Shown here piece by piece: positions 1-47,152 of a stretch of DNA of 47,152 nucleotides; within the stretch, counting starts at the first letter, position 1, and each line of letters begins with the position of its first letter. A model generated the notes under the pieces. That model saw only the letters and a list, made by a program, of their open reading frames with translations, did no database searches and was not told the DNA's origin. A program made the position numbers and the translations under genes. The stretch comes from Bryobacterales bacterium (GTDB lineage: Bacteria; Acidobacteriota; Terriglobia; Bryobacterales; UBA6623): the NCBI GenBank assembly GCA_028819575.1, contig JAPPLB010000090.1, positions 1 through 47,152 on the forward strand, read 5' to 3'.

Positions 1-90
1 GAACAGTACGTTGAGCACGGCAAGCAAGCGCAACGAAGTCCTGGCGGTCGTATCACGTGCTTCGACCGTCGGGTGATGAGAAATGCAGGT
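1..90 (+). mobile_element. MITE-like element, copy 1 (left part outside window)
   Basis: Right-hand half of the dispersed palindromic-ended element described at 13095-13272. It ends with the terminal repeat GATGAGAAATGCAGGT and is followed by TA at 91-92, the usual target dinucleotide. The internal block with GCAACGAAGTC and the CGACCGTCGGG segment matches the other copies. The left end lies outside the window. It stops 26 bp before the thiolase start and does not provide that gene's ribosome site. Confidence 0.8.
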
Positions 91-116
91 TAGTACGCAC
101 GGGCGGAGGAGAAATC

Positions 117-1232
117 ATGGGCAATCGAGTTGCCGTCGTCGCGGGCGGCCGGACTCCCTTCGTGAAGTCCGGCAAGGTCTTCAAGGGCCTGGGTCCCTTG
201 AAATTGGCGGCTCACGCAGTCACGGGTTTGCTCGAAAGGCACGATATCGATGCCGCCGCGATCGATGCCATCGCCTTCGGCGCCGTCGTCCCCGAGCCCG
301 GCAAGCCTAATCTGGCCCGTGAGATCGTTCTGGAAGCGGGACTGCCGAGGGCGATCGAGGCGCAGACGATGTCCTCCTACTGCATCACGGGTCTGCGGAC
401 CATCACGGCCATCACGGAAGGCATTGCTTCCGGCCGCATCGAAGCCGGTATCGCCGGAGGAGTGGATTCGTTGTCCCATGCCGACCCCGCAACCTTCCGG
501 GAACCGTCCACCGGTCTGTCGATGGGCGAGCACATGGAGATTACCTGCAAGCAGTGGGATGTGTCGCGGGAACGTCAGGACGAAGTCGCGCTGGCCAGTC
601 ACCGCAACGCCGTCGCTGCCCGTGAGCGTCTCGCCGGGCAGATCTTTCCTCTCGGAGGCGTCGAGCACGACACGGGGCCGCGAACCGGCACGTCGAAGGA
701 AGCTCTGGCCAACCTGAAGCCCGCCTTCGACCCTGAAGGCACCGTCACGGCCGGTAACGCCTCGCCGGTCACCGATGGCGCTTCGGCCGTGTTGTTGATG
801 AGCGAGGACCGCGCGGCGTCGGAGGGCCGCGAGCCGCTTGCCTTCGTCCGCGCCATGCAGTACGGCGCCATCGATCCGGGTGAGGGCTTGCTGATGGCCC
901 CCGGCATCGTCGTGCCGCGCCTTCTCGAGCGAAGCGGCCTGCGCCTCGCGCAGATCGACCTGATCGAGATTCACGAGGCCTTCGCCGCCCAGGTCCTGAC
1001 CAACGTCATGGCCTGGGAACAGGGCTGGCAGGCGGCGCCGACCGGCGCCGTGGACTGGAGCCGCGTCAACGTATCCGGCGGCTCCATCGCCGTCGGGCAC
1101 CCGTGGTCCGCCACCGGCGGCCGCATCGTCACCACCCTGGCCTGCGAAATGGCCCGCCGCAACGCCCAGTTCGGCATCATAAGCATCTGTGCCGCCGGAG
1201 CCATGGCCGGCGCCCTCATCCTCGAACGATAG
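117..1232 (+). CDS. Thiolase family protein (FadI-like acetyl-CoA acyltransferase), internally shortened
   Basis: Thiolases cleave 3-ketoacyl-CoA with CoA, or condense two acyl-CoAs, in the cytoplasm. The start is the ATG at 117, because GGAGGAG lies 5 nt upstream; the longer reading frame begins inside the mobile element. The 371-residue product has the nucleophile region SSYCITG (Cys89), HEAFAAQ at 286-292, the GGSIAVGHP loop with His328 and the C-terminal CAAGAMAG with Cys358, so all catalytic positions are present. The pattern follows E. coli FadI rather than AtoB. Between GGVDSLSH (about 115-121) and STGLSMGEH (131-139) only a few residues remain where FadI has roughly 40 more. The usual length is 390-436 residues, so this looks like an internal deletion in the loop domain. 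It stands alone, with no FadB/FadJ partner beside it. Family assignment is firm; substrate and activity are uncertain. Confidence 0.88.
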   Translation: MGNRVAVVAGGRTPFVKSGKVFKGLGPLKLAAHAVTGLLERHDIDAAAIDAIAFGAVVPEPGKPNLAREIVLEAGLPRAIEAQTMSSYCITGLRTITAITEGIASGRIEAGIAGGVDSLSHADPATFREPSTGLSMGEHMEITCKQWDVSRERQDEVALASHRNAVAARERLAGQIFPLGGVEHDTGPRTGTSKEALANLKPAFDPEGTVTAGNASPVTDGASAVLLMSEDRAASEGREPLAFVRAMQYGAIDPGEGLLMAPGIVVPRLLERSGLRLAQIDLIEIHEAFAAQVLTNVMAWEQGWQAAPTGAVDWSRVNVSGGSIAVGHPWSATGGRIVTTLACEMARRNAQFGIISICAAGAMAGALILER

Positions 1233-1325
1233 CCCACAGTTGACTGACTCCCTTTTTGCCGTCCGCGAACAGCCGGATTCTCACCCGGCATCGCTGAAAG
1301 ACCGAGTCATGAAGGTGACCGGCAC

Positions 1326-1995
1326 TCAGTGTTCTTCATTGGCCAAGTCGAGAACCATCTGGTGAGTCGCGGTGCTGAGCCGAAACTGCAATGCTTGGAG
1401 ACGATCCAGGACGGGCTTGACCGAATCGAGAAACCCACGTTCCTTCGCTAGCCTGCATGTCTCACCACGCGGCGAGGCGAAGTGGGTGAGAGGGCTGTCA
1501 GGACGAGGCGCGAGCCGCTTGGCGCGCGCAGGCGTACTTGAACAGTACGTTGAGCACGGCAAGCAAGCGCAACGAAGTCATGGCGGGCGTATCGCGTGCT
1601 TCGACCGTCGGGTGGTGAGACATGCAGGCTATCACCAGGATACCCAGTGTGCCCGTGATCTTCAGCCCTGCTGCGGCAGCGTATCGGCGCGCGTTTCGGT
1701 CATCCAACACAAGCAGATGGCCTGGCATCTCCAGCCCCAAGGCGAGAACTTCCTTTTCCCCATTGCCCAGACTCGTGACGAGCGGCAACAACTTGCGATC
1801 ACTCACCGGCCGCACTGTCACCCAGGGAAGGTCCGCCAACTCCGGCAAGCAGACGCCTCGTCTCCTGCCTTCGGCCAATTCAGTTGCCACGGCCGAAGGC
1901 GCCTGCACCGACCCGAAGAGGGTTGGCAGCAGGTGCAGCAGGTCCGCCTGATGCAGGTATTGCAACGGCGACGTGTTACAGATGACGTCGCGCAC
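1326..1995 (-). pseudogene. PIN-like (DUF3368) toxin gene split by MITE copy 2
   Basis: The first 123 codons (1995 down to about 1627) encode a PIN-fold toxin of the DUF3368 type: NTSPLQYLHQADLLHLLP at the N-terminus, GEKEVLALG in the middle and LLVLDDRNARRYA carrying the acidic metal ligands. After TGTLGILVIA the frame enters the inserted element and ends there after 42 foreign residues. The rest of the protein, KERGFLDSVKPVLDRLQA to a TGA at 1326-1328, lies on the far side in the same frame. Removing the 178-bp element and one TA restores LVIA-KERG exactly, so the insertion is clean. The gene overlaps the 3' end of the antitoxin gene by 20 bp, as in a normal toxin-antitoxin operon. The C-terminal helices are lost, so the toxin is probably inactive. 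Confidence 0.85.
1452..1629 (+). mobile_element. MITE-like element, copy 2 (178 bp, inserted in toxin gene)
   Basis: Complete copy flanked by TA at 1450-1451 and 1630-1631. The ends GCCTGCATGTCTCACCAC and GTGGTGAGACATGCAGGC are perfect 18-bp inverted repeats; both carry the same G/C variant relative to other copies. An internal hairpin CGTACT-TGAAC-AGTACG is present. There is no open frame for a transposase. The empty site can be rebuilt because the toxin reading frame is restored when the element and one TA are removed, which fixes the borders. Confidence 0.88.
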
Positions 1996-2257
1996 TGGCC
2001 AAGTCGTGTTGAAGCTCTTCCTTTGACATGTCGAACGTGTCGACGCCGTAGTCCGCCAACTTGGTCAAGAACAACGGCTTGGGCACGTTCGCCAATTCGG
2101 CTGCCGCGCCGGTGGACAACCGCCCCATCTCGTAGAGCTTGACCGCAATGAGAATCTTCGCCTCCTCGCGAAACTCATCGGGCGATAGTCTTAGCGCCAG
2201 TAGGACATCATCGCTGTAGTCGATGGTAAAGGATCTTGTCATTTCAGGTTTTCTCAT
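1976..2257 (-). CDS. UPF0175-family antitoxin
   Basis: A 93-residue protein matching the UPF0175 family, small antitoxins paired with DUF3368/PIN toxins. Visible hallmarks are an N-terminal strand (TRSFTIDYSDDVLLAL), EEAKILIAVKLYEMGRLS, and the helix-turn-helix-like stretch TGAAAELANVPKPLFLTKLA. The start at 2257 gives MRKPEMTRSF; Met6 is an alternative. It overlaps the following toxin gene by 20 bp, consistent with translational coupling. In this family the antitoxin binds DNA and the toxin and represses the operon. Because the toxin is broken by copy 2, this antitoxin may be an orphan that no longer has a target. Confidence 0.82.
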   Translation of the reverse strand: MRKPEMTRSFTIDYSDDVLLALRLSPDEFREEAKILIAVKLYEMGRLSTGAAAELANVPKPLFLTKLADYGVDTFDMSKEELQHDLASARRHL

Positions 2258-2343
2258 CTTACGCCGCGCCGAACCTGCACACAGATACGTTCAGCGGTTT
2301 TCTTCATGGGTCGCTGACGAACGCCGGCAAGACGACATCCCGT

Positions 2344-2390
2344 AGTCGATGATAAAGGATCTTGTCCCTTCAGGTTCCTGATCTTTCGCG
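2344..2390 (-). pseudogene. Remnant of a second UPF0175 antitoxin 5' end
   Basis: The minus strand here repeats the start of the antitoxin gene (about 2215-2260): both contain ACAAGATCCTTTA and CATCGACTAC in the same order, encoding TRSF-IIDY against TRSF-TIDY. Similarity fades after that point and no start or full frame remains. It abuts the thiolase remnant at 2396-2530. Confidence 0.55.
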
Positions 2391-2395
2391 TTGCG

Positions 2396-2530
2396 CACCC
2401 CTGGTCCGCCACCGGCGGCCGCATCGTCACCACCCTGGCTAGCGAAATGGCCCGCCGCAACGCCCGGTTCGGCATAGCAAGCATCTGCGCCGCCGGAGCC
2501 ATGGCCGGTGCCCTCATCCTCGAACGTTAA
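2396..2530 (+). pseudogene. Duplicated C-terminal fragment of the thiolase gene
   Basis: 44 codons plus a TAA stop that repeat the end of the thiolase gene (1098-1232), from the active-site HPWSATGG to the terminal ALILER. By eye about 11 bases differ over the aligned stretch and the frame is intact, with only a few amino-acid changes (Cys to Ser, Gln to Arg, Ile to Ala). Downstream similarity continues past the stop: both sites have a TTTTG-CCGTCC/TCGTCC stretch and then GCGAAC-(A/T)G-CGGATTCTCA. There is no upstream coding part, so it cannot be expressed as a thiolase. It looks like a partial segmental duplication. Confidence 0.85.
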
Positions 2531-2856
2531 CCCCGAGTCGGCTCTCACCTTTTGTCGTCCATCCTACGGCTTGGAACAATCGAGACAGCCAGAGCCCTCT
2601 GCGAACTGTCGGATTCTCAGACGGGGCTTGTGATTCTCAAATGGTGGATGGCATCAATCGGATCGTCCCCGTCCACGGAGCGCTTTACGGTGGCGGCGTG
2701 CACAGAATGAACAGAAGAGCCATAGGATGATGGGCGTGGGTGAACCCGTCTAACGCTAGAGCATCTTCAGGTTACGTCAGAGTCTAGTCGAACATTTCGA
2801 AGCGGCCTGCGCCACTCAGAACAGCCCGTGAGGGAATAGAAATCTGCACAGGAAAA
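2531..2856. other. Intergenic stretch, no gene seen
   Basis: 326 bp. The first 80 bp still resemble the sequence downstream of the thiolase gene. The rest has no convincing ORF. A small palindrome TCGAA-CAT-TTCGA lies at about 2788-2800, upstream of the next gene; no clear promoter was found. Confidence 0.5.
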
Positions 2857-3522
2857 ATGAAACAACACAAGATAATCGGTTTTGGTTTGAGCGGAGTGTG
2901 GTTGTTGGCCGTTGGGGTCGTTATCTGCTTCAAATACAGCGATTTTGGGGTGATGTCTCTAAATGAGTGGGGAGATTTTTTCGCAGGCATCTCCGCCCCA
3001 TTGGCTCTGTTGTGGCTGGTAATTGGATATTTCCAACAAGGAGAAGAGCTACGGCTCAATACGGAAGTGCTGAGGGCGCAACAGTTGGAACTTGAGCGAC
3101 AAGTAGAGGAAACTGCTCAACTTGTGAAGGCCGCCAATCTGCAAGCGCAGGCAGCGCAACAGAATCTGAAGCAGCTCCAGGAGCGTGAGGCCAGGGAGGC
3201 TAAACCCGAATTCGTATACGCAGGTGGAAGTTCTTCAGGAGAACGAATTGAGATTGACATACTGAATCGTGGCGGAGAAGCATGTAATATAGTGTTTCAA
3301 TATGACGGCCCGCACGAATCCAGATTTTCCCCGACGGAGCTATTAGAATCGAATCACAAAGCTAAGCTGGTCTTCCATCAAGCGAGCAACCAGCCACTGG
3401 TTTACCCAATTCTATTCCTTATCAGTTGCACTGACCGTCTCGGCAACAGACACAAAATGAGTTTCGAACATTCAGAGCACAACAAGCTATTGAAAGTGAA
3501 AGCGGACCCAGAAAATGTCTAA
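2857..3522 (+). CDS. Membrane protein with two TM helices and a coiled coil, unknown function
   Basis: A 221-residue protein not assigned to a named family. Residues about 7-27 (IIGFGLSGVWLLAVGVVI) and 42-60 (FAGISAPLALLWLVIGYF) are likely membrane helices. They are followed by a long Gln/Glu-rich coiled coil at about 62-117 and a beta-rich C-terminal part (EIDILNRGGEACNIVFQ). This layout recurs in many bacterial hypothetical proteins, in which the C-terminal domain sits in the cytoplasm next to the membrane. The start has AGGAAAA just upstream. Base composition is visibly AT-richer than the neighbours and codon use differs (AAA, AAT, TTT common), which suggests recent acquisition. Flanking genes give no functional hint. 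Confidence 0.72.
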   Translation: MKQHKIIGFGLSGVWLLAVGVVICFKYSDFGVMSLNEWGDFFAGISAPLALLWLVIGYFQQGEELRLNTEVLRAQQLELERQVEETAQLVKAANLQAQAAQQNLKQLQEREAREAKPEFVYAGGSSSGERIEIDILNRGGEACNIVFQYDGPHESRFSPTELLESNHKAKLVFHQASNQPLVYPILFLISCTDRLGNRHKMSFEHSEHNKLLKVKADPENV

Positions 3523-3751
3523 TGGAGTCAGTAGTCTCTTAGGGTTTCTTGGTCCTGCCCTGGCCTTGCGTACTGCCAGCCGATCTCTCGCAAGGTCTGG
3601 GTGACTTGGTAGCCTTCAGCGTAGGATTTTCGAACATGCGCTCAGAGGACCTGCAAGGTGATGACTGCGAGGACACGGACCATTGCCGAGCGGTCGCGTT
3701 AACCAGAGCCAGCCCGTTAACACGGCGGAACTGCACCCCTGCCGCCTGCCC

Positions 3752-4660
3752 TCAAGACCCATGCCGACGCCAGAAAGGTTGGATGAAGCGGTCCTGACGC
3801 CGTGCTCGGTGTAGGATGGCAAGGCTCGCGAGGAGGCATACGATGATGGCGAAGACAGACCCCTCCACCCCCAGGGAACCGCCGGAGAGCAGTTCCGGTC
3901 CGCTCAGTTCCGACCGCAACAGACTCTCCACCCGGATGCCCGAGACATTCGGACCGAAGACGCCCCCCTGGATGAAGTTCCATCCGAAGTGGATGCCGAT
4001 CACGAGCCAGAGCCGCCGGGTCAGGACATAGGCGGCTCCGAGCAGCACGCCCGCTTCGATCCCGATGGCGGCAGCGCCGTACAGCGACGCGTTGGGATTT
4101 CCCAGGTGTACGAGCCCGAACAGCGCCACCGTGATGCCGAGCGCCAACCAGCTACCGAGCGCCTCTTCCGTGATCCGGAAGATCACCCCGCGAAAGATCA
4201 CCTCTTCGATATAGCTGGAGGCCACCGCCATGTGGAACGCCGCTGCGAGGGCGGTCCACGCGCCGATTTCCTCCACCCGGTAGTAGCCGAGTGCTGCGAT
4301 CAGCCCCACCGTCACGGTCAGGCACCCGCCTCCGACCAGCACGCCGGCGCCTGTCTCCTGCGCCGCGCCGCTTAGGGCGAGTTCCGCCGCGCGCCTCTGC
4401 TCCAGCAGGCGCACGATGCCGCAATAGACAAGGTGAACCGCGAGGATTTGGAGCGCCAGATTCGCCGCGCTGCTCGGCCACCCCTCTCCCAGCACCTGTC
4501 CGAGCCCGTCGTGCACCAGTCCCACGAGATGGAGAGATACGGAGATGCCGGCGGTGAAGAGCAGGATCCGGATGACCGGAAAGTGGGCGGCCCGGCGCAG
4601 CCACCCTGTTCGCGGCTTCTCGTCGGGAGCTGAAGATTCGTTCATCCACAGATCATACAC
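3752..4660 (-). CDS. CPBP-family intramembrane metalloprotease
   Basis: A 302-residue polytopic membrane protein with the three CPBP (Abi/Rce1-like, PF02517) motifs: EEVIFRG at about 152-158 with the paired glutamates, FGLVHLGNP at about 180-188, and HFGWNFIQG at about 223-231. These Glu and His residues form the catalytic site that cuts substrates within the bilayer. Several hydrophobic segments occur between 28 and 285. Bacterial CPBP proteins act in protein maturation or bacteriocin immunity; nothing nearby tells which. The start is at 4660; Met6 (4645) is equally possible because no clear ribosome site precedes either. It stands alone, facing the repeat-rich non-coding region. Confidence 0.87.
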   Translation of the reverse strand: MYDLWMNESSAPDEKPRTGWLRRAAHFPVIRILLFTAGISVSLHLVGLVHDGLGQVLGEGWPSSAANLALQILAVHLVYCGIVRLLEQRRAAELALSGAAQETGAGVLVGGGCLTVTVGLIAALGYYRVEEIGAWTALAAAFHMAVASSYIEEVIFRGVIFRITEEALGSWLALGITVALFGLVHLGNPNASLYGAAAIGIEAGVLLGAAYVLTRRLWLVIGIHFGWNFIQGGVFGPNVSGIRVESLLRSELSGPELLSGGSLGVEGSVFAIIVCLLASLAILHRARRQDRFIQPFWRRHGS

Positions 4661-4872
4661 CGCAAGCTGGGCGGTTCACGAAACACGAATCACGGCCTTT
4701 TCCGACATTTCTTCTGGAGCGAACCATGCCCCCTGCCCATGGTTTTCACGAATCACGAGTCACGAAACACGAATCACGAGTCACGAAACACGAATCACGG
4801 CTTTTTTTCGAAACACGGCTTTTTTCAGACCCGAAACACGGCCTTTCCGTGGCTCGTTTGGTACCGGTTGGT

Positions 4873-4898
4873 ACTGAAGCCCTTCAGTCTTGTTTTTT
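4873..4898 (+). terminator. Terminator-like hairpin, repeat 1
   Basis: ACTGAAG, a CC loop and CTTCAGT form a perfect 7-bp stem followed by CTTGTTTTTT, the shape of a Rho-independent terminator on the plus strand. It is preceded by CGTGGCTCG and GGTACCGGTTGGT, which recur with hairpin 2. No upstream plus-strand gene needs it. Confidence 0.6.
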
Positions 4899-5161
4899 CG
4901 GCCGGAATGTGCTCTGGGTTGAGAGTGATGACGCCGTTGCTGGGAACGAAAACCTCTTCCGCGCCCGTCGGGGACGCGCCGGCTGGTGACAACAAAGCCG
5001 CCCAAGCCACGGCTTTTCAGGTATTTACGAGACCCGAGACCCGAGACACGGCGTTAGCTGGGCGCGAGGCGCAAGCCGGCGCGAATTCCGAGGTTTTCAC
5101 GAAACACGAGACCCGAGACACGAATCACGGCTTTCCCGTGGCTCGCTTGGTACCTGTTGGT

Positions 5162-5185
5162 ACTGAAGCCCTTCAGTCTTTTTTT
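5162..5185 (+). terminator. Terminator-like hairpin, repeat 2
   Basis: Second copy of ACTGAAG-CC-CTTCAGT, here followed by C and an uninterrupted run of eight T. The preceding segment CCCGTGGCTCGCTTGGTACC matches that of hairpin 1, so hairpin and leader were duplicated together. Confidence 0.62.
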
Positions 5186-5341
5186 ACTGCGCCGGGCCGC
5201 CTAGCATGAGGACAGCGAGGAGGAAATCCAGCAGTTCGACTTCCCGCCGACGCGACGCTCGGCTCTGGCGACTGCCGCCTCCCACGCAGGCTAGGGTTTT
5301 CACGAGACACGAAACACGAGACACGAATCACGGCTTTTTGT

Positions 5342-5365
5342 ACTGAAGCCCTTCAGTCTTTTTTT
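5342..5365 (+). terminator. Terminator-like hairpin, repeat 3
   Basis: Third copy of ACTGAAG-CC-CTTCAGT followed by C and eight T. Here the heptamer array (5301-5333) joins the hairpin almost directly through CTTTTTGT; the CCGTGGCTCG segment is missing. Confidence 0.6.
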
Positions 5366-5463
5366 CAGTCGGGGGACGGTTTAGGTTGAAAGTGATGACG
5401 CCGTTGTGGGGAACAAAACACTCATCCGCGCTCGTCGGGGGCAAGTCGGGTGGGGACAGAAGA

Positions 5464-5670
5464 GCCGCCCGGTCGCTGCTTTCCTGCGCGTTGTGGCGCG
5501 GCATGGCGCGGCTATGGCGCGGCATGGGCGGCCGCCGTCCCCCGCGCAGGCAACACGGCCTGCTGGGTTTTCACCAGCCACGGGACACGCAACATGGTTT
5601 TCCCCTGCCCTCCGGCGACTCCAAGGCGAGCAACCCCAAGCCCGAACAACGGGTTTTCACGAAACACGAA
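5464..5670. repeat. About 205-bp direct repeat, unit A
   Basis: Starts at GCCGCCCGGTCGCTGC and runs to GGTTTTCACGAAACACGA. It is nearly identical to 5741-5950, 277 bp downstream. It contains three GC-rich 11-mers of the GGCGCGGCATG type, then CACGGCCTGCTGG and ACGCAACATGGTTTTCCCC. Confidence 0.75.
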
Positions 5671-5740
5671 AGACGGCTTTTTTCACCGTGCATGCGCAAG
5701 GGACACACAGTCAGAAACCACCGTCTGGACCGCCGTGCAC

Positions 5741-5950
5741 GCCGCCCGGTCACTGCTTTCCTGCGCGTTGTGGAGCGGCATGGCGCGGCTATGGCGCGGC
5801 ATGGGTGGCCGCCGTCCCCCGCGCAGGCAACACGGCCTGTTGGCTTTTCACCAGCCACGGGACACGCAACATGGTTTTCCCCTGCCCTCCGGCGACTTCA
5901 TGGAGAGCAACCTCAAGCCCGACCAACGGGTTTTTCACGAATCACGAGAC
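5741..5950. repeat. About 205-bp direct repeat, unit B
   Basis: Second copy of the unit at 5464-5670, with scattered substitutions (GCTGCT to ACTGCT, GTTGTGGCG to GTTGTGGAG, CCAAGG to TCATGG). It ends in the heptamer array at 5936-5961. The 70 bp between the two units are unique. Confidence 0.75.
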
Positions 5951-5980
5951 ACGAATCACGGCTTTTTTTCGAATCACGGC

Positions 5981-6030
5981 TTCCCACGATTTCCCACGAT
6001 TTCCCACCATTTCCCGGCATTTCCCGGCCC
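5981..6030. repeat. 10-bp tandem repeat, five units
   Basis: Five adjoining decamers of the pattern TTCCCACGAT: two identical, then TTCCCACCAT, TTCCCGGCAT and TTCCCGGCCC. It lies directly after the last heptamer array and before a C-rich run. Confidence 0.8.
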
Positions 6031-6315
6031 CCCCACCCCCCCTCCGCTGGTTTCGCTCGGCTTCCCGGCGCGCTCCCTCCGCCGCAGTTCCCGCCGCCCT
6101 CCGGGCTCGTTCCTTTGCGGCCGGCACACGATGAACCCATGCTGAGAAAGGAAAACATTCCGGATTGCACGAACAGTGGTACTTTCTATCTTGCGCTGTC
6201 AATCGCCCGGCTTGAGTCGCCGCTCCGCTCGGGTCATCATCGAGAGCAGCGCCGGAGCGGAACCGTCCGCGGCGTGACCCGATCGACGACCGGGCGCGGG
6301 CTGCGAAGGAGAAAC

Positions 6316-6354
6316 ATGCCTTCCGGACAGGAGACGATTTCGAAACGACGATGA
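6316..6354 (+). CDS. Possible 12-residue leader peptide coupled to the next gene
   Basis: An ATG at 6316 has a good ribosome site (GAAGGAG, 6305-6311) and encodes MPSGQETISKRR. Its TGA overlaps the ATG of the secreted-protein gene at 6351 as ATGA. The large gene has no good ribosome site of its own, so it may depend on ribosomes that finish this short frame. The peptide shows no run of a single amino acid as in classical attenuators. The ATGA overlap and spacing are seen directly; translation is inferred. Confidence 0.4.
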   Translation: MPSGQETISKRR

Positions 6355-8282
6355 CCGATATCCGCTATTGCTGCTGTCTTTGGACTGCCGCCGCTCTCCT
6401 CTGGCTTGCTCCCACGGCCTCCGTCCGCGGCAAGCCCGTCTCGATTCACGTCGATGTTCCCCAGGCGGCGCCGGACTGGGCGCTGCTGGAGCGCCAGTTG
6501 ATCGAGACGATGAACAGCGCCGGCAAGGCGTTCGTCAAAACCTACACCCTCCCCGACGGCACGTTGCGGTGGAAGGAGCGCTACGAAGGCGGCATGAACT
6601 CCTCCGACGATGCCTACGAGGCCTTCCGCGGCTATTCGCTGCACTACATTCTGGGCGGCTCTCGTGATCTCGATACCCTGCATCGCCACGTCTGGGAAGG
6701 CATCACTCGCCAGTTCAGCCGCTACGGCCAGATCTACCGCGAGTTCGACGGCAATTGGGATTGGATGCATCACGGCGAAGGCTACGTGTCGCTCTATCCG
6801 ATGGGCATGGCCGACCCGCGGGACGCCAGGTTTCGCGAGCGCTCCGAGAAGTTCGCCGCGATGTACATCGGCGAAGATCCGGAGGCCCCGAATTACGACC
6901 CTGAGTTGAAACTCATGCGGGCTTCGATGAACGGCAGCCGCGGCCCGAAGATGTTCTGGAGCAAGCGCGACTGGATTCCGACCAACGCCAACCTGGTCTA
7001 CTACCATCTGCCGTTCGACGACATTCCGGGCGTTTCATCCTCCACGGGTTGGATCAACGATCATCCCGACAACGACCAGTTCGCCGCCATCGTCAAGGTC
7101 ATGAGCGACCGCATGGCCAAGGGAGATGTGCCGATCAACCTCACCGCCGCGCCGCTTGTCGCGAATGCCTTTCTCTATACCGGCGCCGGGAAATACCGCC
7201 GCTGGATAACCGACTACCTCGGCAAGTGGATCGAGTTGACCGAGGAGAACCATGGCATTATGCCCGACAACGTCGGACTCTCTGGCAAGATCGGGGAGTA
7301 CAACGACGGAAACTGGTGGGGCGGATACTACGGCTGGAAGTGGGTGCGCGGCGGCACGGACATCGTGTTGGCTTCACTGACCGCCGCCAAAGTGGCGTTC
7401 CTGCTCACGGGCTGGAAGGACTGGTTCGAATTGCCCCGCGGCCAGATGGCCGTGATGAGGGACCGCGGCAAGGTCGTCGCCGGCGTCCCGACGGTCCCGA
7501 TTCGCTACGACAACGACAACGGCTGGCACCACTTCGTTCCGGAAACGTCGGCTCCGTACGTGAATCTCTGGCAGATGACGCAGGAGCCGCAGGACTGGCG
7601 GCAGGTCGAGCGTTTGGCCGAAGCGCAGATCGCGCGGGGGGAGCTGCGAGACGTCCACCTTCGCTGGGCGTACTACTTGAAGGGCCGGGATCCGAATTTC
7701 CCCGTGAGTGCTTTCCGGAACGACTTGCGATACGTCCAAAATAAGCTCGATCGCATCCTGAACGAGCACGGGGATCCGGAAACCTGGTTCGACGCCAAGT
7801 GGTTGGTGCTTGACCCCATGCCGACCGACAATCTCGTGCGCTTGACGATCGGCGGCGTCCCGGTCCACAAGCGCGGAGAGATGCTCCATGCGCGGCTGCG
7901 GTACTTCGACGCGGACCGCCGCGAGCCGGGCTTGCCGCAAGGCGTGTCCGCCCTGGTCACCGGCATCGAAGAGGACGTCGTGGAGCTGGACCTGGTGAAC
8001 ACGAATCTCTTCGAGCGCCGCCGGGTGATCATTCAGGCGGGAGCGTACGGGGAAGACCGGATCGAAGAGGTCACCTACCGCCGCGCCCGAGATCGGCAAG
8101 CCGCTCGACAACGGCCTCGATTCGATGAAGCGACCGAAGACGAAACGCTTCCGGTGGAGCGTTCCCACGTCCAGGTCGACATGGCTCCGGGGGCCGGTTC
8201 GCATCTGCGCATCCGCGTGAGCCGCCACGCCGATACGCCTTCCTACGAATTCCCCTGGCGCCGTGGGGGGCAGGAGCAATGA
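6351..8282 (+). CDS. Secreted protein of unknown function, 643 aa
   Basis: An N-terminal Sec-type signal peptide (WTAAALLWLAPTASVRG, about 11-27) is followed by a large domain rich in aromatic and acidic residues: WKERYEGGMNSSDDAYEAFRG (about 69-89), FDGNWDWMHHGEGYVSLYP (about 132-150), GEYNDGNWWGGYYGWKW (about 315-331) and RYDNDNGWHHFVPETSAPY (about 384-402). The helical pattern with conserved Trp, Tyr, Asp and His resembles an alpha/alpha-barrel carbohydrate-active or lyase enzyme, but I cannot name a family. A C-terminal beta-rich part begins at about 495. It overlaps the next gene by 4 bp (ATGA), so the two are translated together. The start follows a 12-codon frame with a better ribosome site. 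No metal-binding motif of a known peptidase is visible. Confidence 0.75.
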   Translation: MTDIRYCCCLWTAAALLWLAPTASVRGKPVSIHVDVPQAAPDWALLERQLIETMNSAGKAFVKTYTLPDGTLRWKERYEGGMNSSDDAYEAFRGYSLHYILGGSRDLDTLHRHVWEGITRQFSRYGQIYREFDGNWDWMHHGEGYVSLYPMGMADPRDARFRERSEKFAAMYIGEDPEAPNYDPELKLMRASMNGSRGPKMFWSKRDWIPTNANLVYYHLPFDDIPGVSSSTGWINDHPDNDQFAAIVKVMSDRMAKGDVPINLTAAPLVANAFLYTGAGKYRRWITDYLGKWIELTEENHGIMPDNVGLSGKIGEYNDGNWWGGYYGWKWVRGGTDIVLASLTAAKVAFLLTGWKDWFELPRGQMAVMRDRGKVVAGVPTVPIRYDNDNGWHHFVPETSAPYVNLWQMTQEPQDWRQVERLAEAQIARGELRDVHLRWAYYLKGRDPNFPVSAFRNDLRYVQNKLDRILNEHGDPETWFDAKWLVLDPMPTDNLVRLTIGGVPVHKRGEMLHARLRYFDADRREPGLPQGVSALVTGIEEDVVELDLVNTNLFERRRVIIQAGAYGEDRIEEVTYRRARDRQAARQRPRFDEATEDETLPVERSHVQVDMAPGAGSHLRIRVSRHADTPSYEFPWRRGGQEQ

Positions 8283-9268
8283 TAAGCAAAGCCTTCGTTG
8301 CCGGACTCGGCCTGCTGGCACTTTGCGGGCCGGCCTACCCGCAGATGGGGTCGCCCGGCGGCGGCGAGACCCAGGCCATCGCGCTGCATCCGGCGAACCC
8401 TCAGGTCATCTACGCCGGAGCCGCAAAAGGCCTCTGCAAGACGACCCGAGGAGGACTGGACAACTGGCCGTCCACCGGGCTCGACCATCTGGGGCCGAGA
8501 CACATCGTGCTCGATCCCTCCAACCCGGACGTGATTTACACCGGAGCCTACGAGATGGGCGTCTACAAGAGCACGAACGCCGCCGCATCATGGCATCCCG
8601 TGAACAACGGCCTCACGAACGGCAGGATCCGCGGTCTGGCGATCGATCCTTCAGACGGGCAAACGCTCTACGCGGGCACCGACGGCGGTGGTGTCTTCAA
8701 GACCACCGAAGGCGGAACTTCCTGGCGCGAGGTGAACCGCGGCTTGATCGACAAGACCCTGCGTGCGCTCGTCATCGACCCTCGCAGCCCTGACACGCTC
8801 TACGCCGCCACCTGGCACGGCGTTTACAAGACGACGGATGGCGGCGAACATTGGAAGGCCAACCCCGAAGGGCTCTATGACATCGACGTGCGCGCGCTCG
8901 CGATCGACCCCATTGATTCGCGAATCATCTATGCGGCCAGCGACCCTGGAGGCGTCTACCGTTCGACCGACGGCGGCTGGACCTGGACCCTGGGCGAGCG
9001 GCCGCTCATCCAGCACATCCTCTCGCTTGCCGTTGATCCTCACAACCCGGCTCATGTCTACGCCGGCACGAAGAAGGGCGTCTTCCGAAGCACCGACAGC
9101 GCCGATACTTTCGAAGTCGTGGGGCTGCAGTGGTCGAACCGTACCTGGACACTCGTTTTCGATGACCGAACGACGCCCGCCACTCTCTACTACGGCGGTG
9201 AGGGCGGCGTCCTGAAGACGACGAACGGCGGCCGCTGGTGGGACGTCACCGGGCCGCAACGAAAATGA
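8279..9268 (+). CDS. Secreted Asp-box (BNR/sortilin-type) beta-propeller protein
   Basis: A signal peptide (AFVAGLGLLALCGPAYP) precedes repeated blades with the Asp-box signature S/T-x-D/N-x-G-x-x-W: KSTNAAASW, KTTEGGTSW, KTTDGGEHW, RSTDGGWTW, RSTDSADTF and KTTNGGRWW, spaced about 42-45 residues. Each blade also has an I-A-hydrophobic-D-P phrase (AIDPSDGQTLYAG and similar). At 329 residues it forms about seven blades. Such propellers are found in sialidases, photosystem assembly factors (Ycf48) and sortilin-like proteins; here there is no separate catalytic domain. The ATGA overlap with the 643-aa gene points to a joint periplasmic or extracellular role, perhaps as a binding partner. The exact function is unknown. 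Confidence 0.84.
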   Translation: MISKAFVAGLGLLALCGPAYPQMGSPGGGETQAIALHPANPQVIYAGAAKGLCKTTRGGLDNWPSTGLDHLGPRHIVLDPSNPDVIYTGAYEMGVYKSTNAAASWHPVNNGLTNGRIRGLAIDPSDGQTLYAGTDGGGVFKTTEGGTSWREVNRGLIDKTLRALVIDPRSPDTLYAATWHGVYKTTDGGEHWKANPEGLYDIDVRALAIDPIDSRIIYAASDPGGVYRSTDGGWTWTLGERPLIQHILSLAVDPHNPAHVYAGTKKGVFRSTDSADTFEVVGLQWSNRTWTLVFDDRTTPATLYYGGEGGVLKTTNGGRWWDVTGPQRK

Positions 9269-9379
9269 ACTCAAATGAGTGAAATGCACGAAAAGGAGCG
9301 TCGGCAGAATGTGTTCCGGTATCCGGTGCCAGTCTACAAATACATGGAGCCGAACCCACGCTCCGCCGGCTTCGCCGCC

Positions 9380-9991
9380 TCAATCCGGAGTCGTGCTTTC
9401 CGGGAGTGCGCCCAGGTTTTTCAGGAAGCGGCCCGCCACCCGATCCGGATAACCGAAGTCGTCGCCGAGCACTCCGCGCAATGCCTCGACCACTGGGCGG
9501 GCGTCCTCGCCCAGCGCTTCCAGGGCGTGCGCCGCGTGGAGCCGTGTCCCGCCGTTCGTGTCGGATAAACCCTTTGCGAGCACCGGCAACGCCTCCTCCT
9601 GTTTGCCCAGCCGGCAGAGCGCTTGAGCGGCCCAGATCCGAACGTCGATCGCATCGTCGGCAAGACGGGCTCTCAAGTCTTGCTCGAATGCGGAGGCGGA
9701 GTCGCCCATCGATCCGACGGAGCGCACGGCCCAGTGACGCACGGCGCTGTCCTCGTGAGAAAGAGCGCGGCGTAACGCCGCCGTGGATGCAGCGTCCGCC
9801 GGGTTCCGCCGCGCGGATTCACCGATGGCCCGGATCGCCGAAAGACGGTCCAGGCGATCTTCGCCGTCAAGCAGGATGGCCCAGTCGGACAAGCTCTTGC
9901 CGAGAAACTGCTGCTCCGGAGTGCTGCACGCCGCCCCAACGATCGCGGCCGCAAGAGCACATCGGAACAGCAGACGGGAGACGGTTTCCAT
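9380..9991 (-). CDS. HEAT-repeat lipoprotein
   Basis: 203 residues. The N-terminus METVSRLLFRCALAAAIVGAAC has a lipobox ending at Cys22, so the protein is probably lipid-anchored. Four or five HEAT-like helical repeats follow: RLSAIRAIGESARRNP, AVRHWAVRSVGSMGDSA, DVRIWAAQALCRLGKQ and GTRLHAAHALEALGE. Such scaffolds mediate protein-protein contacts; PBS-lyase HEAT proteins are common in Acidobacteria and Planctomycetes, often near sulfatases, which are absent here. It faces away from MITE copy 3, which lies 38 bp upstream of its start. Function beyond binding is unknown. Confidence 0.8.
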   Translation of the reverse strand: METVSRLLFRCALAAAIVGAACSTPEQQFLGKSLSDWAILLDGEDRLDRLSAIRAIGESARRNPADAASTAALRRALSHEDSAVRHWAVRSVGSMGDSASAFEQDLRARLADDAIDVRIWAAQALCRLGKQEEALPVLAKGLSDTNGGTRLHAAHALEALGEDARPVVEALRGVLGDDFGYPDRVAGRFLKNLGALPESTTPD

Positions 9992-10029
9992 GAACGGTCA
10001 CTACCTTACCAGGGATTTGTTCCTTGCTG

Positions 10030-10232
10030 GCATGCATTTCTCGCCACGCGGCGAGGCGAAGTGCGTGAGAGGGCCGTCAGGACTAGGCGCAAGCCGGGCG
10101 GAGGAAAAAGGCGCGAGCCGCTTGGCGCGCGCAGGCGTACTTGAACAGTACATTGAGCACGGCAAGCAAGCGCAACGAAGTCCTGGCGGTCGTATCGCGT
10201 GCTTCGGACGTCGTGTGGTGAGAAAGGTAGGC
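10030..10232 (+). mobile_element. MITE-like element, copy 3 (203 bp, with extra internal block)
   Basis: Ends GCATGCATTTCTCGCC and GGTGAGAAAGGTAGGC; flanks are TG on the left and TA on the right, so one side has probably mutated. It carries about 25 bp more than the others: the GGCGCGAGCCG block is partly duplicated with AAGCCGGGCGGAGGAAAAA between. The internal hairpin CGTACT-TGAAC-AGTACA is slightly weakened. It lies between the divergent HEAT lipoprotein and M14 peptidase genes, where both promoters should be. Confidence 0.85.
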
Positions 10233-10401
10233 TAAAATCGACCCGCAGAGTAACGACATGCCCGAGTCGCCTTCAACGAGTTGCGTCTGTTCCGGTCGAG
10301 CGTTGGCCGGTCTTCTCTCGACAACTCCGTAGACTGCTTGCTCGGCAGTGCGTCACGCCGTCTGAAAGGCATCGGAACAGCCCGTTTTTCTGGATCATCA
10401 C

Positions 10402-13095
10402 ATGTGCAATCTGAGTTTGCTATTCGCAAGATTCCTTCTCGTTCTTTGTCTCCTGAGTCCCGCTGCTTCCTGGGCGCAGGACTCCTCGTTACCGACACCG
10501 GATGAATTCGCCGGCTTCGCGATCGGGTCCGACGGCAACCTTCTGCGGTGGGAGAAGATCGTCGAATACTTCCAACTGGTTGCGGAAGGCAGTGATCGTG
10601 TGCTCTTCGAAGAACGCGGAGAATCCACGAACGGCAACCAGCTTGTAATGGCGACGATCTCGTCGCCGGACAACCTGGCCCGGCTCGACGAGATCCAGGC
10701 CCGGCAAAAACTCCTGGCCGACCCCCGCCGGCTCAACGACGAGCAGATCGAGCAGCTCCCCTGGGAATCGCCCATCGTCGTGCTGATGACGTGCAACATC
10801 CACTCCACCGAAATCGGTTCGTCACAGATGGCCCTGAAGGTCTTGCATCGGCTGGCGACCGAGAACTCACCCTGGGTGCGGAATGTTCTCGATCATGTCC
10901 TTTTCCTGCTGATGCCCTCGTTGAACCCCGATGGACAGATCATGGTGACCGACTGGAACAACCGTGTTCGCGGCACGGACCATGTCTGGTCGCCGCTGCC
11001 CCGGCTCTATCACCCGTATGTCGGGCACGACAACAACCGTGACGCCTTTCTCATGACGCAGGTCGAGGCGCGAATCACCAACAAGGTGCTCTACCACGAC
11101 TGGCTGCCGCAAGTGTTTCTCGATCAGCACCAGATGGGTCCGACGGGGATGCGCGTTTTCGTTCCGCCGTTCACGAATCCGATCAACCCCAACGTCAATC
11201 CGGTCATCTGGACGGAACTCGGAATGTTCGGACTCGCGATGTTCAATCGCTTGCACGAGGCGGGTTTCACCGGCATCGGCTACAACATCGACTACACCAG
11301 TTGGTGGCAGGGCGGTTTCATCCGGGCGCCCTGGTACCACAACATCGTCGGACTTCTGACGGAAGTGGCGAGCGCGAATCTGGCCAGTCCGGTCTATCAG
11401 GAGAAGGCGCAGTTGTGGCAAAAGCCCGACAACTCCTACACCTCCAAGGATTGGGTGAAAAGGCGCGAGAAGAACCCCGCGGCTCCTGCGCCCGCGCCCC
11501 GGCGCGTGGCGCCGCTCGTGAACTACCCGCGTCCGTGGCTGGGCGGCAAATGGACGCTGAACGACATCATCGAGCGGAAGTTGGTCATCTCATACAGCCT
11601 GCTCGAAACAGCGGCGAACAACCGGGTTCAGGTGATCGAGAACCAGATCGGAATGGGCCTCAAGGCCGTCGAGCAGGGTGAGCAGGGTAGCCCGTTCGCG
11701 TTCGTCTATCCGACCGGGCAGCATGACCCCGACGCCCTCTACGAGTTGCTGGAAGCGCTGCACTTCAACGGCGTCGAGGTGCATCGGGCGCGCGAAGTTT
11801 TCGCGGCCGACGGCGAAGAGCACGCCGCGGGCAGCTACGTGATCCGGATGGCTCAGCCGTACCGCAACTACGTCATCGACTTGATGACGCCCCACGAATA
11901 TCCCGATCCCGGGGACATGCCGGCCGGCGCGATGAGATCCACTCCCTACGATTCGACTACTTGGACGATGCCGCTGCAGATGGGTGTTGAAGTGACTCGC
12001 GTCGAGAAGCCCTTCGAGGCGTCGCTGGAGAAACTCGACGCCATTCCTCTGCCTGTCGGCGAGTTGCATCGTGACGGGGAGGGCCGGTTTGGTTTCTTGA
12101 TACGGCCCGAGCCCAACAATACGGCCAAGGCGTTGAACCGCTTGCTCCGTGACGGGGCCGACGTGCGTTGGACCACCGAGGAGTGGGCGGCAGGCGGCGT
12201 CAACTATCCGCCGGGAACTCTCTGGGTGCGCGGCCTGGAGACGGAGGAAGCCGCCGCGGTCGTCGAGCCGCTCGGGCTCACGGGGGGGCTTGCCGCGGGA
12301 GTTCCCCCGATACGGACGCAACCCCTCGGCAAGCCCCGCTTGGCCCTGTATCAGCCGTGGACGTCTTCAATGGACGAAGGCTGGACTCGCTGGTTGCTCG
12401 AAGAATACGAATTCGACTTGACGACGGTCCATAACGTGGATATTCGCGGCGGAGGGCTACGGAAGAAGTGGGATGCATTGATTCTGCCCGGAGACCGCGG
12501 CGACGAGAGCATCCTCTCGGGACTCGAAAGCAAATCCGTGCCGGAAGAGTATCGCGGCGGCATCGGCGAGAAAGGACGCGCAGCGATTCGGAAATTCGTC
12601 GCGGACGGAGGGACGTTGATCACCATGGGCGGCTCATCGGATTTCGCGCTTCGCACCTTTGAATTGCCGGTCAAGAACTCTCTTGAAGGTGTCAAGACCT
12701 CCGAGTTCTCATGCCCCGGGTCGTTTCTTCGCATCTTCGTCGACAACCGCAACCCGCTCGCCTACGGGATGCCCGACGAGGCGACCGCCGTGTTCAAGGG
12801 CGACGCGGTGTTCGAGCCGGTCCCCGAGTTCAGCTACACGGCCTTGAAGGTCGTGGCCCGCTATCCGGGGTTCAACCCTTTGCAGAGCGGTTGGATTCGG
12901 GGAGCCGAGCATCTCTACAATCGCATCGCGGCGGCGGAAGTGATCTACAAGAAGGGCCGCATCGTGCTGATTGGCTTCCGGCCCCAGCACCGGGCGCAGG
13001 CGCACAACACCTTCAAGCTGCTGTTCAATTCGATTCATCTTTCCGCGGCGGGTCCGGCAGAAGTGCTTCGCTCCGGTGACAGCCAAGTCCGCTGA
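10402..13095 (+). CDS. Secreted M14-family zinc carboxypeptidase-like protein
   Basis: 897 residues with a signal peptide (FARFLLVLCLLSPAASWAQ, about 8-26). The M14 zinc-binding pair is His134 and Glu137 in CNIHSTEIG, with the third ligand His243 in DQHQMGPTG. NNRD at 211-214 fits the substrate-carboxylate site, and Glu321 in LLTEVAS fits the catalytic glutamate. The long C-terminal half (about 420-890) contains a DJ-1/glutamine-amidotransferase-like stretch (WDALILPG, FVADGGTLITMG). The same order occurs in large secreted M14 peptidases of Acidobacteria and Bacteroidetes. It probably trims peptides in the periplasm or outside the cell. No ribosome site is evident before ATG 10402. Its TGA stop is shared with the insertion site of MITE copy 4. 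Confidence 0.9.
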   Translation: MCNLSLLFARFLLVLCLLSPAASWAQDSSLPTPDEFAGFAIGSDGNLLRWEKIVEYFQLVAEGSDRVLFEERGESTNGNQLVMATISSPDNLARLDEIQARQKLLADPRRLNDEQIEQLPWESPIVVLMTCNIHSTEIGSSQMALKVLHRLATENSPWVRNVLDHVLFLLMPSLNPDGQIMVTDWNNRVRGTDHVWSPLPRLYHPYVGHDNNRDAFLMTQVEARITNKVLYHDWLPQVFLDQHQMGPTGMRVFVPPFTNPINPNVNPVIWTELGMFGLAMFNRLHEAGFTGIGYNIDYTSWWQGGFIRAPWYHNIVGLLTEVASANLASPVYQEKAQLWQKPDNSYTSKDWVKRREKNPAAPAPAPRRVAPLVNYPRPWLGGKWTLNDIIERKLVISYSLLETAANNRVQVIENQIGMGLKAVEQGEQGSPFAFVYPTGQHDPDALYELLEALHFNGVEVHRAREVFAADGEEHAAGSYVIRMAQPYRNYVIDLMTPHEYPDPGDMPAGAMRSTPYDSTTWTMPLQMGVEVTRVEKPFEASLEKLDAIPLPVGELHRDGEGRFGFLIRPEPNNTAKALNRLLRDGADVRWTTEEWAAGGVNYPPGTLWVRGLETEEAAAVVEPLGLTGGLAAGVPPIRTQPLGKPRLALYQPWTSSMDEGWTRWLLEEYEFDLTTVHNVDIRGGGLRKKWDALILPGDRGDESILSGLESKSVPEEYRGGIGEKGRAAIRKFVADGGTLITMGGSSDFALRTFELPVKNSLEGVKTSEFSCPGSFLRIFVDNRNPLAYGMPDEATAVFKGDAVFEPVPEFSYTALKVVARYPGFNPLQSGWIRGAEHLYNRIAAAEVIYKKGRIVLIGFRPQHRAQAHNTFKLLFNSIHLSAAGPAEVLRSGDSQVR

Positions 13096-13272
13096 CCTGC
13101 ATTTCTCACCACGTGGCGAGGCGAAGTGGGTGAGAGGGCCGTCAGGACGAGGCGCGAGCCGCTTGGTGCGCGCAGGCGTACTTGACGGTACGTCGAGCAC
13201 GGCAAGCAAGCGCAACGAAGTCATGGCGGTCATACCGCGTGCTTCGGCCGTCGGGTGGTGAGAAATGCAGGT
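13095..13272 (+). mobile_element. MITE-like element, copy 4 (178 bp, reference copy)
   Basis: The ends ACCTGCATTTCTCACCAC and GTGGTGAGAAATGCAGGT are perfect 18-bp inverted repeats; similarity continues more loosely to about 34 bp (GCGAAG against CCGAAG). TG flanks it on both sides (13093-13094 and 13273-13274). The internal hairpin is CGTAC-TTGACG-GTACG. The left TG plus the element's first base A form the TGA stop of the M14 gene; the right TG is also followed by A, so the empty site had TGA too. There is no transposase frame. Confidence 0.9.
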
Positions 13273-13368
13273 TGACTTTGGCAAGCAGCCGCATCAAGCG
13301 CGAATCGAATGCTCGCGCGTCGGCGCCTTCTCTTTGGCGTAGGGGTACGGCCTGTCCGCCTGCAGCTG

Positions 13369-14538
13369 CTACAGGACCTCGCGATACACCTGGAGCAGAT
13401 CCGCAGACGTGACCGGCCGGGGGTTGTATTGGGCGGTCCATTGCCTGGCCGCTTCCTCGGCCAGATCCTGCAGATCTTTCTCGGAGATGCCGTACGCCGT
13501 CAGTCTGCGTGGGATCGCTGCTTGGTCAAGCAAAGACTCGACGGTCGAGGCCAGATCGGCCCCGGCCCGGCCCGAACCGTCAAAGCCGATCAACTCCGCA
13601 TACTCGTCCGCAACCTCGACCGTGTTGAACCGTATCACCGTCGGCAGCATCATCCCCACGGCCGCTCCATGAATCACGTCGAAATGAGCCGTCAAAGGGT
13701 TCGCGCAGGAGTGCGCGATCCCGAGCATAGAATTCTCGATCGCCGTTCCGGCCAGATTCGCCCCGAGCAGCATGCCGGCCCGTGCGTCAAGATGGTCCGG
13801 ATCCGTCAACACGCAAGGCAGGTTCGCACGCAGCAACCGCCACGCATCTCGTGAATAGAGCTTCGAAATAGGGTTCCGTTTCTTGGTTACCCACGTTTCA
13901 ATCGCGTGTGACACGGCGTCAATGCCCGTCAAGGCGGTCACCAGAGCGGGTTGAGACAGAGTGAGTTCCGGGTCGAGTATCGCGATCGTGGGCGCGGCTT
14001 TGGGATCGCCGCAGGCCATTTTCTGGTGGGTCTCGGCGTCCGCGATGAGAGCGAACGATTGGGCCTCGCTGCCGGTCCCGGCGGTCGTGGGAATCGCGAT
14101 GAGCGGGAGCATCGGTCTGACGGCCTTGCCGACTCCCCAGTAGTCCTGCATGCGGCCGCCGTTGGTGAGCACGAAGTTGACTCCCTTGGCGCAGTCCATG
14201 GCGCTGCCGCCGCCCAGCCCGACGATCAGATCGACATCGTTCTCTTTCGCGGACTCCAGACAGGCATCCACGTGCTCCGTCGTGGGGTTCTGGTCGACTG
14301 CGGTGAAGACGGTTGACATCAAGCCGGCGGCTTCCAATGAGGCAGCCGCCCGTGCCGGATAGCCCACTGCGTCGATGTCCGGATCAGAGACAATCAGGAC
14401 ACGCCGACCGCCCAGTTCCCTGGCCAGCTCTCCGACACGGTCAAGAGTCCCTGCCCCAAACACGACGCGCGTCCGCGGCCGGAAGTCAAACGGTATCTGT
14501 GTTCGACTCGCAGAGTCGCGGGTTTTTTCCTTGAGCAT
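13369..14538 (-). CDS. Iron-containing alcohol dehydrogenase
   Basis: 389 residues, the usual length for group III Fe-ADHs, which interconvert alcohols and aldehydes with NAD(P)H in the cytoplasm. Visible motifs are GGGSAMDCAKG at 109-119 (nucleotide loop), TTAGTGSE at 151-158, metal ligands Asp207 and His211 in GIDAVSHAIE, His276 in GIAHSCANPL and His290 in DVIHGAAVG. It follows the adenylate-forming enzyme by 54 bp and ends the minus-strand run that starts with the two quinoprotein-like genes. The pairing suggests that an acid or its activated form is handled together with the corresponding alcohol or aldehyde; this is inference. The substrate cannot be read from the sequence. Confidence 0.92.
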   Translation of the reverse strand: MLKEKTRDSASRTQIPFDFRPRTRVVFGAGTLDRVGELARELGGRRVLIVSDPDIDAVGYPARAAASLEAAGLMSTVFTAVDQNPTTEHVDACLESAKENDVDLIVGLGGGSAMDCAKGVNFVLTNGGRMQDYWGVGKAVRPMLPLIAIPTTAGTGSEAQSFALIADAETHQKMACGDPKAAPTIAILDPELTLSQPALVTALTGIDAVSHAIETWVTKKRNPISKLYSRDAWRLLRANLPCVLTDPDHLDARAGMLLGANLAGTAIENSMLGIAHSCANPLTAHFDVIHGAAVGMMLPTVIRFNTVEVADEYAELIGFDGSGRAGADLASTVESLLDQAAIPRRLTAYGISEKDLQDLAEEAARQWTAQYNPRPVTSADLLQVYREVL

Positions 14539-14592
14539 GTCGAAGCGGGCGAGGCGTCGGAGCAGGAGTCCTTTGGTTGGCAGACCCTGCGA

Positions 14593-15687
14593 TCAGTACA
14601 CCCCGATTGCGACCTTCTCCTTCGTCTGGGAGAACGGCCGGACATTGCGCACGCCGTCCCACGGATACAGCTCGATGGGCGGCTCGCGCTCGCATTCGTC
14701 GCGCTCGGGGAACCGCGGCATGAAGAATTCTTTCGTCAGAGTCGTCAGGAGAACACGGCCCGTCTCGCCATGGTCGACGACGGTGTCCATGTCGTCCGGG
14801 TCGACCACTTGGCTTACGGCCCGCGGTTGCGGCGGGTAGTAGATGATGGCGTGGTTGTCCGCCGGATCGAAAGGCTTGTGACAGGCCAGCCCCATCAACG
14901 TATTGCCGTACGTCGCGGCAAAATAGGCGCCTTCCAGCAACTCCTCACGGGCAAAGCGATGAAACTGCGGCGTCATCTCCGTGCCTCCGCAGAAGACGCC
15001 CGTGATGCCCATCTCCTTGAGCGAAACGCGGTCGGCAAGCGCCTCGAGCAGCTTCGGCGTCGTGAACAGGCACTTGATGTTCGGATGGTTCTCGAGGATG
15101 ATCACCGCCTGATCGATGCAATGTTTCTTGTAGGCCTCGGCTGCCTTGATGTCGCCCTTCTTGAGAAGCTTGACGACCCAACGCGGGTCCAGATCGATCT
15201 GGAAACAGATTCCGTCGCGAACCTGCGCCAGGTGTTCCACGGCTAGCCGCAATCGCCGCGGCCCCGAAGGGCCGACCTGAATCCAATCCGCCCCTGGAGG
15301 AAAGAACTCGTCCGGCAGCGTGTGGCTGAACTCGGAATAGTCGATGCGGAAGTCGTCGATGTTGATGCGCGACTTCGGCACGCCAGTCGTGCCGCCGGTT
15401 TCGAACACGTAGACCGGCTTGCCGGCCAGTCCCTTGGGCACCCAGCGGCGCACCGGGCCGCCCCGCAGCCATTCGTCTTCGAAGAAACCGAACCGCTGCA
15501 GATCGTCGAACCCCTTTACCTCCTTCCGTGGATCCCAGTTGAGCTTCGAGGCGAAGTCGAGCCAAAAAGGACAGCCGGTCTCGGGATCAAAGTGCCACGC
15601 AATGATCTCGCGCACGTGGGCGTCGAGACGCTCGCGAGCGGCGTCAACTCTCGTTTGCAGGTCGCGGGAGACTTCGTTGCTTGCCAT
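14593..15687 (-). CDS. Adenylate-forming (ANL superfamily) enzyme, PaaK/EhpF-like
   Basis: 364 residues. The phosphate-binding loop is ETGGTTGVPKSR at about 95-106, and CGGTEMTPQF at about 233-242 fits the A4-A5 region of phenylacetate-CoA-ligase-like enzymes. Glu/Asp residues in GETGRVLLT (about 307-315) fit motif A7. The C-terminal subdomain with the catalytic lysine of classical ligases appears absent or very short; this is also the case in EhpF-type proteins of phenazine pathways, which activate aryl acids without a full ligase. It probably adenylates a carboxylic acid. It lies between a PQQ-propeller gene (63 bp gap) and the Fe-ADH gene. The substrate and acceptor are unknown. Confidence 0.72.
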   Translation of the reverse strand: MASNEVSRDLQTRVDAARERLDAHVREIIAWHFDPETGCPFWLDFASKLNWDPRKEVKGFDDLQRFGFFEDEWLRGGPVRRWVPKGLAGKPVYVFETGGTTGVPKSRINIDDFRIDYSEFSHTLPDEFFPPGADWIQVGPSGPRRLRLAVEHLAQVRDGICFQIDLDPRWVVKLLKKGDIKAAEAYKKHCIDQAVIILENHPNIKCLFTTPKLLEALADRVSLKEMGITGVFCGGTEMTPQFHRFAREELLEGAYFAATYGNTLMGLACHKPFDPADNHAIIYYPPQPRAVSQVVDPDDMDTVVDHGETGRVLLTTLTKEFFMPRFPERDECEREPPIELYPWDGVRNVRPFSQTKEKVAIGVY

Positions 15688-15750
15688 GGTTGTTGTTGTT
15701 CGAATGCGGGTGGCGCCCCTCTACCTTGGTTCCTCGCGGTCGGCCGGCTC

Positions 15751-17175
15751 CTACTTGCCGGAGATCGCGTACAAGTGCGAGCGGGTCATGATGTAGAGCG
15801 TGTCGTTTGCTACCACCGGCGTGCTGTAGATGGTGTTGCCGAAGTTGATCTCCGAGAGCACTTCCATCACGCGTCCCGCTTTCAGCACCGTCAAGTCACC
15901 GTCTTCGTCGCCCAGCATGACCTTGCCGTCCACGACGAACGGCGATCCCCACACGGCCGCGAACATGTCATGCTCCCACAACAGCTTGCCGGTTTCTACG
16001 TCCAAGGCATGAAAGAACCCGCTGAAGTTCGGGACATACAGGATGCCGTCGTCGATGGCCACGGTTGAAATCGTCCGGCGAAAGTCGTGATGCCAAACAA
16101 CGCCCGTCTTGGTAATGTCGCCGGTCCCCGTACCGTCAATCGCCCAAAGATGGCCGATGCCTTCTCCGTGCTCCGGATCCTGCCCGACCGCCACGAATAC
16201 CTTGTCGTCATAGATCACCGGCGTGGCGATGATGTTGTTGCGGTCACCCCGGCCTTGCTTCCACTCGGACTCCTTCGGGTTGCAGTCGAACTCCCAGATC
16301 AACTCGCCGGTCTTCGGCTCGAAGCTGCGCAGCCAGCCGTCGCCTCCGGCGAAGATCACTTGTTCCTTGCCGAGAATTTCACCGTAAGCCGGTGATGCCC
16401 ACTGTCCGTGCAGGATGTTTTCTCCGGGGGACCCGTCTTCCCAGAGGATCTCGCCCGTGTGGCGGTCAATCGCCAGAAAGCTCGGCGCGTCCGGGAACGG
16501 AATATTAATGTGGCTCTCGTCGACGCCGTTCGAGGTGTTGACGAACAGGATATCCCCGGCGACAAGCGGCGAGGTCGCCGCCATGTTGTGCGGGAACACC
16601 GCCAGCTCCTCGTACATGTCGAGCTTCCAGAGCACATCGCCGTCGGTTTGCGAGGTCTCCTCCTCTTCCACGAAGGGACCGTCGTTCTCGCCGTCCAGGA
16701 AGCCCTCCGTATCCACAGCGATGACCTCAGCGCGATTCGAGACGTAGTAGGCGATTTTTCCCACGACCGCGGGAGACGAGCAGACACCCTGCTCCGGCCA
16801 GTCATTGACGCGCCCCGCGGCCAGCTTCTCATGAGTCATCTGCCATAGAAACTTGCCGTCGGACTCGCGAAAACACATCACTACGCCGCGGTCGTTGCCG
16901 AGCTTCGGGTTGCGCAGCAGCTCGTTGTTGGTGCCGACGAAAACCTTGCCGTCCGCGATCACGGGATTGCCGTAGGACTGCGAGCCCAATTCCGCCACCC
17001 ACTTGATGTTGGTCTTCGTCTTGAGGTCCCATGTGCGTGGAATGCCTTTCTCGTCCGAAACCATGTTGCGGTCAGGACGGCCGCCCCACATGGGCCAGTC
17101 CGCGGCGAAAGCGGGCCATGCCGCCAGACATGCCAGTGCTGCTGTCGCTAAGCGATTCGATTTCATGGAATGCAT
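15751..17175 (-). CDS. Secreted PQQ-like beta-propeller protein, 474 aa
   Basis: Signal peptide ATAALACLAAWPAFA, then WPMWGGRPDRNM and several quinoprotein-type blades: GNPVIADGKVFVGT, SPAVVGKIAYYV, ATSPLVAGDILFV, AIDRHTGEILWE, TPVIYDDKVFVAVG, ALDVETGKLLWEHD and STPVVANDTLYIMT. The A-x-D-x-x-T-G-x-x-x-W phrase is typical of PQQ repeats (PF13360 type). No active-site Asp/Glu-Ca set or c-type heme motif is visible, so it is more likely a structural or binding propeller than a PQQ dehydrogenase. Met4 (17166) is an alternative start; neither has a clear ribosome site. It is 52 bp downstream of a larger paralogue. Confidence 0.85.
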   Translation of the reverse strand: MHSMKSNRLATAALACLAAWPAFAADWPMWGGRPDRNMVSDEKGIPRTWDLKTKTNIKWVAELGSQSYGNPVIADGKVFVGTNNELLRNPKLGNDRGVVMCFRESDGKFLWQMTHEKLAAGRVNDWPEQGVCSSPAVVGKIAYYVSNRAEVIAVDTEGFLDGENDGPFVEEEETSQTDGDVLWKLDMYEELAVFPHNMAATSPLVAGDILFVNTSNGVDESHINIPFPDAPSFLAIDRHTGEILWEDGSPGENILHGQWASPAYGEILGKEQVIFAGGDGWLRSFEPKTGELIWEFDCNPKESEWKQGRGDRNNIIATPVIYDDKVFVAVGQDPEHGEGIGHLWAIDGTGTGDITKTGVVWHHDFRRTISTVAIDDGILYVPNFSGFFHALDVETGKLLWEHDMFAAVWGSPFVVDGKVMLGDEDGDLTVLKAGRVMEVLSEINFGNTIYSTPVVANDTLYIMTRSHLYAISGK

Positions 17176-17227
17176 CCGATCCGTTCGGTGACTGCGTGGC
17201 CGACAGCCGTCGGGCGCAGCCGCGAAG

Positions 17228-19447
17228 CTAGCTCCCGGCAGGCGTCACCTTGATGTTGTCGTAGAAAATGTCCGCGGCCGAATAGCCGTAAATCCCCGGG
17301 CTGCCGCTCGTATGAGGCAAGGCGTCCTCGGCCTCGATCGTCCAGGCTTCGGGTTCCGGATCTCCCTTCTTCCAGACCTTGCCCCGCACGGTAGCCTTGC
17401 CGCCGTCCTCGGCGACGTCCACCTGCATCTTCATCCGGTACCAGACGTCCGCTTCCATCTCGAACGGAACCTGCTTCGAAAAGCGTTCGAGTTCCGAGAG
17501 CCAGGTTCGAATCATCAGCCTTTTGCGTGGCCCCATCAGGGCCAGGGTATAGCGGTGAGAAACGAGACCCATATCCGGTTTCCAGCGGCCTCGCTGCACC
17601 CCGTACAGGTCAGCCTCGATCACGTATCCGGATGCGGATGGATCACCGAAGAACACGGTCGTTCGCCAGCTCCTGCGATTCGCCGAGGGTTTCCTGAGCA
17701 CTTTGTTGTCATCTATGTCCGCTACCTGAAAGCGTCCCCGCGCTGCGTTCCACCCCGGCGGAACGGTCTTCTCTTCATAGGACTCGAAGTCTTCCGTGAA
17801 GGGAATGCGCGGCCGCACACTCACACGCGCGGTCCCCTTCACTCCTCCAACCTTCGCCGTGAGAAGCCCGCCTTGCGAAACGTTGTCACCCGCGACCTTC
17901 AAATCTCCGGACCCGGACACCGTGGCCTTGAGGCCTTCGAACGACCATTCCGCAGAGGGTTCTCCGATCAAACGTCCTTTGGCGTCGTAGGCCCGCGCGA
18001 CGAATTTTATTGAATCGCCCGGGCTCAAGACCGCCTCCGCCGGCACTACCTGCACATGAGCTGCCGCCGCCCCTGCCGGGGCCTTGTTCGAAACCGCGTT
18101 CACGGCTTTCGCAGCCGAACCGGCAGGCCGCTTCGCGCCGATGGCGTACAACTCCCTCGTCGTCATCAGATAGATCCGCCCGTTGGCGACAGCGGGTGAA
18201 CCGTTGATCTGCGTCAAGCTGCCGTCGGGCTCCTTGAATTCCTCGACATGCAGGACCTCAGGTTCCTCACGGCCGTTCATCTTGAGAATGTGAAATTTCC
18301 CGTCCACGTCGGCCACGTAGATCTTGTCGTCTCCGATGATCGGCGAAGCCCTCTGTGCGATCCCGATGTTGTGCTTCCAAAGCTCTTCGCCCGACGCAGC
18401 GTCAAACGCCGTCAGGTTGGCCGAGTTGTCCACGTGATAGAGAATCCCATCGTGGTACGCCGGAGATGCATATCCCGCGGCGAAGCCGTCCACTTTCCAC
18501 ACCTCCGCAGGCTTCCCCTCGGACACCTGCCCGGCGTTCAGGTGAACCAGCCTCCCCATCGCCGTGCTTGCATCGACATTCTCCTCGCTGTGCGAGGCGT
18601 AGACATCGCTCCCGTTCACCAGCACAGACGAATTGATCCCGCGCTTGCTGAACGGGAAGTGCCAAACCTTCTTGCCGGTCGCGACTTGCAGCGCGTAGAT
18701 GCCGCCGTCGCCGTTTCCGGTCACAAGCAGCCGTTCACCGTCAATCACACGCACTACGGGCACGGTGTACGTCGTGTCCTTGGGAGCCCCGCCGGGCGTC
18801 GAAATCCAAACAATCTCCCCCGTAGACTTGTCAAGTGCAAAGAATCGGTGCCGCGGGATGAAGTTGCCGCCCCACCCCGCTGTGAGAAAACTCACGATCA
18901 CCAGGTCTCCGTCAATCAGGGGATCAACCGTCCGCCCGCCAAAACCCGAGATACGCCCCACTTCTTCGCCAAACGATCGCGACCAAACGATCTTGCCGTC
19001 CCGATCGAAGCAGATGAACATGCCCTCGACGCCATGCGAATACACATAGCCGGTCACCGGGTCGCCTGCCAACGAGGCCCAGCCCACGCGATGATGTGGA
19101 ATGTCTGTCTGGAAGATGCTGTAGCGGTGCTCCCAACGAATTTCGCCGGTTTCCGTGTCCAGGCAGGCGATTCTTTCCTGCCATTTCGTCGGTTCCTCCG
19201 GCTCGGCCAGTGTGATCACGCAGACCCGGCCGTCAACCACGATCGGCGTCGAGCGCCCGCCGATCGGCGCCTTCCAGAGCAGGTTCTCGCCGTCTTGCGA
19301 CCATTTCGCGGGCAGGCCCTCTTCGGAAGAAACACCGTCTGAGTTGACGCCCCTCCACGAAGGCCAATCGGCTGCTGGAAGCACCAGAGAGACGGCCAGA
19401 AAAGCGCTCAAGGCGAGTGAAAATCGCATTGTCGGACGCGATCTCAT
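17228..19447 (-). CDS. Secreted PQQ-like propeller protein with C-terminal Ig-like and jelly-roll-like domains
   Basis: About 739 residues. I chose the ATG at 19447 because GGAGAAG lies 5 nt before it; longer (19468) and shorter (19429) starts exist. The signal peptide is FSLALSAFLAVSLVLPAA. Residues up to about 440 are propeller blades (DTETGEIRWE, DKSTGEIVW, VATGKKVWHF, ASGEELWKHN, YLMTTRELYAIG). Residues about 465-550 look like an Ig-like domain (VVPAEAVLSPGDSIKFVARA). The last 185 residues resemble a LamG/jelly-roll carbohydrate-binding fold (FTEDFESYEEKTVPPGW, YGYSAADIFYDNIKV). It is first in the minus-strand run and lies back to back with the 19573 gene. Role unknown; probably periplasmic or cell-surface binding. 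Confidence 0.84.
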   Translation of the reverse strand: MRSRPTMRFSLALSAFLAVSLVLPAADWPSWRGVNSDGVSSEEGLPAKWSQDGENLLWKAPIGGRSTPIVVDGRVCVITLAEPEEPTKWQERIACLDTETGEIRWEHRYSIFQTDIPHHRVGWASLAGDPVTGYVYSHGVEGMFICFDRDGKIVWSRSFGEEVGRISGFGGRTVDPLIDGDLVIVSFLTAGWGGNFIPRHRFFALDKSTGEIVWISTPGGAPKDTTYTVPVVRVIDGERLLVTGNGDGGIYALQVATGKKVWHFPFSKRGINSSVLVNGSDVYASHSEENVDASTAMGRLVHLNAGQVSEGKPAEVWKVDGFAAGYASPAYHDGILYHVDNSANLTAFDAASGEELWKHNIGIAQRASPIIGDDKIYVADVDGKFHILKMNGREEPEVLHVEEFKEPDGSLTQINGSPAVANGRIYLMTTRELYAIGAKRPAGSAAKAVNAVSNKAPAGAAAAHVQVVPAEAVLSPGDSIKFVARAYDAKGRLIGEPSAEWSFEGLKATVSGSGDLKVAGDNVSQGGLLTAKVGGVKGTARVSVRPRIPFTEDFESYEEKTVPPGWNAARGRFQVADIDDNKVLRKPSANRRSWRTTVFFGDPSASGYVIEADLYGVQRGRWKPDMGLVSHRYTLALMGPRKRLMIRTWLSELERFSKQVPFEMEADVWYRMKMQVDVAEDGGKATVRGKVWKKGDPEPEAWTIEAEDALPHTSGSPGIYGYSAADIFYDNIKVTPAGS

Positions 19448-19572
19448 AAGCTTCTCCAGGTTCGCCATTCTATCAAAAGATGTTCCGGCTCCCTCCAGCG
19501 GTCAGGTTCCGAGAGCTCTCGCTGCGGCTCCCTCTCCCGGACTGCATACGCCGGTTTGTTACTCTGGCGTCC

Positions 19573-19857
19573 ATGAACGCGGTCGGACGGATCGAGAACG
19601 AACTCAAGAAGTACAAGCACCCACTTCTGGACTTTTCGGCGCGCGAAGAGAACGGCCGGCTCGAATTGGTCATCGACCTCAAGAACAAGCCGCCCGACAT
19701 CCACACCTATTACCTCGAGATCCATCCCCGAGACCTTGCGAACAGCCAGTTTCCCTGGACCCTCCAGCGCATGATCTTCGACGGCCTCCACGATTACTTC
19801 GTCGAGATGTTCGTCTACACGCCCCAGAGCATTGATAACCCTGACGCTCCGGTATGA
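19573..19857 (+). CDS. Small conserved protein of unknown function, 94 aa
   Basis: Start taken at the Met followed by NAVGRIENELKKYKHPLLDF, because the upstream part of the frame is atypical and Arg/Pro-rich. The product is a mixed alpha/beta protein with KPPDIHTYYLEIHPRDL and WTLQRMIFDGLHDYFVEMFVY. There are no membrane segments or cysteines. It overlaps the methyltransferase gene by 4 bp (ATGA), which argues for coupled expression and perhaps a common role. I do not recognise the family. Confidence 0.65.
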   Translation: MNAVGRIENELKKYKHPLLDFSAREENGRLELVIDLKNKPPDIHTYYLEIHPRDLANSQFPWTLQRMIFDGLHDYFVEMFVYTPQSIDNPDAPV

Positions 19858-20837
19858 CTCTTCTCGAGGCGTTGATCCACGAAGAGATCCGCGCCCACGG
19901 ACCGATCTCCTTCCGGCGCTTCATGGATCTGGCGCTCTATCACCCCGTCCACGGCTACTACATGCAGGGCGAGGATCACTTCGGCCGCGAAGGAGACTTC
20001 TACACGAACTCGCAGCTCCAGCCGGTCTTTGGACGTCTCATCAGCCAACAGATCGTGCGGTGGCGCGAGGAGATGGGTTCTCCCGAAGACTTCACGGTCG
20101 TCGAATTGGGCGCGGGGCGAGGCGAAACGCTCGCTGAAGTGAGAAAGGCGTTGCCGGAGGCCCGTTGTCTCGCCGTCGAGCGCACCGGCGGGACTCTGCC
20201 GGAAGCATTCCAGGGCGTTGTCTATTCGAACGAGTTCTTCGACGCTCTACCCGTCCATCTCGTCGAACGCCGGAGTGAAGCACTGATCGAGCTGCTCGTC
20301 GCGTCGGATGACGGCGGTTTTCAATGGACGACCGGCCGGCCCGCCGAACCGTCTGCAGCCAACTACATCAGCCGTTACGCGCCCGGCTTCGCGGATGGTG
20401 ATCGCATCGAAGTCAATCTCGACGCCCTGGATGAATGCGAGCGCATCGCCGCCGCCCTCAAGCGCGGCTACGTGCTGACCATCGACTACGGCTACACATC
20501 CGAGGAGATTGCCGCCGGCCGCCGTTTCCCGCGGGGCTCCCTGATGGCCTACGAGCGGCACCAGGCCGAGGAGGACGTTCTCGCCAACCCCGGCCGTCGC
20601 GACATCACCGCGCACATCAACTTCACTGCACTCGAGGCACGCGGCCAGGATCTCGGCCTCGACTCGCTGGGGCTGCGCACCCAGGCGCAGTTCCTTTTCG
20701 CCCTCGGCGAAACGGACAACTTTGCAGCCGCACTCGAAGCCGCGACGGACACCGAAGCGCTGCATCTCCGTATGCAACTGAAGTCATTGTTGTTCGGAAT
20801 GGGCGAGACGTTCCGTGTCTTGGTTCAGAAGAAATAA
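19854..20837 (+). CDS. MidA/NDUFAF7-family (DUF185) SAM-dependent methyltransferase
   Basis: 327 residues. The start of the family is recognisable: IRAHGPISFRRFMDLALYHPVHGYYM, then FYTNSQLQPVFGRLISQQI. The SAM site is VVELGAGRGETLAEV at about 82-96, followed by YSNEFFDALPVHLVE at about 124-138, which matches the family's NE-x-x-DALP motif. GYVLTIDYGYTSEE (about 205-218) is also typical. The human relative NDUFAF7 methylates an arginine in complex I; bacterial members have unclear targets. Translationally coupled to the preceding 94-residue protein through ATGA. Confidence 0.92.
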   Translation: MTLLEALIHEEIRAHGPISFRRFMDLALYHPVHGYYMQGEDHFGREGDFYTNSQLQPVFGRLISQQIVRWREEMGSPEDFTVVELGAGRGETLAEVRKALPEARCLAVERTGGTLPEAFQGVVYSNEFFDALPVHLVERRSEALIELLVASDDGGFQWTTGRPAEPSAANYISRYAPGFADGDRIEVNLDALDECERIAAALKRGYVLTIDYGYTSEEIAAGRRFPRGSLMAYERHQAEEDVLANPGRRDITAHINFTALEARGQDLGLDSLGLRTQAQFLFALGETDNFAAALEAATDTEALHLRMQLKSLLFGMGETFRVLVQKK

Positions 20838-20858
20838 CCGTTATACTCCGAGCAGAGT

Positions 20859-21644
20859 ATGGCGTCCGCGTCACCTCAATTCTCGCTCGACGAGTTGGCC
20901 GATCGCCGCTTTTCCTTCTACCCCACCATCCGCAACGTCGAGCACAACGAGTGGACGCTCGCGAAGGAAACGTGGTCGGAAGTGCTTGTTGCGAACGCAG
21001 CAAGCGGTCTCGAAATCTGGATTCCCCGCACTTTCTTCGGAAGCATTGGCAACTCGGATTCGCCGGTTCTGATCGTTGGTCTCACCCGCGAGCTGGAGTG
21101 GAATGCCGGCAGGGTCTGGCCCCACCAGGAACGCCTGATCGAGATGCCGGCGCGCAAGTCGTCGCACAAGACCTCCGCCGTCATCGCAGAGCCTCAGCCC
21201 GCGAGCAGAGAGTCTGTAGCCGAGTCCAGTGTCGGGCGCTTCCTTTTCGCCGCGGTGGGCGTCGGCTTGCTCGTGTGTCTTTTCGTCGTGATGTATGCCT
21301 TCGACTCGCTGCGCAGCCCGCTCGACTTCCTCTTCCCGCCGGATACCGCAACCGCCGATCAACTCTATGTAGGCCTCGTCGGCGCCGACGGTTATCAGGA
21401 TGTCGTCCGGAAGATCGGCAGCCCCGAAAACGAGCAGTGGATCAGCAGGCCCGCGGACCAGATTCAGTTCCAGGTGCTTTCCTACTCAAGCCGGTCTTAC
21501 GCGCTCATTCTCATGGGTCCCGGACGCCAACAGGCCCGCTACATCGGCGCTATCCATGAGCCCTCCCATAAAATGCTCGACAGTGTCAAACTTGCCGGCG
21601 GCGGCACCACCGCCTCCATGCTGAAAAACTTGCCGGCGTTTTGA
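20859..21644 (+). CDS. Single-TM protein of unknown function, 261 aa
   Basis: An N-terminal domain of about 120 residues (LADRRFSFYPTIRNVEHNEW, LEIWIPRTFFGSIG) is followed by one membrane helix at about 128-148 (FLFAAVGVGLLVCLFVVMYAF) and a C-terminal domain (GYQDVVRKIGSPENEQW, YALILMGP). No family is recognised. It follows the MidA gene by 21 bp on the same strand, so it is probably in the same transcript. The N-terminal part is likely cytoplasmic and the C-terminal part periplasmic, with no signal peptide. Confidence 0.7.
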   Translation: MASASPQFSLDELADRRFSFYPTIRNVEHNEWTLAKETWSEVLVANAASGLEIWIPRTFFGSIGNSDSPVLIVGLTRELEWNAGRVWPHQERLIEMPARKSSHKTSAVIAEPQPASRESVAESSVGRFLFAAVGVGLLVCLFVVMYAFDSLRSPLDFLFPPDTATADQLYVGLVGADGYQDVVRKIGSPENEQWISRPADQIQFQVLSYSSRSYALILMGPGRQQARYIGAIHEPSHKMLDSVKLAGGGTTASMLKNLPAF

Positions 21645-21645
21645 G

Positions 21646-21667
21646 CCGCTTGCAAGCGGTCTTCTCC
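21646..21667 (+). terminator. Possible terminator after the MidA-TM gene pair
   Basis: CCGCTTGCAAGCGG is a perfect palindrome immediately after the stop codon, followed by TCTTCTCC. The T-run is poor, so this is a weak call. Confidence 0.35.
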
Positions 21668-21795
21668 CCGGTTGTCACGAAGTCCGACAGAGTCGCCAGC
21701 GGAGATATGCCAGGCGGGCAGAGCATTCACGAGGGTAGTCGGGCAGTAGTTCGCCTGCGGTCGGTTTACTGACCGGGCTGTTGTTGACGGCTACG

Positions 21796-23739
21796 TCAGG
21801 TTCTGCAGTCTTTGGTTTCGATGAGGGTTTGGATTAGGGTGATGAAGTCTTCGAGGGGTTGGACGCCTCGGTCGCCTTCTTTGCGATGGCGGACGGAGAC
21901 GGTTCCGGATTCAGCTTCACGGGCGCCGACGACGAGCATGAAAGGGACTTTCTGTAACTGTGCTTCACGGATCTTGAAGTTGATTTTTTCACTGCGGGCG
22001 TCAAGCTCGGTGCGAATTCCGGCCTCCTCCAGTCGGGCGACAACCTGTTGGCCGTATTCGTTCTGACGGTCGGTGATGGGTAGGACCACGGCCTGCACCG
22101 GCGCAAGCCAGACGGGAAATGCCCCTGCGTAATGTTCTATCAAGACGCCGAAGAAGCGTTCGACGGAGCCCCACAGAGCGCGATGAACCATCACAGGCTG
22201 ATGGGCTTTGCCATCTTCGGCAATGTACTCGAGTGCAAAACGGCGAGGCAGGTTGAAGTCGAACTGAACGGTTGAGAGCTGCCAGGAGCGGCCGATGGCA
22301 TCGACGAGCTTGATGTCGATCTTCGGTCCGTAGAAGGCCGCCTCGTCGGGCATGACCCTGGCCTCGATGCCGCGATCTTCGAGGGCGCTGAAGAGACCGT
22401 CCTCGGCCATTTTCCATTCCTCGGGAGAGCCGGCATACCGACTGCTTCGGCCGCCGTCCCAGGTGGAAAGCTCGACCTCGAACTTGTCGAAACCGAAGGT
22501 TCTGAGAACGTCGAGCGCGAAATCGACGCAGCCCAGGATTTCATCCTTGACCTGTTCGGGAGTGCAGAAGATGTGGGCGTCGTCTTGGGTGAATCCCCGG
22601 ACGCGGAGCAGCCCGTGCATGACGCCGGAGCGCTCGTAGCGGTAGACGGTGCCAAGCTCTCCGAGCCGGATGGGCAGGTCACGGTAGCTGCGGAGCATGT
22701 CCTTGTAAATGAGGATGTGGAAGGGGCAGTTCATCGGCTTGAGCTGGTATTCGGAATCATCCAGCTCCATGCGTTTGAACATGTCCTCGGAATAGAAATC
22801 CGCGTGACCAGATGTCTTCCACAAGTCGAAGCGGGCGACGTGGGGTGTATAGACGAGGCCGTAGCCGCGCTTGACGTACTCGTCCCGCAGCCAGTCTTCC
22901 ATGATGCGGCGGATTGTGCCGCCCTTCGGGTGCCAGAAGACAAGGCCAGGGCCGGCGCTCTCCTGAATGCTGAAGAGGTCGAGCGCCTTGCCGAGCTTCC
23001 GGTGGTCACGTTTCTTGGCTTCTGCAAGCCGGTGGAGATACTGCCTCAGCTCCTTCTTGTCGAAGAAGGAAGTGCCGTAGATGCGCTGCAAGCGCGCATT
23101 CTTCTCATCGCCTTTCCAGTAGGCGCCGGCCACGGAGAGCAACTTGAAGGCCTTGATGCGCCCCATGCTGGGGATGTGCGGCCCACGGCAGAAGTCGTCG
23201 AAGCGATCGCCGGTTTTATAGATCGAGATGCGTTCCTCGTCGGTCTTTTCTTCGATCAGCTCGCACTTCATCCAGTCGCCGATCTTGCGGTATTGGACGA
23301 GTGTCTCCTGACGGGGGAGCCAGACTCGTTCATTGGGCGGGTCACGCTTGACGATCTCGGCCATTTGGGCTTCGATCTTCTCGAGGTCCTCGGGAGTGAA
23401 AGGTACGTCGCGCTGGAAGTCGTAGAAGAAGCCCTGCTCGGTGGGAGGTCCGATGCCGAGCTTGGTTTCCGGGAACAGCTCGAGGACGGCGGCGGCGAGC
23501 AGATGCGCCGAGGAATGGCGGTAGACTTCGAGGGCTTCGGTATCCTTGGAGGTCAGCAGGCGCAGGTCGGTATCTTCGTTAAGGGGCTCGCTGAGATCGA
23601 TGAGTGTTCCATCAACTTTGGCGACCAGGGCCGCGGCGGCAAGGCGCGGGCTGATGGACTCGGCGATTTGCCGCGGAGTCGTACCCTTGGCGACTGCTTG
23701 GCGAGAGCCGTCGGGAAGAGTGACCTGGATGGTTTCCAT
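21796..23739 (-). CDS. thrS: Threonine--tRNA ligase
   Basis: 647 residues, starting at METIQVTLPDG (23739); the 60 upstream codons of the open frame overlap the fmdB-like gene and are not ThrRS. Domains: TGS at 1-62, editing domain at about 63-225 with HSSAH at 75-79, class II catalytic core at about 245-535 and an anticodon-binding domain at the C-terminus. The zinc-binding Cys338 is in KPMNCPFHILIY, with further ligands in the core. Motif 2 is YRYERSGVMHGLLRVRGFTQDD and motif 3 ALWGSVERFFG. It charges tRNA-Thr in translation. It follows the FmdB-type gene by 37 bp and may be cotranscribed with it. Confidence 0.97.
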   Translation of the reverse strand: METIQVTLPDGSRQAVAKGTTPRQIAESISPRLAAAALVAKVDGTLIDLSEPLNEDTDLRLLTSKDTEALEVYRHSSAHLLAAAVLELFPETKLGIGPPTEQGFFYDFQRDVPFTPEDLEKIEAQMAEIVKRDPPNERVWLPRQETLVQYRKIGDWMKCELIEEKTDEERISIYKTGDRFDDFCRGPHIPSMGRIKAFKLLSVAGAYWKGDEKNARLQRIYGTSFFDKKELRQYLHRLAEAKKRDHRKLGKALDLFSIQESAGPGLVFWHPKGGTIRRIMEDWLRDEYVKRGYGLVYTPHVARFDLWKTSGHADFYSEDMFKRMELDDSEYQLKPMNCPFHILIYKDMLRSYRDLPIRLGELGTVYRYERSGVMHGLLRVRGFTQDDAHIFCTPEQVKDEILGCVDFALDVLRTFGFDKFEVELSTWDGGRSSRYAGSPEEWKMAEDGLFSALEDRGIEARVMPDEAAFYGPKIDIKLVDAIGRSWQLSTVQFDFNLPRRFALEYIAEDGKAHQPVMVHRALWGSVERFFGVLIEHYAGAFPVWLAPVQAVVLPITDRQNEYGQQVVARLEEAGIRTELDARSEKINFKIREAQLQKVPFMLVVGAREAESGTVSVRHRKEGDRGVQPLEDFITLIQTLIETKDCRT

Positions 23740-23776
23740 GAGATTGGTTTGCACCCGGGGGACAGCGAACCTGCCG

Positions 23777-24109
23777 CTAATTTTTCGAGTCGGACGAGGT
23801 GTTGGAACCGGAGCCGGAACCGTTCGGTTTTGACTCGGGTTTCGATTCGGTCTTCGTTTCGGACCCTGAGTCCGACTTGGCCTCGGTCTTCTTCTCGTCG
23901 CTCTGCTTGCCGTCGCCATCGGTTTGGCCGGCGCGGGCGTAGTCAGTGATGTACCAGCCGGTCCCCTTGAACTGGATTGCGGGAGCCGAGAGCAGCTTGC
24001 GGAGTTCTCCGCCGCAACGGTTGTGTTCTTTGAGCGGCTCGTCGGAGAATTTCTGGATCTCCTCGAAGCGGTGGCCGCACTTCAGACATTCGTACTCGTA
24101 GAGGGGCAT
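23777..24109 (-). CDS. FmdB-type zinc-ribbon protein with charged tail
   Basis: 110 residues. MPLYEYECLKCGHRFEEIQKF is the standard start of FmdB-family regulatory zinc-ribbon proteins. The first CxxC pair (Cys8, Cys11) is present, but the second knuckle reads HNRCGG with a single Cys instead of CPxCG, so His may replace one ligand. The domain ends with FKGTGWYITDYA at about 48-59, also typical. The last 45 residues are low-complexity Lys, Ser, Glu and Gly and probably disordered. The cellular role of this family is unclear. It lies directly upstream of thrS. Confidence 0.85.
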   Translation of the reverse strand: MPLYEYECLKCGHRFEEIQKFSDEPLKEHNRCGGELRKLLSAPAIQFKGTGWYITDYARAGQTDGDGKQSDEKKTEAKSDSGSETKTESKPESKPNGSGSGSNTSSDSKN

Positions 24110-24250
24110 GGTCTCAACCGAGCAGTCGTTCGTACCACAACTGTGAAGTTCGGGGGTGTCCTGCGGAGCGGACTTTTCGGCCTGAGGGCGCGGTGTATCG
24201 AATGCCCCAAGCCGTTTTTCAGTATAGCAACGAGCCTTCAGGCGGGAGCA

Positions 24251-26296
24251 TCAGCCGGCGGGGAGAAGGCCTTGGCGGTGCAGTAGGGCGTCGGCATCGG
24301 GATCGCGCCCCATGAAGTCACGGAAGAGCTGCGCCGGATCTTCGCTGTCGCCGCGTGCCAGGATGCGTTCACGAAACTGCATGCCGACTTCTTGGCTGAA
24401 AATGCCCTCGTTGGCGAAGCGTGAAAAAGCGTCGGCGTCGAGGACTTCTGACCACTTGTAGGAGTAATAGCCGGCTCCGTAGCCGACCGGGCTCGCAAAC
24501 AGGTGGCTGAAGGACGCGATCATGGCGTGTTCGGACGGCAAAGCAGTCGGTGCGAACGAGTGCATGATGTCGAAGGCGTATTTCATCACGTCACCGTTCT
24601 TTTGTGGGTCGTAGTCGCGATGCAGGGCCAAGTCGACCGTGCCGAAGCTCAACTGCCGCATCTGCGCGTTGGCGACGCGGAAGTTGCGCGCCCGCTTCAT
24701 TTTCTGGAAGAGATCCGTGGGGATGGGTTCGCCAGTCTCGTAATGTCGCGCAAAGAGATCCAGGGCGTCGCGCTCCCAGCACCAGTTCTCCATGATCTGC
24801 GACGGCAACTCGACGAAGTCCCAGGCGACATTGGTTCCTCCCAGACTGCGGACCTCGACCCTGCTCAGCAGGTGGTGCAGCAGGTGCCCGAACTCGTGGA
24901 AGATGGTCTCGACCTCGCGGTGCGTCAGCAGTGCGGGTTTACCGTCGACCGGAGGTGTCTGGTTGCCGCAAATCAGGCCGAGATGAGGCCGTTGGCCGCC
25001 GGGGACGCTGACGAAGAAGGAGTCCATCCAAGCCCCTCCGCGCTTGTTTTCACGGGGATAGAAGTCGGCGTAGAAGGAGCCGAGGCGAGTTCCGTCGGCA
25101 TCGTCGATGGAATAGTACTTGGCACTGTTATCCCAAGCGGGAACACCGCTTTCCTCGAAGACCTTGATGCCGTAGAGGCGGCCGACAAGTTCGAACATGC
25201 CGTCGAGCACCTTCTCGAAGGCGAAGTAGGGCCGAAGTTCTTCCTCTTCGAAGTCGTAGATGGCTTGGCGCATCTTCTCCGCGTAGTACGCGATGTCCCA
25301 GGCATCAAGTTCGGGGGCGTTGGGGCCTTCGATCTCGCGGCGAAAGGCGAGCAGCTCTTGGTTTTCCCGCTCGAAGGCTGACCGTGTCTTCGTTTTGAGT
25401 GAATCGACGAACCCGCGAGCGCTGCGGCCGGTCTTCGCCATGCGGTCTTCGAGGACGAGGTCGGCAAAGTCGCGGTAGCCGAGTAGCCGGGCCTTCTCGC
25501 GTCGCAGGCGTAGGATGGTGAGGATCAGCTCGCGGTTGTCACAGGGTTCCTTCGCGCCTCGAGTGACGTAGGCGCGGTAAACCATCTCGCGAATGGCCGC
25601 ATCGTCGAGGTACGTCATCACGGCGATGTAACTGGGGGCCTGCAGCGTAAAGCGCCAGCCCGGCTTTCCCTTGCTTTCTGCGTCCTGGTGGGCCAGGGCG
25701 ACGGCGCTGGGCGGGAGACCGGCGAGCCGCGCCTCGTCCTCGATCATCAGTTCGAAGGCGTTGGTGGCGTCAAGCACGTTCTGGGAATATTTCGTGGTCG
25801 CCTGGGCAAGCTGGACGTTGAGCTCATTGAGTCTGGCCTTGCCGGCTTCGTCGAGGTCGGCTCCGCTGCGGCGGAATTCGTCGAGAGTCTTCTTGAGGAA
25901 GCGGGCGCGGGAACCGCTGAGCAGGGCGGCTTCCTCCGTCTCACTGAAGCGCTTGATCTGCTTCCACAGAGCTTCGTTGAGGGGGATCTTCGAGTCGAAT
26001 GCGCTGACCTTCGGCTCGACGGCGTTGTAGGCATCGCGTAGTTCCGGGTAGGTGGCGACGGATTCGAGATGGCTGACCACCGACATGGCGTACTCGAGCG
26101 TCTCGGCGGCGTTCTCGAAGGCGCGGAGCGTGTTGTCGTAGGTGCGCGGTCCAGGGTCGGCAGCGATGGCGTCAATGTTCTGTTGCGCTTCGGCAATGAG
26201 AGCGTCGACAGCGGGCTCGACATGCCCGGCCTTGATCTGATCGAAGGGGATTTTGAACTTGATTTCTAGGAGAGGGTTCGTAGAATTCGCTGCCAT
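24251..26296 (-). CDS. M3-family oligopeptidase (oligopeptidase A/Dcp-like)
   Basis: 681 residues, the usual size for M3 zinc endopeptidases that degrade short peptides and cleaved signal peptides in the cytoplasm. The zinc motif HEFGH is in [16 protein letters not shown] at about 463-478, with the third ligand Glu some 25 residues later in [14 protein letters not shown]. The N-terminal helical half ([40 protein letters not shown]) and the C-terminal [29 protein letters not shown] are characteristic of PrlC/Dcp. There is no signal peptide, which favours a cytoplasmic oligopeptidase A. Start at [10 protein letters not shown], with no long neighbour on the 5' side. Confidence 0.95.
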
Positions 26297-26619
26297 GAGA
26301 GTTCCGATGGGTCAGTCTAGCAGGGGGGCGGGCTCGAACTTGCGAGCAGGCCGTGGTGCAACCGACAGTCCGCTTCAGAGTCCGGTCGCTCAGGGCTAAC
26401 AGAAGGAGGTCTTCCCTGCAATACTCGAAATTCCCAGAGAACGGGTTTCAGGGCAGTTGGCGCCGCAAGCTCCTTTCGGCCGAATCGCGGCGTGCTTCGG
26501 ACCACAAGAACGGTTCTGGAAAGGGTCGGCCTGCTGAACGAGACCCTGGTGCTTCCAGCACGATAAACCGTGCGCTGCGAAACTTCCGGCGGCCCGGTCC
26601 TCCGTCCCCGCGAAACCGT
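26297..26619. other. Intergenic stretch, no gene seen
   Basis: 323 bp between the M3 peptidase start and the HTH antitoxin stop. No ORF with family resemblance, repeat, tRNA or clear terminator was seen. It should contain the M3 peptidase promoter. Confidence 0.5.
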
Positions 26620-26913
26620 TTATGCCGGAGCGACGAGGTTTTCCCGTAACACCCGCGGGTGCCGGGCGACAATGCGTAGCAAAGCGAGAGCCGGACCTTC
26701 GGGACTTCGGCGCCCCTGTTCCCAATTCCGCAACGTATGGACGCTGATGCCCAGCGCTTCCACAAACCCCTCCTGGGTCAGGCCGACGAATCGGCGAAGG
26801 GCTGCGATGTCCTCCCCCGGTTCGATCCGGCCACTCATGATGCGTTCGCGCTGCTTCCGCGGGATGGCGCGTGCGAAGTCTTCTTCGGTCAACTCGCGTA
26901 TGTTTTCAACCAT
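26620..26913 (-). CDS. HTH (XRE-type) antitoxin of a BrnT-like pair
   Basis: 97 residues from MVENIRELTEEDF. I chose this ATG because GGAG lies 8 nt upstream; the longer frame starts at a TTG inside that region. The N-terminal 40 residues (FARAIPRKQRERIMSGRIEPGEDI) are typical of short antitoxins that bind their toxin. A helix-turn-helix follows (IAALRRFVGLTQEGFVEALGIS-VHTLRNWEQGRRSPEGPALAL). It is expected to repress its own operon. The start lies 24 bp inside the end of the toxin gene. The palindrome at 27154-27168 is a plausible operator. Confidence 0.8.
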   Translation of the reverse strand: MVENIRELTEEDFARAIPRKQRERIMSGRIEPGEDIAALRRFVGLTQEGFVEALGISVHTLRNWEQGRRSPEGPALALLRIVARHPRVLRENLVAPA

Positions 26914-27161
26914 CGATATCTCCAAGATAGGCGTGCGGAAATCAGGCTTCCTTTCTCGTAGCTTTCCTTGCCGGCGCGGATGGGTCCGATCGCCATGAAG
27001 CGGCCCTCTTCGTCCGAATGTTCGTCATCGTAGATCTCGAGAAAACGCTTGCCGCCGGCGAACAGTTCTTTCGCTTCGTCGAACGAGAGCCCGTGTTTTA
27101 TCCGGTTGGCTTCGTCCTTGTTCGGGTTCCACTCGGACCGCAGATTCATACTATAAGCCAT
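26889..27161 (-). pseudogene. BrnT-like toxin, internally deleted and altered at the C-terminus
   Basis: The first part is clearly BrnT-like: SEWNPNKDEANRIKHGLSF, DEAKELFAGG, DDEHSDEEGRFMAIGPI. BrnT toxins are small ribonucleases of the RelE type. After GPIRAGK the family normally continues with a hydrophobic strand (LLVVVYTE-type) and then ISARRA...ER..Y. Here about a dozen residues are absent and LISAR is followed by unrelated LSWRYRWLKTYAS. The strand with active-site residues and the terminal helix are therefore lost. Met5 (27149) may be the real start. The partner is an XRE antitoxin rather than the usual ribbon-helix-helix BrnA. Likely non-toxic. Confidence 0.65.
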
Positions 27162-27177
27162 TGGCTTAGTAAGTCAA
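27150..27177 (-). promoter_or_regulatory. Predicted promoter of the BrnT/HTH pair with embedded palindrome
   Basis: On the minus strand TTGACT (27177-27172), a 16-bp spacer and TATAGT (27155-27150) make a near-consensus sigma-70 promoter. The 15-bp perfect palindrome TAAGCCA-T-TGGCTTA at 27154-27168 lies in the spacer, where a bound repressor would block RNA polymerase. The -10 box abuts the ATG at 27149, so transcription would start inside the first codons. Either the toxin is translated without a leader from a later codon or the ATG at 27161 is not used. Confidence 0.5.
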
Positions 27178-27236
27178 TGAACGATGCCGAGGGAATCCAA
27201 CGGCTCCCGGTCCCTGCTCGCGAACATCGGGCGCGC

Positions 27237-28448
27237 TCAATAGTCCGCTACGGAACCGTCCGAAACGAACTGCGGATGCCACTTGAAACTGCGCTCTTTC
27301 GACAACTCGGCGAGACGGGCTTCGTCGACTTCCACGCCGATGCCGGGTCCCTCGGGCAGCGTGACATGGCCGTCGTCACGGAGAGACCAGCTGCGCTTCG
27401 CCAAACCGGGCAGCCGGTTGTCGGGCGAGTAGCCTTCGTGGATCAGAAAGTACGGGATCGAAGCCGCCACGTGAAGACTTGCTGTCATACCGACGGTCGT
27501 CATGGTGCAGTGCGGCGCCAGCGGGACATAGAAAGTCTCGGCGAGGGCTGCAATCTTCTTCATCTGCGTGATGCCGCCGACAAAGCCGCAGTCGGGTTGA
27601 AGAATGTCGATCGCGTTGTTGATCAGATACGGAATCACGCCCCAGATCGTACGATCCTTCTCCCCCGTCGCCAGCGGAACGTTGATCTTTTCCCGAAGCC
27701 GCTTGAAGATCTCGATGTTGCCGTAGACGGCGGCCTCCTCGATCCAGAGAACTTCATATGGCTCGATGCGGTTGGCGAATTGAATCAACATCGGTGGCGG
27801 CATGTTGCAGTGCGCGTCGAACATCACGGCGCCGTCGTTGCCGACCAACTCCCGCGCCTGCTTGACTCTCTCGACGACGGCGTCAATCTCCGCCGGCGTC
27901 CCGGAGAAGGGCCACAGGCCGCCACTGCCGATTTTACGGGCCTTGTCGGTGTGATATACACGGATCTTGTCGCGGGTCGGGCCGCCCAGCAGTCGATAGA
28001 TCGGGACATTCCAGAGCTTGCCGACGATGTCCCAGAGCGCCATATCGATGGCCGAAATCGTGTGGACCATGAACGGTCCGCCGCGCAGGTTGCGGTGCGC
28101 CCGGTACATCAACTGCCAGAGATGCTCGATGCGGGTCGGATTCTGGCCGTCGAGCAATTCGAAGATGCGGTGGGCGAGGGTCGTCGCGACATCCGCAATG
28201 ACGTTGCTGATTTCACCCCAGCCGGTGATGCCGAAGTTGGTCTCGAGCTTGACAATGCACTTCGGGTCCGCCGGCGTGCAGGTGAGCTTGGTGATTCTGA
28301 TGTTCGAGGCGCGGTCCTCGACATTGGCCGCGGGGTTTGCTTGCGCACCCAGGGCGTCTTGCAGCAAGCCTTGGGCGGCAGCCGCCCCTCCGAGGCCTGC
28401 AAGCATGCTGCGGCGCGTAGGTTTGGATTTGTTTGACTTGAGATTCAT
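27237..28448 (-). CDS. Tat-exported mandelate racemase/muconate lactonizing family enzyme
   Basis: 403 residues from MNLKSNKSKPTRRSMLAGLGG. This ATG (28448) has GGAGAAG 5 nt upstream. TRRSMLAGLGGAAAA is a twin-arginine signal, so a folded protein is exported. The enolase-superfamily barrel shows the metal ligands Asp in VMFDAHCNM, Glu in LWIEEAAV and Glu in LATGEKDRT, and His in PLAPHC as likely general base. The N-terminal capping domain has GITGWGEI and AIDMALWDIVGKLWNVPIYRLLGG. These enzymes abstract a proton next to a carboxylate, often as sugar-acid dehydratases or epimerases. The motif order fits the D-galactonate dehydratase-like branch; the substrate is not determined. Confidence 0.9.
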   Translation of the reverse strand: MNLKSNKSKPTRRSMLAGLGGAAAAQGLLQDALGAQANPAANVEDRASNIRITKLTCTPADPKCIVKLETNFGITGWGEISNVIADVATTLAHRIFELLDGQNPTRIEHLWQLMYRAHRNLRGGPFMVHTISAIDMALWDIVGKLWNVPIYRLLGGPTRDKIRVYHTDKARKIGSGGLWPFSGTPAEIDAVVERVKQARELVGNDGAVMFDAHCNMPPPMLIQFANRIEPYEVLWIEEAAVYGNIEIFKRLREKINVPLATGEKDRTIWGVIPYLINNAIDILQPDCGFVGGITQMKKIAALAETFYVPLAPHCTMTTVGMTASLHVAASIPYFLIHEGYSPDNRLPGLAKRSWSLRDDGHVTLPEGPGIGVEVDEARLAELSKERSFKWHPQFVSDGSVADY

Positions 28449-28511
28449 TGGGCTTCTCCGTGATGTGGATCGGACAACAAGCACCGGGACGGTCTGCGCC
28501 CGGTAGCGACC

Positions 28512-28994
28512 ATGGTACGTCAAGGCGGAAGCCGATTTCCCCAATATGTCGACGCTTGGGGTGGGGACAGCGACCTGTTTATCTACATGCTGGAAGAGCT
28601 GGGCGATTTGACGCGAAAGACGAAGGCCCTGATGAAGCGGATGGATGAACGAGGCGATGTCCTGCTGACTTCCGTGATTACCTCGTGTGAGATCCTGCTA
28701 AGACCCAGGCAGATCGGGCGGGTGGACTTGGACCAGAGGTAAGAGCAGACGCTATGTCCACCTGCCGTTACCGTCATCAGCTTCGACGAATACTGCAAGC
28801 AAATCTACGCCAAAGTACGACAGGAGAAGAAGATCAAAGCTCCAAACGCGGTTCAACTTTCGTGGTGCGGCCGCGCCGGGTGCAATATGTTCGTTACCAA
28901 TGACGAACGGCTCAGCCGCAAGGTCATACCGGGAATCCAGTTCATCGCTGCACTCGACAGAGCGTTGCTATTCACAGGCGCCGAATCTCGGTGA
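28512..28994 (+). pseudogene. PIN-domain (VapC-like) toxin with an in-frame stop
   Basis: The frame reads SDLFIYMLEELGDLTRKTKAL, then DVLLTSVITSCEILLRP up to DLDQR and TAA at 28740-28742. It continues in the same frame as EQTLCPPAVTVISFDEYCKQ, IKAPNAVQLSWCGRAGCNMF, VTNDERLSRKVIPG and ends with TGA at 28992-28994. Asp in the N-terminal strand, Glu in CEILL and Asp in VTNDERL are the expected metal ligands. The TAA sits where relatives have Tyr (RYE), so one base change would explain it. The N-terminus also looks shifted: an ATG at 28545 in another frame reads MSTLG, and GGGG follows at the probable slip site. No antitoxin gene precedes it. Confidence 0.8.
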
Positions 28995-29023
28995 GACGAA
29001 GAACTCTCCGTCGAGGAAGCAAC

Positions 29024-30076
29024 CTAGCTCAACTCTTCCATGATCTCTGCCAGCGCGGATTCCTGAGGCCGCCCGCCGTTTGATTCCGAGACCTGCCACA
29101 GGGGCGCATCGGTTAAGTTCAGCAACTCGATGAAGTCGCTCTTCTCCGTGTTTACATAAAACACGCCGGTAAGCACTTGGCCCCGCTGCGCATGTTCGTG
29201 GAGTGTCTTCACGGCAGCCATCATGTCGGAGGGATCGTAGCCCTCTTCGATCTTTTTGAGCAACAGAGTCGAGCCATCGTGCAGCGTGACTTCACGGAGT
29301 TCACCAGGTTCGATTTCATCTTCGACATGAATTTCGTCGAAGAACGGCACAAAGTCCACCGCGTTCAGATCGTGGCGGTGATCCCTGACGTAGGAATAAC
29401 TCTTCGTCGATCCGGAGTGATCGTTAAAAGTAACGCAGGGTGAGATCACGTCGATCATTACCGTGCCGTGATGCGACAAACCGGCCTTGAGAATGCTCTG
29501 CAACTGCTTCTTGTCGCCCGAGAAAGAACGCGCCACGAAGGTCGCTCCGAGTTCGATCGCCAGCGCGCAAGTGTCGATCGGCGGCAAATCGTTCGCCACG
29601 CCTGTCTTCAGCGTGGATCCCAGATCAGCCGTGGCCGAAAACTGCCCCTTGGTGAGGCCGTAGCAGCCGTTGTCCTCAATCACGTAGATGATCGGGAGGT
29701 TTCGGCGCATCAGGTGGACGAATTGCCCAATACCGATGGACGCTGAGTCGCCGTCGCCCGTCACGCCGAGCGCGATCAGCTTGTGATTCGCCAGCATGGC
29801 GCCCGTCGCCACTGAGGGCATGCGTCCGTGGACTGCGTTGAAGGCGTGAGATGTATTCAGGAAATAGGCCGGCGACTTGGAAGAGCAGCCGATGCCCGAG
29901 AGTTTGATGACCCGTTGGGGATCGATGCCCATCTCGAAGCAGCACTCGATAATGCGCTCCGAGATCGAGTTATGCCCGCAACCGGCGCACAAAGTCGTTT
30001 TGAGACCGCGGTATTGCTTGAGCTCCAGGCCGATGCGGTTGACCTTTTTGGGAGGCGGCGCTGCTGCTGTGCTCAC
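29024..30076 (-). CDS. korB: 2-oxoacid:ferredoxin oxidoreductase beta subunit
   Basis: 350 residues. The start is GTG at 30076 (VSTAAAPPPKKVN), chosen because AGGAGGG lies 3-4 nt upstream and because GTGA overlaps the TGA of korA; the upstream part of the open frame lies inside korA. The thiamine-diphosphate site is LCAGCGHNSISERI, SGIGCSSKSPAYFL and VTGDGDSASIGIGQ. The subunit binds TPP and with KorA oxidises 2-oxoglutarate or a similar 2-oxoacid to the acyl-CoA, reducing ferredoxin. This feeds or replaces a step of the TCA cycle. Unlike 4Fe-4S-rich versions, no extra ferredoxin domain is seen. Substrate is inferred from gene order and length. Confidence 0.93.
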   Translation of the reverse strand: MSTAAAPPPKKVNRIGLELKQYRGLKTTLCAGCGHNSISERIIECCFEMGIDPQRVIKLSGIGCSSKSPAYFLNTSHAFNAVHGRMPSVATGAMLANHKLIALGVTGDGDSASIGIGQFVHLMRRNLPIIYVIEDNGCYGLTKGQFSATADLGSTLKTGVANDLPPIDTCALAIELGATFVARSFSGDKKQLQSILKAGLSHHGTVMIDVISPCVTFNDHSGSTKSYSYVRDHRHDLNAVDFVPFFDEIHVEDEIEPGELREVTLHDGSTLLLKKIEEGYDPSDMMAAVKTLHEHAQRGQVLTGVFYVNTEKSDFIELLNLTDAPLWQVSESNGGRPQESALAEIMEELS

Positions 30077-31914
30077 AATCCCTCCTGTTCGAGGATCGAG
30101 TCGGTGATCGTGCGGGAGTCGATAGGAAGCCCGCCGTAGTAGCGGACACTCCGGAGGCGGCTCACCATTTCCGCCGGGCAGTCGGCGCGAATCAACTGCA
30201 AGAGTTGACCGTCGCGATTCTGGTCCACGATGTACACGCGGTCGTGACCGCGGATGAAGTCGATGATGTCTCTGTTGAACGGGAAGCCCCTCACCCGAAG
30301 GTAGGAGGTCTGCAGGCCCTGCTCGGAAGAGAGTTGGTCGCGGCTCTCGACGGCGGCGAAGTGGGTTGTCCCACAAACGATCAGCCCGATGGAAGCCTCT
30401 TCGACTTCGTCGATTTCGGGTGCGGGCATCTTCGCTCGCGCTGTCTTGTACTTGCGCGCCAGCCGGTCCATGTTGCGGGTCCAGTCATCGGGCCGCTCGC
30501 TGTATTGCGCGGCTTCGTTGTGGCCCGTTCCTCGCGTAAAGTAAGCGGCCAGCGGATTCTCCGTGCCGGGCAGCGTGCGATAACAGATACCATCGCCGTC
30601 GACATCCCGATAGCGCTCGAAGACACCGCGGCGATCGAGATCTTCCGAGTCGAGCACCTTGCCCCGATTGAACGGCTTGGTCGGATACTCGAATTTGTCG
30701 GCCATCCAGTAGTTCATACCGAGGTCGAGGTCGAGCATGACGAAGATGGGTGTTTGGAGTTCTTCCGCCAGATCGAACGCTTGCCCCGCCATTTCGAAGC
30801 ATTCTTCCGGCGAACTGGGGATCAACATGGGGTGAAAGGTATCGCCGTGCGAGAGGGTGGCGCAGGCAATCAGGTCGCCCTGCGCCGTCCGGGTGGGCAA
30901 GCCGGTCGAGGGGCCCATCCGCTGGACGTCGAAGATAACAACTGGAATCTCCGCGAAATAGCCCAGACCGACGAACTCCGACATCAGCGAGATGCCTGGT
31001 CCGGCGGTGGCCGTCATCGAGCGGGCCCCGGCCCATCCGGCCCCGAGCGCCATGCCGATCGAGGCCAGCTCGTCCTCGGCTTGCACGATGGCGAAGTTCG
31101 CCGTGCCGGTTTCCTTGTCGATCCGGTACTTTCGCGCATAGTCGGTGAGTGTTTCGGCCAGCGACGACGACGGCGTAATCGGGTACCAAGTCACTACCGA
31201 CACGCCGGCGAATATCGAGCCCAGCGCCGCGGCGGCGTTGCCCTCGATGATGATCTTGCCTTTCGTGGCATTCATCCGCTCGACGTAGAAGGGGTCTGTT
31301 TTGGGAAGGTTCTCTTTGGCAAACTCGTAACCCGCCTGTACGGCGTTCCAGTTCAACTCGGCGGCCTTCGGCTTCGTGCTGAATTGCTTTAAGAGAGCCT
31401 TGTAGATCTCTTCGAGTTCGATCCCGAGCAGCCAGGCGAGCACACCGTCATAAATGATGTTCTTGACGAGCTTCCGCAGCTTCGCATTGGGGCACACGGG
31501 TGTGACGATCTTCGTGAACGGAACCGGGTAGAAGTGGAGGTCCGTTCGCACAGCATCGAGGTGCAGAGGCTCGTCGTAAACCACAGCCGCGCCACTCGGC
31601 AAATCCAATACGTCTTCACGGGCCGTCTCGGCGTTCATCGCCACCATGAAGTCGATTTCCTTCTTGCGGCCGATGTAGCCTTTCTTGTTGGTCCGAATCG
31701 TATACCACGTCGGAAGCCCTGCGATGTTCGAGGGGAACAGATTCTTGCCGGAAACCGGAATCCCCATCTGAAACAACGACCGGAGCAACACGAGGTTTGC
31801 GCTCTGGCTCCCAGAGCCGTTGACGGTGGCGACCTGAATGCTGAAATCGTTGACGATGCGATCAGGAGGAATAGGTGCACCTGTCCCCACAGGTGCTGTT
31901 TCTACACTGGACAT
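30073..31914 (-). CDS. korA: 2-oxoacid:ferredoxin oxidoreductase alpha subunit (fused gamma-alpha)
   Basis: 613 residues from MSSVETAPVG (31914), preceded by GGGGAG; the longer frame adds 36 unconvincing residues. The N-terminal gamma-type domain (FSIQVATVNGSGSQSANLVLL, about 25-200) is followed by the alpha pyrimidine-binding domain (ALGSIFAGVSVVTWYPITPSSSLAE and MTATAGPGISLMSEFVGL, about 230-480) and a transketolase C-like domain (VDQNRDGQLLQLIR). This gamma-alpha fusion is typical of KorA-type 2-oxoglutarate:ferredoxin oxidoreductases. The stop overlaps the korB start, so the subunits are made together. It faces hisZ; the promoter should lie between 31915 and about 32000. Confidence 0.94.
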   Translation of the reverse strand: MSSVETAPVGTGAPIPPDRIVNDFSIQVATVNGSGSQSANLVLLRSLFQMGIPVSGKNLFPSNIAGLPTWYTIRTNKKGYIGRKKEIDFMVAMNAETAREDVLDLPSGAAVVYDEPLHLDAVRTDLHFYPVPFTKIVTPVCPNAKLRKLVKNIIYDGVLAWLLGIELEEIYKALLKQFSTKPKAAELNWNAVQAGYEFAKENLPKTDPFYVERMNATKGKIIIEGNAAAALGSIFAGVSVVTWYPITPSSSLAETLTDYARKYRIDKETGTANFAIVQAEDELASIGMALGAGWAGARSMTATAGPGISLMSEFVGLGYFAEIPVVIFDVQRMGPSTGLPTRTAQGDLIACATLSHGDTFHPMLIPSSPEECFEMAGQAFDLAEELQTPIFVMLDLDLGMNYWMADKFEYPTKPFNRGKVLDSEDLDRRGVFERYRDVDGDGICYRTLPGTENPLAAYFTRGTGHNEAAQYSERPDDWTRNMDRLARKYKTARAKMPAPEIDEVEEASIGLIVCGTTHFAAVESRDQLSSEQGLQTSYLRVRGFPFNRDIIDFIRGHDRVYIVDQNRDGQLLQLIRADCPAEMVSRLRSVRYYGGLPIDSRTITDSILEQEGL

Positions 31915-32242
31915 CGACTCCCCTTTGCGAGAATCCGGACGTACTAACCTCGGAGGTGGGTGGTAACTATCAATATAACCTTGTTTACCTTTGCGCGCAC
32001 TGTGATCGGGGTGGTAGATCACACAAAAAAACTTGCCTTCCCACCAAGAAGATAGAGTGGGGAGGGTTTCGTTGCAACCACTTGGAGCGTCTGATATAAA
32101 TGAGGATACTCCCTCCGCCGGTTACCGTGCCCGCTTGCCTGCATACGTCGCGCACGAGCTAACCGCTACTCCCATCGCAAATCCCGTGCGGTCGAGCGGC
32201 GCTCCAGAGAGCAGCAGCCGGCGAGGAATTGATACTGACCGG

Positions 32243-33703
32243 ATGGCCCGCTTTCGACCTCCCCGAGCGACTCGCGATCTCTTGCCCGCAGACGCGGCTT
32301 TGCGCAAGCACATTGAGAAGCAGTTCGCGCAGATAGCCGAGACCTACGGTTTTCAGCCCATCCAAACGCCTTCGTTCGAGAACGTCGAGCTGTTCGCCGC
32401 GCGTTCCGGGCCGGAAATCAAGAGCTCGATGCTGACGTTCCATTGCGATCACGAAGAGTTGGCTCTGCGCCCGGAAATGACGGCCCCAGTCTGCCGGCTC
32501 GTCTCCTCTGGGGCGCTCGATGATGCCCCGGCGCCGCACAAGCTCTACTATGTCGCGCCGTGCTTCCGGTATTGTCGCCCGGGGTCGGGTCGTTACCGCG
32601 AGTTCACACAGGCCGGCATCGAGTGCATCGGTGAGCCGGGATCTGATGCGGATGCGGAAGTCATCGCCGCGGTCTGCCGCTTTCTCGATGCCATCGGCAT
32701 CGCCGACCGGACCTTGCGCATCGGCAACATCGGCATCTTCGGTCAACTGCTGCGTGAGGACTTGGACCCCGAGGACCGTGCCATCGTCATTGGTCACCTC
32801 GACCGGCTGATGGGCATCCGTGAGCGTTGCCGGGCCCTTGCACAGTCAGACGACCCGCTCTTGTTCGATGCGTTGAAGATCGATCGTATGGACTTGGCGT
32901 CGTTACAGGCCCAGTCCGACTATTCCGGATCGGAACAGATCGAGTCCCGTCAGAATCTCGGCATGGTGGAGTTGGCGGAGATCATGCCAAGGGAAGCCGA
33001 GGCCACCTATCGCCGTCTATGGGACGTGCAGGATCTGGTTCCGAAACCGGCAGCGGACCTGTTGATCGACGTCTCCCGCTTGCAGGGTCCGTTGGCCCAA
33101 GTCGATCAAAAGGCCCGGGAGCTCTTGGACGGAACCGCCGCCACAGGTGCCCTGGATGAACTGCTGTCGGTGTGTCGGCGGGTCGAGCAGTACGGGCAGC
33201 ACGAGCCGGAAGTCGTCCTGGGGATTGCTCGGGGCTTCACGTTCTACACGAGCACTGTCTTCGAAGTCGCTTCTGCGAACGCCCACGGCATCCGGAAGTA
33301 CTGCGGCGGCGGCCGCTATGACCGCCTCATTGGTGAGTTCGGTGGACCCGACCTGGAAGCGACGGGCTGTGCCGTCCGCTTCGATTCGTTGATCGACGAA
33401 GTACGATCAAGAGAAGTCTGGTCGATGCCGCGCCCCTACGAGCTATTCCTACTCGCCGCATCCGACTCCGTCATGTCGGAAACGATCGGGCTCGCCGAAA
33501 CACTGCGGGCTCGAGGGCGCCGTGTCGGTCTTGCTGTCGGTTCGCAAATCCAACCTACTGCGGCGGATTGCGAGGCGCGCGGGACGGAACGAATAGGCTT
33601 GGTCTCGGGCAAGCCTCATGCAGAGATCGTCGTCAGTGATGGAAATTCTACCAGAGCCGTTCCCGCCGAGGCCGACGCCCTGGTGGTTGAGTTCGATCGA
33701 TGA
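32243..33703 (+). CDS. hisZ: ATP phosphoribosyltransferase regulatory subunit
   Basis: 486 residues from MARFRPPRATRDLLPADAAL, the class II synthetase-like start (R-x-TRD-x-LP). ELALRPEMTAPVCRL and CFRYCRPGSGRYREFTQAG are the motif 2 region in its HisZ form (LRPEMT rather than LRPEGT). GIARGFTFYTSTVFEV and KYCGGGRYDRLIGEFGG are the HisA motifs. HisZ has lost tRNA charging and activates the short HisG in the first step of histidine synthesis. This protein is longer than most HisZ (about 390-420): it keeps a C-terminal anticodon-binding-like domain (YELFLLAASDSVMSETIGLA). A second histidyl-tRNA synthetase is the alternative, but the adjacent hisG supports HisZ. Confidence 0.85.
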   Translation: MARFRPPRATRDLLPADAALRKHIEKQFAQIAETYGFQPIQTPSFENVELFAARSGPEIKSSMLTFHCDHEELALRPEMTAPVCRLVSSGALDDAPAPHKLYYVAPCFRYCRPGSGRYREFTQAGIECIGEPGSDADAEVIAAVCRFLDAIGIADRTLRIGNIGIFGQLLREDLDPEDRAIVIGHLDRLMGIRERCRALAQSDDPLLFDALKIDRMDLASLQAQSDYSGSEQIESRQNLGMVELAEIMPREAEATYRRLWDVQDLVPKPAADLLIDVSRLQGPLAQVDQKARELLDGTAATGALDELLSVCRRVEQYGQHEPEVVLGIARGFTFYTSTVFEVASANAHGIRKYCGGGRYDRLIGEFGGPDLEATGCAVRFDSLIDEVRSREVWSMPRPYELFLLAASDSVMSETIGLAETLRARGRRVGLAVGSQIQPTAADCEARGTERIGLVSGKPHAEIVVSDGNSTRAVPAEADALVVEFDR

Positions 33704-33764
33704 ATCCTCGTTGATCCCGAACAAGCCGGCTCGAAGGCTGCGGGCATTACAGTAAGGTGAACCC

Positions 33765-34541
33765 ATGACTCACGTCCGTTTCGCCATCCCGAAGGGCAGC
33801 CTCGAGAAAAAGGCGGCCGACTTCCTCGATCGCGCTAACATGCGCCCTACGGGCTACGCAGAGGGTAGCCGCAGCTACCGGCCCGAGCTTGACATCCCAG
33901 GTCTCACCGTGAAGGTGTTGCGGCCTCAGGAAATCCCGTACATGATTGCGGCCGGTTTCTACGACATGGGAATCTCGGGCATCGACTGGTATCGGGAGAG
34001 CGAATGCGAGTCGAATGTCGAGGACGTGCTTGATCTCGGGTTCGGCCGGGTTGACATCGTTTTGGCCGTCCCCGGCAAGTGGGCAGACGTCCAATCGACA
34101 GCAGCCCTCTTCCACAAATTCGTCGACTCGACGGGGACTCATCCCCTGCGCATCTGGACGGAGTATCTGAACCTCACTGCATCGCTGATCCGACAGCACA
34201 CCGATCTCGAGCCTTCGTTGTACAGCCCATACGCCCGGCTGCACGTGGAGCGCCGCAGCTCGTCGCCGGTCGCGATCTTCCACTCCTTCGGGGCCACCGA
34301 ATCGAAACCGCCCGAGGACGGCGACGCCATCGTCGATAACACCGAAACAGGCCGCACGCTGCGCGCCAACGGACTCAAGATCATTGAGAAAGTATTGCCC
34401 AACTCCACAGCGCGGCTACTGGTGAATCGCCGCTCTCTGCGGAATCACGACAAGCAGAGCATCATTCGGGAGGTCATCGACGGACTGTCCGCTGCTGCCC
34501 CCACCCGCAGCGAAACCGAGCCGGTCTTCGGTCACATATGA
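33765..34541 (+). CDS. hisG: ATP phosphoribosyltransferase, short form
   Basis: 258 residues: VRFAIPKGSLEKKAADFLD at the N-terminus, then SYRPELDIPGLTVKVLRPQEIPYMI, DMGISGIDWYRE and VDIVLAVPG. The PRPP signature region is DAIVDNTETGRTLRANGLK at about 188-206. HisG joins ATP and PRPP in the first, regulated step of histidine synthesis. The C-terminal ACT-like regulatory domain of the long form is absent. The short form needs HisZ, which is the gene 61 bp upstream. The two genes probably form an operon ending at the hairpin at 34721-34762. Confidence 0.95.
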   Translation: MTHVRFAIPKGSLEKKAADFLDRANMRPTGYAEGSRSYRPELDIPGLTVKVLRPQEIPYMIAAGFYDMGISGIDWYRESECESNVEDVLDLGFGRVDIVLAVPGKWADVQSTAALFHKFVDSTGTHPLRIWTEYLNLTASLIRQHTDLEPSLYSPYARLHVERRSSSPVAIFHSFGATESKPPEDGDAIVDNTETGRTLRANGLKIIEKVLPNSTARLLVNRRSLRNHDKQSIIREVIDGLSAAAPTRSETEPVFGHI

Positions 34542-34995
34542 CCTGAAACATTCTTCCGCTCAAGCGGCATTGCAGTCCGGGGAACACGCTCTTCCCCAAG
34601 GCCTTGGCATTGCGGCTCGCCGCGTCACGTGGCCGCGGGGCCCCTCGTGTCAGCCGTCGGGTTGCTTCAAGTCAAGTTCAAATGTCGGGAGGTGTGGTGA
34701 AAAACTTGCCCTGAACGCAACGACGGCGCGGAACTCAATGCCCCGCGCCGTCGATCTCTTTTGGGTTCGCAAGGAGAAGCAACTGGCAGTGCTTAGTCGA
34801 TTCTTTTCCTCTACTGTTAGACTAGACGTACGAGAAGCCCGTTTTTTCGTCAGCCCCGAAAAAAAAACGGATATATACAGCAAGTCATTGAAATGTAAGG
34901 ACTTGACGGATCGCCACGTACTGCGTTCGGGGCGCAACTCAAGCCCGTCCGACTTTTTCCGGCGGCGGGGCGTCGTAATGGTGTAGGAGCCGGCA
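34542..34995. other. Intergenic stretch with two hairpins
   Basis: 454 bp. It contains the hisG terminator (34721-34762) and a second inverted repeat at 34839-34870: CCGTTTTTTCG pairs with CGAAAAAAAAACGG around a short loop. The latter may be a terminator read on either strand or part of the sigma-factor gene's control region. An open frame of 138 codons (34570-34986) crosses both hairpins and lacks family resemblance; it is left out. Sequence before the sigma gene is AT-richer than average. Confidence 0.6.
34721..34762 (+). terminator. Rho-independent terminator of hisZ-hisG
   Basis: CGACGGCGCGG and CCGCGCCGTCG form a perfect 11-bp stem around an 11-nt loop, followed by ATCTCTTTT. It lies 180 bp after hisG. 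Confidence 0.72.
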
Positions 34996-35574
34996 TTGAT
35001 CTTTCGGGAGGTCGAGGACCGCGACCTGATTCTGCGCGCTCGCGAGGGCGATGTGGACAGTTTCAACATTCTCGTATCTCGTTGGGAGAAAAAGGTTTAC
35101 AACTACATTTTGCGAGCCGTTCGTGACCGGGAAGACGCTATGGATTTATGCCAGGAGACGTTCCTGAAGAGCTATCGGAGCCTCGGGAGCTTGCAGGATC
35201 CGGCACGGTTTCCGCAGTGGTTGTTTCGGATCGCTCACAACGAGAGTGTCTCGCTGTTCCGCAAGCGCCGCTTTGAAAGCGACGAGGAGGTTCCCGAGCG
35301 GGGGACTGGCGGGCCGGTCGGAATCGCGGGAACGCGGATTCAGCATCTCGACCTCGGATTGGCCGTTGAGAAGGCGCTCGCAAGCCTCTCGCCGGAGCAG
35401 CGGGAAGTCGTGATCTTGAAGATCTACTACGGTTTCAAGTTCGATGAGATTGCCGAAATCGTGACAAGCCCGGCTTCGACCGTGAAATCCAGACTGTACA
35501 CGGCGCTGGAAGTTTTGAAGGATGTCTTGGCCCCGGTGGCGCGGCCACATGGGGTGGAGGTGCGGGAGGTGTAA
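34996..35574 (+). CDS. ECF-type RNA polymerase sigma factor
   Basis: 192 residues. The start is TTG at 34996 (TTG ATC TTT CGG), with AGGAG at 34985-34989; no ATG fits. Region 2 reads ILRAREGDVDSFNILVSRWE and DAMDLCQETFLKSYRSLGSL; region 4 reads LSPEQREVVILKIYYGFKFD and STVKSRLYTALEVLKDVL. There is no region 3. It directs RNA polymerase to a small set of promoters. The next gene encodes its likely anti-sigma factor, 3 bp downstream. Its use of a rare TTG start may keep expression low. The secretion operon begins 1.3 kb downstream and is a possible target; this is inference. Confidence 0.92.
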   Translation: MIFREVEDRDLILRAREGDVDSFNILVSRWEKKVYNYILRAVRDREDAMDLCQETFLKSYRSLGSLQDPARFPQWLFRIAHNESVSLFRKRRFESDEEVPERGTGGPVGIAGTRIQHLDLGLAVEKALASLSPEQREVVILKIYYGFKFDEIAEIVTSPASTVKSRLYTALEVLKDVLAPVARPHGVEVREV

Positions 35575-35577
35575 ATC

Positions 35578-36228
35578 ATGTCGCAGGCGCCCCATGATCT
35601 GAGGGACTATCTGTTCGACGAGTTGAGATCGGACGAGCGATTGGAGGTAGAAGCCTATCTGCGCACTTCTGCGGAAGCGCGCGAAGAACTGGATCGGCTT
35701 CGAACTACACAGCAGGCATTACGCAGCGTGCCCGACGAAGAGATGCCGAGACGCATCGGTTTTATTTCGGACAAGGTGTTTGAGCCATCGCGCGCCCGTC
35801 GTTGGTGGCTCGGCTTTTGGGACGCCGCCCCGCGCTTCGGTTTCAGCATGGCGGCCGTGCTGTTGGTCCTGTTCGCGGGGATGTGGGCGGTGCAGCCGAG
35901 CATCACGTCTGACTCCGACGGTTGGCGCATTGCCCTAGGGGGAGCGTCCACACCCCTGACCGATGCGGCCCGCTCAATATCCGCAGCGGACGAGGACCGG
36001 ATTGAACAGTTGGTGCGGCGGATCGCGGCGGAACAGAGTGAGCTTCAAACTGCCGACTTGACCGCCGTGTTCGAGGAGCAACTGCGGAAGGAATCCGCGG
36101 CACGCAAGGCCCAGGTGGACGACGTTTTCCGAAGATCGGAAGAAGCCTACCTGATTCTCTACAGCGAGCAGGAGAAGCTCGAACGCGAGTTGCTCGGCGG
36201 CTTCACGCTTGCCTCGGCGGAGCGATGA
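35578..36228 (+). CDS. Putative anti-sigma factor, one TM helix
   Basis: 216 residues. The N-terminus HDLRDYLFDELRSDERLEVEAYLRTSAEAREELDRL follows the layout of zinc-finger anti-sigma domains but has no cysteines, so it would be a zinc-free version. A membrane helix lies at about 87-107 (GFSMAAVLLVLFAGMWAV), followed by a periplasmic helical part with AADEDRIEQLVRRIAAEQ. It begins 3 bp after the sigma gene and overlaps the next gene by 4 bp, which supports a single functional unit. It would hold the sigma factor at the membrane until a signal arrives. No protease-cleavage motif is evident. Confidence 0.75.
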   Translation: MSQAPHDLRDYLFDELRSDERLEVEAYLRTSAEAREELDRLRTTQQALRSVPDEEMPRRIGFISDKVFEPSRARRWWLGFWDAAPRFGFSMAAVLLVLFAGMWAVQPSITSDSDGWRIALGGASTPLTDAARSISAADEDRIEQLVRRIAAEQSELQTADLTAVFEEQLRKESAARKAQVDDVFRRSEEAYLILYSEQEKLERELLGGFTLASAER

Positions 36229-36797
36229 TCATGCCGAATCGGAAATGGCTGTCCATCGCATTGTTGCCGGTCATGGGATGTCCGCTTCTCGCCGAGCCGC
36301 CGGCCGCGGAAGACTCCTTGCACCGCGAACTGGCGGCTGCTGAAAGGTCCATTGATGGCCGCTTCGACAACATCAGCGCGATGACGGGCTCCAAGCCGAT
36401 GCCGCTGAGGGGCGTGACACGGGGTGGATATTTGAAGGGCTTTGGCGCTGTGTTCACTCTGCAGGTCAGTCTTGTGCCGGTGTCGAATCTGAGTCCGTTC
36501 CTCCGGCCGACCGAGGAAGACAAGACGCAGCTCAATCTCAGCAAACGCCAGCGCGTGGAGGACCTGCAAATCCGTGCGAGAACGGTCCTCGTGGAAGAGG
36601 GCGCGCGGCTTACGAGGGTTCCCGTCAAGGAGAAGGTGGCTCTGATCATCTCTTTGTTCCACTACTCCTGGGAAGATGTCACGGGACTGCCTTCGCAACT
36701 TGTCATGCAGGCCCGGCGGCAGGTCCTGATCGACCGTCAAGCCGGGCGGATTGATCTGCCGACGTTGAAGAGCCATCTGGAAGTGACCTACTTCTAG
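36225..36797 (+). CDS. Secreted protein of unknown function linked to sigma/anti-sigma
   Basis: 190 residues with a signal peptide-like start (KWLSIALLPVMGCPLLAEP; the Cys at about 19 could also be a lipobox). The conserved-looking part is RGGYLKGFGAVFTLQVSLVP at about 66-85, then VKEKVALIISLFHYSWEDVTGLPSQLVMQA. I recall similar proteins following ECF sigma and anti-sigma genes in Acidobacteria, but no function. It overlaps the anti-sigma gene by 4 bp (ATGATC), so it is probably part of the same sensing unit, perhaps as the periplasmic signal protein. Confidence 0.7.
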   Translation: MIMPNRKWLSIALLPVMGCPLLAEPPAAEDSLHRELAAAERSIDGRFDNISAMTGSKPMPLRGVTRGGYLKGFGAVFTLQVSLVPVSNLSPFLRPTEEDKTQLNLSKRQRVEDLQIRARTVLVEEGARLTRVPVKEKVALIISLFHYSWEDVTGLPSQLVMQARRQVLIDRQAGRIDLPTLKSHLEVTYF

Positions 36798-36903
36798 CCT
36801 GCAGTCGCAAGAGCGGGAAGCATCAGATGTTTGTGCGTAGCGTATGCCGCAACGAACGGCGAGGCGATCATGCTGACATGGCGTAGCCCGGAGGGTGGTC
36901 TGG

Positions 36904-38550
36904 ATGGCTGTCCGTCTCGGTGAACTGCTGATCCGCAAAGGCCTGCTCGACGCCGACGATCTGGAGCAGGCGCTCGAGCTCCAAAGGGAACGCGGCGACA
37001 AGATCGGCAAGATCCTCGTCGATCTCGGGTTCGTCAATCCTCGTGACGTCCTGGCCACTCTTTCCGAGCAGCTTCAGATTCCTCTACTGGCGGCGGATGA
37101 CTTCCCGCCCGTTCTCCCCGAGGTCGAGCGGATCACGCCGAAGTACATGCGGCAGTTCCTGTTTCTGCCGATTCATGTCGACGACACCAAGCTCACCGTG
37201 GCGATGGCGGATCCGCTGGACTTCGAGACGATAGCGACGCTGCGTCAGTTCAGCGGACTCAATGTCAAGGGCGTTCTGGCCGCCGAGCAGGAGATCCTCG
37301 ACGCAATCGACAGGTATTTCGGCGAGCAGGAGCGGGAAGGCGAAAGCGAATTCGGCGCCGGGGACGACTCCGATGCGGCCCAGATCGAGCACCTGCGTGA
37401 CATGGCGAGTGAGGCGCCGGTCATCCGCCTTGTCAACGGCATGATCTCACGGGCGCTCGAGTTGCGAGCGAGCGATATCCACCTGGAACCCTTCGAGAAG
37501 GATTTCCGGGTTCGCTTCCGCGTTGACGGCGTATTGCATGACCAGGAGGCGCCTCAGCGTGACTTGCGCGCGGCCGTAATTTCGCGCATCAAGCTGATGG
37601 CGCGTCTCAACATCGCCGAACGGCGACTTCCGCAGGACGGGCGCATCAAGATCAAGGCTCTCGGCCACGAAGTCGACCTGCGGGTCTCGACACTACCGAT
37701 GCTCTATGGCGAGAGCGTCGTGATGCGCCTGCTGGATCGCAGCGCCAGTGACTTCTACGACCTGGACAAGTTGGGCTTTGACGATCTCATGCTTCACCGC
37801 ATGGAGCACTTCACGAAGCTGCCGCACGGCATTTTCCTGGTGACCGGACCGACGGGCAGCGGGAAGTCAACGACCCTCTATTCAGCACTGAAACTCATCA
37901 ACGGACCGCAGAAGAAGATCATCACGATCGAAGATCCGGTTGAGTATCAGATGAACGGGATCAATCAGATTCACGTGAATCCACAGATTGGGCTGACGTT
38001 CTCGGCGGGGCTGCGGCATATCGTCCGCCAGGACCCGGACGTGATCATGGTCGGAGAGATCCGTGACCGGGAGACCGCCGACATGAGCATCCGCTCGGCG
38101 CTCACCGGACACTTCGTCTATTCGACTCTGCATACCAACGATGCGCCGAGTGCGATCACGCGCCTTACGGACATGGGTGTGGAGAATTACCTGCTGACGT
38201 CGTCGCTGGTCGCGGTGCTGGCGCAACGTTTGGTTCGCAAAATCTGCAGAAACTGCAAGACCGAAGACGGTCTTGTCGATACGCCGGGCGGCAAGCAAGT
38301 CCGAACGTGGCGGGGTACGGGTTGCGAACAGTGCATCGGCACGGGCTACAGTGGTCGCGTGGGCATCTTCGAACTGATGGAAATGAACGAAGAGATACGG
38401 AGTCTCATCATGCGCAACGAGGATGCATCGGTTCTCACCGACTCCGCGCGACGCAACGGTATGAGGAATCTTCGTGAAGACGGCTGGGAGAAGATCGCCT
38501 GCGGAGTCACGACGGTCGAGGAAGTTCTGCGGGTGACGCAGGAGTTTTAG
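36904..38550 (+). CDS. gspE: Type II secretion ATPase GspE
   Basis: 548 residues from MAVRLGELLIRKG. I chose the ATG at 36904 (GGAGGG 8 nt upstream) over the GTG at 36895. The N-terminal GspE-N domain (about 1-150) is followed by the ATPase: ASDIHLEPFEKDFRVRFRVDG, Walker A GPTGSGKST at 315-323, Asp box ITIEDPVEYQ and Walker B VIMVGEIRDRETADM. The zinc-binding tetracysteine motif is CRNC...GCEQC at about 450-475. It powers pseudopilus assembly at the cytoplasmic side of the inner membrane. First gene of the secretion operon. Its TAG stop is created jointly with MITE copy 5. Confidence 0.94.
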   Translation: MAVRLGELLIRKGLLDADDLEQALELQRERGDKIGKILVDLGFVNPRDVLATLSEQLQIPLLAADDFPPVLPEVERITPKYMRQFLFLPIHVDDTKLTVAMADPLDFETIATLRQFSGLNVKGVLAAEQEILDAIDRYFGEQEREGESEFGAGDDSDAAQIEHLRDMASEAPVIRLVNGMISRALELRASDIHLEPFEKDFRVRFRVDGVLHDQEAPQRDLRAAVISRIKLMARLNIAERRLPQDGRIKIKALGHEVDLRVSTLPMLYGESVVMRLLDRSASDFYDLDKLGFDDLMLHRMEHFTKLPHGIFLVTGPTGSGKSTTLYSALKLINGPQKKIITIEDPVEYQMNGINQIHVNPQIGLTFSAGLRHIVRQDPDVIMVGEIRDRETADMSIRSALTGHFVYSTLHTNDAPSAITRLTDMGVENYLLTSSLVAVLAQRLVRKICRNCKTEDGLVDTPGGKQVRTWRGTGCEQCIGTGYSGRVGIFELMEMNEEIRSLIMRNEDASVLTDSARRNGMRNLREDGWEKIACGVTTVEEVLRVTQEF

Positions 38551-38728
38551 CATGCCTTTCTCACCACGCGGCGAGGTGAAGTGCGTGAGAGGGCCGTCAG
38601 GACGAGGCGCGAGCCGCTTGGCGCGCGCAGGCGTACTTGAACAGTACGTTGAGCACGGCAAGCAAGCGCAACGAAGTCATGGCGGTCATACCGCGTGCTT
38701 CGACCGTCGGGTGGTGAGAAAGGCAGGT
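38550..38728 (+). mobile_element. MITE-like element, copy 5 (179 bp, at the gspE stop codon)
   Basis: Ends GCATGCCTTTCTCACCAC and GTGGTGAGAAAGGCAGGT, flanked by TA at 38548-38549 and 38729-38730. The gspE stop is TA from the target plus G, the first base of the element; the right TA is also followed by G, so the empty site also read TAG. The internal hairpin CGTACT-TGAAC-AGTACG is intact. About 266 bp separate the element's right end from gspF. Confidence 0.9.
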
Positions 38729-38994
38729 TAGGAGCGTGTCTCGGAATTCATGAATCGAAGTGGTCTGTTGCCGGCATCAGCAAGTAACGCAGTTCATGCG
38801 AGGAGCCGTTTGCGAACGAGAGATGCTGAAAGATGCCGGCAACCGGCCTCGAATACGGTTCGCGGGACGACATCGCCGAACCAGACTCAGACGTCGACCG
38901 GAACGGAGCCATGACCGTCGCCTTGGAAAGGCCGCCAAAGAAACCCCAGGCAGGTTAGCCGCAGTCCATTTCGCAACGCCAGAAACGAATCACG

Positions 38995-40203
38995 ATGTCA
39001 ACATTCTTCTACAGGGCTCTTGCGCCGGACGGCAAAGTTCAAACCGGGACTTTGGCGAGTGAAGACGGCCGGCTGGCGGCTCGGGAGCTGCAGCGGCAAG
39101 GGCTGACGCCGGTTTACGTCGGAACCTCCAAGCCGGCGAACTGGTCTTTCTCCCTGCCGAAGTGGGGAGGGAGGCGTTTGCAGGACGTCCTTCGTTTTAC
39201 CGAGGGAACGGCGACGCTGCTCAATGCGGGAGTGCCGATCGACCGCGGACTCTCGATCGTCGGCGAAATGACGGAACGTCCGGAATTTCGAACGATCGTC
39301 GGTGAGATATTGCGCTCGATTCGATCCGGCAAGTCTTTTGCGGAAAGCCTGGCCGAGCATGAGGAGTACTTCTCGGAACTCTACGTCAGCATGATTCGGG
39401 CAGGTGAAGTCAGCGGCAGCTTGGCGCTCGTGATGGATCGGCTCGCGGCCTTCGAGCGAGCTCGTGACGAGTTGCGCCGCTACATCATCTCGTCGCTGAC
39501 GTACCCGGCTCTGTTGATCCTTGTTGCGAGCGGCTCGATTTTCGTCATTCTGCGCTACGTCGTGCCGCGGTTCGCCGCGGCTTTTCAATCGTCGTCGATT
39601 GAGATGCCGTTGCCGATGCAGGTGCTGATGAATGTCAGCGAGGGCATCGGGACCTACGGCCTGCCAGGGATTCTGATCTTTCTCCTGGCGATGGTGGGGC
39701 TTCGGATTTACATCAAGAACCCGCAAGGCCGGCTCAAGTGGGACCGCTTGAAGCTGCGTGTTCCCTTGTTCGGAGAAGCGCTGCGAAAGGCCGATACGGC
39801 GCGTTTCGCGAGGGCGATGGCGACACTGATGGGTAACGGCGTGCCGCTTGTTCAGTCGCTGACGATTACTCGGGGCGTGCTCGGCAACCGCATCCTTGCC
39901 GGCGCTCTGGATGTGATCGGCCAAGGCGTCAAACGCGGTGAGGGGCTCTCGACGCCTTTCAAGAAAACAGGGGTGTTCCCGACGCTGGCGGGCCACCTGC
40001 TTACCGTGGGAGAGGAAACCGGTCATCTCGATCGGATGTTCGACCGGATGGCTGATATCTACGACAAGGACGCGCGCGAGGCGGTCAAGCGCTTCACGGC
40101 ATTGTTCGAGCCGATCGTCATCCTTATCATGGGAGTTGTCGTAGGCGCAATGATTCTCAGCATCATGCTGGCGATCACCAGCATCAATCAGATAGGGCTA
40201 TAG
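38995..40203 (+). CDS. gspF: Type II secretion inner-membrane platform protein GspF
   Basis: 402 residues, start MSTFFYRALAPDGKVQTG, typical for GspF. Two repeated T2SSF domains (about 65-190 and 270-390) with ITREVLGN-like phrases and GEETGHLDRMFDRMADIYD. Three membrane helices at about 165-190, 215-240 and 370-395 (VILIMGVVVGAMILSIMLA). It links the ATPase GspE to the pseudopilins. Separated from gspE by MITE copy 5 and 266 bp of apparently non-coding DNA; an internal promoter may be needed there. Confidence 0.95.
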   Translation: MSTFFYRALAPDGKVQTGTLASEDGRLAARELQRQGLTPVYVGTSKPANWSFSLPKWGGRRLQDVLRFTEGTATLLNAGVPIDRGLSIVGEMTERPEFRTIVGEILRSIRSGKSFAESLAEHEEYFSELYVSMIRAGEVSGSLALVMDRLAAFERARDELRRYIISSLTYPALLILVASGSIFVILRYVVPRFAAAFQSSSIEMPLPMQVLMNVSEGIGTYGLPGILIFLLAMVGLRIYIKNPQGRLKWDRLKLRVPLFGEALRKADTARFARAMATLMGNGVPLVQSLTITRGVLGNRILAGALDVIGQGVKRGEGLSTPFKKTGVFPTLAGHLLTVGEETGHLDRMFDRMADIYDKDAREAVKRFTALFEPIVILIMGVVVGAMILSIMLAITSINQIGL

Positions 40204-40205
40204 CC

Positions 40206-40625
40206 ATGGAAACCATCAAGCAGAAAGCAACACGGCGCCACGCCGGGAACGCGGGTATCACCTTGATCGAGATGCTCGTCGTCGTGACGATTATCGCTCT
40301 GTTTTCAGCGATTGCCTATCAACGCCTGACGCCTGCTCTCGAGCAGGGACGCCGCACTGCGGCTAAAACACAGATCGAGAACCTGGAAGCGGCATTGCAA
40401 CGCTTCAATATCGACTATGCGCGCTTCCCTACCGAGGAAGAAGGTTTGGAGGCCCTGCGGCCTTACCTTTCGCAGGAGATTCCGATGGACCCATGGCAGC
40501 GCCCCTACATCTACCGTTATCCCGGCGAACATGGCCCCGAGCCCGACGTGATGTCCTACGGAGCTGACGGTGAGGAAGGCGGAGAGGGTCCCAACGAAGA
40601 TGTAGTCAGTTGGCGTGCGATTTAG
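40206..40625 (+). CDS. gspG: Major pseudopilin GspG
   Basis: 139 residues. The prepilin peptidase site is AG|ITLIEM, cut after Gly17, with Glu at position +5 (Glu22) and a hydrophobic helix (VVVTIIALFSAIA). The C-terminal part has the GspG hallmarks TEEEGLEALRPY, PMDPWQRPYIYRYPGEHG and DVMSYGADGEEGG, the last forming the calcium-binding loop. It is the main subunit of the pseudopilus. It starts 2 bp after gspF. Two hairpins and MITE copy 6 separate it from gspH. Confidence 0.96.
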   Translation: METIKQKATRRHAGNAGITLIEMLVVVTIIALFSAIAYQRLTPALEQGRRTAAKTQIENLEAALQRFNIDYARFPTEEEGLEALRPYLSQEIPMDPWQRPYIYRYPGEHGPEPDVMSYGADGEEGGEGPNEDVVSWRAI

Positions 40626-40645
40626 GCCGGACTACCTGCAAGACG

Positions 40646-40698
40646 CGGCAGGAGCGACCTGCCGCCCGGCCCGTCCGAAAGCCGGGCGCTCCCGTCTT
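40646..40698 (+). terminator. Tandem hairpins between gspG and gspH
   Basis: CGGCAGG-AGCGA-CCTGCCG (40646-40664) is directly followed by CCCGGC and GCCGGG around a 10-nt loop (40665-40686), then CGCTCCCGTCTTTTC. It could reduce transcription past gspG, matching the high need for the major pseudopilin, or protect the 3' end. The T-run is short. Confidence 0.5.
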
Positions 40699-40742
40699 TT
40701 CAGAGTTGAATAGCGTCTTACCTGCTGAGGGTCAGTGTCCCA

Positions 40743-40918
40743 GCCTGCCTTTCTTCCACGTGGCGAGGCGAACTGCGTGAAAGGGGGGCAGGACAAGGCG
40801 CGAATTACCTGGCGCGCGCGGGCGCACTTGACAGTGCATCGAGCACGACAAGCCAGCGCAACGAAGCCATGGCGGCCGTATCGCCTGCTTCGGCCGTCAG
40901 GTGGAGAAAAATGCAGGT
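40743..40918 (+). mobile_element. MITE-like element, copy 6 (176 bp, in front of gspH)
   Basis: Ends GCCTGCCTTTCTTCCAC and GTGGAGAAAAATGCAGGT, flanked by CA on both sides (40741-40742 and 40919-40920). Most diverged copy: GGGGGGCAGGACAAGG replaces the usual GGGCCGTCAGGACGAGG and the internal hairpin has changed to GCACT-TGAC-AGTGC, with both arms altered so that pairing is kept. The right end supplies GGAG and ATG used by gspH. Confidence 0.87.
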
Positions 40919-41414
40919 CAGGTTCCCCAACTACATATCTCGGGGCCTCCGCTCCAGGCGCCGAAGCGACAGCGGGATCACACTGGTCGAGTTGCTGATC
41001 GGCCTGACCATCATCGCGTTGATCCTGGCGATTGCCTGGCCCAACGTGACCAGCGGCATCGACGGCATCCGCCTGCGTACCGCGGTGGACAACATCGCCG
41101 TGTTCTTCACCGAAGCGCGCAATATGTCGGATCGCCTGCAAACGCCCGTACAGGTCACCGTGCTGCCCGAAGAGGATCGGCTGCGAGCGGTAACGATCGA
41201 CGGCGCCTGGCGGAACGTCTATGACCTCCCGGATCGGATCCATATCCTCTTGCCGCGTGAGCCGGGCGCAGTGATCTTGTTCCCCGGCGCGCCGGCGCCG
41301 GGACTCCGCCTGCTGCTGGAAGCCGAACATGGCCCACAGACCGGCCTGCAGTTCAACGTCTTCACAGGAGTAGCGGAGAAGTGGGAGCCCGACGAGCCCG
41401 TCTCGGCGATCTGA
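40911..41414 (+). CDS. gspH: Minor pseudopilin GspH
   Basis: 167 residues when read from the ATG at 40911 (MQVRFPNYIS), which has GGAG 6 nt upstream; both lie in the right terminal repeat of MITE copy 6. A start 42 bp further up (40869) would add 14 element-encoded residues. The prepilin site is DSG|ITLVELLIGL after Gly22, with Glu at +5. The C-terminal beta domain (VTVLPEEDRLRAVTIDG, RIHILLPREPG) is of the GspH/FimT type. It sits at the pseudopilus tip complex with I, J and K. It precedes gspI by 4 bp. Confidence 0.88.
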   Translation: MQVRFPNYISRGLRSRRRSDSGITLVELLIGLTIIALILAIAWPNVTSGIDGIRLRTAVDNIAVFFTEARNMSDRLQTPVQVTVLPEEDRLRAVTIDGAWRNVYDLPDRIHILLPREPGAVILFPGAPAPGLRLLLEAEHGPQTGLQFNVFTGVAEKWEPDEPVSAI

Positions 41415-41418
41415 CTCG

Positions 41419-41898
41419 ATGAGCAAACCACGACATGCCGGGCGCTCGGGCCGAGCCGCGTCTACGATGCCGGGCGGCGCGGCGGCGCGCCGGGGCTTCA
41501 GTCTCCTGGAGATGCTCGTGGCGACGGCACTGCTCGGCGCAGTCATCATCGGCCTGCTGACGCTCGTCACTTCTTCGCTTTCGAACGCGCTGGTCGTGCG
41601 GGAGTACGACCGCGCCGCCATGCTGGGCAAGACCAAGATGAATGAGTTGCTGATGGTGAGCCCCCTGGCGATCGATCAGCCGCTGAGCGGCGGCTATGAC
41701 GAAGACTGGCGTTGGGAGGCCGTCATAACCCCCTTCGAAGCGATTCCACCGGTTCGCGTCGGCGGTCTCATGATCCTTCGCATTCAGGTGCTCATCTCGT
41801 GGCGAAACGCCGCAGGCGACCGCCGAAGCGAGTTTATCGGCTACCGAACTGTGCGCATCCGTCCCGAAGACCTTGATCTTGTGAGCCGGTTCCGCTAA
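41419..41898 (+). CDS. gspI: Minor pseudopilin GspI
   Basis: 159 residues with a long basic leader and the cleavage site RRG|FSLLEMLVATALLG after Gly26, Glu at +5. The C-terminal part (TKMNELLMVSPLAID, WRWEAVITPFE, RIQVLISWRN) fits GspI, which nucleates the pseudopilus tip. Its TAA/ATG junction overlaps gspJ by one base (41898). Confidence 0.88.
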   Translation: MSKPRHAGRSGRAASTMPGGAAARRGFSLLEMLVATALLGAVIIGLLTLVTSSLSNALVVREYDRAAMLGKTKMNELLMVSPLAIDQPLSGGYDEDWRWEAVITPFEAIPPVRVGGLMILRIQVLISWRNAAGDRRSEFIGYRTVRIRPEDLDLVSRFR

Positions 41899-42653
41899 TG
41901 CCCGACCTATCCATCCGTAACAGGCGCCGGCGCCGGCCGATGCATCCCGAATCCGGGATGACGCTGCTCGAAGTGCTCGTGGCGGTCACGCTGTTGGGTT
42001 TGCTCTCGGTGGGTCTGCTCATGTCGTTCCGGATGGGCGCGGACTCCTGGCAAAGCACGCGCGACCGACTCATGCTCGACCGGCGCATCGCGACAGCCAA
42101 CCAGATTCTTCACTCCACGCTGGCCGGCATGATCCCGGTGGACGGAGAGGCTCCTTACGGCCAAGGTGCGCAGCGCCGCCGTTTTCTATTCTTTCAGGGT
42201 GAGCCGCGTTCGATGCGTTTTGTGAGTTCGTACTCGGTGACGGGAGGGGTGCGAGGAGGATTGCATGTCATCGAACTCCAGGTTGTGAATTCGACGCGAG
42301 GCCGTCGAGTGCTGCTCAATCAGTCGCCGTTCGTCAGTCCGCAAGGGCTGGAGCGTTTTGTCGATGGCTTCTTTCGGGACCCGGACTTGCGCGTCATTCG
42401 CCCGCGCTTTCGACCGATCACGTCACATGCCGGTTCGCTGGTGATTGTTGATGAGCTGGCGGACGGTGCGTTCCGATACCTGGAACGCCAGCCGGGCGTG
42501 GAGTTGTCCACGACATGGTTGCCGACCTGGACGAACCTCCGCGAGCTTCCCCAGGCTGTCGCGATCAACGTGTTGCCGCGCAGCGAAGACAACCGGCTCC
42601 ACCCCGTCTCCATGGCGGTCCCGGTGCTGTCTCGCGGCCGGGTTCGCAGGTGA
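41898..42653 (+). CDS. gspJ: Minor pseudopilin GspJ
   Basis: 251 residues. The leader MPDLSIRNRRRRRPMHPESG is cut before MTLLEVLVAVTLLG (Gly20, Glu at +5). The remainder (SWQSTRDRLMLDRRIATANQ, RRRFLFFQGEPRSMRFVSS) fits GspJ, a tip pseudopilin larger than H and I. It overlaps gspI by one base. The gspK start is 39 bp downstream. Confidence 0.87.
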   Translation: MPDLSIRNRRRRRPMHPESGMTLLEVLVAVTLLGLLSVGLLMSFRMGADSWQSTRDRLMLDRRIATANQILHSTLAGMIPVDGEAPYGQGAQRRRFLFFQGEPRSMRFVSSYSVTGGVRGGLHVIELQVVNSTRGRRVLLNQSPFVSPQGLERFVDGFFRDPDLRVIRPRFRPITSHAGSLVIVDELADGAFRYLERQPGVELSTTWLPTWTNLRELPQAVAINVLPRSEDNRLHPVSMAVPVLSRGRVRR

Positions 42654-42691
42654 GACACCGGAGATGCGCCGATGAGAGGAGCCCCCATCTT

Positions 42692-43660
42692 GTGAAACCG
42701 GCGACGACTGCCTACCGTCGACTTCGAGGCCGTAGCGGCAGCGCCCTGCTGGGCGTCGTCTGGCTGTCCGTCGCTCTGACCGCCATCGCGTTTGCCCTCT
42801 CTCGGACCGTCCGCGGCGAGCTTGACCGCGCGGCCATCCATGTAGACGCCGCCCGCGCCTACTTCCTTGCGAAAGGGGGGATCGAGCGCGCCAGATTGCG
42901 CATGACGCGCATTCAGACAGGCGATCGTAGTGATCCGAACCTCGGATTCCGGTTGGGCCAGAATTGGATGCGGTTCGATTTCCCGGAAGGCAATGTAGTC
43001 GTCGAGATCATCGGCGAGGGCGGCAAGCTCAACGTGAACCAGGCGTCCGGGGAAGCGTTGGCGCGGGTACTGACTTCTTCGGGTCTCGATCCCGTCTATT
43101 CGGCGGCGACAGCCGTGCGAATCGTAACCGCACGAAAACCGACCCCGGAGCAACTGTTGGACCCGGCCGGAGCCGCGGAATCGTCTTTATCGCGCCGTCC
43201 AGCGTCTTTTAGGGAGTTGGAGGAGCTGCTCGTGCTGCCGGGGATCACATCCGAGGTGCTGTTCGGGACTTGGGGACGGAACCGGGCGGGGCAGTGGGCC
43301 AAGATCGGGGGGCTCCATCGGCACCTCTCGGTGTTCGGGGCGGGCGGCATCGACGTCAACTACGCTTCGCCGGAGGTTTTGCGGGCGGCGGGCCTGGGGC
43401 CGGGCGCCATCGCTTCACTGTTGGAGATACGTGAGTTGCGGCCCTTGCGCTCCCAAGATCTGGAACCGAACCTGATGGCGGATCGAAGTGGCTTGATACC
43501 TGTCACTGCCGGCGGCGGCGGGGCGTACTATACGCTCTGGAGCAGAGCTTCGCTTCATGGCGGCCGTGCTCGGCGGAGTGTCGGCGCGCTGGTCGCGCGT
43601 GCTCGGTCGCGTTCCGGACACCCCATACGTGTCGTGCGGTGGTACGACGCGGAGTTCTAG
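42692..43660 (+). CDS. gspK: Minor pseudopilin GspK
   Basis: 322 residues from a GTG at 42692 (VKPATTAYRR), preceded by GAGGAG (spacing about 10). The open frame extends further up into gspJ, but that part is not GspK-like. Cleavage is predicted at SG|SALLGVVWLSVALTA after Gly16; as in other GspK the Glu at +5 is missing. The large globular domain includes GEGGKLNVNQASGEALARVL and GGIDVNYASPEVLRAAGLG, the helix-hairpin-type repeats of GspK. It caps the pseudopilus tip. Confidence 0.9.
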   Translation: MKPATTAYRRLRGRSGSALLGVVWLSVALTAIAFALSRTVRGELDRAAIHVDAARAYFLAKGGIERARLRMTRIQTGDRSDPNLGFRLGQNWMRFDFPEGNVVVEIIGEGGKLNVNQASGEALARVLTSSGLDPVYSAATAVRIVTARKPTPEQLLDPAGAAESSLSRRPASFRELEELLVLPGITSEVLFGTWGRNRAGQWAKIGGLHRHLSVFGAGGIDVNYASPEVLRAAGLGPGAIASLLEIRELRPLRSQDLEPNLMADRSGLIPVTAGGGGAYYTLWSRASLHGGRARRSVGALVARARSRSGHPIRVVRWYDAEF

Positions 43661-43663
43661 CAG

Positions 43664-45268
43664 ATGAATCTCGACACACTATTCCGCGTCGGAACCGGCT
43701 GCGGCATCGAAGTCCGCGGGGATGACCTGCTGGTGGTCGCCGCCAAGTCGCGCCCGAAAGGTGTGAGCGTCGTGGGCAGGATGGAACTGGCCCGCTTCCG
43801 AGAGAGGCCGCCTCACGAGTGGGGCACGGAATACGCCGAGTTCGTGAGGGATCTGGGGCTTTCCCATTTGGCCGCAACCGTCTCCATCCCGCGCAACGAT
43901 GTCATTGTCCGCCAGATACAGCTTCCGCCTGTCAAGGGGAAGGATCTCGCGGCGGCCGTACATTATCAGATCGACACCCTGCACCCCTTCGGCGAGGGCG
44001 AGGTCTACCATGCCTATGCGCCGCTTCGGGACGTCGAGAAGGAAGGCGGCGACCTGCCGGTCGGCATCGTGATCGCCGAGAAGCAGAAGATCGACCAATA
44101 TGCGGAACTGTTCGAGAGCGCCGGCATCCCGGTCAACAGTTTCAGCGTGACGGCGGCGGCTTTCTTCACCAGCGTGCGGGTCCGCTGGGACTCTCCGCCC
44201 GTACCGTTCCTGATCACTGACTTTCAGGGGCAACAGCTAGAGATCTACGGCGAAGGGACCAATCTCCCGCTCTTCAGCGCGGCGTTCGATCTTTCAGTTC
44301 TGCCACCCGCGCGGGCGCTTCAGTTGGCGGGGGCGGGTCTGCGGCTGGAGGGAGGCGAGTCGGCCGGTTTGGCTGTTTGCGGCGAAGGTTCCGTCTCGAG
44401 CCGGGGCGTGCAGGGCGAGGATTCCGCTTCGGCCGCTCACCTTGCATTCGAAGCGGACGGGACTTTCGAACAGCGTTCCATCAACGAGATTCTGCCGTCT
44501 CCGACTGCCGCGCCGCCCGACTTTGAAATACGCCGTGACGCTGCTGCCTTGGCGGTGGCCTTGGAGGCCGCCTGTCCGAGGCTGGGATGGCGTGCCAACC
44601 TCTTGCCGCTCGGGCGCCGCAAGTCGGGCTCACGTTGGATGTACGCGCCTTCGCTCGTGCTGGGCTCGCTGCTCTTCCTCATTCTGCTCGGCCACCTGTT
44701 GCGCGGGACGATTCAGGATCGCGCCTATGTCCAAGCGCTTCGGGAGGAGCAGCAGCGACTGGCCGACTCCGTGAACAAGGCTCAGACAAGCCGAGATTCG
44801 ATTGCGGATGCCCGGCGGCGGATCGACCGGCTGCAGTCCCTGGCGAAGCGGACGGAGTTGGATATGGGGGTGCTTGCGGAACTATCCGAGTTGATTCCGG
44901 ACACTGCTTGGTTGAAGACACTCACGCTCGACGACAAAGGGATCGTGATCACGGGCGAGGCCGAATCGGCAGCGCCGCTGCTCGGACGGTTGAATGACGC
45001 ACGCTACCTGACCGAGGCGGCCTTCAGCACGTCGCTGCGGGAGATCAAGGGCGGCCAAAGCTTCCGTATCGTGGCGATTCGACAAGACCCCGGGGTTTTC
45101 TACTCCGACGAGCCGTCAACCCAACCCGTTCTTTCGGTGGGTGTGCCCGGAGAGTCTCAGGGATCACCTGATGCAGCGGCGACGCTGACGACCGTCGGCG
45201 AGCAAGACGGCGCGGCGGATGCGGAAGACGAGACGCGGGAAGACGCCTCCGAGGAGGTTCTTCGCTGA
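43664..45268 (+). CDS. gspL: GspL-like protein, PilM-PilN fusion
   Basis: 534 residues. Residues about 1-310 form a cytoplasmic actin-like domain of PilM/GspL type (GIEVRGDDLLVVAAKSR, LAATVSIPRNDVIVRQIQLP, ITDFQGQQLEIYGEG). A membrane helix follows at about 328-349 (PSLVLGSLLFLILLGHLL), then a coiled coil (REEQQRLADSVNKAQTSRDS) and a ferredoxin-like PilN domain (LSELIPDTAWLKTLTLDDKG, about 405-470). It connects the ATPase to the inner-membrane platform. An acidic, low-complexity tail ends the protein. The overlap with gspM is one base (45268). Confidence 0.85.
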   Translation: MNLDTLFRVGTGCGIEVRGDDLLVVAAKSRPKGVSVVGRMELARFRERPPHEWGTEYAEFVRDLGLSHLAATVSIPRNDVIVRQIQLPPVKGKDLAAAVHYQIDTLHPFGEGEVYHAYAPLRDVEKEGGDLPVGIVIAEKQKIDQYAELFESAGIPVNSFSVTAAAFFTSVRVRWDSPPVPFLITDFQGQQLEIYGEGTNLPLFSAAFDLSVLPPARALQLAGAGLRLEGGESAGLAVCGEGSVSSRGVQGEDSASAAHLAFEADGTFEQRSINEILPSPTAAPPDFEIRRDAAALAVALEAACPRLGWRANLLPLGRRKSGSRWMYAPSLVLGSLLFLILLGHLLRGTIQDRAYVQALREEQQRLADSVNKAQTSRDSIADARRRIDRLQSLAKRTELDMGVLAELSELIPDTAWLKTLTLDDKGIVITGEAESAAPLLGRLNDARYLTEAAFSTSLREIKGGQSFRIVAIRQDPGVFYSDEPSTQPVLSVGVPGESQGSPDAAATLTTVGEQDGAADAEDETREDASEEVLR

Positions 45269-45861
45269 TGCCCGTCTCCGATCGAGACCGCCGGGCTTTG
45301 ATGTTCCTCGGGATCGCCTTCGTGCTGTTTCTGCTGCTCCAGACGGATTGGATCCTGCCCGCGCCGAATGCCACCGCGTCGATGCCGGGGAGTATTGAAG
45401 CCGAACAGAACAAGCTGCTGCTGGCACAGACGCAAGTGCGCCAGGAGCCATTGCTCAGCGCCGAATACCGCTCATTGAGATCGCTCGAAGAATCGCTCGA
45501 AGATCGTCTTCTCGAGTCGGAGACTGCCGCTCTTGCGCAGGCAGAGATGCGCGAGCGGGTCGGCCAGTTGCTTGAGGGCGCCGGCATCAGCATGCGGGCC
45601 TCTCGCTTCACGAGCGTCAAAGCCGAAGGAGAAGATTTCGCCCAGGTGCCGCTGATCGTCGACTTTACCTGTGACGTCACTCGCTTTGTCAACCTGCTGG
45701 CGGACATCGCCAACGCGCAGGAATTGCTGTCCACGCGTGAAATCAAAGTGTCGTCGGCCAATCCCAAGACCAAGGCCGTACGGGTGGAGCTCACTGTCAG
45801 TGGATACTTGCCGATTGCCCGCACACCGGAGCTTATCGAGAAATCGCGGAACAGGAGTTGA
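45268..45861 (+). CDS. gspM: GspM/PilO-like inner-membrane protein
   Basis: 197 residues: short cytoplasmic start, one membrane helix (MFLGIAFVLFLLLQTDWILP, about 12-31), a coiled coil (SLRSLEESLEDRLLESETAALA) and a PilO/GspM ferredoxin-like domain (VPLIVDFTCDVTRFVNLLADIANA). It pairs with GspL in the inner membrane. One-base overlap with gspL; the next gene starts 3 bp downstream. Confidence 0.82.
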   Translation: MPVSDRDRRALMFLGIAFVLFLLLQTDWILPAPNATASMPGSIEAEQNKLLLAQTQVRQEPLLSAEYRSLRSLEESLEDRLLESETAALAQAEMRERVGQLLEGAGISMRASRFTSVKAEGEDFAQVPLIVDFTCDVTRFVNLLADIANAQELLSTREIKVSSANPKTKAVRVELTVSGYLPIARTPELIEKSRNRS

Positions 45862-45864
45862 TCG

Positions 45865-46689
45865 ATGGTCAAGAACAAGAAGCTTCTTGTGCTGAACGTG
45901 GTGCTGGCGGTCGTTGTGGCGGCGGCGGCGGCCGGTTTGTATGCGAGCATCGGGGCCGCCAATGAGCGGTACTCCATCTTGGCGCCCCAGCTACCGCTGA
46001 AGGACGTGCCGGACTATCCCGGGCCCGAGGCCGCCCGCCGCGTCCGAGCGGGAGACTACCTTCCGATCGTGGACAGAATGCTCTTCTCGAGCGATCGTAA
46101 TCCGACGATCGAAGTCACCGGGCCACTCCAGGGTTCTCCCGAATCGCGGCCGCCTCTGCCCCGCCTGGCCGGCATCATGGAACTCGGCGAAGGTCCGGTT
46201 GCTCTGATGTCGCCCGACCTTGACTCTCCGGCCACTCCGATTGAAGTGGGAGAGAGGGTCGGTGCTTATACGTTCCTCGGAACGCAAGGGGAGAAGGTTC
46301 TTCTCCAGTGGGGGAACCAGAAGATTGCCGCCATGCCTTCCGAACTGCGGGGATCTCCCCGTGATGACGGCCGCGGCCGCCGCCGGGCGGGTTCGAAGTC
46401 GGCCGCCGGCTCCGAACGTGCGCGGAGACCGTCACCGTCGATAGAGAAGACGGTGCCGTCACGGACGTCAGCGCCTCGAGCCAGGAGCGTGCAGGTGAAG
46501 AATCCCACTCGCAAGCAACCGGATGTGGTCGGGGGAACGTACAACATCGGTCCTCACACAGGCTCCGGACGGTATCGCGCGGACCACAAAGACAAATCCC
46601 CGGCGGGAACGCGATACAAGGGCTTCATCAAACGCTCGCAGCAAACGCCGTTCGGAACCAGATACTGGTGGGAGAAGGAGAACCAATGA
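45865..46689 (+). CDS. GspC/PilP-like protein
   Basis: 274 residues with an N-terminal membrane helix (VLNVVLAVVVAAAAAGLYA, about 9-27) and a periplasmic HR-like beta domain at about 95-155 (LPRLAGIMELGEGPVALMSP, GERVGAYTFLGTQGEKVLLQW). This fits the position of GspC, which links the platform to the secretin, but the domain is also like PilP. A long Arg/Ser-rich linker and a C-terminal part with GGTYNIGPHTGSGRYR are unusual and unassigned. Its TGA overlaps the ATG of the next gene (46686). Confidence 0.7.
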   Translation: MVKNKKLLVLNVVLAVVVAAAAAGLYASIGAANERYSILAPQLPLKDVPDYPGPEAARRVRAGDYLPIVDRMLFSSDRNPTIEVTGPLQGSPESRPPLPRLAGIMELGEGPVALMSPDLDSPATPIEVGERVGAYTFLGTQGEKVLLQWGNQKIAAMPSELRGSPRDDGRGRRRAGSKSAAGSERARRPSPSIEKTVPSRTSAPRARSVQVKNPTRKQPDVVGGTYNIGPHTGSGRYRADHKDKSPAGTRYKGFIKRSQQTPFGTRYWWEKENQ

Positions 46690-47152
46690 CAGTCTTGAAG
46701 CTTGGCGGGAAACTGGAATTGATCCTGTTGGCCGGTCTGCTGAGCACTCCGCCGGTGACCGCGGAGCAGCGCGAGCAAACCCCCGCGAACACGCCGGATT
46801 CCTCATCGCAAAGCGAGCGGCCATCATCCGAGGCGAAGGAATCCTCATCCCGGGAAACGAAGCGCACTTCAGGCGAACGGTCGCTGCCGTCAGCCATGAG
46901 CAGCGTCATGAAACTCCTCAAGGAAGCAAAACGCGATCCGGGGCCTGCTATCCAAATCGAGGAAAAAGGAGACACGATCATCTTCAAACGCCCCTCGCCC
47001 TTCGGACTCATGACATGGACGAAGAAGCGTTCCGAGTTGACGCCCGATGAGCAGCAAATGCTGCGCGCGCACCAAGCCGAGCAAGCTCAGGACAGGCCGG
47101 ATGAACAGCAACAGCCTTCGGGGGAAGCCGATCCGGCGCCCGTCGAGGCGCA
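46686..47152 (+). CDS. Secreted protein at the window edge (partial)
   Basis: An open frame from ATG 46686 to the end of the window (155 codons, no stop). It overlaps the previous gene as ATGA. The N-terminus is a signal peptide (KLELILLAGLLSTPPVTAEQ), then a Ser/Glu-rich linker and a short conserved-looking part (IEEKGDTIIFKRPSPFGLMTWTKKRSELTPDE), ending in Gln-rich sequence. Placed after the gspC-like gene and before where gspD would be expected, it is probably a component of the secretion operon. I do not recognise the family. Confidence 0.7.
   Translation, partial: MTVLKLGGKLELILLAGLLSTPPVTAEQREQTPANTPDSSSQSERPSSEAKESSSRETKRTSGERSLPSAMSSVMKLLKEAKRDPGPAIQIEEKGDTIIFKRPSPFGLMTWTKKRSELTPDEQQMLRAHQAEQAQDRPDEQQQPSGEADPAPVEA

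Follow-up and report, generated by a model that had tools for sequence, protein, structure and literature searches.

The bacterial MITEs RUP, Correia and MITEAba12 have been attributed to resident insertion sequences with matching termini (PMC2229807, PMC6382973). Among insertion sequences, IS5 of Escherichia coli was shown to make a 4-bp target duplication of the form YTAR, with CTAG as the commonest word (PMC5493358, PMC10359306), while a 5-bp duplication was reported for IS1247, an IS1380-family element of Paracoccus (PMC3281130). The piggyBac superfamily targets TTAA (PMC7351741), one of the four YTAR words, and IS1380 has been used as an outgroup in piggyBac trees (PMC10813416). In the titles, abstracts and passages available, we found no report on MITEs of the IS1380 family or on YTAR elements at stop codons.

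Here we describe a MITE found in a contig of a Bryobacterales bacterium (JAPPLB010000090.1, assembly GCA_028819575.1), the whole of which, 47,152 nucleotides, is called the window. Like RUP, Correia and MITEAba12, the element is short, multicopy, bounded by inverted repeats and mostly intergenic. Unlike RUP, which duplicates TA, and MITEAba12, which duplicates 9 bp, it duplicates YTAR, and unlike these A+T-rich bacterial MITEs it is G+C-rich and present in several hundred copies. Resident copies of the IS1380 family (NCBIfam NF033539, Pfam PF13701) have its CCTGCATTTCTCACCA terminus and also make YTAR duplications, but the MITE carries no gene, measures 177 bp instead of 1.72 kb and has an interior without clear relation to theirs. 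The IS5 element of E. coli makes the same YTAR duplication with a transposase of a different family. The piggyBac elements are eukaryotic and TTAA-specific, and what they have in common with the present case is a resemblance only.

A palindromic element between 4-bp target duplications

In the window, the stop codons of gspE (TAG, ending at 38550) and of an M14 peptidase gene (TGA, ending at 13095) each directly abut a copy of the repeat (Table 1). The element is a palindromic core of 176-177 bp, CCTGCATTTCTCACCAC...GTGGTGAGAAATGCAGG (177 bp in the profile consensus), with near-perfect terminal inverted repeats, and lies between 4-bp target duplications with the consensus YTAR. At 30 genome loci inspected, the core starts with CCTGC and ends with GCAGG, and the flanks read, for example, TTAG/TTAG, CTAA/CTAA or CTAG/CTAG. 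Among 73 provisionally paired copies, of which a few are possibly mispaired, the left and right flanks agreed at exactly four positions, with 62-73% identity there and mostly near 27% outside. Since the identity is confined to these four positions (offsets 0-3), the target duplication is 4 bp long. The initial annotation had assumed 2 bp, and its element boundaries were off by one or two bases. At 373 junctions, the commonest flanks were CTAG (95), TTAG (56), CTGA (30), CTAA (30), CCAG (21) and TTAA (18), and exact YTAR was present at 53%. An exact duplication is kept in only 33 of 127 complete copies.

Table 1. Copies of the MITE in the window and the two gene ends that they adjoin
Feature	Position	Strand	Remarks
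gspE (T2SSE)	36895..38550	+	ends ...VTQEF, stop; T2SSE by Pfam
Left target copy TTAG, holds gspE stop TAG (38548-38550)	38547..38550	+	G002 empty site CTAG
MITE core, 177 bp, terminal inverted repeats CATGCCTTTCTCACCAC / GTGGTGAGAAAGGCAGG	38551..38727	+	
Right target copy TTAG (gspE site)	38728..38731	+	
M14 peptidase gene	10402..13095	+	ends ...DSQVR, stop; Peptidase_M14 by Pfam
Left target copy CTGA, holds M14 stop TGA	13092..13095	+	G002 empty site CTGA
MITE core, 176 bp (M14 site)	13096..13271	+	
Right target copy TTGA, one difference from left CTGA (M14 site)	13272..13275	+	
Further MITE copy: CTAG, core 1452-1628, CTAT	1448..1632	+	
Further MITE copy, 201-bp class: CTGG, core 10031-10231, CTAA	10027..10235	+	
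Diverged MITE copy: CCAG, core 40744-40917, TCAG	40740..40921	+	
Right half of MITE copy, cut by contig start, then TTAG (90-93)	1..93	+	

Genome-wide, 562 forward and 575 reverse matches to the element ends were found with up to 2 mismatches, while a reversed control pattern gave no match at this threshold. As a complete copy contributes one forward and one reverse end, these numbers point to several hundred copies and suggest a copy number of roughly 570 or more. This is probably an underestimate because many contigs of this MAG begin or end inside a copy, as the window does at positions 1-93.

One window copy folds into a long hairpin (-114 kcal/mol, z -8.3). A structured RNA family was considered and rejected, since a search of the window against Rfam gave no match at gathering score. 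The element is short, non-coding and multicopy, carries terminal inverted repeats and makes a duplication of fixed length, 4 bp, with empty sites in a related genome (see below). These features make it a MITE, with several hundred copies in the genome of one acidobacterium.

Other repeats were also observed in the window. Positions 4669-5982 hold degenerate short-period repeats of the type CACGAATCACGAGACACGAATCACGG together with longer repeated blocks, and strings like the CACGAATCACGAGACACGAATCACGG repeats also adjoin MITE copies elsewhere in the genome. Moreover, a 165-nt stretch over the 3' end of a thiolase gene (1091-1255) is duplicated downstream at 2389-2553 with 87% identity.

The stop codons predate the insertions

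We compared the window's own genome (G000) with a genome of the same genus (G002) and with a further genome (G001). Both sites are free of the element in G002, where gspE and the M14 gene end at the same codons as in G000. The empty gspE site of G002 reads GAGTTCTAGG, and its empty M14 site reads CGCTGACTTTGG, where the filled site of the window reads CGCTGA, then the element, then TTGACTTTGG. The gspE protein ends with VTQEF in all three genomes, the gene end of G001 reading GAGTTTTAAGG; the M14 C-terminus has diverged in G001, and its end is not alignable residue by residue. Because each stop lies wholly in the 4-bp target and is present at the element-free sites of G002, both stops predate the insertions, and neither takes any base from the element.

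The initial annotation had proposed that the insertions rebuild the stops, the TAG of gspE from a target TA plus the first base of the element, G, and the TGA of the M14 gene from a target TG plus an A of the element. Instead, TAG is whole within the TTAG duplication and TGA is whole within CTGA, which is also the sequence of the empty site, so that a pre-existing stop is duplicated with the target and nothing is rebuilt. What was correctly recognized is that both insertions abut stops and leave the proteins with unchanged ends: the element-lacking relative G002 has the same stop codons, with no extension past the insertion point.

Between G000 and G002, both flanks could be placed in the other genome for 16 copies of G000 and 13 copies of G002. 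In about 10 of these cases the other genome has a clean empty site, where the tetranucleotide is present once and mostly fits YTRR. By eye, we also noticed an apparent gene for a four-helix-bundle (S23-type) protein between gspE and gspF in G001 (L154, approximately 3190-3560); G000 (window 38732-38990) and G002 keep mere remnants similar to it.

Frequency of insertions at gene stops

For the frequency of stop landings we sampled 1.83 Mb from G000 and 0.4 Mb from G002, calling genes with a hexamer scorer of our own (1408 genes in the 1.83 Mb). In the G000 sample, a called gene stop in the same direction was found at offset 0 for 65 of the 373 element ends, every other offset within 80 bp having 0-4 stops, and about a third of the complete copies (42/127) touch a gene stop. 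Stop landings are therefore general in this genome. The controls for this share were devised successively on the same data and the p values are uncorrected; outcomes with and without an excess are all given here.

Measured against all intergenic YTAR sites, stops are hit in 1.5-1.9-fold excess, as would be expected from a transposase that is actively directed to stops or gene 3' ends, beyond YTAR, by DNA structure, terminators or a cue from translation or transcription. Exact stops make up 18.8% of YTAR junctions versus 10.9% of neutral YTAR site-directions outside copies (p 0.002), and with tetranucleotides matched 36 stops were observed where 23.4 were expected. Among 3'-facing sites of the pooled genomes, the odds ratio for stops was 1.9 (p 0.0014). 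The small numbers of G002 alone give a stronger excess, with stops at 10 of 29 YTAR junctions versus 12% in the null, and within 50 bp of gene ends 10 junctions lie on the stop and 0 beyond it (null 66 and 37). However, other comparisons speak against active direction. The youngest copies, with the profile score class as proxy for age, showed 9 stops versus 8.0 expected, and the oldest 22 versus 11.8. When convergent, co-directional and divergent spacers were stratified, 27 stops were observed and 23.1 expected. Compared with YTAR sites 1-20, 1-50 and 1-120 bp downstream of stops, no excess was found in G000 (odds ratios 0.6-0.9), nor in G000 and G002 pooled for 20, 50 and 120 bp (odds ratios 1.1, 0.9 and 1.2; p 1.0, 0.68 and 0.43). 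We therefore consider an actively stop-directed transposase unlikely, although it fares best among the alternatives.

YTGA flanks are over-represented at stops, with 17 of 30 at a stop versus 3.6 expected, and this excess has no direct explanation from a preference for YTAR. At one G000 copy (C51 25324) the stop side reads TGA, but CTAG stands at the opposite flank and at the empty site, which suggests that an original TAG stop became TGA once the element had inserted. Such cases would arise if selection preserved the stop next to the gene and the opposite flank were left to drift. YTGA may be a minor target as well, since the empty M14 site itself reads CTGA.

Called genes hold only 29 of the 373 junctions versus 48% of the YTAR sites. 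Copies are over-represented in convergent spacers (34% versus 17%) and depleted in divergent spacers (18% versus 32%). This depletion fits a purging of copies from genes and promoters, and an insertion bias would look alike; we infer that it is selection, not insertion bias, that keeps genes and promoter regions free of copies.

The enrichment in convergent spacers, together with the strong hairpin described above, would also agree with copies being retained at stops for a function of the hairpin at 3' ends, for instance in transcript termination or mRNA protection. Yet no T-tract follows the copy behind gspE or the one behind the M14 gene, stops are not hit in excess over nearby downstream sites, and strong hairpins are normal for MITEs. 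We regard such a function as slightly less probable still than active direction to stops.

Overall, the stop pattern is real and common, and it is largely predicted by YTAR targeting together with avoidance of gene bodies and promoters. A raised stop share is indeed seen in the samples over all intergenic YTAR sites, but the share is about as expected after context control, and a specific targeting of stop codons, as considered in the initial annotation, is not needed once YTAR and tolerated context are taken into account. The other suggestion made at that time, that selection merely keeping such insertions might suffice, agrees with this outcome. A residual enrichment, at most about twofold over all intergenic YTAR sites, may exist. 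We consider it unlikely that an IS1380-type transposase genuinely prefers stops, YTGA stops included, by 1.5- to 2-fold or more over YTAR sites of equal accessibility.

Candidate mobilising transposase

A search of the genome with PF13701 identified two intact copies of an IS1380-family transposase, on C109 and C121 (494 bits). The protein scores 385 bits against NCBIfam NF033539 (cut-off 180), which assigns it to the IS1380-type DDE transposases. The insertion sequences measure 1723 and 1724 bp, have terminal inverted repeats and lie between the perfect duplications CTAA/CTAA and CTAG/CTAG; the C109 copy itself lies behind a TAA that ends an open frame of 139 codons. Their left end reads CCTGCATTTCTCACCAG in one copy and begins with CCCGC in the other, where the MITE has CCTGCATTTCTCACCAC. 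In one copy the left terminus and that of the MITE agree at 16 of 16 positions; at the right end only 13 of 17 agree, and MITE and insertion sequence have little in common beyond the termini. The MITE thus shares its termini with a resident autonomous element, less well so at the right end, and we propose that it is most likely mobilised in trans by the IS1380-family transposase. Another candidate, the one long pair of left and right ends in the first 1.07 Mb (C176 18188-19975), was rejected as it encloses an apparent unrelated transporter gene (judged by eye).

A mobiliser of the IS5 family instead of IS1380 was considered in view of the YTAR duplication, mostly CTAG, of E. coli IS5. Searching the genome with PF01609 returned the two IS1380 copies, a fragment on C153 and one short element (C114, C185) that adjoins MITE sequence. 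This only PF01609 element of length other than IS1380 has a shared segment that begins near GGGCCTGTTAACA, unlike the MITE, to which the left terminus of one IS1380 copy is identical over all 16 positions. The termini of E. coli IS5 differ from those of the MITE as well. An IS5-family mobiliser was therefore rejected as improbable, more so than a function of the hairpin. A transposase-bearing element with similarity to DDE_Tnp_1 (L224 from 1431 and L225 1048-1936, with a shared segment of 889 bp) was seen at two places, where it lies within MITE sequence or next to it.

Finally, an element that carries part of the stop itself, adding its own first base to a 2-bp TA or TG target in the manner of the TA-targeting IS630/Tc1-mariner MITEs, would fit the base after TA or TG at both window junctions, but is ruled out for practical purposes by flank identity over four positions rather than two, by empty sites that have the third stop base without any element, and by a recurring core that begins with CCTGC, after the R of YTAR.

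Discussion

We consider it very probable that the repeat is a non-autonomous MITE, approximately 177 bp long, which IS1380 most likely mobilises and which duplicates YTAR at stops that were already there and is purged from genes and promoters. The IS1380-family DDE transposase would insert the MITE in trans at YTAR and duplicate the tetranucleotide. YTAR (CTAG, TTAG, CTAA, TTAA) is its own reverse complement, and a TAG or TAA always lies within it. Since the motif already contains a stop codon, genes ending there keep their own stop, and with a target at a gene end the duplication leaves it intact on one side. Insertions in genes and near promoters would be lost, so that the remaining copies would be found in intergenic DNA and at gene stops. 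A known kind of target choice accounts for the landing at stops, with no special seeking or rebuilding of stops.

A residual enrichment that proved genuine would add a rare example of transposition with a bias to translation stops, and with a genuine stop preference the MITE would spread at gene ends with little damage by target recognition and not by selection alone. Reading the target as 4 bp of YTAR, and not as 2 bp, matters for annotating such elements and for inferring the ends of adjacent genes. A motif that contains a stop on both strands offers a low-damage landing at gene ends without special targeting.
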